A stretch of DNA of 64,000 bases from Neonectria sp. B-13 (taxonomy: Eukaryota; Ascomycota; Sordariomycetes; Hypocreales; Nectriaceae), in assembly GCA_002682825.1 (NCBI GenBank), contig NOKP01000002.1, positions 5,872,309 to 5,936,308 of the forward strand, read 5' to 3'. The notes beneath the pieces were generated by a model. It ran no database searches, was not told the origin of the DNA, and saw nothing but the letters and a program-made list of their open reading frames with translations. The first letter of the stretch is position 1. Each line of letters starts with the position of its first letter. This document shows, one piece after another, positions 1-64,000 of the stretch. The translations under genes were made by a program, and so were the position numbers.

Positions 1-1037
1 AGGCTCTTTCTTTGGGCAATCGAGCTTTTCTCGATTCTCGCGAGTTAAAGAGACGTCACTCGTCAATGTCACAAAACTTGTAACTAGCGTAGACGAGCTT
101 AGACTTCTGGCACCTCTCGGGTGCGGTTTTCAGGTTGGTTCCCCTAAACCTTTACTGAACTTTGGCTCCCTAATTCAGAATCTGGACGCTGATACATTTG
201 TCAACATAGACTGGAGCTGGCACCGTCACCGAACTAGCAGCTGCGGGTCCAAGTGATAAGGTGGCCGTCATCGGCCTGGGGGGTGTTGGTCTCGCAGCAA
301 TAATGGCACGTGGGAAAATCCCTTTTACACGATATTAATCACATCAACATGCGGCTAATATTAAGATCCAGGCTGCAAAGCTCAAGGGGTGTCATACCAT
401 CATCGGAATTGATCGTGTTCCCGCCCGACTCCAAATGGCCAAGAGTCTTGGAGCGACCCATGGAATTGATACTTTGACCATTTCCAGCCTGACAGATCAA
501 GTCCGTATGATTACTGGAGGATCTGGTAGCACTATTACGATAGACGCGACTGGATTTGTGCCTTTGATTCAACAAGGCATCGAATTCACAGCTAATCAGG
601 GGAAGATGATTTTGTTAGGAGTTGCTCCCATGGACGCAGGTCTTGAGTTGCCAATCGTTCCATATATGGTTGTAAGTGTTAAATGATGGCTTCCTGGGAG
701 CCAGTCCAATATACTGATGACAAATCAGACTGGAAAGCAGATCTTCGGAAGCATGGAGGGGGGCGTATACCCGGAAAAGGTTCGCACATCCTTGCCTTTG
801 ACGGGAAGATTTTGGCTAATTACATTGATAGTACATACCCGACATGATTCGATGGTATCGGAACGGGGAATTCCCAGTGGACAAATTGATCAGATTCTAC
901 CCAGTAAGATCCATTGCCAGAGATCATGTTGCCTAGATTTACTAACCGGCTCATTTTGGCTTTAGGTAGAAAACTTTCAAGAGGCGATCAGGGACATGGA
1001 GGAAGGGGTGACAATCAAACCGGTTTTGTTATGGTAG
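1..1037 (+). CDS. Aryl-alcohol-dehydrogenase-like zinc MDR, 5' end outside window
   Basis: C-terminal two thirds of a medium-chain dehydrogenase that would oxidise an (aryl) alcohol to the aldehyde with NAD(P). The frame is open from base 2. Seen in order: an APLGCGFQTGAGT stretch joined across an intron (134-209), the Rossmann motif GLGGVGLAA, then GIDRV with the acidic residue that binds the NAD ribose, and the C-terminal helix region FPVDKLIRFYP ending at the TAG 1035-1037. Further introns are 672-728, 780-831 and 904-965, all GT-AG. Between GLAAIM and AAKLKGC the only frame-keeping splice starts with GC (about 316-371); otherwise there is a one-base frameshift there. Convergent with the aldehyde dehydrogenase at 2001-3859, which suggests consecutive steps. 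The start codon and the zinc-ligand region lie outside the window. Confidence 0.8.
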
Positions 1038-2000
1038 AAGCCTATGCCTCCAATTGTAGAAACGTGAAATATAAAATTACATGAAGTTCAATTAATACCT
1101 GTATTCGAATAGACCCAACTCTTAACATATATTCACAAGTCGTTATGGCAGCACATGTACTGAAAGTTGAAAGGGACCAAACATCTTCGAGACAGGCGCT
1201 GAACAGCAAACGTAGCGAAATACAGTCCCTGACAATTGGTCTCTGGCTACTTCACCTCCGCCATTGCTTTACAAGCTTCATTAGGCCAGGTTCTTTAGTA
1301 TCCTTGAATTACCCCAAACCAAATCTAGAAATGCTTCCTTGACACTAACCAAAGCTCGTGGGGAATTTGTATCCCTATTGGTGTCGGCTACTTTTCCAGA
1401 GTACTCAAGGGTTCGAATGATGACACTCATAGTCCCTGACAAAGGCTAACATCCTGACTTCAGTAGACCGTTGTAGTGAAACCGGGGCTTAGAGAATGGA
1501 ACTGCACCGTCATCTTTTGATTGCTCAACACACTTGTTCAGAAGCAAACTCAGCGATCATAGACCTATTCTAGTGCCGCATTTGAGAAAACGGTGATTGG
1601 TTCCAACTGCTCGGTCCGAACGGCGGACTGGCGAATGCGATGTAGCCCTAATGCACAGGCAGGAGACAGGGGGGGAGGCTAGCGTTGTAGACCGAGGCCA
1701 AACTAGAGACTGACCTTGTTCGTATGTACAACTCTTGGGCTTCGGCACCTTTAACATTTATGAGTGGTGATGATCATGATCATTACCTCTGGCTTGATTA
1801 ATTTGGGGACTCAAACTGATAATTCAGATACGACTGTAGGCTGCAGCAACAGTTACACAAAGAGTAGGATCGTATCAAGTCGGAAAAGTTCAAGTCAAAG
1901 CGTCATTAGAGTTGATCTAGCTGAGGTGACTGAAAGCAATTTTTGAATCAATTTCAAAAGAGGATTCAGTTATCTCATAATTCTAGAAAAGCCGTCCATC
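1038..2000. other. Intergenic, no gene seen
   Basis: Convergent intergenic stretch between the 3' ends of the dehydrogenase and aldehyde dehydrogenase genes. Only short open frames without family features occur. I see no repeat or RNA gene. Confidence 0.6.
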
Positions 2001-3859
2001 TTAGCTAACAATGTGCTTGTTAAGAAACAGAGTCTGTACATTACAGAACCCTTTCAGCCCGTTCACTCCCCATTCGGTTCCGATTCCGCTCTCCTTGTGT
2101 CCACCAAATGGTGCCATGGGAGTCAGGTCAAAATGCGAATTAATCCACACGCTACCGGCCTGGATCTCTTTAGCAACTCGTGCTGCCTTTTCAAGGTCGT
2201 TACACCAGACTGAAGCCCCAAGCCCCATTAATGTATCATTTGCTCGACTGATAACTTCGTCTTCGTGCTTCCAGGAGAGGAGAGGTACAATAGGACCTAA
2301 GGTCAGAGATGCATTAATAATTTTCAACGGAATTTGGATTTTGTCAGAAATTCTCGGGATTTTTATCTTACCGAACGGTTCGTCAACAACGATTCGCGAA
2401 TTGTCGGGTGGTCGGTCGATAACAGTCGGTGTCATGAAATAACCCGAAGAGGACCCAGTCTTGCCTCCCGTAGCAACTTTCCAGCCCTGCTTCTCGATGT
2501 CATCGAAGAAGGTTTTGACCCGCTCATACTGCATGGAATTTTGAAGCGGCCCGTGAGTGACGCCGTCTTGGGAGCCATCACCAAAATTGTAACTCTTGAC
2601 GTGTTTGACAAAGGCATCTCTGAATCTTTCGAAGATCGATTCGTGAACGTAAATCCGTTTCAAATTGAGGCAGATCTTATCAATCAACATTAGTTCCTAT
2701 CTGTCAAGCAGCCCCCCTACTGGGAAAACATACCTGGCCTGAATTAAGGAAGGCAAAAAAAGCGACCTGTTCCACGTAAGCCTAGTTCTTTGGCTTGTGA
2801 TGGATTTGATGTTTAGTTCAATGAGAGAGACTGACCTTTTCGGCAACCTTGTCAATATCAACGTCAGGGAAAACGATGGCTGGATCGTTGCCCCCCCTGG
2901 TCGAGTATCAGCTTGGAACAGCAAAAAGGTTAATCTTTTGGAATCAGGACATACAGTTCAAGAGTCACCCTTTTCAAGGTCTTGCTAGCACTCTGTAGAA
3001 CAAGTTTCCCTGTCGCTGTAGAACCCGTGAAACTAATTTTATCGATGCCAGGGTGGCTGGTGAGCCATGGGCCAAGGCTGTCATCCCCACTAAGAGATTG
3101 GACAACTCCAGGCGGGAAGAATTGCTGAGCAAGTTCCACGAGTTTAAGCCCGCAGTAAGGGGTAAATGGGCTAGGCACGCGATTAAAGGTTGTCCCTACA
3201 CTCATAAAAGATGGAGCAATCTCACGAGGGCTTGATTATGACGACGTTCCCTGTCAGCAAGGCCGGAGCGAGCTTGCCAGTTGCGAGTAGAAGGGGGAAG
3301 TTCCATGGAACTATTGCTCCAACCACACCGATTGGGGTGTATCGGGTCACGATAGTGCGTTGCTCGTTGTCCTCGACGACATCCTCTGGGAGGTCAATGT
3401 CGGCCATGCCCCGCATCCAATGGATGGCAAGGTCCGTTTCGACATCAGCTTGAGGAATCTATTAAAAAAAGGGTGAGCCTCCGTACAACACAACAACGGA
3501 TCAGGAAAATTCAGGCAGTGTCTTACAGGCTTCCCCTGTTCCGAAACGAGAAGGTCTCTAAATTCCGTCCTAAATTTCTCCATGGCATCGGCAAAGGCCA
3601 GCACAGCACGACGCCTCTCCTCGTATGGAACTCTAGACCAGACTTTGAAAGCCCTTTTGGCGGCAGCAGCCGCGAGATCAAGGTCATCCTTGGTAGCCAC
3701 AGGGACCTTTGCTTTCGCCTCCAGGTTCGCCGGATTGATACCGTGACGAGTGGCTTTGGTAGGGGCGCTTTTTCCGTTGACAATTTGAACAAAATTGTTC
3801 TGAAAGTCCAGCGACCTCTCAGACGCCTGGGAGCCATCAGTCACAGCCATGGTAGCCAT
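2001..3859 (-). CDS. NAD(P)-dependent aldehyde dehydrogenase (ALDH superfamily)
   Basis: Oxidises an aldehyde to the carboxylic acid. Seven exons join in frame: 3859-3527, 3458-3226, 3170-2955, 2896-2836, 2766-2734, 2675-2372 and 2296-2001, giving 491 residues, the usual family length. Visible motifs: VPWNFPLL (coenzyme-binding region), FTGSTATGK (glycine turn of the NAD site), LELGGNDP carrying the general-base Glu, FLNSGQIC with the nucleophile Cys just after the fifth intron, and a C-terminal GGHKESGIG loop. The start chosen is the first of two nearby ATGs (3859; the other is 3850). It lies on the same strand as the Zn2Cys6 regulator at 4626-7231 and converges on the alcohol dehydrogenase at 1-1037, so an alcohol-aldehyde-acid route is a fair inference. 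The substrate is unknown. Confidence 0.93.
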
Positions 3860-4625
3860 TATGAAAATTCAGGTTGAAAATACTTTTGTGAGAATCTAAG
3901 ATCCGATTTTGGACTGCATACCATATTGCAAGCCGCTTGCAGGTGTATTTATACGCGACCCCTCCATACATGCATCGCCCCGTCTGCACCCACTCCACAT
4001 ACGCATTACCCAAGGTCGAAAGTGAAGTGCGGGGGGGAATGCAGCCTCCTCCGCCTCAAGCTACGGTCCGAAGTCCGGCTTCACGGATAGTCTAGCTGCC
4101 GAACGTGCAGTAGTCGTGGCAAGCTCGAATGTAGCCAACCAAGCGACGTGGCGTGGCTTACCGTGTGACCGGTATTGTGGGGACGCTCTAGGCGCTTTGC
4201 TGCACGCACGCATCGTCTTTGCCCCGAGCGTTAATGCGTAGGCTCTCGCCGAGGGTACTACAGCTAGGTCGGAGCAATCGCGGGCGATGAACCAGTTCTC
4301 ATAATCTGAGACCTCAGCGGCGATTGTGAGTCGGAATCGTAATTGTTCATTTCGTTGGGTAACTAGGATGAAGGGTTTGGTTCATCTGGAACACTACAAG
4401 AAAAGATGGAGAAAACAACCTTTTCAAATGAAGCTTTGAGAAGCTCATGATGACGATGCCCGCTTCAACAACGGCCTGGTCAAACCTTCCTCAGATAATC
4501 ATACGCAGCAATGACGTGTCATTGAATAGACAGACATTTATTTTCCGAGTCCACAAGACCGCTTAGCTCGCGATCTGATTAAGATATCCCGAGGGGGCTT
4601 CACCTTAATCCAAACACCCCGTATT
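3860..4625. promoter_or_regulatory. Probable promoter region of the aldehyde dehydrogenase
   Basis: Non-coding stretch between the regulator's 3' end and the aldehyde dehydrogenase start. A TATA-like motif (gtatttatacg, about 3942-3952) sits roughly 90 bases upstream of the ATG on the minus strand. Several CGG/CCG triplets are present, as Zn2Cys6 proteins often bind, but no clearly spaced pair was established. Confidence 0.4.
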
Positions 4626-7231
4626 CTAAAAGTAGTCTATGCTGTAGGCACTCATAGCTGGATATGCACCGGCCAAAACATTGGTATCTGACGTGGTAAA
4701 AACATCGTCACCAGTAGCTAGGTCCATCTCAAAGTCGGGAAACGACGGCGACGGTATTTCCATCGGCAACGAAGATGCTGGACCGGGCCCTGTCAGCTTA
4801 GGACTAGTACTACACATTAGTCCATAGTCAACCATAGACCAAATGGTGTCTTCCAAAAATGGGTCGATATCAATTAATGCGTGTGGATCAAGCACTGTCG
4901 CAAAGGCTTGGGCGTGTGAATCGAAGGAGAGCAGTTGGAGATACTTCAAAGCAACAAATTAAATCAGCTGAGGGAATGATGGTGACAAAACCAGAACGTC
5001 AAGGAACCGAACGCACCATTTTTGACGCATGATCCCATATGGCCCCCATTCTCTTGAGAATTCGAAGAGTGTGCTGGCTGCTCTCAAATAACTCCTCTGT
5101 TAGAGTACTGCCCTTGCCTTGTTCAGCATGAATAAACAATGAGAGAATGCTTCCCGCGAGACAAGTAGCGTAGGCGTAGAAAGACGCTTCGACATGACAG
5201 CCTTCTCTTTCCGCTTGATTCAGGAAAGCCGACAGCTTGCAGGCATGTTCACAACTCGTTTCGAAAGCACGCGATAGAAAAATGGGCGGTGCCTTGGCTT
5301 TCAGCCGCTGCATTCGCATTCTCAGGAGCAACGGGTGGTTCAGAAGACAGTGGCACAAGTGAAAAACGACCCGGGCGAAGATGACGTGTCCCACAGTTTG
5401 GTGATCGAGCCTTTCATCCGTCGCACTGTTCTCGACAATGATTTCGCTGACAGATAGACCCTCCACCTGAAGATACTGCTCGACCAACAATAGAACAGAG
5501 TTGATGGTTGCGAACTCAGATCTAGGGTTCCAGGGTAAAACCTCATCCGTTTCACGTTCGTGGAGGACATAGCGAGCGCAGCGGCCGAGCGCCGATGCGA
5601 CTAGGATCGCAAGGGTAAAGCTTCCGCGACTTGCATCCAGGTCAGTGTCCCAGTTGAGAAGCTGGTGTAGAGTTGCCGTCTCTTTCCAAGCGCCGGTGCG
5701 GAAGGTGTCCTCATCGTAGGGGAGGTGGACGTGGCAGTCTTCGTCTGAGATTGCTGGGGGGCGAGCTTTTCCACAAGAGACCAGCTTATCTAGTAAATAC
5801 ACAGACCAGAAAACTCGTCGACGTTCTTCCTGTTCGATGGCTGGTATTTCAGCACTGGGTTCCTTCGTTAGTTGTAGGTCTTGCACAATCCTAACCGCAA
5901 GGCCAATCTTCAACCATCCCGAACTCGTCCGACCAGCTTTCGTCTTGTCAGCGCTGCGAGGGCTTGGGCGATCTCCTATGAGAGAGTGGTAATAGAGAAC
6001 TCACAAGTGAAATCAACGATGGCAAGAATGTTGGTCGTTTGAGCGACATGAAGGTTGGGGCAGTTCTCGGCCGTGAGGTGGTCGTTCAGGACAGATAGCC
6101 ACGATTCCCTTGCATAAGCTTCTCTTGCCTCGTTAATCGCATCGTGGAAGAATTCATCGTTAGAAAACCTGAGAGCAGATGCAAGAACTGCAAAGACTAA
6201 ACATTTAGGCAGCATCCCGCAGGCTAACTTCTGTCGGAAGACTTCCTCGTGAAAGTAGGAATATGGTTGGTTATGAGAATGAAGAAAGTAGGCGTCAACA
6301 AGAGACTGAACGACTGAGTGAGGTGGGAGTTCGTTGAACCGCCTTATTAACCTGTTAGCCTACGTGTACTCTGAAAATGGATTGGCACACGGTCTGCTAA
6401 TAGCGTCGCAACAGGGTAAACCAAAAAGTAAGAGAATGGACTTCCTTGACGTACGTCAGATTCAACTCGGCAGAAGTTGAGGGCTTACACAGAGATCGAT
6501 AATTCCGGCATTGGTTGGTTGTGCCACATTCCAGGATGGATCCTGTGGGAGACCGAGATGGTGAAGGGGGGAAATTGGACTGTTTAGTCATTGACTGTGT
6601 TACAAAGCTGGGATGGGAGCGGCTAAATGGTAAGCATGGTTGGGAATCTTTCTTCTCGTGTGTGGGTCTTAGTGAAAGTGACGAACCTGGCATTCCGAAT
6701 TATTTGCCCACTCAGCCGAGCAAGCTGGGCTTCAATGGTGTTGATTCTCTTTAACAGGTCCGGCTGGAAGGAGGCACATTAGAGCTCGTGAATCCTCATT
6801 GTGCGGGCGCACAAACGTTGTCGAGGGAGAGGGGTTTTCATACATCGCTCAGCCCGGAGGGAATGGCAACTAGAGGGTTCGTCGTCATGGCGGCCATAGT
6901 CATAGAGTAGGCCTCATAATGACAAGAGCGATTGATCCGTCGGCAAACGACGCACCTAGGTCGCTCACCTGAGCACTTGGTCTTGCGTTGGCTGTTTAAG
7001 AATCGCTCAGTCAGTAAACTGTCCTCCGACGGCGACATCACGGCACGGAATCGGTGTATTGAAGCTCTCAGAACGCGAAGTGATGATGGGATTCAAGTAC
7101 CGGCAAGTCGTACACGCCTGCTGAATGCGTCGGATGCCTCCAGTGGTCGGCAGCGCCGGCTGGGAGTTGGCTGGAAGACTCGAGCCTGGCCAAGCCGTTG
7201 AGGGCAAGGCTTCTAGATCATTAGAAGACAT
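4626..7231 (-). CDS. Zn2Cys6 transcription factor with fungal-specific TF domain
   Basis: Nuclear regulator. The first exon ends inside the binuclear cluster; splicing joins ACTTCR to QRKTKC, giving C-x2-C-x6-C-x6-C-x2-C-x6-C near residues 40-70. It is followed by a short heptad-like linker (DLLKRINTIEAQLARL) that looks like a dimerising coiled coil. The middle-homology region follows, with RRFNELPPHS, the hallmark GWLKIGLAVRIVQDL, and ERRRVFWSVYLLDKL (fungal_trans family). Six introns keep one frame; the fifth joins VDFT to SGRTSSG with a GCTGAC branch site. The start ATG at 7231 is the first in frame before the cluster. The stop is at 4626. The C-terminus is acidic and proline-rich, as in activation domains. 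Its closest target candidates are the aldehyde and alcohol dehydrogenases next to it. Confidence 0.9.
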
Positions 7232-7861
7232 GGATCGCGGGCCGGGTTGGCTGTTTGAACGTGAAGAGATCACAGTTTCTAGGCGGAGGAGATGAACTGT
7301 CAGAGAGATGTAGTTAAGAGGTTGAGACATGGGAAGAATCGAGGCCGAGCGGGGAAGCGGGTCTCCTCTTTTCAAAGCATGGGGTACGTGATTGTTGCGA
7401 CACGAGACTGCGGATCGGGGTACAAAGGAGCCAGAAGGACTGAAGGTTGCAGTTGCATAGCAGCATCAGCTACGCTCCGGTATTCGTTACTTCCAAGACA
7501 CGGCCTCCCCGCGACCTCTTATGTACTCCATCAGGCCATCCTTGGTCAACCTACGAGAACTTGGGAGAGTACTTTGGTCTCGTCACCTTTGATCCATCCC
7601 CGCACTACACACGGCAATAGTGACTTAACTAGTGCTGCCGAGGTTGTTGCGAGCATCTGGAAAAGAGCACAACCGGACTTGGTTATTGGTGATGAAGACT
7701 CAATAGCTGGGACCGGCTGTGGAGGATAACCAGCCCGCTCTCCGAAGCCGCTGCATGTGGCCGCCACTGTATCCTGTGAACGTCATCAGAAATTGTAATA
7801 ATTGAACAAAGAAAACCATCACAACGGTCCTCTAATCACCGTCGTTCTACTACTAATGCCG

Positions 7862-8034
7862 CTATAGCTTCGGCCCCTCTCTCCGATAGACGTACGTGTC
7901 CCAATGCACCTTGCGCTCGGCCTGAAATTCTCCTACATGATATGTCCCCTCCCAGACTGGCTGGATCATGGCCTGGAAGAGCTTCCAGATGCCTTCCTGT
8001 TGTTCGCTTCTCCCACCATGCTGGGCCGTTGACA
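7862..8034 (-). pseudogene. 3'-terminal remnant of an unidentified gene
   Basis: An open frame of about 57 codons ends at the TAG 7862-7864 and has coding-like composition (IWKLFQAMIQPVWEG, then VHWDTYVYRRE near the end). It has no plausible start and stops abruptly where the AT-rich tract begins at about 8041. This looks like the 3' end of a gene cut by, or decaying into, the AT-rich sequence. I do not recognise the family. Confidence 0.4.
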
Positions 8035-8040
8035 CATTAA

Positions 8041-8400
8041 GGGATCTAAATGTATTTTTTGAATTAGCTTATTAGAGGTTATTTAATAGAATAAGTATTA
8101 TATTATAAATCCAAAATATAGATAATTAAACGTAATATATATTAGGAATATAGTTATATGATAGGAAAATTATAAGTATTAATAGACTTTATAATATTAT
8201 AGCATTCATAGAGTAAATCTTAAGTATACCTATTAAGACTTATATTACCTTAATAAGAAAGCTAAGGACATTCTAATAGTACTTTCTCTATTGTATATAT
8301 TCTAAAATTATACTATTCAGAAGCTTTATAATATTTTAGACATAGGGTAGCAACATTGTAGAAATGTAGGGGGACATTAGTCTCTATTAGAGGTATTCTG
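8041..8400. repeat. AT-rich tract, probably RIP-degraded
   Basis: Base composition changes sharply to long runs of A, T and TA-rich words, with no open frame. Such tracts in ascomycetes are commonly transposon copies mutated by RIP. No element family can be read from it. Confidence 0.5.
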
Positions 8401-9051
8401 CTAAAATAGATAGGCGCCCTTAACTACCCTACTTCTTATCCACCCAATCCACCCACGACATTGTCGAGTAGATTCAGTGGATTAGCCAATCCACTGGGAT
8501 TTTGCCAGTGGATTGAGTGGAGTGGCTTTCAACCCTGTATCTCATCGTTTGAAGACAACGATAAGGAGTGATTTCAATTGATTTCGGGCGTTATGGTTGA
8601 ATTTTTTGACTGAATTGGTAACTTGGTTAGGTCAGGGTGGTCCACTCGCATGGGAACTACGTTAGTGGTAAGTTAACTATAAGGTGATTATTACAGATAT
8701 ACTGATCTTCCGTTCTAGGGGCTGAGACAAGCGGGACCCTGTCCAGGCCCTTTGACCCAGGCCGCGGCCAGGCCGTAATACACGGAGTCATCTGCATTCA
8801 TTGTTTAGTTAACGGAGAGAGACGGCTGACTCTGTCAAAGTGGCGATCGTGACCTCTGGGAACTAGTTCACAAATTCGAAGAGAATCGTGGCCATTCAGA
8901 CTTTACGCAGACCTTCATACTTTTTAACAGTACTTTGCGATGCCCCTCCACATTCATGTGACGGCCCTGGAAAAACCCAGTGGGAAAACCAGTGCCAAGG
9001 GGCAGACAGAAAAATGAGAGCTACATCTGAATCTGTTTAGCGCTTTTCCCT

Positions 9052-10308
9052 TCACCCAGGAAGGCCCTTCGAAGTGATCACTGCATCGTGATGCAAAGCG
9101 CATGGTGAACCATTAAGCCCCAGCGTAAACTGGTCGGTCAGCAGCATCCCGCCAATAGTCTGAGCAGCCTTTCTGGGTTCCGTTCCCTCTGGAACGTTGT
9201 TCACGTTCTGCGCAAATACCAGAAGGTAGTAGGTACCGGCCTGAATGCGTCCAAAATCTCCTACGTATGTCCCGCTGTTCGGTTCGGTGCCGTTCTTCTC
9301 ATCCCCTTCATCGCGCAATTCAACGAGCCTCTCAGTCTTCGATGTACTCAGGCGTAGCAAGGCCACGACATAGAGCGAAGAGCCCTTGTACAGCTCGCCC
9401 GACGGAGATGTGAACGTTGCGGTGATGTTGAGGGGTCGCCTTGCAAGATGATCGTAGAGGCCGTCATCCTTGTGAACACCATCTACCATAAGAGTCCGCC
9501 CTTTGAGGAAGTGTCTGTTCTGCCAGTCATCTGTGGCGTGGTGAGTAAGCGTGCGGCCACTATCAAGTGTGCGAGCATAGTTCCAATTAATTTTTCCTCC
9601 GAACGGAGTTCCAGGTGATGGCGATCCTTGGTAGTCAACAGTATAGTGCACGACCTCTGAAGTTGTCTGTTCACCATCTTCTGGAACAGTCTGGATGCGG
9701 CCGCGGTCAAAGAGATCTGCATCGTCATCCTCGTAGGCAACAATTCCTGTAATTATACCAGCAGCCAATAGTGCAATCCAGAGTGAAGTACTGATTCCCG
9801 CTGAGCCTGACTGGCAATTGGTACAGTGAGCAGTTGTATCCTTGCTGTCAGCCACCCCCTCGGGGCTACTGCTTGGCGATCCGCCAGTTCCGACTGGACC
9901 TCCTTCATTGATACTGCCGCTGCTCCCACTGCTGCCCGAACTCTCACCTTGGCAGGAGACGAAAGCCCAAAGAGCGGCAATGACCAGTAGCACTGCAAGA
10001 GCGCCTTCAAGGACTTTGTGCCATGGGTCGTTGAACGGGAGTGGGCCATGTGTCCCATGGTACGGACTTGAGGGTACCCAAGTCAAAGTGGCGCTTCGGA
10101 TCAAGACCGGGTCAGGCTGAGGTCTCTGTCCATCAGGATCGCAACTGCATGGTTCTTTCTCTGCGGCGATGATGGAGTTGACGTGCAGCTCAAAGGTCCC
10201 TTCCGGGACCTTTACGGTAAAGGTCTTTGCAGCTAGATCGAAGTCACCACCAAATACAAAGATCTTCTTGATGATGCGGACTTTCTTGACAGAGGTTCCA
10301 TCTATCTG
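9052..10308 (-). other. In-frame downstream extension of the 10309-11532 gene (readthrough or broken C-terminus)
   Basis: Immediately after the TAG at 10309-10311 the same frame stays open for 418 codons to a stop at 9052. It begins with a strand-rich segment (KIFVFGGDFDLAAKTF, then VKVPEGTFELHV). Two hydrophobic helices follow, about 10014-9949 and 9795-9733, separated by a Gly/Ser linker with a CxxC. The C-terminal Ig-like domain includes GRIQAGTYYLLVFAQ. No GT-AG pair removes the stop. Either CAG was mutated to TAG, the stop is read through, or the base is an error. If joined, the product is 826 residues with a two-helix membrane hairpin. Confidence 0.7.
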
Positions 10309-11532
10309 CTAGACCACAAAGGCAACTCGGGTCTCTCCTGGCGTGGCGTTCTTGAAGTTTGCTGCAAATACTGCTTTTGAAGTGCTCGGCGACGGCAGAA
10401 TATGACTCCCCGGGATTGTGGCATCTGACCTAGTGAGGGCAATTCTAGGGTCCGAAAAGCCTTCGATGTATATTGAGACATTCTCGAGAGTTGAGTTACT
10501 GTCGTTTCGTATCTCGGCGTTGATGAATTGAGAAGCGAATTTAGTGGCGAAGAGACCGTTGACCATCATGAATCCAACAGCCGGAAGGGTGCAGTATGGG
10601 CGACTGGGAATACTGACAGGGATTGACAGCGCGGATGGAGCTGGTATGACGGGGCCGAGCACTTGGACTCGACTACTTAGGGCTATGACAGCTAGACCTC
10701 CCACGACGTTTTGTTTGCGGTCGAGTTGCTCCACGAAGAAGAGCGCTGCGGAAGAGTCGAAGGCGCCTTCAGAAAATCCGATCATCAAATGGATTTCACG
10801 CCGGCGGCCTGCTTTCAAATCTCTCAACTGGAGTGTGCGTGTAATAGTGCTGAAATCTGGTAATGGATCGCCGCAAGCATAGTCAGCAACAAGCCCCACT
10901 TGAAGGTTAGGACCCACGTCGCGATGGAACTGCCTGTCTAGTCGTGTGTCCTTTAAGGCGAAAGCTAGTAAATCTGGTGGTGCTACTCGGACAGATAAGG
11001 ACGTCGACTGGTCATTTTGAAGCCCTTCCGCCAGAAGAGAAGTGATGAGCGGCTGTTGGAGGCGTGAATTATGGATCGATGGAAAAGACACATCGAGGTT
11101 ATGCTGGGCCACGAGAACGCTGTCGACAGTCCAAGGCGTGGTATCTGTGCTGAAGCCTGGTGGTGGTGACTGTAGGAATGCTTGACAGATCACGCATTCG
11201 TGGCCAACTTGGGGTAGCCAGGGGGTATGACATGCGACGTTTGCAGTTTCTCCAGGATTCAGGTCGAAGGTGCTTTCACCTATCCAGGTGCTTCCTCCTG
11301 GGCTAGGTCGGGACGTCGAAAGAGACCAGAAGAACTCGAGCCTGCCGCCCGAAATGGAAGAGTTACCCAGGTTTTTCACTGAACACCAAATATAAGTCGT
11401 CTTATCAAAAGTTGGAATGTTCGGAATCGAGTCCGGGTCTGCGTCAGAATCTCGAAAGAATATGTTGGGATTGTAGTACCATGGAAGGGGGTGATCAGGG
11501 TCCTCCCGACCACCAAATGATAGGCTCGACAT
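10309..11532 (-). CDS. Ig/CARDB-like beta-domain protein, N-terminal part ending at an amber codon
   Basis: 407 residues, intronless, starting at ATG 11532. The N-terminal 130 residues (TYIWCSVKNLGN, then FDLNPGETANVACHTPW) resemble the CARDB/Ig-like adhesion fold common in bacterial proteins: a strand-rich pattern with paired Cys and a 'conventional loop' NPGE. More strand-rich segments follow (LQLRDLKAGRRREIHL). No signal peptide is visible. The frame ends with VAFVV and TAG, but coding continues directly beyond it. Divergent from the metallopeptidase locus at 13828-15877, which has similar Ig-like segments. Function unknown; a surface or adhesion role is only a guess. The lack of introns and the bacterial-like domain make horizontal origin possible. 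Confidence 0.65.
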   Translation of the reverse strand: MSSLSFGGREDPDHPLPWYYNPNIFFRDSDADPDSIPNIPTFDKTTYIWCSVKNLGNSSISGGRLEFFWSLSTSRPSPGGSTWIGESTFDLNPGETANVACHTPWLPQVGHECVICQAFLQSPPPGFSTDTTPWTVDSVLVAQHNLDVSFPSIHNSRLQQPLITSLLAEGLQNDQSTSLSVRVAPPDLLAFALKDTRLDRQFHRDVGPNLQVGLVADYACGDPLPDFSTITRTLQLRDLKAGRRREIHLMIGFSEGAFDSSAALFFVEQLDRKQNVVGGLAVIALSSRVQVLGPVIPAPSALSIPVSIPSRPYCTLPAVGFMMVNGLFATKFASQFINAEIRNDSNSTLENVSIYIEGFSDPRIALTRSDATIPGSHILPSPSTSKAVFAANFKNATPGETRVAFVV

Positions 11533-11728
11533 CGAATACCTGCTGGTCTTCTCAGATGTTGAAACCCAAAGTAAGGTGGTGGAGTTGGAGCTGGGCTTGC
11601 AGCTGAACGATCTGGGAGGGAGCCAACCTTTTCCTATAATCCGGAGCCGAAGGATAGTGTGAATTTCGGGTTATCCCGGGGCTTTAGTACTGATCTCCAT
11701 TTCATCTGAGATCTCCTGCGATCTCGAA

Positions 11729-11973
11729 CAGTCTAGGCCTATGGAGAGTAAACCTCTAATTATGGCAGGCATGCGGATCTATGTATTGAACCTTAATCGA
11801 TAATCGCCATAGTGATCAAATACTGCCCGAAAGTGCGACCTTGAGCAGTCTAGGCCTACGGAGAGTAAACTCCTAATTATAGTGGGTGTGCAGATCTATG
11901 ATAAATATAATCGTAGACCATGTATTAAACCCCAATCGATGATCGTCATACATGATCAAATATTACCCAAAAG
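11729..11973. repeat. Diverged direct duplication (two copies, RIP-like)
   Basis: Copy 1 is 11729-11833 and copy 2 is 11846-11973. They share CAGTCTAGGCCTA, GGAGAGTAAAC, GATCTATG and ATGATCAAATA-like blocks in the same order. Copy 2 has about 20 extra bases in the middle. Most differences I can align are C/T or G/A transitions, as RIP produces. Purpose unknown. Confidence 0.7.
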
Positions 11974-13334
11974 GACGCTGCGCATAAGGGGTAGGTCTAA
12001 GTTCAGTAAACCTGTGACGAGCACAGCTCAGTCCACTACATGGTATCCACATCCCAGCTACTAGCAGATCGGACCTTCTTAGTCATATGTCTTAACATAT
12101 ATACACTTCATAGGCCGGAAGCAGGTCTATGTCATACATTAAGGGCATGATAAGTAGATAAGTCATTGTTGCGTAATTGATGATATAGAGATGCCGATTC
12201 TAAACTTTGTCTGGAAAGGTCGGAAAGTTAAAATCAGTCTAAATCAAGATAGGAATTAATATACGGGCATGACATTTTTAATACACAGGCATGACTCTTA
12301 CATGGGCATGACTTTTATGACATCTGATTAGATGGGACCCTCTTTTGTTAGTACATAGCAGTGGTCGAATTGTGATCATTCAGGTCTATGCCGGAGCTAC
12401 TGGAATTCTCTGTGCGCAGCCCCACCGCCAACTCTTAGGGGATGTTTGGCGCGAAGCTGTTTGTTCCGCTGTCTCAATTGTCATAGTTCTCTGACTCACA
12501 TGATTTTGCCTTTGTTGGGCTTGTCATACCAATTACGCTTTATGTTCGCCGCGTCGATGGCGTGTCATGTTCCCAATTTCCCAGAGCATCGATAGCTATG
12601 GCTTTCGAACTATATTTGCTATGTAACTCGGCGTGCATATGCGCCAAGTCGGCACTGACTTAGCGCTGGATCCATCCACGAGTGTCTCAGAGGGTCTCAC
12701 AAGAACGGAATGTACCGAAACGGTGTGGAGCACATGGCAGTTGAGTCGTAGGGCATCTTCATCTGATTGGGCTCCTTGGTCTCCCCGTTCCATCCACCAC
12801 TTCTGAACTGTGACCTTGCGCTGTGATTGAATAGGTGTGTAGTTCCCTTGCAGCCCTGCCAGCTCAGTACGCCTATCCAGATGTTAGAACACTAGCAACT
12901 AGGAAAGATGAGATCATTTTCTCACTAGAAGCTGTCTTGAACTTTCTTCACCTGGTTTGCAGCCTACAATGTCTTTTATATTTCTCTAACAGCCATCCGC
13001 TATCCGGTGCATGTGAAAGTAGCGGATTCCCATACCCTTTCAGAACGGTCGAGACCTTCACAAGATTATCACCATACCACGCTTTCTATACGATCTATAA
13101 ATAGGAAGGTTCTTCAAAAGTTTTGACTCTAGAAGTGCCACTGCCCCCGAGTGCCGCACAGTGTTTGCTGGCTGTGCCTCTGTTTCATCTGAAAGGAAGA
13201 GTGCATTGAGATGTGAATAGAAGCTCTTGATTTTTCTATCTAACAGAGGGCTCGTAGTAGCTCCTATATACAAATATGCCCTTGTTATCCTAGGGGCTGC
13301 GATGAGGTCCTTGAGACAGAGGAAGTGGCGGTCT

Positions 13335-13408
13335 TCAGACCGGATCCAAGGGATCCGGGTCATTGAGACCGGATTGCTAGGGATCCGGATCTTCGAGACC
13401 GGATCCTA
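13335..13408. repeat. Short minisatellite with GGATCC palindromes
   Basis: About three imperfect units of 25-30 bases, each starting AGACCGGAT and most containing GGGATCCGG. The unit is rich in the palindrome GGATCC. Confidence 0.6.
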
Positions 13409-13827
13409 GAAGACCGGTATCAGTGAGCATTTGAGTTCTGTATGAAAAGCAGGAAAAAGCAAATACGTCTCAATAGCGGTCTCAACAGCTGATAGATGTG
13501 ACAGCCTCCCATTATTTATCCATAAATAAAGCCCTATAGCTTTTTGTGGCTTTCTATGTCTTTCAGCTGGAATGCAGGCTGGTTGTTTAAAGTTGAAGCT
13601 GACTAGGTTTCTAACAACCCCGCACAACTGGTGACAGATGCGTGTCCTTGTGAAGTTGAGATGTTGCGCTCTGCGCTGGCGTGTACGTATTACTCGACAT
13701 CGTTATAAGTAATGGGCCAAATTCCCTTCCACCTCGTCTGTTTTAGTTAGCAATCAACTTACAACTACTTCTTCCAAGAAACGCTCACTGCAATACTTCC
13801 TAAGTACAACTTCAACTAACGACAACC

Positions 13828-15877
13828 ATGGCTACTCCACCAATGCCAGATATTCTTCCGTACCCTACTCAAGTCGAGACCTCAAGCTCAGGTGGCGATT
13901 CACCAGATCCTCCATCTCTTCCTGCTCGCCCGCCGTTTCGCTTCCCGCCTAGCTGGCCCCTTTTCCATTTCAAATCCGTGAGACCTGGAGCCTGGATGCT
14001 CAACTACATTCCAGTTGGATCTCCGTTGGTGGCTTACGATGGCACGATCCGTGTCGAAGCCATTCCTGGCGGCCGGAGAGCGAGTGGAGACCTCTACCAA
14101 CGACCAACAATCAGGATCCCGTCTCCATTTCCTCCCCCTCCTAGAGGTCCGGGAACAACCATTATGCTCCCCCCTCCCAACCCTGCAAATGGCATTCCAA
14201 TCCAAGCCATCAGCAAATATCGCTACTATCTTCGTGTTACCAAGATACTTGAAAATGTAACGATTGAGAATTCATTTGAACTTGGACTTCAAATGTTTCT
14301 ATTTACTCCGACCGCCAATGGTGCCGGAACTTGGTCTCCCCCATCAACATCTGCCATCAACTGCACCGCAACTATGACATGGATTCCCGCGCCAGCCGGT
14401 TATCCACCCTCTAGTGACTACTTGGAGGGTGACTTAAAGCAGGATGGTACCAATGTAGCCATGGGCCGTCTGAAAATGGGGTGGCTTTCCAAATTCTTTC
14501 GCAAAGCCACAATTGAGATCGACACTGTAACGGGATCAGAACCGCCTTTGGATAGTGGAAATGGCCACAACTGGCAGTCTGTCGGAGAGTCAATGGGATA
14601 CGAGCTCAACGTCCCCCCCCCCCCGCGAACGAGATGTCCCAGAGGCAAGTGGTGATAGCTGGGCCGACAACGAAATGCATAATGCAATGATTGTGCACCG
14701 CGAACCGACAACCCTCGACATTGAGTGGCATTACCATATCCTTGCCGTTCATCATATTGATTCTACTCCTCGAGGCATCATGTATGATTCTGGCGCGACG
14801 GATTCAAACAACGTCCCTCGTGAGGGCCTTGGAATTTCGACCCACTGGATGATCCCCCTTGATTGGGGGACTGCAAGCGGCAAGCGATTTGGTGTGGCTA
14901 AAGCACCGCATTTCCGTACAGCAGTTCATGAGCTTGGACATGCTCTTGGTCTCCAGCATAATACCATCGACTTGGGATTCATGAACACCAGCGATGTGAT
15001 TGCTGCTGCTGGGACCACAGCTAACCCGTTCCCCAACACTATCAAATGGTCCTTCGCCGACAACGACCTCAAGCGTCTTCGTCACTGGCCAGATATTTTC
15101 ATCCGCCCAGGGGGCGTCCCATTCGGCAATGCAAACGATTTTGTCCCTCTTCTAACGCCTGATGATCGCGCACTATCACTTGATATGCCCAATCTAAGGC
15201 TCGTGATTACTCCACTGCTCACCAAGGTTCCACTCGGTGCACCAGTCCGCGTAGAGCTCAAACTCACCAACACCAACAACACAGCAGTCAAAATTCCAGC
15301 AAGGATCGACCTGAAATCCATTTGCCTTTGTGGGGTGGTGAAAGATCCAAGTGGAACACTGCGCAGATTCAGACCGATCATTGGGTGTGTGGATGAGCAG
15401 CGTTTGACTGACCTTGAACCCGGGAGGTCTGTCATCAAATCCTTGACCCTGTTGCGTGGTGGTGATGGATCTTTGTTCCCGAGCTCCGGTGTTTTTGAGA
15501 TTTCAGTTACTCTGCGCTGGGCTTTGCCTTCCACCGGTGAGGCTGGCCCAATGCCCGAGGCCGTTGTGCAAGGGAGCACGACGGTGTTCATTACTGGAGC
15601 AAACACTGATGCTCATGCTGAGGCCGCCTATGAGGTGCTCACCACGCCTGATGCTCATTTGGTTCTGGCACTTGGAAGCACTCATCTTAGCTCTGGAATT
15701 GCAGCCATAAAGACTGCCGTTGGAGATGATGTGTTGGGGCCGCACTGGAGAGTGGTAAATGCAAAGGCACTGGCTAAGGCAGGAAATAAGGAGTATGGTA
15801 GGTCGCTTTTAGACGGCAGCGAACAGTGTTTCATGAGTGTTGATGAACAGGAGAAGCTGGGGCGTCTTTTGGAATAA
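13828..15877 (+). CDS. HExxHxxGxxH zinc metallopeptidase, frame broken at a 12-C run
   Basis: Frame 1 runs 13828-14655 and continues in the next frame (14555-15877) after a run of twelve C at 14613-14624. With eleven C the locus would be one ORF of about 682 codons. The N-terminal part is Pro-rich, then strand-rich (YRYYLRVTKILENVTI). The catalytic part has HELGHALGLQH at 14927-14959 followed by a Met-turn-like FMNTSD, the metzincin pattern (three His on zinc, Glu as base). After it comes an Ig-like domain (APVRVELKLTNTNN) and a C-terminal domain of unknown type. No signal peptide, no introns. Its neighbour 9052-11532 also has Ig-like domains. The break may be a sequencing slip, a real mutation or slippage; protease activity is inferred from the motif only. 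Confidence 0.75.
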
Positions 15878-17104
15878 GGAGTATGGCAAAATCAGGTCGT
15901 TTGGTTTCAGACGATAACGATGGCCATGGGTTGCTGACTGAGTGGGCTTCGAATTTGGACATCTGTTGGAGTTTTTCTTGCCCTTGCTCGATTTCTGGTT
16001 GTTCTGATAAGTCTATCGGTCTATATAGTGGTCCTGGTTATCTAATTAATAGTAAGTTGTTATTCTACCCGCTGTAGTCTTAAGAGTAAACGATATTTTA
16101 ATTCCTTCGTTGATTAACCCGACTACATATGTACACATACATACATACATACATACATACATAGTCTATTTCGCCCGGCGGGCTTACCCAGAGGGCTCTA
16201 ATACGAAGTTACATACATTTCCCGACATTTTGCCTTGTTCTCGTCCAAGCCCTTGCGTGGTTCACATTCTACATTTTTTTCAGCCAGACAATGTTTTCCT
16301 TCTGGTCCTTGTGGGGTTTAGTAGCAAGTCGACTTGGAGCTAAATTCCTCCAAGTGCTTAGTTTCCTATCAGTAAACCCAGGATAATTATGGCGATGATG
16401 ACAACGATCCGTACTCCTACTGCTAAAGAACTCCATGATGCCTTAGTGTTGCTATGCTTGGCGGTTTCATGCTTATCTTGATGGCTTGACTTCACCATGG
16501 CCGATCCTGCTACTTGCGTGGAAGTGAAGTACTGTGGGGGGTACGTCTATAATTGAATATTGAACTTCTTGTGGAGGTAGGTTAGCGATATGGGCAACCT
16601 GTTATATAACCCTGTTATATGCCTTGAGGACAAGATTGGACGTTTGACGACATGACACGCCCCCGGTTACTTTACGATATGGCTAGGCTTTACTTATGTT
16701 CCTTTTCGACCGTTCTCGCAGTTTGTGGACACTCTTCGAGGTTGTTCATTTACGTCCTGATTAGTGCCTCCTTCCGGATAGCTATCGTCGATGGTCACGG
16801 TAAAGGTCGAGGCTTTCGGCAGCCAAGGGGCCGAAATTGTGTTCGCCCGAATCCGGCCACGACGCGAAACCACGATTTATTTCTTCAACCACTCAACAGG
16901 CTTTTCTCTCAAGGAGAAAAGTTGTAATTCAGGTTGTGTGTGTTTGTGTAGTATATTGATTGAACTGAACACTGGAATACACACGCGCGCGCGCACCCAC
17001 CCAAAGATCCTATGTTAGTAGAAATAGTCTGATTTCTCACTATAATCTCACGACAGGGTCTTCTTGACGCTGTTGAATATTTCCATACAAATGTAAAAGA
17101 CGCT
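15878..17104. other. Intergenic, with a microsatellite
   Basis: Downstream of the metallopeptidase. Holds an ACAT microsatellite (16133-16163) and a short CG/CA dinucleotide run near 16980-16995. No gene supported. Confidence 0.5.
16133..16163. repeat. (ACAT)n microsatellite
   Basis: About seven to eight uninterrupted ACAT/CATA units. Confidence 0.9.
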
Positions 17105-18190
17105 AATGAAAGCATGAGGTTGGCCCCGTTGAGAATTAGAAAAAGGTAGACCCCATTGACAACTTTCCGAGCAGAACCCCTGCCGTCTCTACTAAAATTA
17201 ACTCTTGCGATCGTCAGCCGGGATCGGTGGTCGCTCTATCACCACTCTCGGTAACGGGGCACAAGTCTCTACTGAGAGTCCCAGTGCATGTTCGCAGGAG
17301 ACAGGGTGATGAAGGCCACCTTGGCAGCTGAGTCCATGGTAGTAAGCTGGTGGCTGATGCCGACGGCTAAGAAGGGTCGAGTGCCTCGCAAGCTACCGCC
17401 GTAGCGAACAATGGAGTTAAGAAGTGCCTTGGCTTCTGGGGTGTCATCGTTGAACGCTTGCTATAAGTCGTCAACACTAACAGTCTGCTGAGAGGAAGTG
17501 CCAGGGCGTTTCACAAAGAATGCGCTCCTATTTACAAGTTGCCCTCTCATGAACATATTAAAGACCACGAATCGAAAGTGAGCATGCTGCGCAAATCGGT
17601 CATCATGCCATTTCATCGCGTTCTCGATGTACTTATGGTAATCGATCGATCTGCGGCAAGGCGCAATGAACTCAGCCTCACCGTTCGGGTAGAGGGCGGG
17701 AAAGGCAAGGGATAATAGCGGCTGAGACCGGTTGAACTTATTGATCGGCGTTGAACGGATAACTGGTATCTCCAGGTAAGGATGCAGAAGAACCTGCTCA
17801 GGGATTATGTTCCCAGTCCGCCCGTTTGGCAATGAGGTTTGGCACGGCAGCGTTGTCGTAGTCATCAATGTCGGGAAGATCATCGTCGGCAACTTCATTC
17901 TCGATGTTGCCATCTTGTACGGCTTCGGTGAGGAGCTTGCACATCCACATGCACACGGGCAATGAGCATTTCTTCCGTCTGTGTCAAGGGCGGCAGGAGC
18001 GCAGGCACAACGTCAAAGTCCAGAACCTTCTCGCGAGAGAAGAAGAAAGGCTCAATCTGATCTTCGCCTCAGCACGACGTCGGCAGGTAACGCAGTCTCT
18101 ATAATGAAAGACTATGCCAAACCATTTCCGGTGGCAGCGATGACATGCTCCATAAGGAATTTGTCGCACTGAACGTGCTAAAAGGATCAA
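17105..18190 (-). mobile_element. Helitron relic (Helitron_like_N / Rep-helicase N-terminal fragments)
   Basis: Remains of the N-terminal half of a Helitron Rep/helicase polyprotein, read right to left in broken frames. Seen: a Cys-rich start (CHRCHRKWFG, then CVTCR) near 18150-18070; the LTQTEEMLIARVHV segment near 18000; LAFPALYPNGEAEF near 17700; and HAHFRFVVFNMFMRGQ near 17570, all typical of the Helitron_like_N region. In-frame stops follow at 17461 (TAG), after HWDSQ (TAG) and after PRYREW (TGA TAG). Homology fades near 17105. The helicase domain is absent. Premature TAG/TGA codons where relatives have Gln/Trp-like codons fit C-to-T decay. The element cannot transpose by itself. Confidence 0.75.
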
Positions 18191-18515
18191 GGGTCAGGTA
18201 AATGATAATGAGCAGCAGCAATGTGTTGATTGATTGTTGTCTAAAGTGCGGGGTCCTCCAGCCCACAGATTTTACTTGAAGCACACAGCTTGATTACGAC
18301 GTGCTGTTGTTTCCTGAGGCTCGTTGAGATCATGCCTGGCCTGCAACATCTTCAGCTGCTATGCCAAAGTTGTAAGACTCGTGGAAGGCAAATGAAGGTG
18401 GGCAAGGGAAGCAGCCAATCAGGGGGCTTTCTCTCCACCTTGCCATGAAAAATGGCCGGGACCCTTATAATGGCGTACCTCATATAAACACTTCTATAAA
18501 TATTAGATTAGCTCT

Positions 18516-18675
18516 ACGCTCTTTAGCTATCAACATACTTAGTTATACAAGACTACCTTTTGCACATTACCAGACCGTGACCTACATTGCTCACTACGTC
18601 GTCCTGATCCACAAGATTATATACCTCACGCCTCGGACCTACCCTATACCCCTAGGTTAGACCCGACCGTCACAC
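18516..18675 (+). repeat. Dispersed direct repeat, copy A
   Basis: Shares an ordered set of blocks with 28988-29136 in the same orientation: ACGCTCTTTAGCT, ATTACCAGACCGTGAC, ATTGCTCACTAC, GTCCTGATCCAC, ACCTCACGCCTCGGACCT and CCCGACCG. Most differences are transitions. It could be a fragment of a terminal repeat or a short interspersed element. Confidence 0.75.
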
Positions 18676-19486
18676 CACACCCGACCGCCTAGTCTGGGAC
18701 TGCGCTATAAAAGTCAGGATAAATGCTACTATAACTGTTAGGAAGCACGTCTGTAACGGTTGGGCCCTATTAAAACCCCTGGGATAGGGACCTCCGTCTT
18801 TTCAAAGCGCTTGACTCCGCTCGAGTTCGCCGTACTCCCGCGTGGCGGCCGCGCGTTGTAGTCAGGGACCGGAACCTCTCGCAACATCGCCGCCGAGACG
18901 ACGGCCACCGCCCGGCAGGACGACCTCGGTCTTTGCGGTATTTACGGTCTTTGCGGTCTTTGTGATTGTTTCGGCGGTAAAAGATGTGAGGTGCAGCTGC
19001 TATGTCTCCCTGGTGAACCTACGAAGTAGAGTTGGCATGGTCAGAGCTGTAGACCAACCACGACAGCATGAACGCCGGGGTCGCATACCTGGCACCCCTG
19101 GGAGCAAGCATGTTAGACAGTACAAGCCCCTCCGGGAAAAGCTGGCGCTACTCATCGACCGTTTTGAGCATTGAGTCGACGTGACAGAAGGCCTTAGGCA
19201 TGTCGCGAATGCCTGAGTTTGGAGTGTTATCAATGATCTCTGGCGTGATTGGACCCCGACCCCGGTTGATCGTCCGGCTGGACCTTCGGCCTGTCCCGTC
19301 CACTATCCAATTTACAGGGTTCTAGGGACTAGCTAGCACCTCGTCACTTCCGCCTCGTCACTTGGTGGGCGTCCAATAAGGGCCTGTGGGCTAAGACTAC
19401 AGCCTCAAACACTGCTAGACCGTGTTCTTCCATGCCAATGAGAACCGAGCACTGCTGAGGTCATTGAGAATTCTAGGAAGTAAAGT
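18676..19486. other. Intergenic, GC-rich, no gene seen
   Basis: Between the dispersed repeat and the inverted repeat. Contains a short tandem GGTCTTTGCGGT-like motif near 18927-18965. Open frames here lack coding features. Confidence 0.4.
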
Positions 19487-19559
19487 CCCGACATGTAGGG
19501 CTCTAGTAATGAGCGACGCAATATATAAGGAGCTCATTACTAGAGCCCTACATGTCGGG
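19487..19559. repeat. Perfect 28-bp inverted repeat with TATA motif in the loop
   Basis: Arm 1 (19487-19514) and arm 2 (19532-19559) are exact reverse complements over 28 bases, separated by 17 bases that include ATATATAAGG. The second arm ends 68 bases before the ATG of the small gene at 19628. It could be a minimal foldback/MITE-like insertion or a cruciform-forming regulatory site. No clear target-site duplication is visible. Confidence 0.9.
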
Positions 19560-19627
19560 AAAATTATCGTATCATCTTCAATCATCATTCTCTTTCTCTA
19601 TCACCGCTGCTGAACAAGTCCCAAACC

Positions 19628-20075
19628 ATGTTCCGTACTGCCCAGGTGTGCGTTTTCCTCTGGGGCCAGGGAATGGTCGCGAGGGTTTTCGTCGACCACC
19701 TAGACACCCTCTGTCGCAAAGCCAATGATGAACGACACAATGCTGTCATCTACTATCAGCAGATTTCAGCGGACGTCAGGAGCGTGATCAGCAGCCAGCC
19801 GTTGGCGATGCGCAAAAATACAGCCAGCTACCTTCTGGAAAAGTTGATCAACGTTCGCGTGGACACCTCACAGCTACACGAGCTCCTGGAGTGTGCTCAG
19901 TACTACCCTCTCTACGCGCCGGTGATCTATAGCATCGCCGATGTCTTAATGCCCGGATGGGCCAGCCCAAACCAGACCATCTACTCCTACAGGTAAGTAC
20001 AGGACGCTGCTTGCTCTTACGGTAACTTACGCACCGAATAGGTGGATCTCCTATATCGGGCTATTCATGGTGTGA
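19628..20075 (+). CDS. Small two-exon hypothetical protein
   Basis: Exon 1 is 19628-19992, intron 19993-20041 (GTAAGT...TAG) and exon 2 is 20042-20075, predicting 132 residues. The ATG has a good context (AAACCATG). The start is mildly hydrophobic (VCVFLWGQGMVARVF) and the rest is helix-rich (SYLLEKLINVRV, then LHELLECAQYY). No family recognised. The canonical donor and the short in-frame second exon support a real gene. The upstream inverted repeat places ATATATAA about 105 bases before the ATG. It could instead be a fragment of a larger gene. Confidence 0.4.
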
Positions 20076-20774
20076 ATAGTTGTTTGATCAGCAACAGCTA
20101 TACACAAGACCACTTGCAAGGTTCCGAACTCCATGGGAAGTCATCAAGAGCAGGAAAACCTGCCTCTCTTGTTTGAAACAGATCCCGCAGTACCGTGCTT
20201 CACGCGTGTTATTGGCCTGAATGAAGGACGTTTAGTAGTGCAGGACGGATGATGGCGCCGTTGAGAAACCGGGTGTCACATTTAGTATATAAGCCATTAC
20301 TGCACTACGCATTAGCGGAGTGTTCATTCCCTTTTGCCGTAGCGGCAAAAATGCAACACCGGGTGAGGGGGAGATAGTGGCGATGGCTCAGTGCATTCGA
20401 TCATGGAGACGGCGATATCTAGTCGGATCAGCTTAGAACCTGTTTTAACTAATGACTTGTGCTCTGCGACATCTCTTCCGAAGTCGCCAGTTCCTCTAAT
20501 GTTATCTACCTACACCGGAATTAGTCATGCGTTCTGGTTGTGCGCGTCGGTAGCCTCCAGCCCAGCCTTAGTTCAGGGACTGGAGGCAATGCCGTTACTG
20601 AGACCGATTGAGTCTAAAAATAGGATCTGGATCCTTCTTCCGGGACCATTTCATAAGGAGCCGAAAACAGCCACCAACCCATTAATGCCAGGCCAGATTC
20701 AGCACCCCCAAATCAAAATCTAATAATAGTACCTCAATCCAGCATATATACCGCGTGACAAGCAGAACTGCTTC
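20076..20774. other. Intergenic, no gene seen
   Basis: No supported gene. GTAGTGCAG (near 20236) and its reverse complement CTGCACTAC (near 20301) form a weak inverted pair. The open frame at 20391-20723 has no recognisable features. Confidence 0.4.
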
Positions 20775-21191
20775 TCAACCTAAGTACCGCGTTTGCTGTA
20801 TCTCCGAGTGCAATGGCCGCACCAAGCGGATTCGTGATCGAACGAAACGGAGGTGGCGTTGACGGGAGCGGGGTCGTCGGATACCTGCCGTTCCGGCATG
20901 CTGCACCAGGAGCTGAAGGACCCGAGGATTGCCAGTGCGCTTGTCAACGAGCAGTTTGACCACCTCGATGTGTCCATTCTGTGATGCTAAATGCAATGGC
21001 GTCGCCCCAAACTCGTTTGTGGCTGTGATGCTAGCTCCCTTGTCAACGAGAAGCTTGACCACCTCGACGTGGCCATTCTGTGATGCCAAATGCAATGGCA
21101 TCCGCCCGTCCTTACTCGCAACCGCAACATCAGCTCCCTTCTCAATCAGCAGGTTGACCACATCGCCATAGGCCATATCCCGACTAGACAT
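20775..21191 (-). pseudogene. Ankyrin-repeat fragment
   Basis: 138 codons from ATG 21191. About two and a half ankyrin repeats are clear (MPLHLASQNGHVEVVKLLV and TPLHLASQNGHIEVVKLLV). The pattern is then lost after the second full repeat, where the downstream sequence makes more sense in another frame, so a frameshift or deletion is likely. Fungal ankyrin proteins are usually far larger and often follow a NACHT domain; none is present. The 5' side abuts AT-rich sequence, so this is probably a truncated copy. Confidence 0.65.
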
Positions 21192-22230
21192 AGAAACAAT
21201 GCCTTAATTTTTTGACTTGAAATTTGAACACAGTGTAGAATCATCACTTATAAACAGCATACCAATTTTTTACATCTATACCTAATTACCTTGTCTTAAT
21301 AAACAACATTGAAATCAACATTTTTCGAGTCTCTCTCGTCATTAGCAACGTCTATGAATGAAATTTATTCCGCCCGGGAGGCCTAACCTCATAGGGCCAA
21401 GTGCACTAGGCTATTATAGTTCTTAAGTTTATTGTTCACATCTCCCAGAAGCCCTACACTCTTCCTCATCCATTGATCAGTCTTGCCTCACTTGACTCTA
21501 TATAATAGGCCTGCTTAAAGGCCAATTTCTCTAAGTGTTCAGCATCCTATTCTTAGCAGCTAAAGCTTAGTCTATTAACTTGAGACTGTTTGGTGTTAGT
21601 ATTACTAGGTTTGGCTACTAATTTGGTTGATTAGTATATTATTCAGTCTAGTTTGCATTAAGTCTCCTTATATCCATAGTAAACTTAATTACTATCTATA
21701 CTACCTATAGGTTAAGTACTTATTTTAGACTATTTAATACTATCTTTCCTCTTAAAAAGAATAAGAAGTTTCCTATCTTTATCTATCTAATCCTTTATAT
21801 CCCTTCCTATTATACATCTTACTTTATACATTAAAATAGAAAATATTCTATTATCTTTACTATCTATCTATAGTTATATATATCTAATTCTACTGCTCTA
21901 ATCCTATATAGATAGCTATTAATCCTTGCCATTCCTATGTACAGCTGTAAGAGTATATCTAATTTGTATCTTTTCAGTCCATTGTACAGAGGGCATATGT
22001 ATGTGCCTGGTAATGCTTTGTCGATTCGCTTTGAATAGTTTCTGACCCTATCGGGCAGAGTCTTCTGTTGTTGCTGCTGTGCGATGGCCAGTCTTATCTG
22101 CGTGGAGCGAGCTTGGTATGCTGGTTTCTCCGGTCTGTGTTTTCCTCGTGCGGCTCTTCGAGCTTCTGCCTTCGCCTCGCAGCCCATGGTGAAGTCTTTC
22201 TCTCCAGATGGTACCCACAGCATTTTAGGG
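21192..22230. repeat. AT-rich tract, probably RIP-degraded element
   Basis: Strongly A+T-biased from about 21200 to 22000 (CTATCTATACTACCTATAG-type words) with no meaningful open frames, grading into GC-richer sequence towards 22230. Position inside a transposon island supports an old mutated element; the family is unreadable. Confidence 0.5.
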
Positions 22231-22513
22231 AAGGCGTCGCGCTATTGAGCGCGCCCAGTGGGCCTGAGTGCCTGAGGTAAGCCCGAAGGCCTCCCTATTC
22301 CACACGTGACATCCTGGAGCCCTGGTGTTCCATGCCTCCAATTCAACACCTATCCCTTTGACAGCTGGCCAAACGCCAGATGGTGTTGGTGAAGTGGGGC
22401 GCCACGGACAAATATTCGGGGCGCTTCGGCTGTCAGCCAAACCCCGCTTACCGGGCATGGCTGCTGTGGAATGGCGGCTAAAATCGAGTAGGAATTGAAC
22501 CTGAACCTGAACC
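22231..22513. other. Flank of the piggyBac-like element
   Basis: Contains CCTATCCCTTTGA at about 22348, matching the first bases of the adjacent terminal repeat, and a threefold GAACCT hexamer directly before the element (22497-22513). This may be the end of a related nested or older element. Confidence 0.4.
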
Positions 22514-22546
22514 TATCCCTTTGAGTGGCATAAGCCTCCACCTCCA
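22514..22546 (+). repeat. Left terminal inverted repeat
   Basis: 33 bases matching the reverse complement of 24391-24423 exactly. Confidence 0.9.
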
Positions 22547-22655
22547 TTGCTAGCCCCACATCACCCCTGCTGTAGCCGAGGTACATCCAGATACCTACAG
22601 CATGCTCAGAATCAACCCCGCCTAATTCCTCATACAACTGATTCTCTACATTCTC

Positions 22656-24329
22656 ATGGATTCCCAACAGCCCTATGGCCAGGCTGTCAACGCATATGAT
22701 GACAATAGCTTCATCCGTACAGATAACAGCCGCCGCGAGCAGGCTGCCGATAACACCTGCCGGCCAATAGAACACCCGGTTCCGGGCCGCGGCTACAGCT
22801 TTGAGCCGATGGACCTAGGTCAAGACCGGGCCCCTAGGATAGCAGCTTTGCCCCAGCAGCCGCTGTTGCTTTTCCAGGAATTCTTACCTATGTCTCTAGT
22901 AAAAAGCTGGGCTGGCTACACCAATAGCTGGGTCAGTCACCTCTTGCAGCAGCACGAAGCTGGAAGCTGCAGGTTAAAGCCACAGTCACGGCTACTTGAA
23001 TGGACGCCAATCTCTGCCCCAGAAATCTACATATGGATCGCAATCTTGATATATATGCGAATTCATGGGGAACCTCAGATCAAGGACTATTGGAAGGTTT
23101 ATAAGCCGGGGGAAATAGGCCCTACGCATCCAGTGATCAAATGGATGCCTTTACGCCGCTTCCAGCTAATATCACGGCATCTCCGTCTCTTTGACCATAT
23201 GACTATCGATACAAACCCCGATGTGACCTTCTACGGCCGGACCTTTAGCCGAGTCAACGCCTGGTCTGACCACATACAGCATATGTCCACCGTTTTCTAC
23301 AACCCAGGCACCTCTATCGCTGTAGATGAGTGTATGGTCCGCTTCCTTGGCCGGTCTCGCGAGACTACAACTGTCCCTAACAAACCGATACCAACGGGCT
23401 TCAAAGTGTGGGCTGTGGCCCAACAGGGCTATTTTCTGCGATGGATTTGGCACAGGCCGGGCCGGAAGTTCGGGCCCGTAGGGGTCCGGCCGGCTCGACG
23501 GCGGCAAGGGTTACAGCTACGGCAGAGCTGCCGGCAGTCTTAGATTTAATGCTCTAAAGGCTGTTCCTACGCCTGATAACCTAGTCAGTCAGGAAGACAC
23601 AGTTGTGTTATTTTTCCCTACTAATTTATCTTCGGCTAGGTCAATCAGATCGCGTGGAAAGACAACGCTCTCATGCTGTTCCTATCAACCGTCTTTTCAG
23701 GCGATGAAAGATGCGTCCGCCTACGGAAGAAGCCAACAACAGACCAAATTCAAGCACGGCCAATACAGCTTTTTTTCGCTGGTAGCCAAGTGAAAGAGGT
23801 TTCTATCCCGTCTATCGCTGCTACCTATAACGATGAGATGAACGCCGTAGACCGCGGTGACCAGCTACGAGCCTATTGGAGCCCTGACCGCCGTGTCCGT
23901 AGGGGCAGTTGGAAAGCCCTGGCTTGGGACTTTCTGCTAGAAATAGCCCTTGTGAATAGCTTCCTTTTACAGAAAAGAGGCCAGCCAAAATGGGAGCAGA
24001 AGGACAGTCAAGGAGCGTGGCGGCAGCAGGTTGTCTATAGCCTCATTGAGACCTATGCCTCAGAGACGCAGTCTCGAAAGAGGTTTCGAACGGGAGACGA
24101 ATTTACGCCTGTCTCACAGCACAATCATGTCTATAAAGGAAAATCAGAATGCCTAGCCTGTCAGGGCTATCGGATGGGTCAGACCCGCACGCGCAAAAGG
24201 AAGGCTCCGTTGTCTGCTGTAAGTGGTAATAGCCGGAGGGCGCCGCAGTCACGATGGCGTTGTCAGGAGTGTAATGTAGCTTTATGTAGCGAGGGGGATT
24301 GCTGGTACCTCTGGCACCACCCAAATTAA
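22656..24329 (+). pseudogene. piggyBac-like transposase with internal deletion
   Basis: The N-terminal part (ATG 22656 to about 23480) has the DDE_Tnp_1_7 fold signatures, including LIYMRIHGEPQIKDYW and VDECMVRFLGRS with the first catalytic Asp. After RKFGPVGVRP the frame is lost at about 23490. It resumes at LRFNALKAVPTPDN, crosses an intron (23584-23639), and continues with QIAWKDNALMLFLSTVF and NDEMNAVDRGDQ carrying the last Asp. The end is a Cys/His-rich domain (CLACQG, then CQECNVALC). The segment carrying the middle catalytic Asp (the FxDNLF region in relatives) is missing, so it should be inactive. It could be mobilised in trans if a full copy exists. Confidence 0.8.
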
Positions 24330-24390
24330 TAGAGAACTAATGTACCTTTGATTTGCTATTCTTTGGTTGGCTAGACCCCCCTGTCCGAGG

Positions 24391-24423
24391 TGGAGGTGGA
24401 GGCTTATGCCACTCAAAGGGATA
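24391..24423 (-). repeat. Right terminal inverted repeat
   Basis: 33 bases, reverse complement of 22514-22546. Confidence 0.9.
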
Positions 24424-24556
24424 AACTAACCTCAGATTAAGGTTAGTAAGAAGCTCGCCTCGCAATGCTGACAGGTAGTTATATTTATCCCATCTACATT
24501 CCCTCCACGCCGTGATTCTTCTTGTAGTCCAAGGCTCTCCCTCCTCCTTTTATAAC

Positions 24557-27500
24557 ATGTCCGGCGACGACCTTCACCTCCTTTCCCTTGACGGAGGAGG
24601 CATACGCGGCCTGTCGATGCTGGCGACCCTCCAGGACCTGATGGCAGGGATCGACCCCGACTCCCCACCCAGGCCTTGCGATTGCTTCGACATGATTGGC
24701 GGGACGGGCACGGGTGGACTCGTCGCCATCATGCTGGGGCGGCTGAGGATGACGGTCGGCGAGTGCATCGACGCCTATAAAGCAATCGCAGGTGACATTT
24801 TCGAGGGGGAGCATGACGGCAGCAGTACAGACTCCAGCGGCCAGGTCAGGCTCGGCAACGACGCCCTTGAAGGGGCGATTAAGCAGATGTTGGTAAACAG
24901 CCATCACGATGACGATGAGTTGCTACAAGATCCTGGCGATGCGGCGTGCAGAGTGTCCGTCTCCCCCGTCTGATACCCTGGCTTCTCGGATTGTTGACCG
25001 ATCGAGGCAGCTTCGTATGCGCCGCACGCAAAACGACAGGTGGTATTGCCTGCCTCACGAGCTACCAGCCACCCCACGACGATGCGAACCTATTCCACGA
25101 CACCAAGATATGGGAGGCGTGCCTGGCCACCATGGCCGTGACGACGTTCTTCCACCCCATCGCCCTTGGGCCACGCAGCGAGGAGTTTGGCGACGGAGAC
25201 TTGGAAGCGAACAACCCGGTCTACGCGCTGTGGAGCGAGGCCCGCCATCTTTGGGGAGAGGAGCAGTTGCAGAGCAGGCTCGCGTGCCTCTTGTCCATCG
25301 GGACCGGGGTGGCCATCCCAACGCCCTTGACAGATGGCCCTGCCTACGGCGGTATCCGTAGCTCCCTGATGGCCCTTTCAGCCGCAGCACAGAAGCGGTC
25401 CGTTCAGTTCCTTCGCGATCCGTCGAACCTGGTCGCCAAGGAGCGATATCATCGCTTCAACGTGATAGAAGGGCTCCAGGGTAGCGGACTGGACGAGGTG
25501 AAGAACAACTCGGAAATCGCAGCCGCTACCAGTAGCTACCTCGATTTGCGGGGCGTCTCCAGACGGAGGAAGGCATTTTCGGATAGCCTAGAGCCGAGAC
25601 TGAAGACGGTACAGCTGCAGACATCCTCGGGGAGAAACGAGGATACCCTTTCGTCGGATCCCACATCCGGTCCTTCAGACTATGCTTCAGACGGTGCTTC
25701 AGACTGTCTCCCACTAATCAACGCCTCGCCAGAGCTCAGAACAGCCTCCGTTCAATACGGGCGAGCTTTGGGTATGTTTTCCCAGTGTTATGGTACCTTT
25801 TGCGATGCTATCCGGAGAGCATCCACACTCGAAGACGTCGAGAACGCAGCCACCCTCTTTCAGAATCTGGAGGATTCCACCCCCAACCTTCGAGCGACGA
25901 GAGACACCTTAGTATCAGTAATTGGGCCCGACGACGACCTGAGCGACTTCAAAGCCCAACTGAAGAACGTCGATGACATCCTAGACACCTCCCAGCAGTC
26001 GCAGGCACTGAGAACTCTTCGCCGCTATGTGATAGCCAAGGCGCACCTCGGGCTCAGTTGGATGTTTGTGCTAGACTTGCAGCTACGCCCGCCATCGTGT
26101 CCGTTCTGTCACCACCTCAACCCGAAATACGCACTCGCGGCCACTGTCGTTGACATGGCCAAGGAACGAAGCCGGGCAGGTCAGGCTTGTGCCGCTTGCG
26201 CAATCGTCGAACAAGCGCTGGAATACCTCAGATCAAGCTGGAGTATCGAAGCCGAATACGCCTACGACGATGCGGACCCTAACTTGCACCGATTTTCCCT
26301 CCAAGCAACGGACAACTCGCTCATACTTACATATCCATGCGACGCCGACAGCAACGTCGGCAGCAACAGCAACCGTAGGGGTCCTTTGCGTGACTTGGGA
26401 ATCGGCATGGACTCTCTGGAGCTGTTTATTGCGGAAGACAAGTGGACTTGCAGTTTTCGACTGCCCTGGCTTGGAACCAAGGCTGTCCTCCGCCTCCCGC
26501 GCTTCAGGTCGATGATCAGGCTGGACTTTGGAGCGAAGCCGAGGACATACGCGGAACTGGACACGGCTAGGCTGCAGGAAGCCGACGCCTGCCTCTCGGT
26601 GCGGTTGGAGGCTGCCAAGTCGTGGATCCGCGAGTGCTGCGAAGGTCACTCGGGCTGCAGGAGACAGACGACGGCTCGTCTTCCGAGGCGGGTGGTCGAT
26701 CTACGACGCTTCGCCTCCGACGACAGGCTCTCGCTGCTCGAAACCGACGGCTCGCAGGGAACGTATGCATGTCTGTCGTATTGCTGGGGCCGGGATACGT
26801 CCCTCTGCACCACAAGATCCAACATATCCGCCTTGCAGCAGGACATCCCGTGGCCTCAGTTGCCGCAGACGATCAAGGACGCCGTCCTCGTGGCGTCAGG
26901 CCTCGACATACCGTACCTGTGGGTCGATCGGCTATGCATCGTCCAGGGGGATACGCAGGACTGGAACGAGCAGTTCCCGCGGATGGGAGACATATACGGC
27001 GCTGCCCATGTCACGATAGCGGCCGCAAACAGCTCCAGCGCCGCGGATGGGTTCCTCGCCAGGCGGAGGAGGTTCGAGCCGCCGCTCAAGTTCCAACACG
27101 GCCCTACACGAGATTCGCCCCCCTTGATCGTCTACGGCCGTCGGCCATTCGACCACCTGCCCTTCACCGAACTCAGGACGGACGACGCCAACCCGCTGCG
27201 CGACAGAGCGTGGTGCTTCCAAGAACAACTCGTCTCCGAGCGCGTCCTGAACTTCGGCTACGAGGAGATGCTGTTCGAGTGCCGCCACGGGCACGAATGC
27301 GAATGCGGGTTCCGGCACTCGGCCGAGGCGCCGCTGGGCCTCAAGCAGCGCTTCGACAGCATCCTCGCGGGCTTCTCCGAGGCCTCGCCCTCTGCCAACA
27401 AGCACTGGCAGCTGCTGATGGAGGAGTATTGCCACCGGAAACTGACGAGGGCCTCGGACAAGCTCCCGGCCATTGCGGGCATCGCGCGGCTGTTTCAGAG

Positions 27501-28140
27501 CGTCGTTGGCTTCGAGTATCTGGCTGGCCATTGGAACGATGGCGACCTGATTGCCAGCCTGTGCTGGTACGTCGTAAGCCCGTCTCCGCCGCTCGCTTCG
27601 TCATATCTCGCGCCGTCGTGGTCGTTCGCCTCAGCGACGGCACCCCTCTCTTATTTCCATGTTCCCGAGGGCACGGATGCAGCCGTCATCCTGCCCCAGA
27701 ACCGAGTCGTTGGCGCCAAATGCGTGCCCAAGGACGACGAAATCACCGGGCAGGTCTCCGGAGGGCATCTGGTCGTGAGAGGGATACTCCTCGACGCCGT
27801 CTTCGCCCAGGAGGAGTCGGGCCCGTACCGAGGCGTCACGCGAAACGGAACGACGCTGCGGGTTCTCTACGACGTCGAGCGCCGCCACGACGAACCGGCC
27901 GTCGAGAAGGTCGTTTGCTGGTACATGGGATATCGAGACGACAAGGTCGGGGGCAGATGCCACGGCATCATGGTTCTCACCATCATTTCGGGGAAGCCGC
28001 TCGTCTGTCGGCGCGTGGGCTGGGCAAATGCCATGGAGTATGCAAGCGATGGGAGCGCCTTTGATGTTTTGGGCGACTCCGACGAGTTTCGTTTTCTGCA
28101 AGGATACCACGACTGCATTTGGGGGTTTGCTATTATTTGA
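24557..28140 (+). CDS. Patatin-HET fusion protein; patatin catalytic Ser replaced by Gly
   Basis: Exon 1 is 24557-24954, intron 24955-25010, exon 2 25011-28140: 1175 residues in one frame. Residues ~5-330 are a patatin-like phospholipase domain: LSLDGGGIRG (oxyanion hole), then GGTGTGG where relatives have GTSTGG, so the nucleophile Ser is Gly51, and FGDGDLEANNPV with the dyad Asp near 194. A helical linker follows. A Cys-paired segment (CPFCHHLNP and CAAC, near 496-525) often precedes HET domains. The HET domain starts near 717 (TYACLSYCWG, LPQTIKDAV, YLWVDRLCI, DIYGAAHVTIAAA), with WCFQEQLVSERVL after it. HET domains trigger cell death in heterokaryon incompatibility. Patatins usually occur fused to a nucleotide-binding domain and TPR in fungi; none lies between the two here. 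Very GC-rich compared with its transposon flanks. The start at 24557 is preferred over 24512 because the domain begins at once. Confidence 0.88.
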
Positions 28141-29305
28141 GGACTGGCTTTATCATCTATAACTGTCTGCTGCATCTTCCACATCTATAGGACATGCTAC
28201 GTGTGGAGGAGCTGACCATCGCCTTTCTTAAGGCGAGAGCTGCATGTGGCCTATTCCTCGTCGTGTAGAAAAGGCCACTGACCTACCTGACTGCCCCTAT
28301 TGTTTTTTTGCTCTTACTGCATGATGCAATGCGCCTTCCTTCTCAGCTCATTCGTACCCCGTACGACAGTCGCCCACGACTGGACGCGATCAGCGGTGCT
28401 TATAGTTTCGTGGACGGCAAGACGTCAGGGGCAGTTGGCTCGAGACTTATAGCGCTTGGGAATGCTCGGCCGTCTCCTTTGATATTTTATCTGTCGATAG
28501 AAGGTAGCGCATAAAGTTCTCATTCTCTTATCTTATAACACCGCCTTCCCTTGGAGCTCGACAAGGCGAGGTATACAACTCACGGAGGAACATGGTCGGC
28601 CGCAGACTCCGTGAACCATAGCTCGCCGAAGAATTCGTGCTCATTGGACGAAGGATCGTGAAGAACAGGGTCCTCTTGCTCGCTGGCAACGTTTCGGTCA
28701 ACGTACGATCGCGGGGGAATCGTGTCAGACATTGCGTCTTCGATGGAACGGGAAGTCGAAGGCTTGCGAGCGCAGTTGCGGAACGGTTCGTTATTTACTG
28801 CATGAAGTGGAGGAAAACGATGCGTAATCTTGTAGAATTGTAGCTGAATAGTTGTAGCTAAAAAAGCGTGATCGGAACGGGGTAGGAAGGCAGTGGAAGC
28901 CAAATGGGAATCTTGCGGGAGGGCAAGCGGTTCGTTTTATAGAGGGGACGCTGCTGCCCGAGGACGCGTCTAAGCACTAGGAGCCTCACGCTCTTTAGCT
29001 GTTAACACACTTGGTCACATTAAGAATACTTTACCATTACCAGACCGTGACTTGCATTGCTCACTACAACGTCCTGATCCACTTGATCAAACACCTCACG
29101 CCTCGGACCTGCCCTATTTCCTCAGGTCAGCCCCGACCGCCACAAGTAAGCCCTCTAGAGACCCAGTCGTTTTAGGGTTCTTCAGCTAAGGATAATGTTT
29201 CAACGAGGCTCTATCTAGTTGGAATTTAGGGATAAGTTGTTCACATTAAATACTATTTACAGCTAGTTGTCCAGTGGTTGGCACCCTCAGTTATGTGATC
29301 CGCCA
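28141..29305. other. Intergenic, with repeat copy B
   Basis: Contains the dispersed repeat 28988-29136. A minus-strand open frame at 28580-28903 (107 codons, acidic, no family) is the only long one and is not convincing as a gene. Confidence 0.4.
28988..29136 (+). repeat. Dispersed direct repeat, copy B
   Basis: Second copy of the 18516-18675 repeat, same orientation, about 10.3 kb downstream. It shares the CAGACCGTGAC, GTCCTGATCCAC and CTCACGCCTCGGACCT blocks. Confidence 0.75.
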
Positions 29306-30415
29306 TCATGCCGCCCCAAGCTCGTCAGACTTCTCATTGTAGAGCGTCCTAAAGTCGCACTTGGCCGATCTGTTCCCGTTTCCACGGCAAGCTGGACAGG
29401 TCTGTCCGTGAGCAATGAGATGATAGTGTAGCGCAAACTTGTACTGATTAGGAATGCGCGCATCCAGGTGCGCTTGTGCTTTTTCCACGCTGGCTTCAAG
29501 CGGCCGCCAGCCCCAGAGCCCCGAGATGCGAAATATATGAACATCTGCGGCAAAAACCTCTCGTTTCAAACAAATGCTCACAAGGCAGTGCGCGCATTTA
29601 GGTCCGAGTCCTTTATAGCTCATGACTTCCTTGACAGCCTCCTCGTCGGACGCATCGAAGAGGTGTTGAAGATCCCACTTGCCGTATCGAGCCATAACTT
29701 CATGCAGGAGATCCATCAAGATCTTGGACTTTTTATTCTGTAGGCCGCCAGGTCGGAGCGCATCCCGCAGCTTGTCAATGCCACCCTCAACGATAGCATC
29801 ATAAGCAAAGGTAGAGCCATAGATGAGCTTCATGTTTTTCATGGCACGCTTCGCGTTAGCCCAGCTGGTGGCCTGACTGAGGGCTGCGACCACGAGGGCG
29901 TCCATAACGTAGGGATATTCCTGAGACGGAGCATCCGGATCCGACCATTCAGCGCGGATCCTGTCGCCGTGGAGCATTTCTAGAATATCATGGCTCTTCT
30001 TGCACTCTTCTGGTGTTGGGCGGGCGAAATCAGAATAAGGGGAAGAGTTGGCGTGTTGAGACCAGGCGTTCCACTTCTTGTTGGCGAGTTGTTCATCCGT
30101 CGATTGAGATTGGAGAGCTCCGCGAACCCCGACCCCAGCATCGGGAAGATCAATGGACAACCCCGGAGACATCTTGGACTGTAGGTGGTTGGAATCCTGC
30201 TTCGCTCGCTTGCTGGACTGGGCCTCGACGGTTGATCCACGACGTTTAGTCTTGACGGAGGTGCCTTCTTTTGGCTGCTTGGTCTTATCGACGGCCCCGT
30301 CATCTGAACTGGCTTCATTCCTGGATATCGCAGGCGTCGTTGGCGCCGAGGTGCTGTAGCTCTTGGCCGCAGCGGCTGCGGCTCTGGTATAGTGCACCAT
30401 TCTGCAAGTGGCCAT
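29306..30415 (-). CDS. HhH-GPD base-excision DNA glycosylase (endonuclease III type)
   Basis: 369 residues, intronless, ATG 30415. Removes damaged bases and probably nicks the abasic site. The helix-hairpin-helix at 266-279 (SYKGLGPKCAHCL) carries a Lys (K273) where endonuclease III has its Schiff-base Lys. The GPD Asp is D291 in FAADVHIFRI. The end has CPACRGNGNRSAKC, three Cys that may be part of a degenerate iron-sulphur loop. Residues 1-25 (ATCRMVHYTRAAAAAA) are basic and Ala-rich, like a mitochondrial import signal. The next ~110 residues are low-complexity with basic clusters (KTKRRG, SSKRAK) that could be nuclear signals. Divergent from a DNA polymerase eta gene. The lesion specificity is not readable. 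Confidence 0.9.
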   Translation of the reverse strand: MATCRMVHYTRAAAAAAKSYSTSAPTTPAISRNEASSDDGAVDKTKQPKEGTSVKTKRRGSTVEAQSSKRAKQDSNHLQSKMSPGLSIDLPDAGVGVRGALQSQSTDEQLANKKWNAWSQHANSSPYSDFARPTPEECKKSHDILEMLHGDRIRAEWSDPDAPSQEYPYVMDALVVAALSQATSWANAKRAMKNMKLIYGSTFAYDAIVEGGIDKLRDALRPGGLQNKKSKILMDLLHEVMARYGKWDLQHLFDASDEEAVKEVMSYKGLGPKCAHCLVSICLKREVFAADVHIFRISGLWGWRPLEASVEKAQAHLDARIPNQYKFALHYHLIAHGQTCPACRGNGNRSAKCDFRTLYNEKSDELGAA

Positions 30416-30954
30416 GCGTTGGTTAAATGGGGACGAAGTTCTACTTGTGTTAGTGAGACAAGCAGGTCATCCGTGTCTAGGAGAGGAAGATTCAGGATTC
30501 AAGGAGACGGCCTACCGAAAGCTGGGTTGAGGGAGTCTTAAGAGTTGGTTGGATCTTGGTCCCTCTTTAGATTGCGTCAACCAGGTGGCAAACAAGTCTG
30601 CTTTTGTAATTTGCCGGGGAGGACACGGCGGCGCTGCCAATTGGGGATGGCCACCGGCACTGAAGGCCCACGAAATTTAACAAGTGGCACCACCTTGTTA
30701 GCACGGCCGTCGTGAATAACGCAGTGGAAGTGGGCAGCCGAAATTCACAGCTGTTAGTTAGTGGAAGCAAGTCATGGCGTCATAGGTTGGATTTCAAAGC
30801 TGAGACTCATCATTAGGGTCGATCGAGGGCTAGCTTTTCGGACGGTAGGATCGGGTGTTTGGACTTGGCTTAACTAACTAATTGCTCCGCACCACCTGTG
30901 CGCAAAACTTCAGTGACAATCGTTCTTATTTTCCACCTCGTCCAAGCTTGCATC
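30416..30954. promoter_or_regulatory. Shared divergent promoter of the glycosylase and polymerase eta
   Basis: 539 bases between the two divergent ATGs with no convincing gene inside. The arrangement suggests joint control of two DNA-damage functions; no damage-response element was positively identified. Confidence 0.5.
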
Positions 30955-32745
30955 ATGATCGCTGCAGATTCAATCCCACTCAGCCCAACCTCTGCTGAGT
31001 ATTCCCATTTCACCCACCATGATCTTCTCCTCCTTAGCCAGTCCTCAACAGAGTCTCCGCTTCGAGTTATCGCCCTCATCGACTATGACGCGTTTTATGC
31101 ACAATGCGAGACTGTTCGCCTCGGATTGGACCCCGCGAAGCCTCTTGCTGTCCGCCAGTGGAATGCCATCATTGCACTGAACTACCCTGCCCGAGAGTTT
31201 GGGCTCAAAAGAGGCATATCCGTTGATGAGGCAAGGCGGTTGTGTCCGACACTGGTGCTGCCGCACATTGCCACTTGGAGAGAAGGCGATTCGCAGTGGA
31301 GATATCGGCCTGATGTCTTGCAACATTTGAAGACGGACAAGGCTGCGCTAGACCCCTATCGACTCCAATCACGAAGAACCATCAAGCTTATCAAGGGGCT
31401 GCTACCGAAGGCCTCCAGCCGGACAATCGAGAAGGCCAGCGTTGACGAAGTCTATGTCGATCTTTCCGCTCAGGTTCACGCCATCTTACTGCAGCGTTTC
31501 CCAGGGCTCTCCGCCCCCACCGAGTATTCAAATCAGAACCTGCCACTCCCTGGAACCACCAAGTCTCTAGATTGGCAGTCTGATAAAGTCATTCAACCTT
31601 GTGACTCTGGAGACAATGAACGACCGCTTGATTGGGACGAGATCTCACTCAACATAGGGGCTGAAATTGTGCGCGGCATAAGGCAGGAGATCAAAAGTCG
31701 CCTGAAATATACTTGCTCCGCTGGCATCAGCCACAACAAGATGCTCGCCAAGCTCGCAGCCGGCCATAACAAGCCAGATGAACAAACCGTGGTCAGAAAC
31801 ATAGCCATCGCGCCTTTTTTGTCCACCTACAAGGTAACTAAGATCAGAGGTCTTGGAGGGAAGCTGGGCCATCGTGTTATTGGGGCTTTCGGCACCGAAG
31901 AGATTTCTGATCTTCTTCAAGTCTCACTCAAAGACATGAAATCACATCTAGGGTCCGAATCAGGGCAGTGGGTCTTTGATTCGATCCGAGGTCGGGATAG
32001 CAGTGCAATCATCTGGCGAACCCAAGTCCAGTCCATGCTGTCAGCGAAGACATTCGTCCCACATTTGCAGCATGTCGACCAGGCCACCAAGTGGCTTCGA
32101 ATTTTTGCGGCAGACCTTCAGGGGCGAATCCATGACCTAGACGAAGAGTCTTGTCCGCGGCGACCTAGCACCATATCCATTCACCACCACATCAAAGGCC
32201 GATTCGGTCCAACACGCTCCAAGCAGATGTCAATACCGTCACGCTGTAGTGTTGAGCAGGATACCCTTTTTGCTCTTTCCAAGAAACTTCTTGCGGAAGT
32301 TACGAGTGAAGGAGTGTCATGGCCTTGCATGGGCGTGGCTGTTCGTATATCAGCTTTCAAGGCTTGCGACAGCCATGACAACCCCATCACATCATTTTTC
32401 AGGAACGTCAGTGAGTCGGATACCTTAAAACGACTACGAGAAACTCCTCCTTCTCCTCCTTCAAACGGACGACCCAACAAGACGAGGAGATCTACTGAAC
32501 ACCCCAACGATGCACAACTTCACACGGCTAGCTCACTGGGCGTTTCAGCATCTATAGACAATGCTCAGTCAACAAAGAGTGAACTAGTAATAGAGAAAAC
32601 ACGGCCAGCGGCAGTCTCATTTGGTCGAACCTCGTCGCTCAACTATGAGTGCCCACACTGTAATAGGGAGGTGGTGGCGGGAAAGGTACTTGAGCATTTA
32701 GATTGGCACATTGCATTAGATTTGCAGGGTCAGTCTCCTTGGTAG
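30955..32745 (+). CDS. RAD30: DNA polymerase eta (Y-family translesion polymerase)
   Basis: 596 residues from ATG 30955, intronless. Copies past UV photoproducts in the nucleus. Motif I DYDAFYAQCE (near 43-52) holds the first metal-binding Asp; NYPAREFGLKRGI is the fingers motif of eta; SVDEVYVDL (162-170) holds the catalytic Asp-Glu pair; SAGISHNKMLAKLAA is the palm/thumb helix and IRGLGGKLG the thumb HhH. The little-finger domain follows. NPITSFFRN resembles a PCNA-interacting box. The C-terminus has a UBZ-type finger, CPHC ... HLDWH (about 566-585), which binds ubiquitinated PCNA. The frame extends upstream to 30898, but the core starts well after 30955. Adjacent to and divergent from a DNA glycosylase gene. 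Confidence 0.93.
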   Translation: MIAADSIPLSPTSAEYSHFTHHDLLLLSQSSTESPLRVIALIDYDAFYAQCETVRLGLDPAKPLAVRQWNAIIALNYPAREFGLKRGISVDEARRLCPTLVLPHIATWREGDSQWRYRPDVLQHLKTDKAALDPYRLQSRRTIKLIKGLLPKASSRTIEKASVDEVYVDLSAQVHAILLQRFPGLSAPTEYSNQNLPLPGTTKSLDWQSDKVIQPCDSGDNERPLDWDEISLNIGAEIVRGIRQEIKSRLKYTCSAGISHNKMLAKLAAGHNKPDEQTVVRNIAIAPFLSTYKVTKIRGLGGKLGHRVIGAFGTEEISDLLQVSLKDMKSHLGSESGQWVFDSIRGRDSSAIIWRTQVQSMLSAKTFVPHLQHVDQATKWLRIFAADLQGRIHDLDEESCPRRPSTISIHHHIKGRFGPTRSKQMSIPSRCSVEQDTLFALSKKLLAEVTSEGVSWPCMGVAVRISAFKACDSHDNPITSFFRNVSESDTLKRLRETPPSPPSNGRPNKTRRSTEHPNDAQLHTASSLGVSASIDNAQSTKSELVIEKTRPAAVSFGRTSSLNYECPHCNREVVAGKVLEHLDWHIALDLQGQSPW

Positions 32746-32819
32746 TAAATTAGTAGCATTACTGTTATGAGTTTAGTTAAGAAACGGTTTTAGTTACACC
32801 CTTTATCGCCAGACCACGC

Positions 32820-34292
32820 GTGCACAGCGTAGACCAGTGGATGGTTGACAGTCTCTCCGAAAGCGCTCAGGCCAGATGGGTTCTCCGGGTCATACGACGT
32901 TGAACTTCGCCAGGCAGACCTGTTCATTGTGCAACTACAGGCCAAGCTTAAGGGGGCATTGGCATAAAGAATATCAAGCCGTGGAGTAAATGCTGACTTC
33001 GAAGTGTACGCGCTCGTGGAGCAGCATCATATCGATCACATCAATTCCCAGCTTGAGCAGCAAATCAATGCTGCTCAAGAGGCCGCCAAACATGGTTTCG
33101 ACGATATCAAAAAGGACATGGATACCAAAAAAAGCTGCAATCAAGGCATCTTGCCAGGCCACCATTGACGATCTCAAGAAGGCTCGAACCAAGTGGCACC
33201 AGACGAAGGCCGAGATTCATGGACGCATAGAATCAGCCCGTCGGGAAGCGACATGGATCCGGCAAAAGCTTCAGAATGGAGTGGACCGGGCTCAACGCTC
33301 TTTCAGCAGCTGACTCTCAGAATGAGAGTCGGACTTGGAGCGCGCGCGAGCCGACGCTGCTGCTGCGATCCGCAGTGCTGAGCACGACATCGACAAAGCC
33401 CAGCGGGACAGTGACAAGGCCATCCGCGAGGCTTGGGCTGACCTGCATCGCGTGCGGCAAGAGTTTGAGAATGGCTTCGGAAGCACTGAACGGGACCTAG
33501 AATCTACGCGACACGATGTCAAGAATGCGCAGCGACAGGTGGATAGCCTGGATAACGACATCCGCTGGATATACCGACGCATCAATGAGGAGCCATGGTA
33601 CAACTGCCCACCTTGGATCGCAGGAAAGGCAGGACTCTTGGCCGCGCAGGTGGTTCGGGCTATCTTCTACGCAGCAGAAGACGTCGTGCACGGCACAGGC
33701 TTCGTTGCCGCTGAAGGAGTCATCGGGGCTGCTGAAGTCACCCTGGAGGGTGTAAGGGTTTCCAAGAGCGAAGCACTTGACCTGACTAGGAGCGCCCTCG
33801 AGGAGATCAACGAGGCGCAACGAGAGCTGATACAAGGGGCTATCAATGCGCTGCACGCATCCAAGACGGCCAGCGGCGAGCTCCACGTGTTTGACCTCGC
33901 CAAGGACGCCCTCAGCTCCGGCGAGGTAATGGCCAATGATCTCATCGACGGCACTCAGGAAGCCCTCGATGGCCTGGCCTCATGCGGCGAGTTCATTGCT
34001 TTCAATGCAGCTGAATCAGCACTCCGATTCGCCCAGGATAACACTAAAGGGCTGAACCTTGCGCGTCACGTCATTGAAGTGGCCGAGGGCGTCGTCAACC
34101 TTGGTCTTGACATGGGCAAGTGGGCGGTGCAGCATGCAGGCCGGACCTTCAGCATCAGGAGGATGGGGGTTTTCAGGCTCTGTGAGGAGCTTGGTAGCTG
34201 CCGACGAGTCAACTGTTCCTTTACGGGTGAATGTTGAAGGGACTGTCTTTGGAGAAAACTTCGACACTCACAGTCTGGAAACTGACGTTTAA
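32820..34292 (+). pseudogene. Decayed long coiled-coil protein gene
   Basis: A continuous coiled-coil sequence can be followed only by changing frame. DVELRQADLFIVQLQAKL near 32900 is followed by TAA. HINSQLEQQINAAQEAA near 33060 shifts frame at an A7 run (33126-33132). KARTKWHQTKAEIHGRI near 33190 hits TGA near 33311 and again near 33326. Then 33335-34237 is open for 300 codons (SAEHDIDKAQRDSDKAI), rich in Ala and charged residues, followed by an Ala/Glu-rich helical part. Near 34165 another shift restores VRSLVAADES and VEGTVFGENF to a stop at 34290-34292. At least four disruptions make it a pseudogene, perhaps of a large secreted or cell-surface fungal protein. Family not named with confidence. 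Confidence 0.7.
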
Positions 34293-34492
34293 TTTGGTCC
34301 CGTGTAACAAGGGACTTTTCTCTACGTCGTGGGAGCAGGTCAAGGCGCTAGCTAAGGAGTTGAAGTTCTAGATACGGGTCCTTGAAGAGGTCTAGAGGCA
34401 TTAAAGTATCTCAATTAGGATTCATGGCGTCCTGAGAGTCTCCCCCACTCCTAGCAGTAAAGTACAACCGATGAGTCTATGATTATTGGTCA
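34293..34492. other. Short intergenic gap
   Basis: Convergent gap with nothing recognisable. Confidence 0.5.
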
Positions 34493-36041
34493 TTACTGAT
34501 CTTCGGGCTCGCGAGTATAGTCAGATAGTTGTCGCCATTTCGCGCCGTATCTCATAATCAGCATAGGAATCGGCGCCAGCACAAGGCTGACAGCACCGAA
34601 AAGAGTGCATCCCCAGCCATAGCCGAGAGCATCAACAAGCGGCGCGGTGGTGAGCGGTAGGAAGGTGCCCATAAGGCATCTTGTGACAATAACCCCCGTC
34701 ATGGCCGATGCCGAGTAGACACCACCGGCATCCACCACGTACGAAGACAATGGAATCAGGATCAGGAGAGTGGTTCCATCGAGCATGGCCGCCGCTGTTA
34801 ACAGAATCCACACGGAGAGGCGGTACTGTGCAATCCAGCCATACGCCGCCATGACAAATGGCATTGCAAGCCCGGCGATGATGAGAAGGGGAAGGCGATA
34901 CTCTGGTAGATTGGGGTTATCTGGTGACCCGCGAAGGTGCATGCTGATTCTATCAAGAGTCGTGTGGCAGATGGCAATCGAAACGAAAGACCCAATGCCT
35001 ATTGCGAGTTAGTTATCATTTCGCAGCGATGGGCAGATGCTTTGGAATCTTACTGAGGGCAAGAAAGGCGGACCCTGTCTCAGCAGGTGTGAAATGGTAG
35101 ACGTCTTGGAGGATACCCGGCAAGCTGACGGACAGGACATAGAAGTAGGAAAAGGAAACTGAGCCGAACAGCGACAGGGCGGACAAGACACCTGAGCCAA
35201 AGAGGACTGCAAACGGCCGCGATACTGACTTCAACACCATCTCGATACCAGGCCCACTTCGAGCCGAACCCTTGCCCATCTTCTGGACCCTCCGCCTCAA
35301 GATGGTGAGTTTGTAAGTCTCGCGAAAGCACGTCAGGAAGAGGACCTCGCACGCCACCGCCAACGCCGCGCCGATAAGCACGACGACTCTCCATCCCACC
35401 AGCTCGGCGATGAGCCCGCTGACGACGGGACCGATGGCACCACCGATCAGCGGCGCACACATGATAAGGCTCATCGCCGAGCCGCGCTGATCCGGGGCGA
35501 ACATATCGCCGATGATGGCAGGGTTCAGCACGTTGACGGCCACGGCGAGGCCGGTGAGGGCTCGGCAGGCGATGAAGAGCGGGGTGCTCTGGCAGAGGGC
35601 GGCCGAGATGGTGGCTGCAATGAAGATGATGTTGGCCACGTTCATGACTGGGTAGCGGCCAAAGACCTCGGAGAGCGGCGCGATGAGCAGTGGTCCCGCG
35701 GCTTCACCGAGCTCCCAAATGGTCACGAGCAGGGCACTTCCGGCAGAGCTTGGCTGGCCATTGTCGAGGTCTGCAACGATCTGGTTGGCAATTGGGACAA
35801 TGGAGATGCAAGTGAATGTCCTGGACAAAGGTTAGCAGCCTGGCTCGTTCTGACATCCATAGACGTCTTACACTGTAAACGCCATGCAAGCGAGCATCAG
35901 CACGATGCTCCATTTGAACGCATTGGGCCAGTTCCTGGGGTTTTCAGGACTGTTGGGTTCAAAGTCCAGGATGACAGCCGATTCGACTTCGGCTTCGATA
36001 TGCTCGGCCACGGGCCGGAGCAAGGGCTGTTCCTCTGACAT
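34493..36041 (-). CDS. MFS transporter, DHA1 drug:proton antiporter type
   Basis: Plasma-membrane multidrug exporter type. Three exons join in frame: the first ends MAFTV, the second runs TFTCISIVP to FLALS, and the third starts IGSFVSIAIC. About 12 hydrophobic helices are present. NWPNAFKWSIV before helix 1 and a loop 2-3 with SEVFGRYPV (motif A-like) are typical of DHA1 carriers. GPVVSGLIAELVGWR is the antiporter motif C region. The start MSEEQPLLRP at 36041 is preferred over an upstream in-frame ATG at 36152, because EEQPLL begins the usual cytosolic tail. Lies near an SDR gene on the same strand; no biosynthetic core gene is adjacent, so its substrate is unknown. Confidence 0.9.
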
Positions 36042-36558
36042 GATTCCTGAGGTATAGTGTTGTGTTGTCAAGTTGAAGTCTGACTCTGTGAGGGGATTGG
36101 TGGTGGGGAACTCGCTGCACAAAGTGGAGATGAAGAAAATTTCGTCCGACAAACATAGTTAAGCCGAGCGGCAATTGAGATGGCGTGCGTTACACTACCT
36201 TAGGTAATCTGATAGTCGTCGCAGCATCCTCTTGAAACCACGCTGCGATTGCAGTCGTTAGCAATTCGTTCCGAGCCGTGGTCGGTACTCGGCAGGCGGG
36301 AGGAAACGGCTCAGGAAACGGTTGAGCCACTCAATTGTGGCCCATCTGTCGAGCACTAAATAGGCTGTCTGTGCGCTGAGTGCCTGCTGTAGTTTTCCTT
36401 GCGCTTTTTCTCATCTGGCGCAGTGGTCTTCTGTACTAATCCATCGCGTCTACCAAGTTCACCATAGAAAGTGTTTGATGTCCGTATATAAAAAATTATT
36501 ATTAAAAGACTGGAAGTCAAAATCTAGAAAATTAAGCGACGGTTGATACTATAACACT
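36042..36558. other. Intergenic, no gene seen
   Basis: Contains the upstream region of the MFS gene and the 3' side of the SDR gene. Nothing else seen. Confidence 0.5.
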
Positions 36559-37616
36559 TCACTGGGTAACCCTGGCATATATCTGCTGGGTATGTTCCCA
36601 AACCTTCTCGGTCAACCTCCTCTGATCCACCAAGACTTTCTCATTATCCACATATTCGCTCTTCTCAGACAGTTGAAAGACTCCGCCACCCGACTGTCCA
36701 GCTCTCTCGAGTCCTTCTGGGATGGGAACGGCGCGACTTGCCCTTGCTGGGACAGTATAACGGGCATTGGTGGCATGGAACAGAGATCTAGCACCCGCAT
36801 CTTCTGGGCGAGCCGCGACGAAGGTGTTGATAAAGGGCGACACGACCCATCGCAGCAGAAATCCTGTAATGCCGCTGGAACCACGCGTCAACAGGGGTGT
36901 AGCTACCAGCCCAGGGAACTGATGGACAAAACTGATGTTGGGATTCTCGGTGGCCCATTTCTCCAACATCAGTGTGAGCATCGTTGTGGCGTGCTGCGCA
37001 GAGCTGACGATGGAAAAGTTGCCGGGCTTGACGAGATCCAAATCATCCTCCAACAAGGGCGCCTCCTGCCCGGCTGCAAGGACGGTGACCACATGTGGGT
37101 TTTCCGACTGGTTGAGGAGTGGGAGGAGAAGCTGGATTGCTCGGGCTCTGCTGTAGTAGCGGGTGGTCATTGAAGGCTCCAGTCCTTCGGTTGTTTCTAT
37201 AATAACGACTGATGAGCATTTGGACAAGCCATTTGGGGCATAAACGTACCTTTTCGTCCCTGGAAACTAACAAAGCCCGTCGACAGGAAGAGCAAGTCGA
37301 CTTTGCTCTCGTGCTGCTTGATTTGGCTGACAGCGGCGTCCACGCTACGGACGAGGGAGACATCCTGTTGGATGAACTCCAGCGACGCAGAGGGATTAGA
37401 TTGACGAAGTTCTGCCAGCAGGGGAAGCGCAGCCTCCGTGCTACGGCCGACAATGTACACGTGCGGGGATTTGTCCTGGGTAGTGACGGAGAACTGCTTT
37501 AGCGTAGCTTGGCCGATTCCGGATGTACCGCCGAGGAAGACAGCCACCAGCCCCGATGGAAGGGCTGGCGGCAAGGCCTTGGTGTTGGATTCTTTGATAA
37601 TTGAGATGGCGACCAT
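36559..37616 (-). CDS. Short-chain dehydrogenase/reductase with Arg in place of active-site Lys
   Basis: 334 residues in two exons (37616-37250 and 37196-36559). NAD(P)-dependent oxidoreductase: the coenzyme turn is FLGGTSGIGQAT near residue 30, QQDVSLV lies in the adenine pocket, and LFLSTGF takes the place of the NNAG motif. The active-site stretch reads TTRYYSRARAIQLLLPLL, i.e. Y-x-x-x-R rather than Y-x-x-x-K, a variation seen in a fungal SDR subgroup. ATG 37616 is the first in frame and lies close before the fold. The product is unknown. Confidence 0.88.
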
Positions 37617-38387
37617 GGTTTCTGATACTGCTGAAGTATTTTTTGTCGAGATTTTCAGTTGAAAATGCTCGTTCTTATATGTTGGCTACGGCGTGGTATG
37701 TCGGCCGCCCTCGGACAACCGTGGTTTACCGAAGGGTGGTGACATGGATTACAAATGGCTGCCCGAAATCGAACTGTGGCGCCTTCTTAAATCCGGACTG
37801 GTAGGTATGATAAAGCATTCATGGCCGACCTGATGAAACGCTGATTAAGCGCGAAGAGCCGATAGAGCGAGGAACAGATAGACGATTGGTGTGAATTTAG
37901 GCAAATTGTCGCCTAGGTCAGTCCATACCCTTTGCACAAGGCCACCAGTCACGGTCTTGGCGTTTTCTTTTTCGCTCATCGGTCTTCATGCATGTCGCCA
38001 AGAAATACGATTGTTCTCGCATTGGTAAATAGTTTTACTAATAGGCTCAAGTAGATGTTTTGCAACATCGCCGCAGTTATGGTAACTGTGCTTTCCTTTT
38101 GTAACGTGCGCAACGTTGTCAGACCAGGCGCTGAATGAGTATATTCAGCAGCAAAGAGCAAATGTGTTACAGTAGCTGATGGCATTTGACATACTCCCAA
38201 GGATCGGATTTAATCTAAATTCCGACTATATTCCTCAGGTCGGATACTAGAGAGGTATGAAATACATCTCAGACTACTTTTCACGACGTCGATATAATAA
38301 CAATGCTTTTCAATTAGCCCACTTTACCACTCACTACATGGTGGCTCACTCTGATCTAAAAATACAGATGGCTGTCCAACACATGAA
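37617..38387. other. Intergenic, no gene seen
   Basis: Upstream of the SDR gene and downstream of the ATPase. Short open frames only. Confidence 0.5.
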
Positions 38388-40128
38388 TCAATGAGCCATG
38401 ATGCTTCGTCCTCCATCAGCCGTGACTCTCTTCCTGATTCGCACCTTCATCGCCCCATTGCCAAGCTGGATGAATTGGGTACCAGAATCCACTTTCAGAG
38501 GTTTCGAGTCGTTTGCTGGACTTTTTCGGCCATCATGTGCAGATGAAGCACGAGTTGTGCTTACCCCGATCGTCGCGCTCGGTGCAAAGACGAAAGCCTC
38601 ACCCGTACGTAGGGCCACAATCCGCGAGAATAAGAATTCTGGCGATTGAATATAGCTGTACGGCGAAACAACACTGCTCTTGTCTTCGTCCGTGATTGAG
38701 TTGCCATACTCAATGGCCTCGTTATGAGACGGCAGGGCAGAAATACCAGCCAAATGCCGTTCCAGGGCCTTCAGCCAAGCTGGCGACGTAAAGCGGTGGA
38801 CAATAGTGACTGAGCATAGGTCGATCAATTTGGGAGAGATGGTCGGTTCCTGGGTTGATATGATGACCCTGGCACCGAGGTGACGCTGCAGGCGGATAGT
38901 TGATAGCAGAGACTCCGTCAATGTCCGGCTTTCGAGACTATCCCCCATGTACTTGTGGGCTTCATCAAGAGCAGCAACACGCCCAACCGTAGCATCTTGC
39001 TCCAGAAACAGACTGAGGCAGACATTGAAAAGCGAGCATGCCATCTCTGCCGTAACGCAGGGGCATGACAAATCAACAACCGTAAGCTGTCCAGCCTAAT
39101 GGACGAGGTTAACTTTATGTCAGGACTCGTGAGGTTTACCAACTTACCAATGGCTTCCAGCTGTTGCCGTTACTGGATGAGTTCTTCTTATTGGGAAACT
39201 TGAGAACCATTGTTTGTTTCTCTACCATGAAACTCTCCAGGGTGTCGAGACGTTGCTTCAGCGGTGCAAGCTGGCCCTCTGTCAAAGCCTCGTTTTCTAA
39301 AGCCAACTTGAAGGCTGCATAGTCGAATGCAGTTGCATTCCGCTGTTGAAGGATCCGTTGCTCGCGCAATATGCGACTTACCACGTGGAGATAAAGTGGC
39401 ATGCCGCTTCCTTGAATGGAGCTGACCGCCATCAAGTCCAGCATCCGCTTCGTGTTCAGGTCAGACTGGTTGATGCGCAATTCTTCCACGACCACGTTGG
39501 GCAGATGTTTGTAGATACGCTGCAAGTTTTAGCTTCATCCTTACAACACATTGAAGAACTTCGGTACCTTGATGTGTCCAATGTTAGTCGGGGGACAAAG
39601 AACCCTGACTTTGACCGCATTGTGGGACGATAGGTAGGCGGCCTCACAGGGCAGGCCACCCGTGTCTGAGCTGAAGGTGTCATAGTGAAAAACCAGACCC
39701 GTCAAAGGTCGAGGCAACTGGTTTGCCTGGCAAGGAATCAGGCAATTCTCCAGCAAGGTGCTAAGCGTGTGGCTTTTCCCTGAACCTTGACTGCCGCATA
39801 TGAACATGCTTGTAGGTGCAGCGATGTTGTAAAAGATCCGAGGATCTTTTTCTGCGATAGGGTTGACGGCTTTAGGGAACATTGGGTCGGCAGCCGAGAC
39901 ATTTGCCGCCAGAAGACCGTATTGACTCAGTCTACCCGAGTCCCCTCTCTCGGTTCCCACGACATGCTTTCGAACACTTTCCGTAAACAACGGGGTTGTG
40001 TTGATCGTACTGACTTCTTCGGAGTCATCGTCGCAATGCAGGAGATCCAAGTGAGCACGCACCTCTTCGGAATTACTGTCCATTTCTTCCGAGCACTCAA
40101 GAAGGTGCTCCTTTCCCTTGTCCCCCAT
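38388..40128 (-). CDS. HerA/FtsK-like P-loop ATPase
   Basis: About 546 residues in three exons: the first ends GHIK, the second is RIYKHLP to NSWKPL, and the third starts AGQLTVVDLS. Walker A is FICGSQGSGKSHTLST near residue 110. Walker B is VAALDEAHKYMG, followed by TIRLQRHLGARVIISTQEP, a sensor-like strand with polar Thr/Gln as in HerA, VirB4 and FtsK ATPases that pump DNA or protein. The N-terminal 90 residues are acidic and disordered. The first ATG in frame is 40128; the open frame continues upstream without ATG. No NurA-like nuclease lies next to it. The family occurs in fungi with no assigned role, so the pumping function is only inferred from the fold. Confidence 0.82.
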
Positions 40129-41018
40129 CTCGGTGGTTTGGGAGAAAGAGAGGGAAACCCGAAGAAACAGTAGTCTTATCAAGAACGAAGGGTGCCAGTC
40201 TTGAGTTCAGTCACAAAGTAAGGGTGTTGAACTTGCTGCTCACGAGTCACCGCCCCGAGGAAAAAGAGAAGAGGGGTGTTTCTCGTCAAGAGAAAAGAAG
40301 ACTGGCGCAAGCCGGGCTCATTGTCTGAAGGGAGATGTGAGAGGTGCAAGTTAGAGATCTGGCTAAAACGGGCAAGCCCAAGGTTATAATAGCGAGGATC
40401 TGGGAAGAATCTGTTGGAAGTGCAGTAGCCTATTTGCTTGATTGATCAAAAAGATCGAAGCAAACACGGGAAGCAGGTTGATCAAAAAGATGCTGCTTGC
40501 ATCGGCAATATGATTCCAGGACAATCATCCGACAAGGGCGAGCGGGAAACTGCAGCTGCTGGAGAGAATACTTTTGGCTGTGATGAAAACTTTTGTTTAT
40601 TTGGCGTCGTTGCAGTGAGGGAGTGTAAACTGGGAGTCATCAAACTGTTTTATGCGACGAGAAAAAGTAAATTGGTTGACCTCCCTGGTCGGCCTCCCGC
40701 AGGACAAGGTTGTTCCATGCATTTGCGGCTGGCGAGCGCATAACTTTCCCTTCGAAGACACTGAAACGTATGGAATTAACAGTGGCTTGAGTGTAATGAC
40801 TCATAGACATAATAAACCGGGATGAGATGGCTACTGCCGGCTGGATTATGACAGTCCTAGAAGACGCGACTGTATTGGCTCAATCACTTGACGATCACAC
40901 CATACCAACTTCCCCTACCGCGTATCACGTGCTGACAGCGTCGATGGCGGGGAAGTCGATTCATCAGCCATCAAACTCTAGGTTGCGTGTCTCATCATCC
41001 ACATCTATATCGACAAAT
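40129..41018. other. Divergent intergenic region
   Basis: Between the divergent ATPase and acetyltransferase genes, probably holding both promoters. An in-frame ATG at 40827 would add 64 residues to the acetyltransferase. Confidence 0.5.
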
Positions 41019-41681
41019 ATGACTCTCCTCACACTCCCCAAGTTCTTGGCTTCTCCAGAAGAATTTGAGTTGCTTGTCTCCAAGTACAAAGCCTTCCGCC
41101 TTCTCTCGCTAAAACTCTCCCCAGAGTCCTTCGGCTCTACCTACGCCCGCGAGGTCGGCTTCTCGGACGACACATGGACATTGCGAGTGTCCAACCCTCT
41201 CGCCACCAGTATTATTGAGACTTCGACTTCAGTTTCAGCATCTCCCCGTCCAGATACAGTTCTCGATGATGCAGACCTCATCTTGGAAGGAGAATGGCTC
41301 GCTTCCCTCACGCTCCTCGGTCCGCTTGACCGACAAGCTGCGGCAAAGGCGTTTGAATCAGACAGCCATCCAAAAGCTGAGACTATTTTGAATCAAGACG
41401 CGAAGTGGCACTTTTTCTTGAACGCCATGTACGTACTACCAAGTGCTAGAGGTCGAAGGCTAGGCAGCACACTGGTACAGTACGCCCTCAAGGTCGCATC
41501 TGAGCTGGCATCTGGACAGCAGGCGAGGGTCTTACTGATCGTGGATTCGGAGAATGAGAGCGCAATGAAAACCTACGAAAAGTCCGGGTTCGTGGTCATT
41601 AAGCGCTACTGGTTTGATGATTTTAGAGAAGGGAGGGCGGAGAGAACAGAAGCAGCAGTCATGAAGTTTGATCTAAACTAA
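41019..41681 (+). CDS. GNAT-family N-acetyltransferase
   Basis: 220 residues from ATG 41019; intronless. Transfers acetyl from acetyl-CoA to an unknown amine. Motif A is visible as LNAMYVLPSARGRRLGSTLV, with R-G-R-R-L-G as the pyrophosphate-binding turn. Motif B is NESAMKTYEKSGFVVIKRY. The N-terminal part (FRLLSLKLSPESFGSTYARE) matches the usual fungal members that begin shortly before it, which favours the 41019 start over the longer 40827 start (284 residues). Confidence 0.88.
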   Translation: MTLLTLPKFLASPEEFELLVSKYKAFRLLSLKLSPESFGSTYAREVGFSDDTWTLRVSNPLATSIIETSTSVSASPRPDTVLDDADLILEGEWLASLTLLGPLDRQAAAKAFESDSHPKAETILNQDAKWHFFLNAMYVLPSARGRRLGSTLVQYALKVASELASGQQARVLLIVDSENESAMKTYEKSGFVVIKRYWFDDFREGRAERTEAAVMKFDLN

Positions 41682-41962
41682 TTAGGCTACATGGTGCGAG
41701 TAGGAGTGAGAAAACAGAGATCTGGGAGGGCTAATGGAGCTGACACATTATTGTTCAAGCCTTGAAAACGCAATTAATGTTTGCGGTAGATGATGGAAGG
41801 ACACTGCAGATACAAGATGAGATAGAACTTTAGATAGATCGGGCGAGATCAAGAAAATGTGATTATCTAATTACTAGAAGAGAAAAATATCCGAGCACCC
41901 CATACACAATTCTTATATACACGTACATGTGCTAGTTGCAATAGGCAATAACATATCACAGC
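41682..41962. other. Convergent intergenic gap
   Basis: Short AT-leaning gap between the 3' ends of the acetyltransferase and amidase genes; nothing recognised. Confidence 0.5.
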
Positions 41963-44020
41963 CTAATCAATCATCAACATGGTAGCCGCAGACCTACCAT
42001 TGGAGGCCTTCGCTACGACAACTAACATGAACTGGTCCTTGGGAACCGTGGCCAAGGTGGGAAACTTCTCGACCCTCTTCGGTCGTGTCAAACGACCATG
42101 GAACACCCACTTGTCTCCCTCCACCGAAACCCCGTCGAATGGAACTCCATTCACATAGGCCGTGACGGTCTCCAACTGGATTGCCGGGTCGCTGATGCCC
42201 ACAGTACCAGCTGCCGATACGACGCGAACCTCCTCGTCAGACGCCTCCTCCCTCTCGTAGCTGCTGGTCTCGATGTTCAGAACCGGAGCGGATTTTCTTG
42301 AAGGGGCTGGGGAGTAGCTGGCCAGACTGATCTGGTCAGTGGGTAGGGGTGGAGTGAGGGGTGGTGCGGTTCGTCTCTGCGATCCGGCTTCGTAGGCGAA
42401 TGCACATCGTAGTAGGTGCTCATCTTCAAAACCCTTCGCACAGAAGTTGATTCCCACGGGCATCTTCTTGTCTTTCATGAGGCCCATGGGCACAGTGATG
42501 CAGGGAACGCCAAGGTGCTTCAGTGCCCGTCCACCGTTGGAATACTTTATTCCCTCCTGCAGGGCATGGCACATGGACCAGTACGTCTCGTCGGCATCCG
42601 CATAGGCAACGTCCCCGTTTGTCGGGAAAGCAACCAAGTCATATCCATTCTTGTCCATCCAATCCTCATAGAGCTGTTTCCGCATGTCCTCCAGGGCGCG
42701 AGCCGCCTGTCCGCATCCAGGAAGAGTGTAAATGTCGTTTTTGCGAACCCGTACAGCATCAAACATATCGATATATCGGACTTGGTTCTGGGCTTCGGTG
42801 TGCTGTGACGGGTCGTCCATAGGGGCGATATGGGGATGGATGCGGTCGGGGTCGCTTGCTGGTAAATTGGGCAACTTCTCGTCTCCATTGGCTCGGAGAA
42901 ATTCGTCCCAGGCCAAGGCTATCATCTCGCAACGTTCCAAGCTGACCCACTCGGGTGATATTCCAGGGACATTAGAGCTCTGTCCGGGAAAGTCTTTTTT
43001 CGTGTACAGCTCCAGAAGGGGGAAGTCGGTTTCAACGACTATCGCTCCAAGGGCCTCTAGGTCAGCTCGAGCTTGATTGAACAGTTCGAGAACTGGCTCA
43101 GAACACAGCGTTTTAGGCTCAGCTCCCTCGACCCCGAGAATGCACCGAGGAACTGCGATGCGCTTTCCTTGGAGAGCGGCAGAGTCTTCAAGACTGTGGT
43201 AGTTGGTAGGTCGTACCTCGGACGATGCAGGAATAGGAACAAACGACTGGTTGCGCCAAAAGTCAAGTCCTGGTGCTGCCTTGGTGTCGTCGGTCACGAT
43301 GACATTAAGAACTTCAAACAGGTCTCGCATCGACCGTGTATGAGGCACGATGACATCGCACATGGGATATAGTGGCCATTGACCCCGACCAGGAATAACA
43401 CCTCTTGAGGGCGAGTAGCCCACCAGCGCATTGTTTGACGCAGGAGCTCGGCCAGAGGTGACTGTCTCTCCAGCAAACCCGAAGGCAGCGAAACTGGCCG
43501 TCGTTGACGTTCCACTACCGTTGGATGATCCCGAAGCGTACGCAGTGGTTGAGTACACAGGGTTGTACGGGCTCTCGGCTCGTCCGTATAGGCCCCTTTG
43601 TGACCCACCATCTGCCATCGGAGGCATGTTCGTCTTTCCAAGGAGAATCGCTCCCGCTTCCCGAAGAGATTCGACGACGGCTGCATCTGATGAGGCAACA
43701 AGGTCGGCAAAGGCTGGTGAGCCAGCGGCGACTGTCAGACCTTTGACTTTGAAGCTGTCCTTGACCGTGAAGGGGATGCCTTCCAAGGGTCTTGGTGGGC
43801 GGCCCGAGGCGCGATAATCGTCCGATGCCTGTGCTTCCTCAAACACGTTGTGGTTAAGGACACAGATGGAGTTGAGGGATGGTCCGCGGCAATCGTATTT
43901 GCCGATGCGGTGCAAGTAAAGCGAAACCAACTCCACGCTGGTCAGTGCCTGGGAATCAAGGGCCTGCCGTAGGTCGCTTATGCTGGCTTCTACCAGACTG
44001 AGTGAGTTTGAGTTGGTCAT
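41963..44020 (-). CDS. Amidase-signature hydrolase with C-terminal extension
   Basis: 685 residues from ATG 44020, intronless. Hydrolyses an amide. The Ser-cisSer-Lys triad is visible: Lys87 in PFTVKDSF, cis-Ser near 165 in ASGSSNGSG, and nucleophile Ser189 in ETVTSGRAPAS, with the 24-residue Ser-Ser spacing of the family. LGVPCITVPMG and MPVGINFCAKGFEDE near residue 530-560 end the fold. The last ~130 residues, after a Pro/Ser linker, form an extra domain (VTAYVNGVPFDGV) that looks beta-rich. The open frame reaches 44152, but that upstream stretch looks like a non-coding leader. Substrate unknown. Confidence 0.9.
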   Translation of the reverse strand: MTNSNSLSLVEASISDLRQALDSQALTSVELVSLYLHRIGKYDCRGPSLNSICVLNHNVFEEAQASDDYRASGRPPRPLEGIPFTVKDSFKVKGLTVAAGSPAFADLVASSDAAVVESLREAGAILLGKTNMPPMADGGSQRGLYGRAESPYNPVYSTTAYASGSSNGSGTSTTASFAAFGFAGETVTSGRAPASNNALVGYSPSRGVIPGRGQWPLYPMCDVIVPHTRSMRDLFEVLNVIVTDDTKAAPGLDFWRNQSFVPIPASSEVRPTNYHSLEDSAALQGKRIAVPRCILGVEGAEPKTLCSEPVLELFNQARADLEALGAIVVETDFPLLELYTKKDFPGQSSNVPGISPEWVSLERCEMIALAWDEFLRANGDEKLPNLPASDPDRIHPHIAPMDDPSQHTEAQNQVRYIDMFDAVRVRKNDIYTLPGCGQAARALEDMRKQLYEDWMDKNGYDLVAFPTNGDVAYADADETYWSMCHALQEGIKYSNGGRALKHLGVPCITVPMGLMKDKKMPVGINFCAKGFEDEHLLRCAFAYEAGSQRRTAPPLTPPLPTDQISLASYSPAPSRKSAPVLNIETSSYEREEASDEEVRVVSAAGTVGISDPAIQLETVTAYVNGVPFDGVSVEGDKWVFHGRLTRPKRVEKFPTLATVPKDQFMLVVVAKASNGRSAATMLMID

Positions 44021-44943
44021 TTTGATGTTTTGCGTAGGTCTGTTGCGGTCCTGGAGGAACCAAAGGTATGAGTGTAAGTATGGATAGGAGACTTGGAGAG
44101 GACAACGGCTTGGAGTATAGGAAAGAGAGTAAGATGGTGGCAAATGGAACAAAACCCTTCATTTATATCCCGCCCAAGAGCACATGGGCTGATGAAAGTG
44201 CGGTGGTAGTAGCCTGTTCCATATGCTGAATTTGTAAACTCGACTCGAGGCCAATTGCTCTCTCACGATATTCGAAGCATACCCCATGTTGACGGAAGGG
44301 AAGGTCGAGCCGCATTCTGGGGAGCATCCTGGGAGGGAATGTGGAGGCGCTTTTTGGGGGGAAGCCAAGCCACTTTGGTTTGCAAATGGTGCGTGGATGT
44401 TGGCCTGGGCTCTCCGCTGACAAAGTCAGCGCGTGGGGTAATGAAGGAGGCATCCTAAAAAGCTCATTTCCGTAGTCATAGAGTATGCGAGCGTGGGATG
44501 AGGAGATCTGGGGGATTAATGGCGCCAAGCATTACCAATTCATTACGTGGAGAGGGCAAGGCGGTATTGACTGCAATGCGGGTGATTGCCTCCATAGCCC
44601 ATCAGCCTCAAAGCGACTGTGTGAGATGACCAGGATGATTTTTTGTTCAATCGATTAACTAACCGGTGAGTTCTTCTTTTCTCTTTTCTTCCTGCCTGAA
44701 CTTCCATGCAACCCCGCAGAGAGCCTTTGGATCGAGCTGCCGAGTTAAAGCACAGGACGTCGCCAAACGAAGCAGAAAGGACCGGGTATTTGAGTCGTTG
44801 CATAAATTCATAATAAGCGGCTGAGGCTTTGTCAACGCTAAGAAGCGAGAAATGCGATACATGAGGACGTAAGAAAACGTCCAACCACCTTGGCGCCCAT
44901 AAATCCCCAATCACTGTTCCATCCCGCATCGTCAATTCATGGT
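44021..44943. other. Intergenic, no gene seen
   Basis: Upstream region of the amidase and 3' side of the sugar transporter. A minus-strand open frame at 44543-45043 overlaps the transporter 3' end and lacks coding features. Confidence 0.5.
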
Positions 44944-46614
44944 TTAGTTTTCTCCCTCCGAATGGTCTGCCTTGTCCTTGGCTCCAAGGAACTCTTGCGG
45001 CATCGCAATGGGCCGGTTTCTCGCGAACTTGACGGTGGACCACACCGATGGCGAGTCCTTGAACAGAAGCTCGATCTCCTCCAGGTTTCGGCCCATCGTC
45101 TCCGGGAAGAAAAGATAGACTGAAATGGGAATGCAGGCTGCAACAACAGCAAAAACTTGAGAACGCGAACGGGATTAGCTTCTATGTATTAACTGTGGCA
45201 TGTATTGTGATGAAACTAACCAATGTAATACTGCCAACCGATGGTCGAGATTGCCACAGGGGTGACCATGACGACGATGAAGTTCCTGTGAAAGCGTTAG
45301 TATGTTTGGCGGTTGGAGAAAGGGAGTTGCGTACCAAAGCCAGTGGTTGGCCGTCGAGATGGAGGACATGGCCATTCGAAGACGGATAGGGGCGACTTCC
45401 GTGCAGTACAAGAAGTTGGCACCAAGGAATCCGATGGGAACCCATGTGTTGTAGAGGTAGATGAAGCAGCCGGCAGCAATCATGGCAGGCTTGTTGTCAC
45501 TGCCAAACGAGGTAGTGATTGCCAACGCAACCATGCTGGCAGACATGCCAACGCCGCTGATGATGAACACGGCTCGACGTCCGAAGCGATCGATGGTGAA
45601 GAAAGCCACGAACGACGACAGGAACTTCCAGGTCAGGGCGCCACCCGAAAGGATACGAGACATTTCACTGCTCATGCCCAGGTTGTTCTGGAACAGAACA
45701 GTGGCGTAGACGCTGACGAGGTTGCTGCCGGACATTTGTTGATAGAATTGCAGCAGGATGCAAAGAAGGAATCGATAAAGCAACTTGTCGTCACCCATCT
45801 TCAGCATGTCGCTGAGCTTTGCTCCTCCGTGGCTTGTCTCTTCCAGAGAATGCTCAATTCCAGCAAGTTCGGCCTGGACTTCCACTGAGTCTTCGGGAAG
45901 TCCTCGGAGGGCGGAAATGACGTAGCGAGCCTGGTCCGAACGGTTCATGAGAACGAGCCATCGCGGGCTTTCGGGCATGGTATAGATAGAGCAGATGACG
46001 ATGATGGAGAAGGCGATGGCGATGGCAATTGGGGGGCGCCATGTAACGGAGCCATGCTTGAACTCGAAGAAAGCAAGGTCGATCCAGGACTCGAGGGTGT
46101 AGCCCAAGCACATGAACAAGCCGGTCAAGACGACCTGGCGACCTCGGTTCTGGGCAGAGGATGTTTCACTGAGCCATACAGGGACGATGGAGCTCATCTG
46201 ACCAACGCCAAGACCGATGATGACTCTGCCGACGATGAACTGGGCGAGGCCAAAGGACGAAGCCTCTAGGATCTCGCCAACCAGGGAACAAATGCCAGCA
46301 ACGAAGATGACATTGCGACGTCCAAACTTGTCGCCCGTGTAGGAACACGACAGAGAGCCTATGAGGGCGCCAATGACGAAAGTTGCAACAACGAAGCCCT
46401 GAAGCGTTGCCTTTCTGCTCTTCTCCGATCCCTCGGCGTTGACAGTGTCGATCTCAGGAAACGTCTTGATCCAATCCTCCTCGCTGAGAAGGCCACCGAT
46501 TCCTGCTTGATTGTAGCCGAAGAGCGTAAAGGCAGGCCCGACGATGAGGGCGAGCTGGAGGATGCTCAGTTGCTTGCCGCTGGCTCCGAGGAAGGTTGCT
46601 CTCTGACTCTCCAT
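44944..46614 (-). CDS. MFS sugar transporter
   Basis: Hexose-type permease of the plasma membrane. Three exons; the last two add VAISTIGWQYYI and IPISVYLFFPETMGRNLEEIE to a stop at 44944. Family signatures: GYNQAGIGG in helix 1, GDKFGRRN after helix 2, GRVIIGLGVGQ, PESPRWLVL after helix 6, QQMSGSNLVSVYATVL in helix 7, DRFGRR, and PETMGRNLEE at the end. About 12 membrane helices. ATG 46614 is chosen because MESQRATFLGASG begins the usual cytosolic tail; the longer open frame to 46797 has no membrane features. Substrate not determinable. Confidence 0.93.
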
Positions 46615-48557
46615 TTTGTCCGTGGTTACGCGTGGTCCCTGGGAGAAGAAGTGAAGGCACAACCAGCGGTCGCGGGGATCCTCATATAAGGTTATGGCTG
46701 CTCCGCGTATGCTCCGCTCTCTCCAGACAGTCTCCGGACATAACGGATGCGGAGCCCCATGGGAACTCGAAGGGCGTTTGCCCTTGGGACGGGGCAAGGA
46801 AGACTAGGCAGGGCACGCCAATAGAACTGTGGGCTTTACCAGGCGAGTGAGGTAAATATTCGGCGCGTGTTGTTGGCTGGAGACGAGTGCCTGGAGTCTG
46901 GTGGTCCTTATGAGCCGGCTACACGGCACGGTGTTTTCTCGGGGGTTCTGGGCCATGTGGGTTTGCCTCCGTCACGGACGCGCCGCTGACCGGCCAGCAA
47001 GATCGGCCGTGGAGCAAGTCCAGGTCAAAGACCCTGTAAAAATAGCGCAAAATGACACAGGTTGAAACCGAGAAGTTCCTGTCGGTCATGAGTAGTGACT
47101 GCAGATCGCTGACAAACGGTACAGCTTTTCCCGTATTTTTCCGTTGAGACTGAATCGTGGAAAGTGGACCTTCAGATACGAACCTAGCGGCGGAATCAGA
47201 CACGACGAAGGCGTCGTAGAACTGCCCAATTGATGCATCCTGATTTCCATAAACTGAGGAACAAAGTCCATGGAATCAGGAGGGAACTTTGGAAGCCCTC
47301 GTGAAGAATTGCCTAGCAAGACGCGCGATTGGGTAGGAACTGTGCATGACGTCGCACCGGCAGTGGGAAGCCCAAGTGCCTAGTGCGGCTCTTACGGTGA
47401 TAAAAACGCGGTTGCATGCATTCGATGTGGGCCTTGAAGTGGCATCACGATACATACAAAGATAAGGAGGCAAATGCCGGATCAAACTGCCAGAAATTCC
47501 TCTCCTCCGTCGTCGTCGAGCCCATAATTCTCCATTGCCGCTCCATTGCCACTCTAGCACGAGGTCATCTGCAAGGCCTCCACGAGGCCATTTTCCATAT
47601 AAATGGCGTGTTCTGTTGCAGGCCACGAGGATGACGATGCAGGGTGACCTTGGTGAGAAAGAACAAACACTTCGATTTATTGTTGAGTGCGTCATATTTT
47701 GGCAAAGCGGTCTACGTGCTTTGTAGTTAGCATGCGTAGAACTTGCTAACTTAGCTCCAGCTTACTGGGTTCAGTGCTCTCGGATGACATCCCCACTTCG
47801 TGCTTATGCCGGGTTCCCGTACTTCCGCGGTCCTCATTTGCCTGTCAGCCTCCTCAGAATGATGTTGGGGGAAATTCGTGGATTGCTTGCCATCATAAAT
47901 CCGGGGAGCCGTAAGCTATTACATGAATCAGTCCCCCGGACCATTTTCCACCCATGGGGATGTAACATCTCTATTTCCCTCGTTTGCTGTCCGTTCCTTT
48001 CACCGCACTGACATGCTACGACGTAGTATCGAGGATGGAGTTAAGGATTTGTTCTTAAGTAGTTTGCTCAGATGACGCGTCAAAGGATGCATCTGAACTT
48101 CCCCTTGATGCGATGTAGATCTTGTTGTCAAGTCTTCTGGATATTTTTCCATTACAATTTTGCAAGATCAAGCATTAAAACAAATCTAATAGATGTAGTT
48201 ACATGCTACTATCTGAGAGGCAGTTTCTCAATCTATCGCAAACCAGCCACTAGATTACCCTATACATGAGATGCACGCACACAGTTCTCTTTTTTCTTTT
48301 TCTTTTTGCGAGGCTCCATTATCTAAGGACGTGGGATTATTATGTTGCGACGGGTACTTTAATTTTCCGTCCATGTAGCTGTGAGCGGCAGCGTGAGAAG
48401 GAGAAATTTCTCCCGTTTTAAGTAGGCAAAGCCCCCGAACCTCGTGAAGTAGTCAAACATTTGCAATATGTTAAAATAGAGTCTCGGATTCCACGTACGC
48501 ATATTTCTATATGGCTCTACAAAGTATCGAATCCACTGCCTAGTCCCCGTACCACAC
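46615..48557. other. Long intergenic region, no gene seen
   Basis: Nearly 2 kb with only short open frames (for example 46919-47203 and 47276-47695, minus) that lack domain features. Probably the transporter promoter and the downstream region of the MDR gene. Confidence 0.5.
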
Positions 48558-49778
48558 CTAAACCTCGACAACTAGCTTCTCTCCGCTTACGCCTTCCTTA
48601 AGCTCATTCAAACCGTTCTGGAGTCCACTCAGTCCTTCATCGATGACTCTGTACCCGGCCGGCACAATGACCCCTCGCTCAAGCCATTTTGGCAGGGCTT
48701 CGTGGTAAAGCCAGACGGAGAGATCTTTTCTGCGTTCCCACAGATCGTCTCCCGCTACCCACTGGCTTTCAATGCCGTCGGGCTTGGGCAGATCCGCGGG
48801 CCATCCCCCCGTATGCGCTATCTTCTTGTCGGCTGCGGTCGACTTGGAAAGCACCTGAACTACTGGGGCTAGCGTGTGCGCTGTCGAGATGGCATCGACA
48901 GCATACGAGATCTGTGTCCCGGCACGCTCAGCGGCAGCGATGAGGTCTTCAACAGCCGTAGGGGAGTGGTAGTCGACGAGTACGCTGGCACCGAGGGAGC
49001 GCAGGTGGGCGTGATGACGTTCGCTCGCTGCTGTGAAGACGGTGAGCCCGGCCAAATGGGCGATTTGTATGGTCATAGACCCGGCAGACGAGGCACCGCC
49101 CCATACCAAAATCGAAGTAGGCGACAAACCAGACGACTCGGAGGAGCTGTCAAGCTGCGGCGTGTCTTTGTTCTTCTCAATAGAAGGCCGGGGAAAGTTG
49201 AGCACGTCGAAGAGAGCCATGGACGCGGTACCGGTTGCGGTAGGCAGTGTAGCACCTTGCTGGAAACTTATCTCTTTGGGAAGTGAAGCTGTCGCGGCGG
49301 CATTGGTGACGGTGTATTCTTGGAATGCCCCGTGGTCGTTGTTGCCGGAACAGAATGAGTGAGCGAGACTGAAGACGCGGTCGCCTGGCTTGAAGGCTGT
49401 CACGGATGACCCTACATCGGCTATGATGCCGCAGACATCTACATACAATAGTCAGCACATGGCACATATAAAGCCTTTGGGTGAGAAGTAAAAGAGCGAA
49501 GGACAGTAATTTGCTGATGCACTTGGGACAGGTTTCCTAGTGTGGCAGCCTGTTTCCACCAGTCTTGCTGTTAACGTACCAGCACCGAGCACAGCTGGGT
49601 AAGCAGAGATTCTGATTCCCCAAGTCTGTCTTTTCCAGTCGATGGGATTCAAAGCGATGACATGGTTGCGGATCAAGACTTCGCCTGGTCCAGGGGATGG
49701 TGTCTCGCGCTTCTCAAGGACAAGGTCTTTGGCGATGGCAGGGAGAAGGGCCGCAGTATGAGTCGATGGTGTTGTCAT
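48558..49778 (-). CDS. MDR-family NAD(P)H oxidoreductase (zinc-independent, enoyl-reductase-like)
   Basis: 359 residues in two exons; the first ends PAVLGA, the second begins DVCGIIADVG. Typical of the fungal trans-acting enoyl-reductase/quinone-oxidoreductase group: GPGEVLIRNHVIALNPIDWK near residue 35, FKPGDRVFSL, ATGTASMALFDVL, and the coenzyme turn SILVWGGASSAGSMTIQ (A-S-S-A-G in place of G-x-G-x-x-G). No zinc ligands. Such enzymes either serve a polyketide synthase or reduce quinones and enones; no synthase lies in the window. The ATG at 49778 is the first in frame. Confidence 0.88.
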
Positions 49779-50391
49779 AGTGAAGAAGAGTGACTTCTGC
49801 GAGCGAGGAATAAGTGAGCGGTGATGGTGAGGATGGCGATGATCTCTTCCTTTCCCCGTGGCAGGCAGTGAGGCCTTGCGAGCCTTTTATTCACACCTCA
49901 ATACGGACATGGGAAAGTCCACGTCGGGGAACTTCAAATCCGCAACTCATGATTATCATCGCTAACGGCCAAATGGCCGTGTTATTGTGCTCTGCGGACA
50001 TAGTGAGCTGGAAAAAGTGGACTTCCGCTTCCGGCGAATTGGTCCTCCGGCGAACTGGTCCTCCGGCAAAATTGGCTGGCGCCAAGCCCCACAACGCGGA
50101 TGTCTACCGGCATATCTTTGCGGAGCTCATCTCTGGATGGCACCCGAGAATGAATGCAGAGAAATAGAGCACGTCTTCATGCTACTTGCAGAGAACTGCT
50201 GAAGCGCTGCTTCCCGTTTCACTACAAGTTGTATTGTACCGCGGGAGATTGGTTAAACAGCAGCTTTAAGTCATGATTAGAAGTCGTACCGACATAGGGA
50301 GCACCAAGTTTGATTGCTAAATAAACACCTACTGGATAAGTTCCAGTTACAAGCCATGAACTAAGCCCTGAATCTCTCACTTATTTCAGTC
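49779..50391. other. Intergenic, no gene seen
   Basis: Upstream of the MDR gene. Contains a short tandem of CCTCCGGCGAATTGGT-like words near 50030-50065. No gene. Confidence 0.5.
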
Positions 50392-52425
50392 TCACACATC
50401 TGCTATAACTGCTGCGAGCATCATACCCAGGCCATCTAATCCGGTGTGCCAACTGTCCAGAATGTCGTCAACTGCACCCCCAAGAGACCCGCCCATTACT
50501 GTATTATCTCCGCCGCCCTGTTGCATATGAGCAGTCGCAAGATCGCCTACAGTACTTAGCCGACCTTTGTTGGTCTTCAAATCTTGCCAGAATGCACCAT
50601 ATTCACCCTCCCAGGTCCAGGCATCCCTTGCCTCCCACAGGGCTTTGCTACTCGGCAAAGGAAGGCAAAACGGGTTTTCGACACCCTCGGAGCCCTCGGA
50701 TCCAAGAACAAGGGCGGTGAGGAAACAGACAAGAGAGATTCTGGAATAATCAGCTTCGATAAAAATGTGAAAGAGACACGGTGGCTCTTGGCGAAAGCGG
50801 TGCAAATATCAGACATACCTTCGGCGTGTCTCTTCAAAAATCCAGTCTTCCCAGCTGGGTTTCGAATGCCGCTCATGGGTGGGACTCAAAGGCCCTGGGC
50901 AGAGTTGGGAAAATCGGTCGCCTAGTTTCTGTAGATTATTAATGGTTGGTAAATGACCATATGCACTAAATCTCCTGACTTACCTTCAACGTCCTCAACA
51001 TTTCTCGATTGGTGATAAAATATTCATACCCCGACTTCATCAACCGCATTATAGTGTAAATCACCATAGCTTGGATTGCCGCTATGCATTCACCTCTGGA
51101 GAATTGCTGTACCTGATTCCGCAGTAGAAAGATATTAGCAGTCGTTACAAATGTCACGGTAATAAGTTTTCGCCCTCAACATGGGAAGGGTGAAAAGGAA
51201 ACAATGACGATGGCGAAACGTTTGACCATCAATGACAATCATTCGAATGGGAACATCTTACTTCGCTCATAATCCAGCGATGCTCGCTGTCGATAGTTCG
51301 CCATATAAACCCGTCCGAGTTTCGATTCCGGGACGCAAATATGTTTGCAATGCCATGGCAGGCTGCCAGCGGCTTCAGCGGCATAAATTCCGTGGAGTCG
51401 GAAGAATAAGAATCGACTCGTTGAACTTCCCCTTCAGTGTAATGGAGCCCACAACCAACTGGGTGCACAAACGGTGGGAGATGATCTGGTCGTGTCATCA
51501 TCCGCGGGTATGTCCGAAGAATCGATATAATGAATCGCCTACATCCTTTGGAGATGAGACGACCGGATGCTTTCTCTAGAGTGTTGATGGTACGACTAGG
51601 AACAGGGACTAAAGAATGCATATCTCCGGGACTGGAAGCCGATTGGTTTGAGGGATTTGACGGCGTAGGCAGTGAGAGTGAGGCCACAAAGTCATCTGCG
51701 GATGATAGATACAATCCAGCGTCGGTCGCCTCAAAATCGCCAATGCCACCGGCGGTATAAATTGTAGGACCAGGGGCAGTGGCAGGCTCTGGGAGGCAGA
51801 AGAAGGCAGTGTGCTCGTCATTGCCAGCGAACATGGGTGTCGTGAAGGAGTCATAGGCTAAGGATGTACTAGGCGTGTCATGAATAATAACATCGACGTC
51901 AAGTCCGTCATTGTCGCCGAGTAGACCGAGATCTAGCTCAGTCGCAAGCTCTGAGTATGATACTGTGGTGGGAGCATCATCGAGAACCACAGTTGAAGGG
52001 TCTGTCACAACGGTCAGAGGATCGCCGTTCAGGCTTCCAGTGGCAGCCTCGGTTTGGCATGGTGCTGTTGGCGTCGATGTGACATGATGACGACCATACG
52101 AGCATACCGTTTGCCTACTGGCACATCGAGAGCAAGGCGATTGGAAATCGCACTTGCTTTTAGTTCTTCTGCAGAGATGACAGGCTCTTGGACGAGGGGG
52201 CTGTTTCCTAGCTGCGCGTCGACGACAATACTGCGAATGCCGAGTATGTGAGGTCTCTACTCAGAACATAATTAGACACGGCTAGAAGAAGCGAGGCGAT
52301 CATACTAGGAGGGGCAAGAGAATAAGTGAGAGGCTACCTTGGTCAAACGGCTTTTCGCATACGGAGCAGAAGTACAATGAGGTTGTAACGATGGAGGGGG
52401 TATCGGGTTTCGCGTCGATGTTCAT
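50392..52425 (-). CDS. Transcription factor with a zinc finger plus Zn2Cys6 cluster
   Basis: Starts MNIDAKPDTP at 52425. Exon 1 (52425-52338) ends FDQ and exon 2 begins at 52256. The join gives a C2HC-type finger (FCSVC ... SHTRHSQYC), then ACHLCRRTKSKCDFQSPC and CSRCASRQTVC, a canonical C-x2-C-x6-C-x5-C-x2-C-x6-C cluster. This finger-plus-cluster order is a known fungal regulator architecture. Acidic, Ser/Pro-rich middle. After an intron of ~145 nt, MSE joins VQQFSRGECIAAIQAM, then EDWIFEETRRR|ISLVCFLTALVL, the usual regulatory helices of this group. The end is Gly/Asp-rich with stop at 50392. No repressor or target is evident. Confidence 0.85.
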
Positions 52426-53139
52426 TCTCGCAGATTTGATAGGGATTAAATAGTGGTTAGGCCCTGTGTCATGTATTGTGCGAGTAAGTAGTCATCACGA
52501 CATACAGAGCAGATGGCGAGATTGGAGTGGCATGTTTGTCAGCAGAACAAGCCGTCTTCTCTTAGTGCCTGAGGCATAAACTGAAGTGGCAGCCTAGTTT
52601 TTTGCCTGCACTAACAATTCTAGGAGCGAACCCATGGGAATCGGGCAGGCTATCTAGAAATCAATCGGGACTGCCCTATCTAGAGTGCGTTCGAACACTC
52701 TTCTTCGACCAGTCGACCCACCACGCTCTGCCATATGGTCCAACCCTGAGTCTGCAACTCCCAAAGTTAGCGGCAAGCCTTGTACTGCCGATCTTGATCT
52801 TGCTTCATTCGGTCCCTGCATGTGGGACATGTAGTGACTTGTCGGATCTTCATGGCGTTTGATCATCCAGAGCCTGAATGCTTCGAATATATTGCCTAAA
52901 GTTATGATAACAAATACCTGGTTCGCAGAGGGGTGAGTGTTGAATGAGAACTCCGGATCGGCGGCAATCAAGGTTACAGGCGCTGACCCGGGTCGAGCTG
53001 TATGCTTTTTCCTATCCCACCAATGCTTGCTGGGCAAGAGAATTACCGATTGAACTGTCATTGCTAATGCTAGGCTACTCATCCATCCGTAGTCTTGTTG
53101 CGCCCTCTTGCCTCAATTCTCATCAATCTGGACCATTTT
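52426..53139. other. Intergenic, no gene seen
   Basis: Lies between the zinc-cluster regulator start and the end of the C2H2 gene. Open frames show no features. Confidence 0.5.
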
Positions 53140-55692
53140 TCAGGCTAACCACCTAGCCAGCTCCTCTTCCATCTCCAGGCTGATGGGGTTATACTTGTCT
53201 CTGAGTTCATTGCAAGTTGTAACATTTTCGCCGCCGAAATACGATGCTCTATAACGTAGAACAGCATTATCAGAGGCTTTCTGGGCAACGGCACTCCCTG
53301 TATCTTCTATGCTCGTGCTCGAATCAGCCTCCTGGATGGGCTCTTGGATGTTCGGTAGACCATTGGAATGATCATACTTTATACCATGGCCCTAAAGAGA
53401 AATTAGTCGGGAGTACTTTGCATTAATTTAGGGGGCTCTTTACTGGAACAGAGGAAGCCAAGGGTGACCCTTCCTGGTCGCTCATCGATGGGTTACCGAT
53501 TTGCCCTGGGTGGTTGGAATCTTCAGGTATTTTGAGGCCGGGCTCTTGAGTTATGTTACTGGGGTGGGGATATGCAGATCTCGGCAAGCCATGGGTTAAT
53601 TTATAGCCCTTGGGACCTTTGTTCTCTTGTTCGCTACACATAGTTAGCTTTGGAATGGCCCATTATATACCAATCTATAGGATACTAACTGCCTCTGAAT
53701 ATGTCGGTCAAGTAGGTCCTTGCGATAGAACAATTTGTTGCAGCTTAGACAATTGTAGAAAAAGTTGTGGCCGGCGTGAATTAGTCCATGTCGTCTATAG
53801 AAGAATTGTTAGGGCGGTAACGGTCAAAACTTGTGTATAGTAATAAACCTTAGATGTTCTGCTCGAGAAAAGGTCTAGGGAGGTCAGAATAGTTTTTGTC
53901 TGGAATGGTGGGGGTATCATACCTTGGAGCACTTATCGCACGCATGCGCTCGAACTGTATTCTTTTCCACTCGTCTTGCGGACTCTGCAGAATCGCGTAG
54001 ATTGCTTGGCCATGCAGCCACGGTGGGTGCCCGTTTGTCAACTACGTCTCCAGAAAGAGGATTGACCACCATGTCAAAAGGGCGATCGTGCTTCTCCATA
54101 TGCTTTACCAAGTCAAGATGGCGGTTCTCCATATGCTTTCCCAAGTAGTGATCTGCCCGGAAGAGTTTCCCGCATTCTGGAACTAAACACCTCCACTGGC
54201 CCTCGCCCTCTTGCTTACCCCAGCGGGCGATAGACTCTTGGTTATTGTGCTTAGAAATATCCTCATTGAATGTCTCTTCAGCTGCGTTCGATACAGATTC
54301 ATCGTCAGAATCATCCTCGTTGTCACTGTCGACATCAAGCGGAAGAGCGGCAAGGGATATTTCTTCCAGGTGAGCGGAAAGATGCCGTGAGATGATAGAA
54401 CGGCCACTTCCGGTTGCAAGATGACATAGAGGGCATTCAAAGCTCCCCCATTCAGGTTCAAGGCCGTGCCCCAGGGCGAGGTGCTGAATCCAGGACTCCC
54501 GGTCTGGGAACAACTTGCTGCTATAGTTGCAGGCCGGCTCGTGGCAGATCCACGGACGAAGGTCGAGATAAAGGTGCTTTCTATACAGTAGTGAGCGCGA
54601 GCACGAATATGATGAAATCCTTTAGCATACTTCCAAGCCGAGTTGCTTGTGATCTGCACTTTCTTCCCGCATGCGTTGCAGTCGAAAGGTTCACCACGTT
54701 TTGCGTCTGCGGACAGAGGCGGTACCGATACAGACTTTTGACCCTCTCGCCGGTAGGACATGACCGTCTCAGCGTACACACTTGCTGAGTGGAGGGATGT
54801 TCCCATTCCAGAGTCGTGGAACTTGGATACACTTTCTGCGTAGAGGGGGTCTGTCCCCGTCCCGAGTTCGGCTTGCTCCAGAGCGTGGTTTGCTTCTCGG
54901 GCTTCTTTGTTCTCACGGTAGCGTACCAAGTTAGCAGAGGCAAGGCGGTCGATCAAAGTCATGTCGGCTGATGGAAACCTGGCCATGATTTTGTCAACGT
55001 AGGGAAGATGAGGTGTCAAGAGTGTTATCCCTCCTGCGTCAATATACGAGTAACCGACCGAGTCTGAAACAGGAGACTTTATCAGCGGGTCAAGGTCCAT
55101 AAGGCATCGGATATCTGTCCATAAATCTTCAGCGACGTCATCCCAGTCGCTAGAGTCCGAGATGGATGCGTTGCTATCGCTTTCATCGCTGTCAGAGGCA
55201 TCCTTGTATCCCTCATGGAGACTGGCCTGGGCCTCGGCAGCGACACCCTTCAACAAACTGCAAGCAACAGCCTCGGCGTCACCAAGGCCAAAGTGTGGAA
55301 TTAAGCCTAACAGTCGTTAGAAACTCCGATACACACAAGTTTTCCAAGGCCAACAAACGTTCAACGAGGGTTCTGCTGATGCTGACAAGTGGCTCCAGAA
55401 TCGAGCGGCGCAGGCTTCTCGAACGCGCAATCGAGTCGTCGATCTTGCCCTGCCCGATACCATATCCCGTGTCCCACAACACGAGTGAGCTGTAGCTCTG
55501 CTCAAAGAGACGGAACACCTTTGTAGAAAGATCCGGATGTTTGGACATGCTTTTGAGGAGTCGCTTGAATTCTGCAACGCATTGGGTGACGAGTCGACTG
55601 GCGACACTGCGGGGATCTGGCTCAGCCACCTTGATATTCCACTCTTGAACTCTTGTCAAGGCGTTGTCAGTTGAAAGTTTCAAAACCTCCAT
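53140..55692 (-). CDS. Multi-exon C2H2-type zinc-finger protein
   Basis: Start ATG 55692. The first exon carries CVAEFKRLLKSM and a helical N-terminal domain found in many fungal C2H2 proteins. It joins LIPHFGLGDAEA through a GTTTGT...TAG intron. Acidic stretch, then fingers: FDCNACGKKVQITSNSAWKKH, WICHEPACNYSSKLF, FECPLCH, ending SRHLSAHLEEISLAALPLD, the hallmark tail of this family. A second finger pair follows (WRCLVPECGKLFRADHYLG, ACDKCSKRHGLIH, CLSCNKLFYRKDLLDRH). The last exon reads GHGIKYDHSN to ELARWLA and stop 53140. At least five introns; the 3' exons are less certain. Nuclear or signalling role unknown. Divergent from the HeLo-like gene at 56015. Confidence 0.8.
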
Positions 55693-56014
55693 TATCGCGG
55701 ATGGAATCAATAGGCGGAGAAGAACTAGTAGGGGATGAGTTACCCGCCTGGATTGTGTCGATGCTGATGTTGTTGTTGAGGTATGAATTGACGCTAGGTG
55801 TTGTTTCTTACGTCTCAGCTTTTCCATCCCTCACATGACAAGGCAGACTGATTGGAATTGCTCAGCCTCACCCAACACTCGGCTGTGCTATCTGCACATT
55901 TTCCACAATCAGGCTCCCTTTTGAAACCCCGCCCTTATTCCTTCCTTCGAGTGTTTTCCTGGCTCGTCCCCACTGCGAAATAATCGTCGCTTAGAATCTT
56001 CACTCACCATCACA
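55693..56014. promoter_or_regulatory. Shared divergent promoter, C2H2 gene and HeLo-like gene
   Basis: 322 bases between divergent ATGs; short enough to share control elements. No defined site recognised. Confidence 0.45.
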
Positions 56015-57850
56015 ATGGCTGAGTTGGCGCTAGGTATCTTTGGCGTCTTGCCTGTCGCCCTGAAGTCGTATCGAATTCTAGCTTCCAAGTTAAAAGCATT
56101 CCGTCACTGTTCCAGCGCCGTCCAGCGAATGCACAAGATACTAAGGGTTCAGCGCCGTGTGTTTGAGAATGAATGCCAGCTTCTGCTTCGCGACTGCCTC
56201 AACGACGATGCAACGGCGCACATAATGATGGCAGACCTGGATCATCAGATTTGGGGAGAAGAAACCCGATATGACGACCTACGAGCCTCGTTGAAAGGCA
56301 ACTACGACGAGTGTGTCGAATTAATCCAAGGTATCCTTGGGACCGTCCGGCAACTTGAGACAAAGCTCGCTTGCTTTGAGATTACAAAGTCGAAACAGAA
56401 GAAGGTTTTGATGCACTGAAAATTGACGTGGTCACCCATCGCTAACGTCAAAACGCAGGATGAGCGTCTGAAGGAGACCTGGAAACGCGTCGGCGATGGC
56501 CTCAAGATGGCCTTCAACCAGACTGACTACGAGGCGGGGCTGGACGACCTTCGAACAGCGAACGGCGACCTGAGAGGGCTGCGAGAGCAGATAACTCTCC
56601 TGCAACAGCCGTGCAATAGGTCGGCGATGAAACGACCGGCTACGAGTTCTTTTGGATGGACTGAGATACGACGAGCCTCGAAAGCCCTCCATGATGCCCT
56701 CATGGGAGCTTGGTCGTGTAGCCAGCCCGGCCACTCTCGACACACGGTCAAGTTGTTCCTGGAGGCTGAAAAAGCAAACGAGGACGTCCAGATGACCATT
56801 GCCATCCTTTGTGAAGGCTACGCCAGAACTTCCACTCAAGCCGACTTCATTGAGTTGCAAGTGAGGTCGAGGCAGATAGAACAGATCCTGTATACACAGC
56901 CCTCAATACCATTGCCAGACCCAGACGAAGCACCACCCTCAAAGCGAATCAAGACAGTAAGATTCAGCGCCCATATTTCAACATCGTGCTACACTCAAAC
57001 AGCGACTGAAGTGCAGCATCGGGTCGCTCAATCGACTTTTGCTTCCCTAGATCTACGTTGCTCAAAAGACATTTGTTCCGAACTAACGGTACAATGTGAC
57101 CGGAAAGCAATCAGTGTGAACCCTCTCTGTCTAGGTCATATCGACGTCAAGACTGAGGAGAGCTATCGACACCTATTCTTCTCTCCTAGCAGAAATATCT
57201 GTCAGGGGAGCTATTCTTCTACCATCAGGGCCAGCAACTCCATACCTATGGACAACATCATCTGCGAAACGTCTAGGGATGCATTCTCGACTGTTGATAA
57301 ACTCAAGATGGCGCGAGCGTTGGTGCCGGCAGTGCTCAAGTTTCACACTACTCCCTGGCTGGGAGAAGCCTGGAGCCTCCAGGACTTGTCATTTTTTCAG
57401 GAGGGTGGCCAAGATCTAGCAATAGCTCTTCGGACACTTCACGTCGGAGTTGAGTTTGACCATGACCACCGCCGAATCGGTACCGACCCAACCACAGAAG
57501 ATATCCCGATGTCCTCGTCCATGAGTAACAGGCTGTGGGAAGTGAGCGAAGACGACCGACTATTCTGTGGCATCGACAACATGGCTCTGTACTGCTTAGG
57601 AGTGGCGCTCCTCCAGATTGATCGCCAAAAGATATTCGAGCCTGGCGATGTTCTCGGTGTACGAAAAGTAGCTAGAGTGAGCTCAACCCTAGGGCCACGC
57701 TACCAGGAGATAACGCAAAAGTGTCTGCGGTGCGACTTTGGCTACGGGGCTGATCTCGGAAAGGCTCAGCTTCAAAGAGCAGTGTATGAATCTGTTGTTG
57801 GGGCGTTGGAGTCGATGATATCAACACTCAGCATTGATGATGACTCGTAA
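56015..57850 (+). CDS. HeLo-like N-terminal domain plus DUF7580-type pseudokinase-like region
   Basis: 593 residues: exon 1 56015-56404, intron 56405-56458, exon 2 56459-57850. The first residues, ELALGIFGVLPVALKSY, look like the membrane-seeking first helix of HeLo-type cell-death domains. Long helices follow (CSSAVQRMHKILRVQ). The C-terminal 250 residues (KMARALVPAVLKFHTTPWLG, WSLQDLSFF, DNMALYCLGVALLQI) match the fungal DUF7580 architecture, which resembles a protein kinase lacking catalytic motifs (no VAIK or DFG seen). Homologues of this layout are linked to fungal programmed cell death; the role here is inferred. Intron and start are clear. Confidence 0.8.
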
Positions 57851-59300
57851 CCACGACTGGTCGAGCCTATGATAAACATTTTGTATCCCATGCGAGAACT
57901 AATCCGGAGGACTTGCTGTTGAAGTTATGTTCTTCTGCGGCATACATGGTTTAATCTGAGAAATCATTCTCTGATTACAAATGAGTGAAACGGATCTACT
58001 CAACGCATGAAGTAGCCTTCTTATTATCAAATACAGTCTTTTTCGTGGTTAGTGCTAGGTAGCCCGTAGTCATTCGACCGAGTATGACGGTCGAGGTGCA
58101 AGCAAAATTAGTCTCAAGTCCATGAAAAGTAGGATGCCACACCTGCAACACTCACCCTACCCGTTCGAGATTCGTCTCATCCAACAGCCCATACACGGCC
58201 CCAAAATCGATATTGAGAATTAACCCTTCCTTCTTTGTATCTGAGCGCTTGCTGCTTTAGCCTGAGTTTCTCCGAGCTGGCCTGAGCTGGTCTGAGCTGG
58301 TGGTGAGCCAGAACAAGGTTGATGGTGACCCGGTTTAAAGACCACGTTCTGCCGGCTTCGCCGCCCAACTTCACCGACTCAAACGTCTTATAACCTCCGC
58401 CATTCTCAACGGCATTGATTGCTTTCAGGATACGGTACGATTGTTTTCTATTACTCTTGATCTTTAATAACCCTTTCCTCCAACTTGAAAGACAAGCTAT
58501 AGTAAATTCCTTATGCAAGGAAAAGATGTTCGTGTCACAAGAGGCTCTCCATCGTATCTAAAGGATAGCCAAGCTTCCGTTTAAGTATCGGCACTGAAGC
58601 AAGCAACGCCTTGCTCTCTTCCTTGATCATTTTCCCATTCGGTCTTTCTATAATCCAGGGGCGAAGAGAGATAAGACGCTAGGTACATTCTTCGACGGTA
58701 TCCTGATGAGCACATACTTGTTCAAAGTAATATTCATTTAAACACGACATCCGATTGACAGGGCCTCACTCTTCGGAGGCACGCCTAGTATTGATCTTGG
58801 CAAGTTTCCAGAGGACGAAGGATCCAACGCCGGTAGTTATTTGCACGCCCGGCAGTGTACGATGAGTGGGCGCTCTGTATCTTAGCAAAGCATTAAGGTG
58901 TTGGAGGTAGCGCTATCTTTAAGCCGGGAAATGGAGAGAAAAGACGGTTGTGGATAACAATATAAAGAGGTTGATTACCAAATCGGGTATCGACGTATTT
59001 AACATTTGTCAAATAGTCGGGCCAAGTCCATGGGAGGATGTCATCAAGTTCCTCATCCCGGAACCCGGCCTATCCCGTGCCGGATGGAACGGCACAAGAA
59101 AATTTAGATAACACGCTAGACAGTCCGTACTTGAGACAGGAGCACCCCAGATATAGCCATATGTTCAAGGTGAAAAGCCGGAGTAGGCGGAGAAGACGAT
59201 CAGTTGTGACAAACCACGAGCATGACATAATTATCCTGGGGTTCTTTGCTAGAAGTAACGTTCTTGGCGATTCTGGGCCACGTAACCCAAGCTATAGAAC
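57851..59300. other. Intergenic, no gene supported
   Basis: A minus-strand open frame at 58177-58518 (113 codons) has no domain. A pair of repeated CTGAGCTGG words lies near 58280-58300. Nothing else recognised. Confidence 0.4.
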
Positions 59301-60887
59301 TTAGACAGTCTCGGCGGTCGGCACAGTCGTCTCCTCAGCAGCCTCCTCCTCCGGCTGGGCCTCCTTGGGTGCCTCTGGCTTCTGAGCGTAGACCACGGAG
59401 CTAGAAGTGGGAAATTCGTCAGCGTTCAGATCACAGCGCTCCCAAACTAGTGTCACTCACACGGGCGAGTAAGCGTGGATGCTATGGTCGCGGAACTGCT
59501 TTCTGACCTTATTGCAGAATACGAGAGTCTCCTCTTTGGACCATCCGAGGATACGGGTGAACAAGGCAAGGGAAAGACCCTCGAGACCCTGATCAACGTT
59601 GTAGTGGCACCAGGAGCCAATCTCCTTGTAGTGTTTGTCCCGCGGCCAGGAGTTTAGGGGCCACATGAGCTCGGTTCTCTTGACGTTGACAAACCCGGCC
59701 TTCTTGACCCATTCCTCGAGCTCCAGGCCCTCGACCATTGGACGACCGGTGGTGGTGCAGGCCTCCTTGAAGAGCCTGCCGTAGCGCGCAACGTCGCTGT
59801 TTTCCGGAAGGGTACCGTCGTCAGAACGGTAGGGCAACCCGACCTCTTGGAGCTCAATGTAACCGCCGGGTTCGAGGTTGCTAACTTGGCGTGAGTATGT
59901 GTGGATGATGAGGTTGAAAAATGCCCTGCTCAGCAGAGATCACATACTCGAAGGCTTTCTTGATAAACTCCTCGTAGGAGACGAGGCTTCCAGCAAGGGT
60001 ACGGGCGAAGATGAAGTCAAAGGGGGCAGTCCAGGTCCACTCCTTCTCGAGGTCGTCGGCTTCGAAGGAGCAGTTGGGGGGAAGACTAGGAAAATCCATC
60101 AGTTCTGGAGATCATAGGCAACAAGATCGAGGTGCTTGCAGGCTGGGTTGCACAGGGCTCAGGTCCACGCCGATGACCTATCGTAATAGTAAGCTCAAGA
60201 GGCACGGGAATTACGAATCCCGGGATTCGAAGGATTAATTATTACCTCCGCTTCAGGGTGCAAGTCAGCTGGGACGTTGTTAGCATTATGACTCTACACA
60301 CTGGAACTCGGCGTAAGACTTGCCATACTCGATGGCCCAGATGCCAGTGCCTGTACCTGCGTCAAGAACGCGCCTGGCTCCGTGCTCCTTGGGACTCAGG
60401 ACCATCCGCCCGCGGAGGGTTAGAAGCCACATGTTGTGCTGCAAATCTGAGCAGCAACCCCTGATCAGCGAGGGATGAGACAGTTTGCAGAGGCGGCTTT
60501 ACCAAGGCGGTCCAGTTCTCTGTCATCGTTGGGAAATGCGTACTCTGACAAGAGGCACGAGAACGTCAGCTCAGCTCCGACGATTCCGGCGCGTTACTTA
60601 TGAAGGTACTCACTTCCATCGCTCATGGCGTGGTAGGTACGTCCATTCTCAACGCGCCAGTCGAGGACACCCGAGCGCAGCGAAGTGAGACCGGCTGTGA
60701 GAGGCTACAGAGAATGAGGCAATGCGCAGTTTCGCTTCCCCACGGAGAGGCATTTACCGCAGAGAGAACCGAATCAGCATCAAAATCGTCGGCAGCCTGC
60801 CATTGCCAATTAGCCAACGGAGCAAAGATGAGTGGGAGAGACCGGTCGCACCAGCGGTTGCGCGTCATCACGCTGCTCCATAGCCAT
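59301..60887 (-). CDS. LaeA-like SAM-dependent methyltransferase (TAM family) with GC-AG introns
   Basis: Probably a nuclear or cytosolic methyltransferase of the LaeA-like group, whose members can influence secondary metabolism. The likely start is 60887: MAMEQRDDAQPL joins AADDFDADSVLSA through a GTGCGA...CAG intron. Next come GVLDWRVENGRTYHAM and YAFPNDDREL. The SAM site is VLDAGTGTGIWAIEY, continued as ADLHPEAE and VIGVDLSPVQPS. Two of these joins need GC-AG introns (60323-60269, donor GCAAGT; 60139-60086, donor GCAAGC). Then PPNCSFEADDLEKEWTW, NLEPGGYIELQE, and a Glu/Pro-rich tail to stop 59301. The intron ending at 59881 starts with GTATGT. Eight introns in this model. An alternative start lies upstream at 61015 in an open frame. 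Confidence 0.85.
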
Positions 60888-63800
60888 TGTTCTGGTGCTC
60901 TACCGGAGTGCTGAGGAAGGGTTTCGATGGGCGACGAAGGAGAAGATGGAACGACCGATAATGACCGGCGCGGACACGTGTCGGCCGGCGGGGGATCTTG
61001 GCGTTCAGGGATCATTAATAAGTCTGGCCACATCCAACAGAGTAAGTTACGTTACGTAGTAAGCCCTTTTCTCCGTCTGGGTGAAGCGCCTGACTCGCCT
61101 AGGCGCTTAAACAACGCGGGGTTCTGGGGTAGAAGAGTCGCTGTCACTGCGGTCGAGTGGTATCACCGGATTGGAACATAGTATCATGAACTACAGCAGA
61201 ACCTGAAGAGATTAATACAGACGCCACGCAGATTGGCTTTAATTCCTGCGGCATGTCGACTTTTCTAATCGAGGTTTTCTTGCGTGTTCTCTATTGTGGC
61301 AAAGGTATAAAATGCTCTAGATTTCTAAGCCAACTAACCTACCTTTACATCACTCTATATTTCGAAGCAACTAACCAGAGGGCCATTGCCATTCGCACAA
61401 CACCTTGTCCAAATCTCTTCATCTCAGAATCGAGATCTGTATCCAAACGGAGAGTTCACAGAGAAGGATGCACTCGCCCATGACGAGAAGCTCTGAGTGA
61501 CTCTGGAGCACGATCTGCGAGCTAGTCTATGTCGCGCTCGAAATAGTCATCCTCGATCACGCCTACGAGATATTTTCGGGCGGGCCACTCATCGACGACC
61601 TGGGAAGACGCAGAGCATCAAAAGTTTGCAGTCGAAGAACCTCTGGTGTTAATTTCAGGCCTGCAGCCTCAATGAGTACGAATCTAGGCATCATCCACAT
61701 AATTTAAGAGCTTCCATGACTTCAGATCTGCCCTATGACATGTAATACCCTATATCACCGTTCGCGATAAGTACGAGGCGGATAGATCCATAGAGGGCTA
61801 TGTAGGATAGGGCGATAAGGCATGGACTGCGAAAATGTAGGCAGCAAGTGTATACATTGGAGATTTCCCCAGTTTTGTGCTCTCTTAGAAGTTAGCAATG
61901 GTTAGCTAGACTGGGCCTCTGGATTAGGGTCATATTACGGCCGTACTACTAGGCAGCTGCTAATGCCTAAACAGGCAATGTTTTCCCTTGTATAGACAAA
62001 GAGCTGCACGACTCAGTGTATCTTGTCATCTAGTTCTTGCTACTTAGATAATTTTCATCAATTAACTAATACAATCAATAATCACCATGGCGCCAATTGT
62101 GTGACAATACCATCCTAATGAGTAGCATAACAACCTCTGTTAGATGTAATTCATTTCTGGCCGCAATGATCTTGCTTGTAAATAGGTTGAGGGCCTATGG
62201 GTTAGTGTATCAATCCGTTGTACAAAGATTGCAGCACCTGCAAGTACATCCACGCAGTTCGTGGACTGTGAATGAATCCGTCTTGAGGATGAAGCTGGCA
62301 TTTCTATTGTTTGGGCGATGTGGACTTGGAATCAGATATCTCTACGCGTTGCGGGAGTTCGAAGCCGCCTCCGAGCACGTTTCGCCATGACATCTTGCCT
62401 TGCTATCTCTCGAGATCCATACTTCCAAGGTCGACCGCGCTTTTGGTGACTACTCAACTTCAAAAATCTCATGAAATCTAAATAGGTTAGTGTGACCGCT
62501 AAATTCCTGCCGTGGCCGCAGAATCCCAAACCTGCCAGGACGGTGACGACCAACCCTGGAAGGGTAATTTACGCAGGCCCCACAGCCTCACTGCCAAGAC
62601 ACATTACCAGGTATGGAATGGATCGAATGAAGCAGAGAAGAGAGCCTTGGGCCTGGAAAGAGATTGGTGGGAGATTTTACGAGGTGACGTATGAAGTTGC
62701 CCGACAGAAATACTTTTTTGCTTGTGTCTCGTTTGCGAGTGGCTGCGTTCCAGGTCGCCGACCTCAAGGATTGGGTTCCTTCTCGGGGTCCATTTTTAAG
62801 CAGGGTTGTTTGGAATCATGCTGCACGATAAGGTTACATCTAACTCAGTTATGTTCCTTCAACCTCAGCTATGCCGAAGCAACCCAAGATTTCTATGGCG
62901 GCAGAGCAGAGTTACTTTTATCTAGGACTCAGCGATGCCCGTATATGTGAAGACCTTGGTAATCGGACTGTGGGGGATTACGGAGGTGCTTGAAAACACA
63001 AACCCGGGCTGGGCCAAGGATGGACGTTATACATAGAAGCGGATTCGCAACAGCTCCATGGTAGAACGCGATGGGAAAGGCATAGAGAGCTGGTTACCTT
63101 CGGTTTAGGGCGATAGATATGGAGCTGTTTCAAATAGGTGTGTGGGGAGCCGAACTACCTTCCTAAAGTGACGTGAAGGGCCCCAGGTGAAGTCGGTACC
63201 AACAGATGAGCGACTCACCTTTCTTGCTACCACGTAGTCCCAGTCCAAGATTTATCGACGCTGAGCTGAGACAACATCTTCTTACATTCCATACTGTGAC
63301 TTCTGCAATCACCCAAAGACATCAAAAGCGACGCCGGGTAAATATGCTCCTGTAGTGACCGGCTTCGAGGGCAAAATAGCCTCCTTAAAAAGCGGCACAG
63401 CCTCTACCGCACTATCTTGACTAATTAATACCGAACGATGGAGAGATACCATACATAGTAAACTCTAAGTTATATATGGACTAACTACAAGTGAAGGTAG
63501 ATTGTATGCATGCCAAGAAACAGCCCATGTGTCACATCGTCCTACGAATGAGGACTGAGCTAATTAACGAAACTAACCCACAATTGGACCACTGAGGTCA
63601 TACGAGGCCTATGCGGGTGTTAAAAGGGTCCGAAGGTATCCGTAGTTCAACATGAATTCGTTTAGCTCATACGATATGCGCAGAGGATCATCATCCTAGC
63701 AACAAGATGGAATCACGATGCATCCGTGAGACGCCCGGCTTCGGTGAGAATGGGATACATATCGCAGCTATGACATCACGTTTTTTATCGTCCATTGTAT

Positions 63801-64000
63801 GAAAATGAGGAGGCCTCTGGTCTTTTAGATATGAAGGGCGATAAGCTTGGACAAATGTGTATTTAACCAACGTCGTCCGCTTCGATTCCTCACTTTCTGT
63901 TCGGCATCTCATCGTGCCATCAAGCCTAACGACTAAGTCTTCTCGGCTTTATACTTGGCCTGTTGGTCCCTTCGCTTATTTTCCCTATTATTTCTATACC
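60888..64000. other. 3 kb without a supported gene
   Basis: Only short open frames. A minus-strand stretch near 61520-61640 has coding-like composition (DEWPARKYLVGVIEDDYF, then TAG near 61527) preceded by a possible acceptor CTTCCCAG, perhaps a gene remnant. The open frame 62492-62950 has no recognised family. No RNA gene, array or large repeat seen. Confidence 0.4.

Follow-up and report, generated by a model that had tools for sequence, protein, structure and literature searches.

The HET proteins belong to the largest and most poorly understood groups of proteins in filamentous fungi, and how they may be triggered without the core of a NOD-like receptor (NLR) is an open question. The gene at 24557-28140 (+) of the window, that is, the whole 64,000-nucleotide stretch of Neonectria sp. 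B-13 DNA analyzed here (contig C39 of assembly G000, 61 Mb), raises this question in a particular form, by placing a patatin-like domain in front of a HET protein. The patatin domain may be a second killing domain, a decaying fragment, or a part recruited for recognition. If the effector domain of an NLR is indeed attached to a HET protein in inert form, such a protein would offer an easy way into the study of HET triggering.

Structure of the Gene

The segment is a real protein-coding gene, and its architecture is that of the preliminary description, save for the corrections made in the following sections. In the spliced protein, the patatin domain is followed by a helical-looking linker, a Cys-pair region, and the HET domain (Table 1). 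The gene had been described as one uninterrupted frame, whereas its two exons (24557-24954 and 25011-28140) lie in different frames, separated by an inferred intron that interrupts the patatin domain; the intron position (24955-25010) and the length of 1175 residues reported at the same time agree with the spliced coding sequence, of 1176 codons including the stop.

Table 1. Features of the patatin-HET gene and of the adjacent transposon, with positions in the window.
Feature	Position	Strand	Description
piggyBac-like transposon	22514..24423	+	Perfect 33-bp terminal inverted repeats
Exon 1	24557..24954	+	Start codon and first patatin half; 132 full codons and 2 bases
Nucleophile motif GTGTGG	24701..24718	+	Codon 24707-24709 is Gly (residue 51); Ser in relatives
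Intron, inferred	24955..25010	+	56 bp, phase 2; donor GTCCGT, acceptor CAG
Exon 2	25011..28140	+	Second patatin half, linker, HET-protein N-terminal region, HET, C-terminal tail, stop
Second patatin half	25012..25590	+	51% identity to C35 patatin exon 2
Linker	25591..26088	+	Ser-rich stretch, then predicted helices
HET-protein N-terminal region	26089..26763	+	Two CxxC pairs
HET domain PF06985	26764..27225	+	E 4e-29; 102.3 bits, cut-off 22.5; full profile 1-146
C-terminal part of HET protein	27226..28137	+	Conserved in part with own-genome HET paralogues

The position and phase of the intron, compared by eye, are common to four further patatin genes in this assembly (L031, L011, L014, and L045), and the joining of the exons at this point rebuilds a CRV/FVCA junction, where the database protein P0006 has CKVFVCA. 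Exon 1 shares 55% identity with the first patatin exon of a gene on contig C35 of the same genome, and in the alignment its Met is in register with the Met of the database protein P0005. There are 15 GT-AG pairs that would leave the frame open, including one (24893-24951) with a more usual donor, GTAAAC, which is gained at the cost of the conserved junction. The GTCCGT donor is atypical and weak in comparison with the GTGAGT, GTAAGT, GTAAGC, and GTGAGC of the four related patatin genes, so that splicing may be poor, which leaves some room for the decay of the 5' half; if the intron were retained, the frame would end at a stop at 24971-24973.

Exon 2 runs for 1042 codons without a stop, against 529 codons for the longest run in any of the six frames of 300 dinucleotide shuffles. 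In a codon-use model built from 9188 codons, taken from HET and patatin pieces of the same genome and from five genes of the window, the forward frame had z scores, relative to base shuffles, of 6.2 for exon 1, 5.9 for the patatin half of exon 2, 4.3 for the linker, 5.4 for the Cys-pair region, 5.1 for HET, and 8.9 for the tail. Both the length of the open frame and its codon use, which is of the coding type, favor one gene over two. Two separate genes with abutting frames would be compatible with the weak coding signal (z 2.1) of the Ser-rich stretch that makes up the first third of the linker (25591-25761), and with the presence of an in-frame ATG right before the Cys-pair region, but this arrangement is improbable, given that the 1042 codons form a single frame, that the helical part of the linker has a coding signal of its own (z 3.7), and that the patatin part is not closed by any stop. 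The G+C content at third codon positions varies from 0.61 to 0.79 among the parts of the gene, in comparison with 0.51-0.65 in six other genes of the window.

The linker as a whole also appears to be coding, with a probability of 0.0018 for 166 stop-free codons at its own composition. One reverse-strand frame has a codon-use score of 0.051, close to the forward score of 0.060, and contains nine stops. A search of the same genome found no relative of the linker, and a Pfam scan extended to E <= 10 found no family over the cut-off; the similarity to the BSD domain (E 0.06-0.22) falls short of it, and a resemblance to the Habc bundle of the SNAREs was discarded after a Foldseek search with the first, poor structure model, in which none of the 465 matches reached E <= 0.001. 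The "helical linker and Cys pairs" of the preliminary description survives in its first part, insofar as two structure models predict helices, both of them low-confidence and too poor to interpret, and fails in its second, as the Cys pairs fall within the N-terminal region usual for HET proteins and are no special feature of the linker.

The Patatin Half and Its Origin

Exon 1 is recognized by the Pfam Patatin model (PF01734, E 2.4e-10, at the start of 24557-24970), which matches over positions 1-69 of its 191. The second patatin half, searched alone, gives no match to this model over the cut-off in exon 2, and is patatin by homology, with 49-51% identity to P0005, P0006, and the C35 gene.

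The patatin family employs a Ser-Asp dyad, in which the Ser is the nucleophile. The window patatin reads GTGTGG where a catalytic GxSxG would be expected. The nucleophile column is visible in 17 of 20 aligned rows, and holds Ser in 15 of the 17 and Gly in two, the window patatin and L046. When the patatin loci of the same genome are counted by visible motif, excluding mirrored copies, 10 have Ser, two have Gly, and one has Ala (n = 13), a count that leaves out the loci on C8 and C106, C50:446643 together with its mirror, and L013, in which the search pattern found no motif. The dyad Asp is kept at residue 194 (codon 25192-25194), where FGDGDLEANN is aligned to FVDGALGANN, and the oxyanion motif DGGG is also retained. 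With Gly at the nucleophile position, the window patatin is probably inert.

Two other loci depart from the usual motif. The first, L046 (G000:C52:215202-215573), is a distant patatin of the same genome with GTGTGG in place of GTSTGG; the possibility that it supplied the Gly of the window patatin was rejected, since the two are far apart in the tree, a distance that makes two separate losses of the nucleophile Ser the likelier history. The second, L042 (G000:C1:3781532-3781915), is a patatin-family match with GTATGA, and thus with Ala at the nucleophile position.

The claim that two effectors are linked directly in this protein is not supported, given the Gly at the nucleophile position. A patatin that is still a lipase through some other residue, so that both domains kill together, has little probability: the retention of the oxyanion motif and the dyad Asp would suit it, and NLRs in which two effector domains follow each other at the N-terminus have been reported (PMC10197012; double domains in PMC9815663), but the Ser that is present in 15 of the 17 aligned patatins is missing, and killing by PLP-1 depends on patatin activity as well as on its ATP motif (PMC12881547). 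The related suggestion of an effector pair in which the patatin acts as the sensor can be retained in part, with the sensor role fitting better than that of a second effector because the nucleophile Ser has been replaced by Gly.

In a quick FastTree phylogeny of query-anchored rows (18 of the 20, without L044 and L012, which were too short), the window patatin clusters with P0005, P0006, the C35 gene, P0009, and P0010, with a clade support of 0.91, on a branch of 0.68 that contrasts with the 0.08-0.19 of the five other members. Both P0005 (Fusarium) and P0006 (Penicillium) have 49-50% identity to the second half of the window patatin; the former contains patatin, with AAA and NB-ARC below the cut-off only, and the latter contains patatin and TPR over the cut-off, with an NB-ARC-like region below it. 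In the C35 gene, a P-loop exon (GLGGVGKTQLA) can be seen by eye after the patatin exons. The best reading of these relationships is that the patatin half descends from a PLP-1-like NLR gene, with the layout patatin-NB-ARC-TPR, of which the patatin end would have been fused to an entire HET gene; the likeness to PLP-1 refers to proteins of the same layout, rather than to the sequence of PLP-1 itself.

Constraint on the Patatin Half

The patatin half of the window gene, with 53% identity to its relative on C35, contains no stop in 325 codons. Over 314 aligned codons, changes found only in the window, at sites where L031 and L011 agree, number 37/188 at the first, 44/221 at the second, and 40/109 at the third codon position, while changes found only in L031, where the window agrees with L011, number 24/175, 21/198, and 53/122. 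The rate of change at positions 1-2 relative to position 3 is about 0.54 for the window patatin, in comparison with about 0.28 for the C35 relative. These counts indicate that the window branch has been under weaker constraint than its relative, yet not free of it. The pairwise dN is 0.34, and the dS is 1.49, a value near saturation. This pattern fits a domain retained for its fold and not for its chemistry, and also has room for slow decay.

Slow decay is central to a different account of the locus, in which the patatin half is a 5' remnant, a fragment of a patatin-NLR gene that came by chance, through recombination, to lie before a functional HET gene. The true product would then be a HET protein of approximately 692 residues, translated from the internal ATG at 26062, with the patatin in the process of being lost. 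The loss of the Ser, the weak splice donor, the long branch, and the weaker constraint are all in keeping with this account, as are the sequence downstream of this ATG, which leads directly to the Cys-pair region of the HET proteins, and the location of the piggyBac-like element, which ends at a distance of 133 bp from the start codon of the patatin, on its upstream side. Such a remnant would not, however, be expected to run for 325 codons without a stop at this level of divergence, nor to retain a higher rate of change at third positions than at the first two, nor to keep coding-type codon use throughout exon 1, the exon 2 patatin, and the linker. A remnant is thus possible, and on the whole unlikely.

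The HET Half

The HET half is, by its sequence, a whole HET protein, in which the Pfam domain is complete. The region before it is the usual N-terminal part of the HET proteins; its 3' end can be aligned with HET paralogues of the same genome, and the second Cys pair, the only one of the two covered by the comparison, is invariant in all six of the HET proteins aligned, at 22-25% identity. The paralogues have 29-37% identity to the window protein, with a single tail piece at 25%, and their alignments mostly span the exon-2 residues from 517-552 to about 850-940. HET matches in the genome number at least 151, including mirrored copies.

Four residues before the conserved Met of the HET domain, the window protein has Gln. 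Among the 18 own-genome HETs caught by the search pattern, 13 have Glu at this position and five have Gln, the window protein being one of the five; L018, missed by the pattern, also has Gln, and the corresponding residues of P0001-P0004, the HETs from the database, are Gln, His, Gln, and Leu, respectively. This position may not be that of the functional, TIR-like Glu proposed in the literature. The idea that the HET domain is dead on account of this Gln was set aside, given that other HETs have it too; the residue nevertheless means that even the activity of the HET domain is not certain.

Absence of the NLR Core and Rarity of the Architecture

No NB-ARC, NACHT, or repeat family was found in the gene by Pfam at E <= 0.001, nor in the linker and HET half at E <= 10, and exon 2 has no Pfam match to ANK, WD40, or TPR repeats. 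None of the 19 NB-ARC matches of the genome falls within the window. The central point of the preliminary description, that patatin and HET occur in one protein without a nucleotide-binding domain, is therefore upheld, including by the domain search that it proposed (PF01734 at E 2.4e-10; PF06985 at E 4e-29).

Patatin in the fungal NLRs is almost invariably paired with NB-ARC (Dyrka 2014, PMC4986451), and the portions of the literature searched contain no description of a patatin-HET fusion without an NLR core. A comparison of 24 patatin matches, mirrored copies included, with 150 listed HET starts (of at least 151) found no second patatin-HET pair in the genome. Only the window patatin has a listed HET within 3 kb (at 2.2 kb); the next nearest listed HET to any other patatin match is 12.7 kb away, and eight of the 24 matches are on contigs with no listed HET. 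Among the database matches listed (P0001-P0016, from 7994, 829, and 7997 candidates scored), none of the 16 proteins has both domains; the fungal coverage of this database looks thin, and this absence is thus weak evidence. Matches in mirrored pairs were observed on contigs C20, C50, C72, C105, C114, and others of the assembly. They are probably an artefact of assembly, in which contigs are folded back on themselves, and the copy counts are inflated as a result.

A Possible Mechanism and Known Systems

As the protein has neither an NB-ARC domain nor a patatin nucleophile, the HET domain is the remaining part that could kill, subject to the doubt raised by its Gln. It is about evenly balanced whether the locus is a single gene, formed by fusing the patatin part of a PLP-1-like NLR gene with a whole HET gene, in which the inert patatin recognizes a ligand or gates HET death. 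Its product would then be a death protein of self-recognition or immunity. Under this preferred reading, the patatin fold, with its capacity for lipid cleavage presumably lost, would serve as a domain for binding, recognition, or docking to a membrane or oligomer. In the resting protein, the patatin and the helical linker would keep the HET domain, which is TIR-related, inactive. The ligand would probably be a host protein or membrane partner guarded by the patatin-NLRs, or a non-self variant of that partner, and its binding might release or cluster the HET domain, killing the cell and bypassing the ATPase step of the NLRs.

The logic would be that of HET-B of Podospora, where a lectin fold, carried by a HET protein outside the NLRs, sets specificity (PMC10890737). 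The BH protein of the het-B locus resembles the window protein in being a non-NLR HET protein with one extra fold as a possible recognition part (PMC10890737), and differs in that this fold is a C-terminal lectin rather than an N-terminal patatin. The PLP-1-like NLRs are similar in their patatin, given the clustering at approximately 50% identity with P0006, P0005, and the C35 gene and the intron position in common with the last of these, and dissimilar in that the window gene has no NB-ARC or TPR, has Gly for Ser, and continues into a HET protein after the patatin. The HNWD NLRs (HET-E, HET-D, and HET-R) share the HET death domain, although theirs is N-terminal and accompanied by NACHT and WD40 (PMC4986451), whereas that of the window protein is C-terminal, with neither of the others present. 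The hetC of Aspergillus fumigatus is another case of a patatin domain outside an NLR, although it is described as a patatin-like protein in passages that do not mention HET (PMC11138114). The two-effector NLRs (PMC10197012) and the integrated decoys of plant NLRs (PMC5658179) also have an extra domain on a death receptor, and unlike the window protein they have a nucleotide-binding core.

More tentatively, an NLR effector domain without catalysis may have been turned into a sensor or decoy integrated in a HET death protein, which would detect whatever touches the patatin-NLRs or their SNARE partner, with no nucleotide switch. If this is true, a death enzyme has been reused as a sensor, in a fungal counterpart of the integrated decoys of plants. 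A search for a SEC-9-like partner returned eight SNARE matches, none within 1 Mb of the gene, the nearest on the contig being about 1.1 Mb away, and no partner gene was recognized among the neighbors of the patatin-HET gene.

Genomic Setting

The transposase of the piggyBac-like element is split into two open reading frames, with PF13843 matched in two pieces, the second of which is below the cut-off, and the middle of the profile unmatched. Longer copies of the element elsewhere have 70-80% identity to it, and this divergence, together with the broken transposase, suggests that the element is probably not young. Downstream of the gene, a short multicopy repeat is found near 28980-29150, and farther downstream there are genes for a DNA glycosylase-like protein, a polymerase of the Y family, an amidase, and a sugar transporter. 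The "transposon island" to which the gene had been assigned is thus real as regards the upstream element and the downstream repeat, and does not extend to the ordinary genes beyond them; the patatin-HET gene is at the edge of a repeat patch and not inside an island.

A further trace of a transposon is present upstream, in the form of a Helitron-like N-terminal match (PF14214) at 17461-18012 (-), below the cut-off. At 55925-57850 (+), the window also contains two adjacent open frames, the second of which matches DUF7580 (PF24476, E 2e-8).
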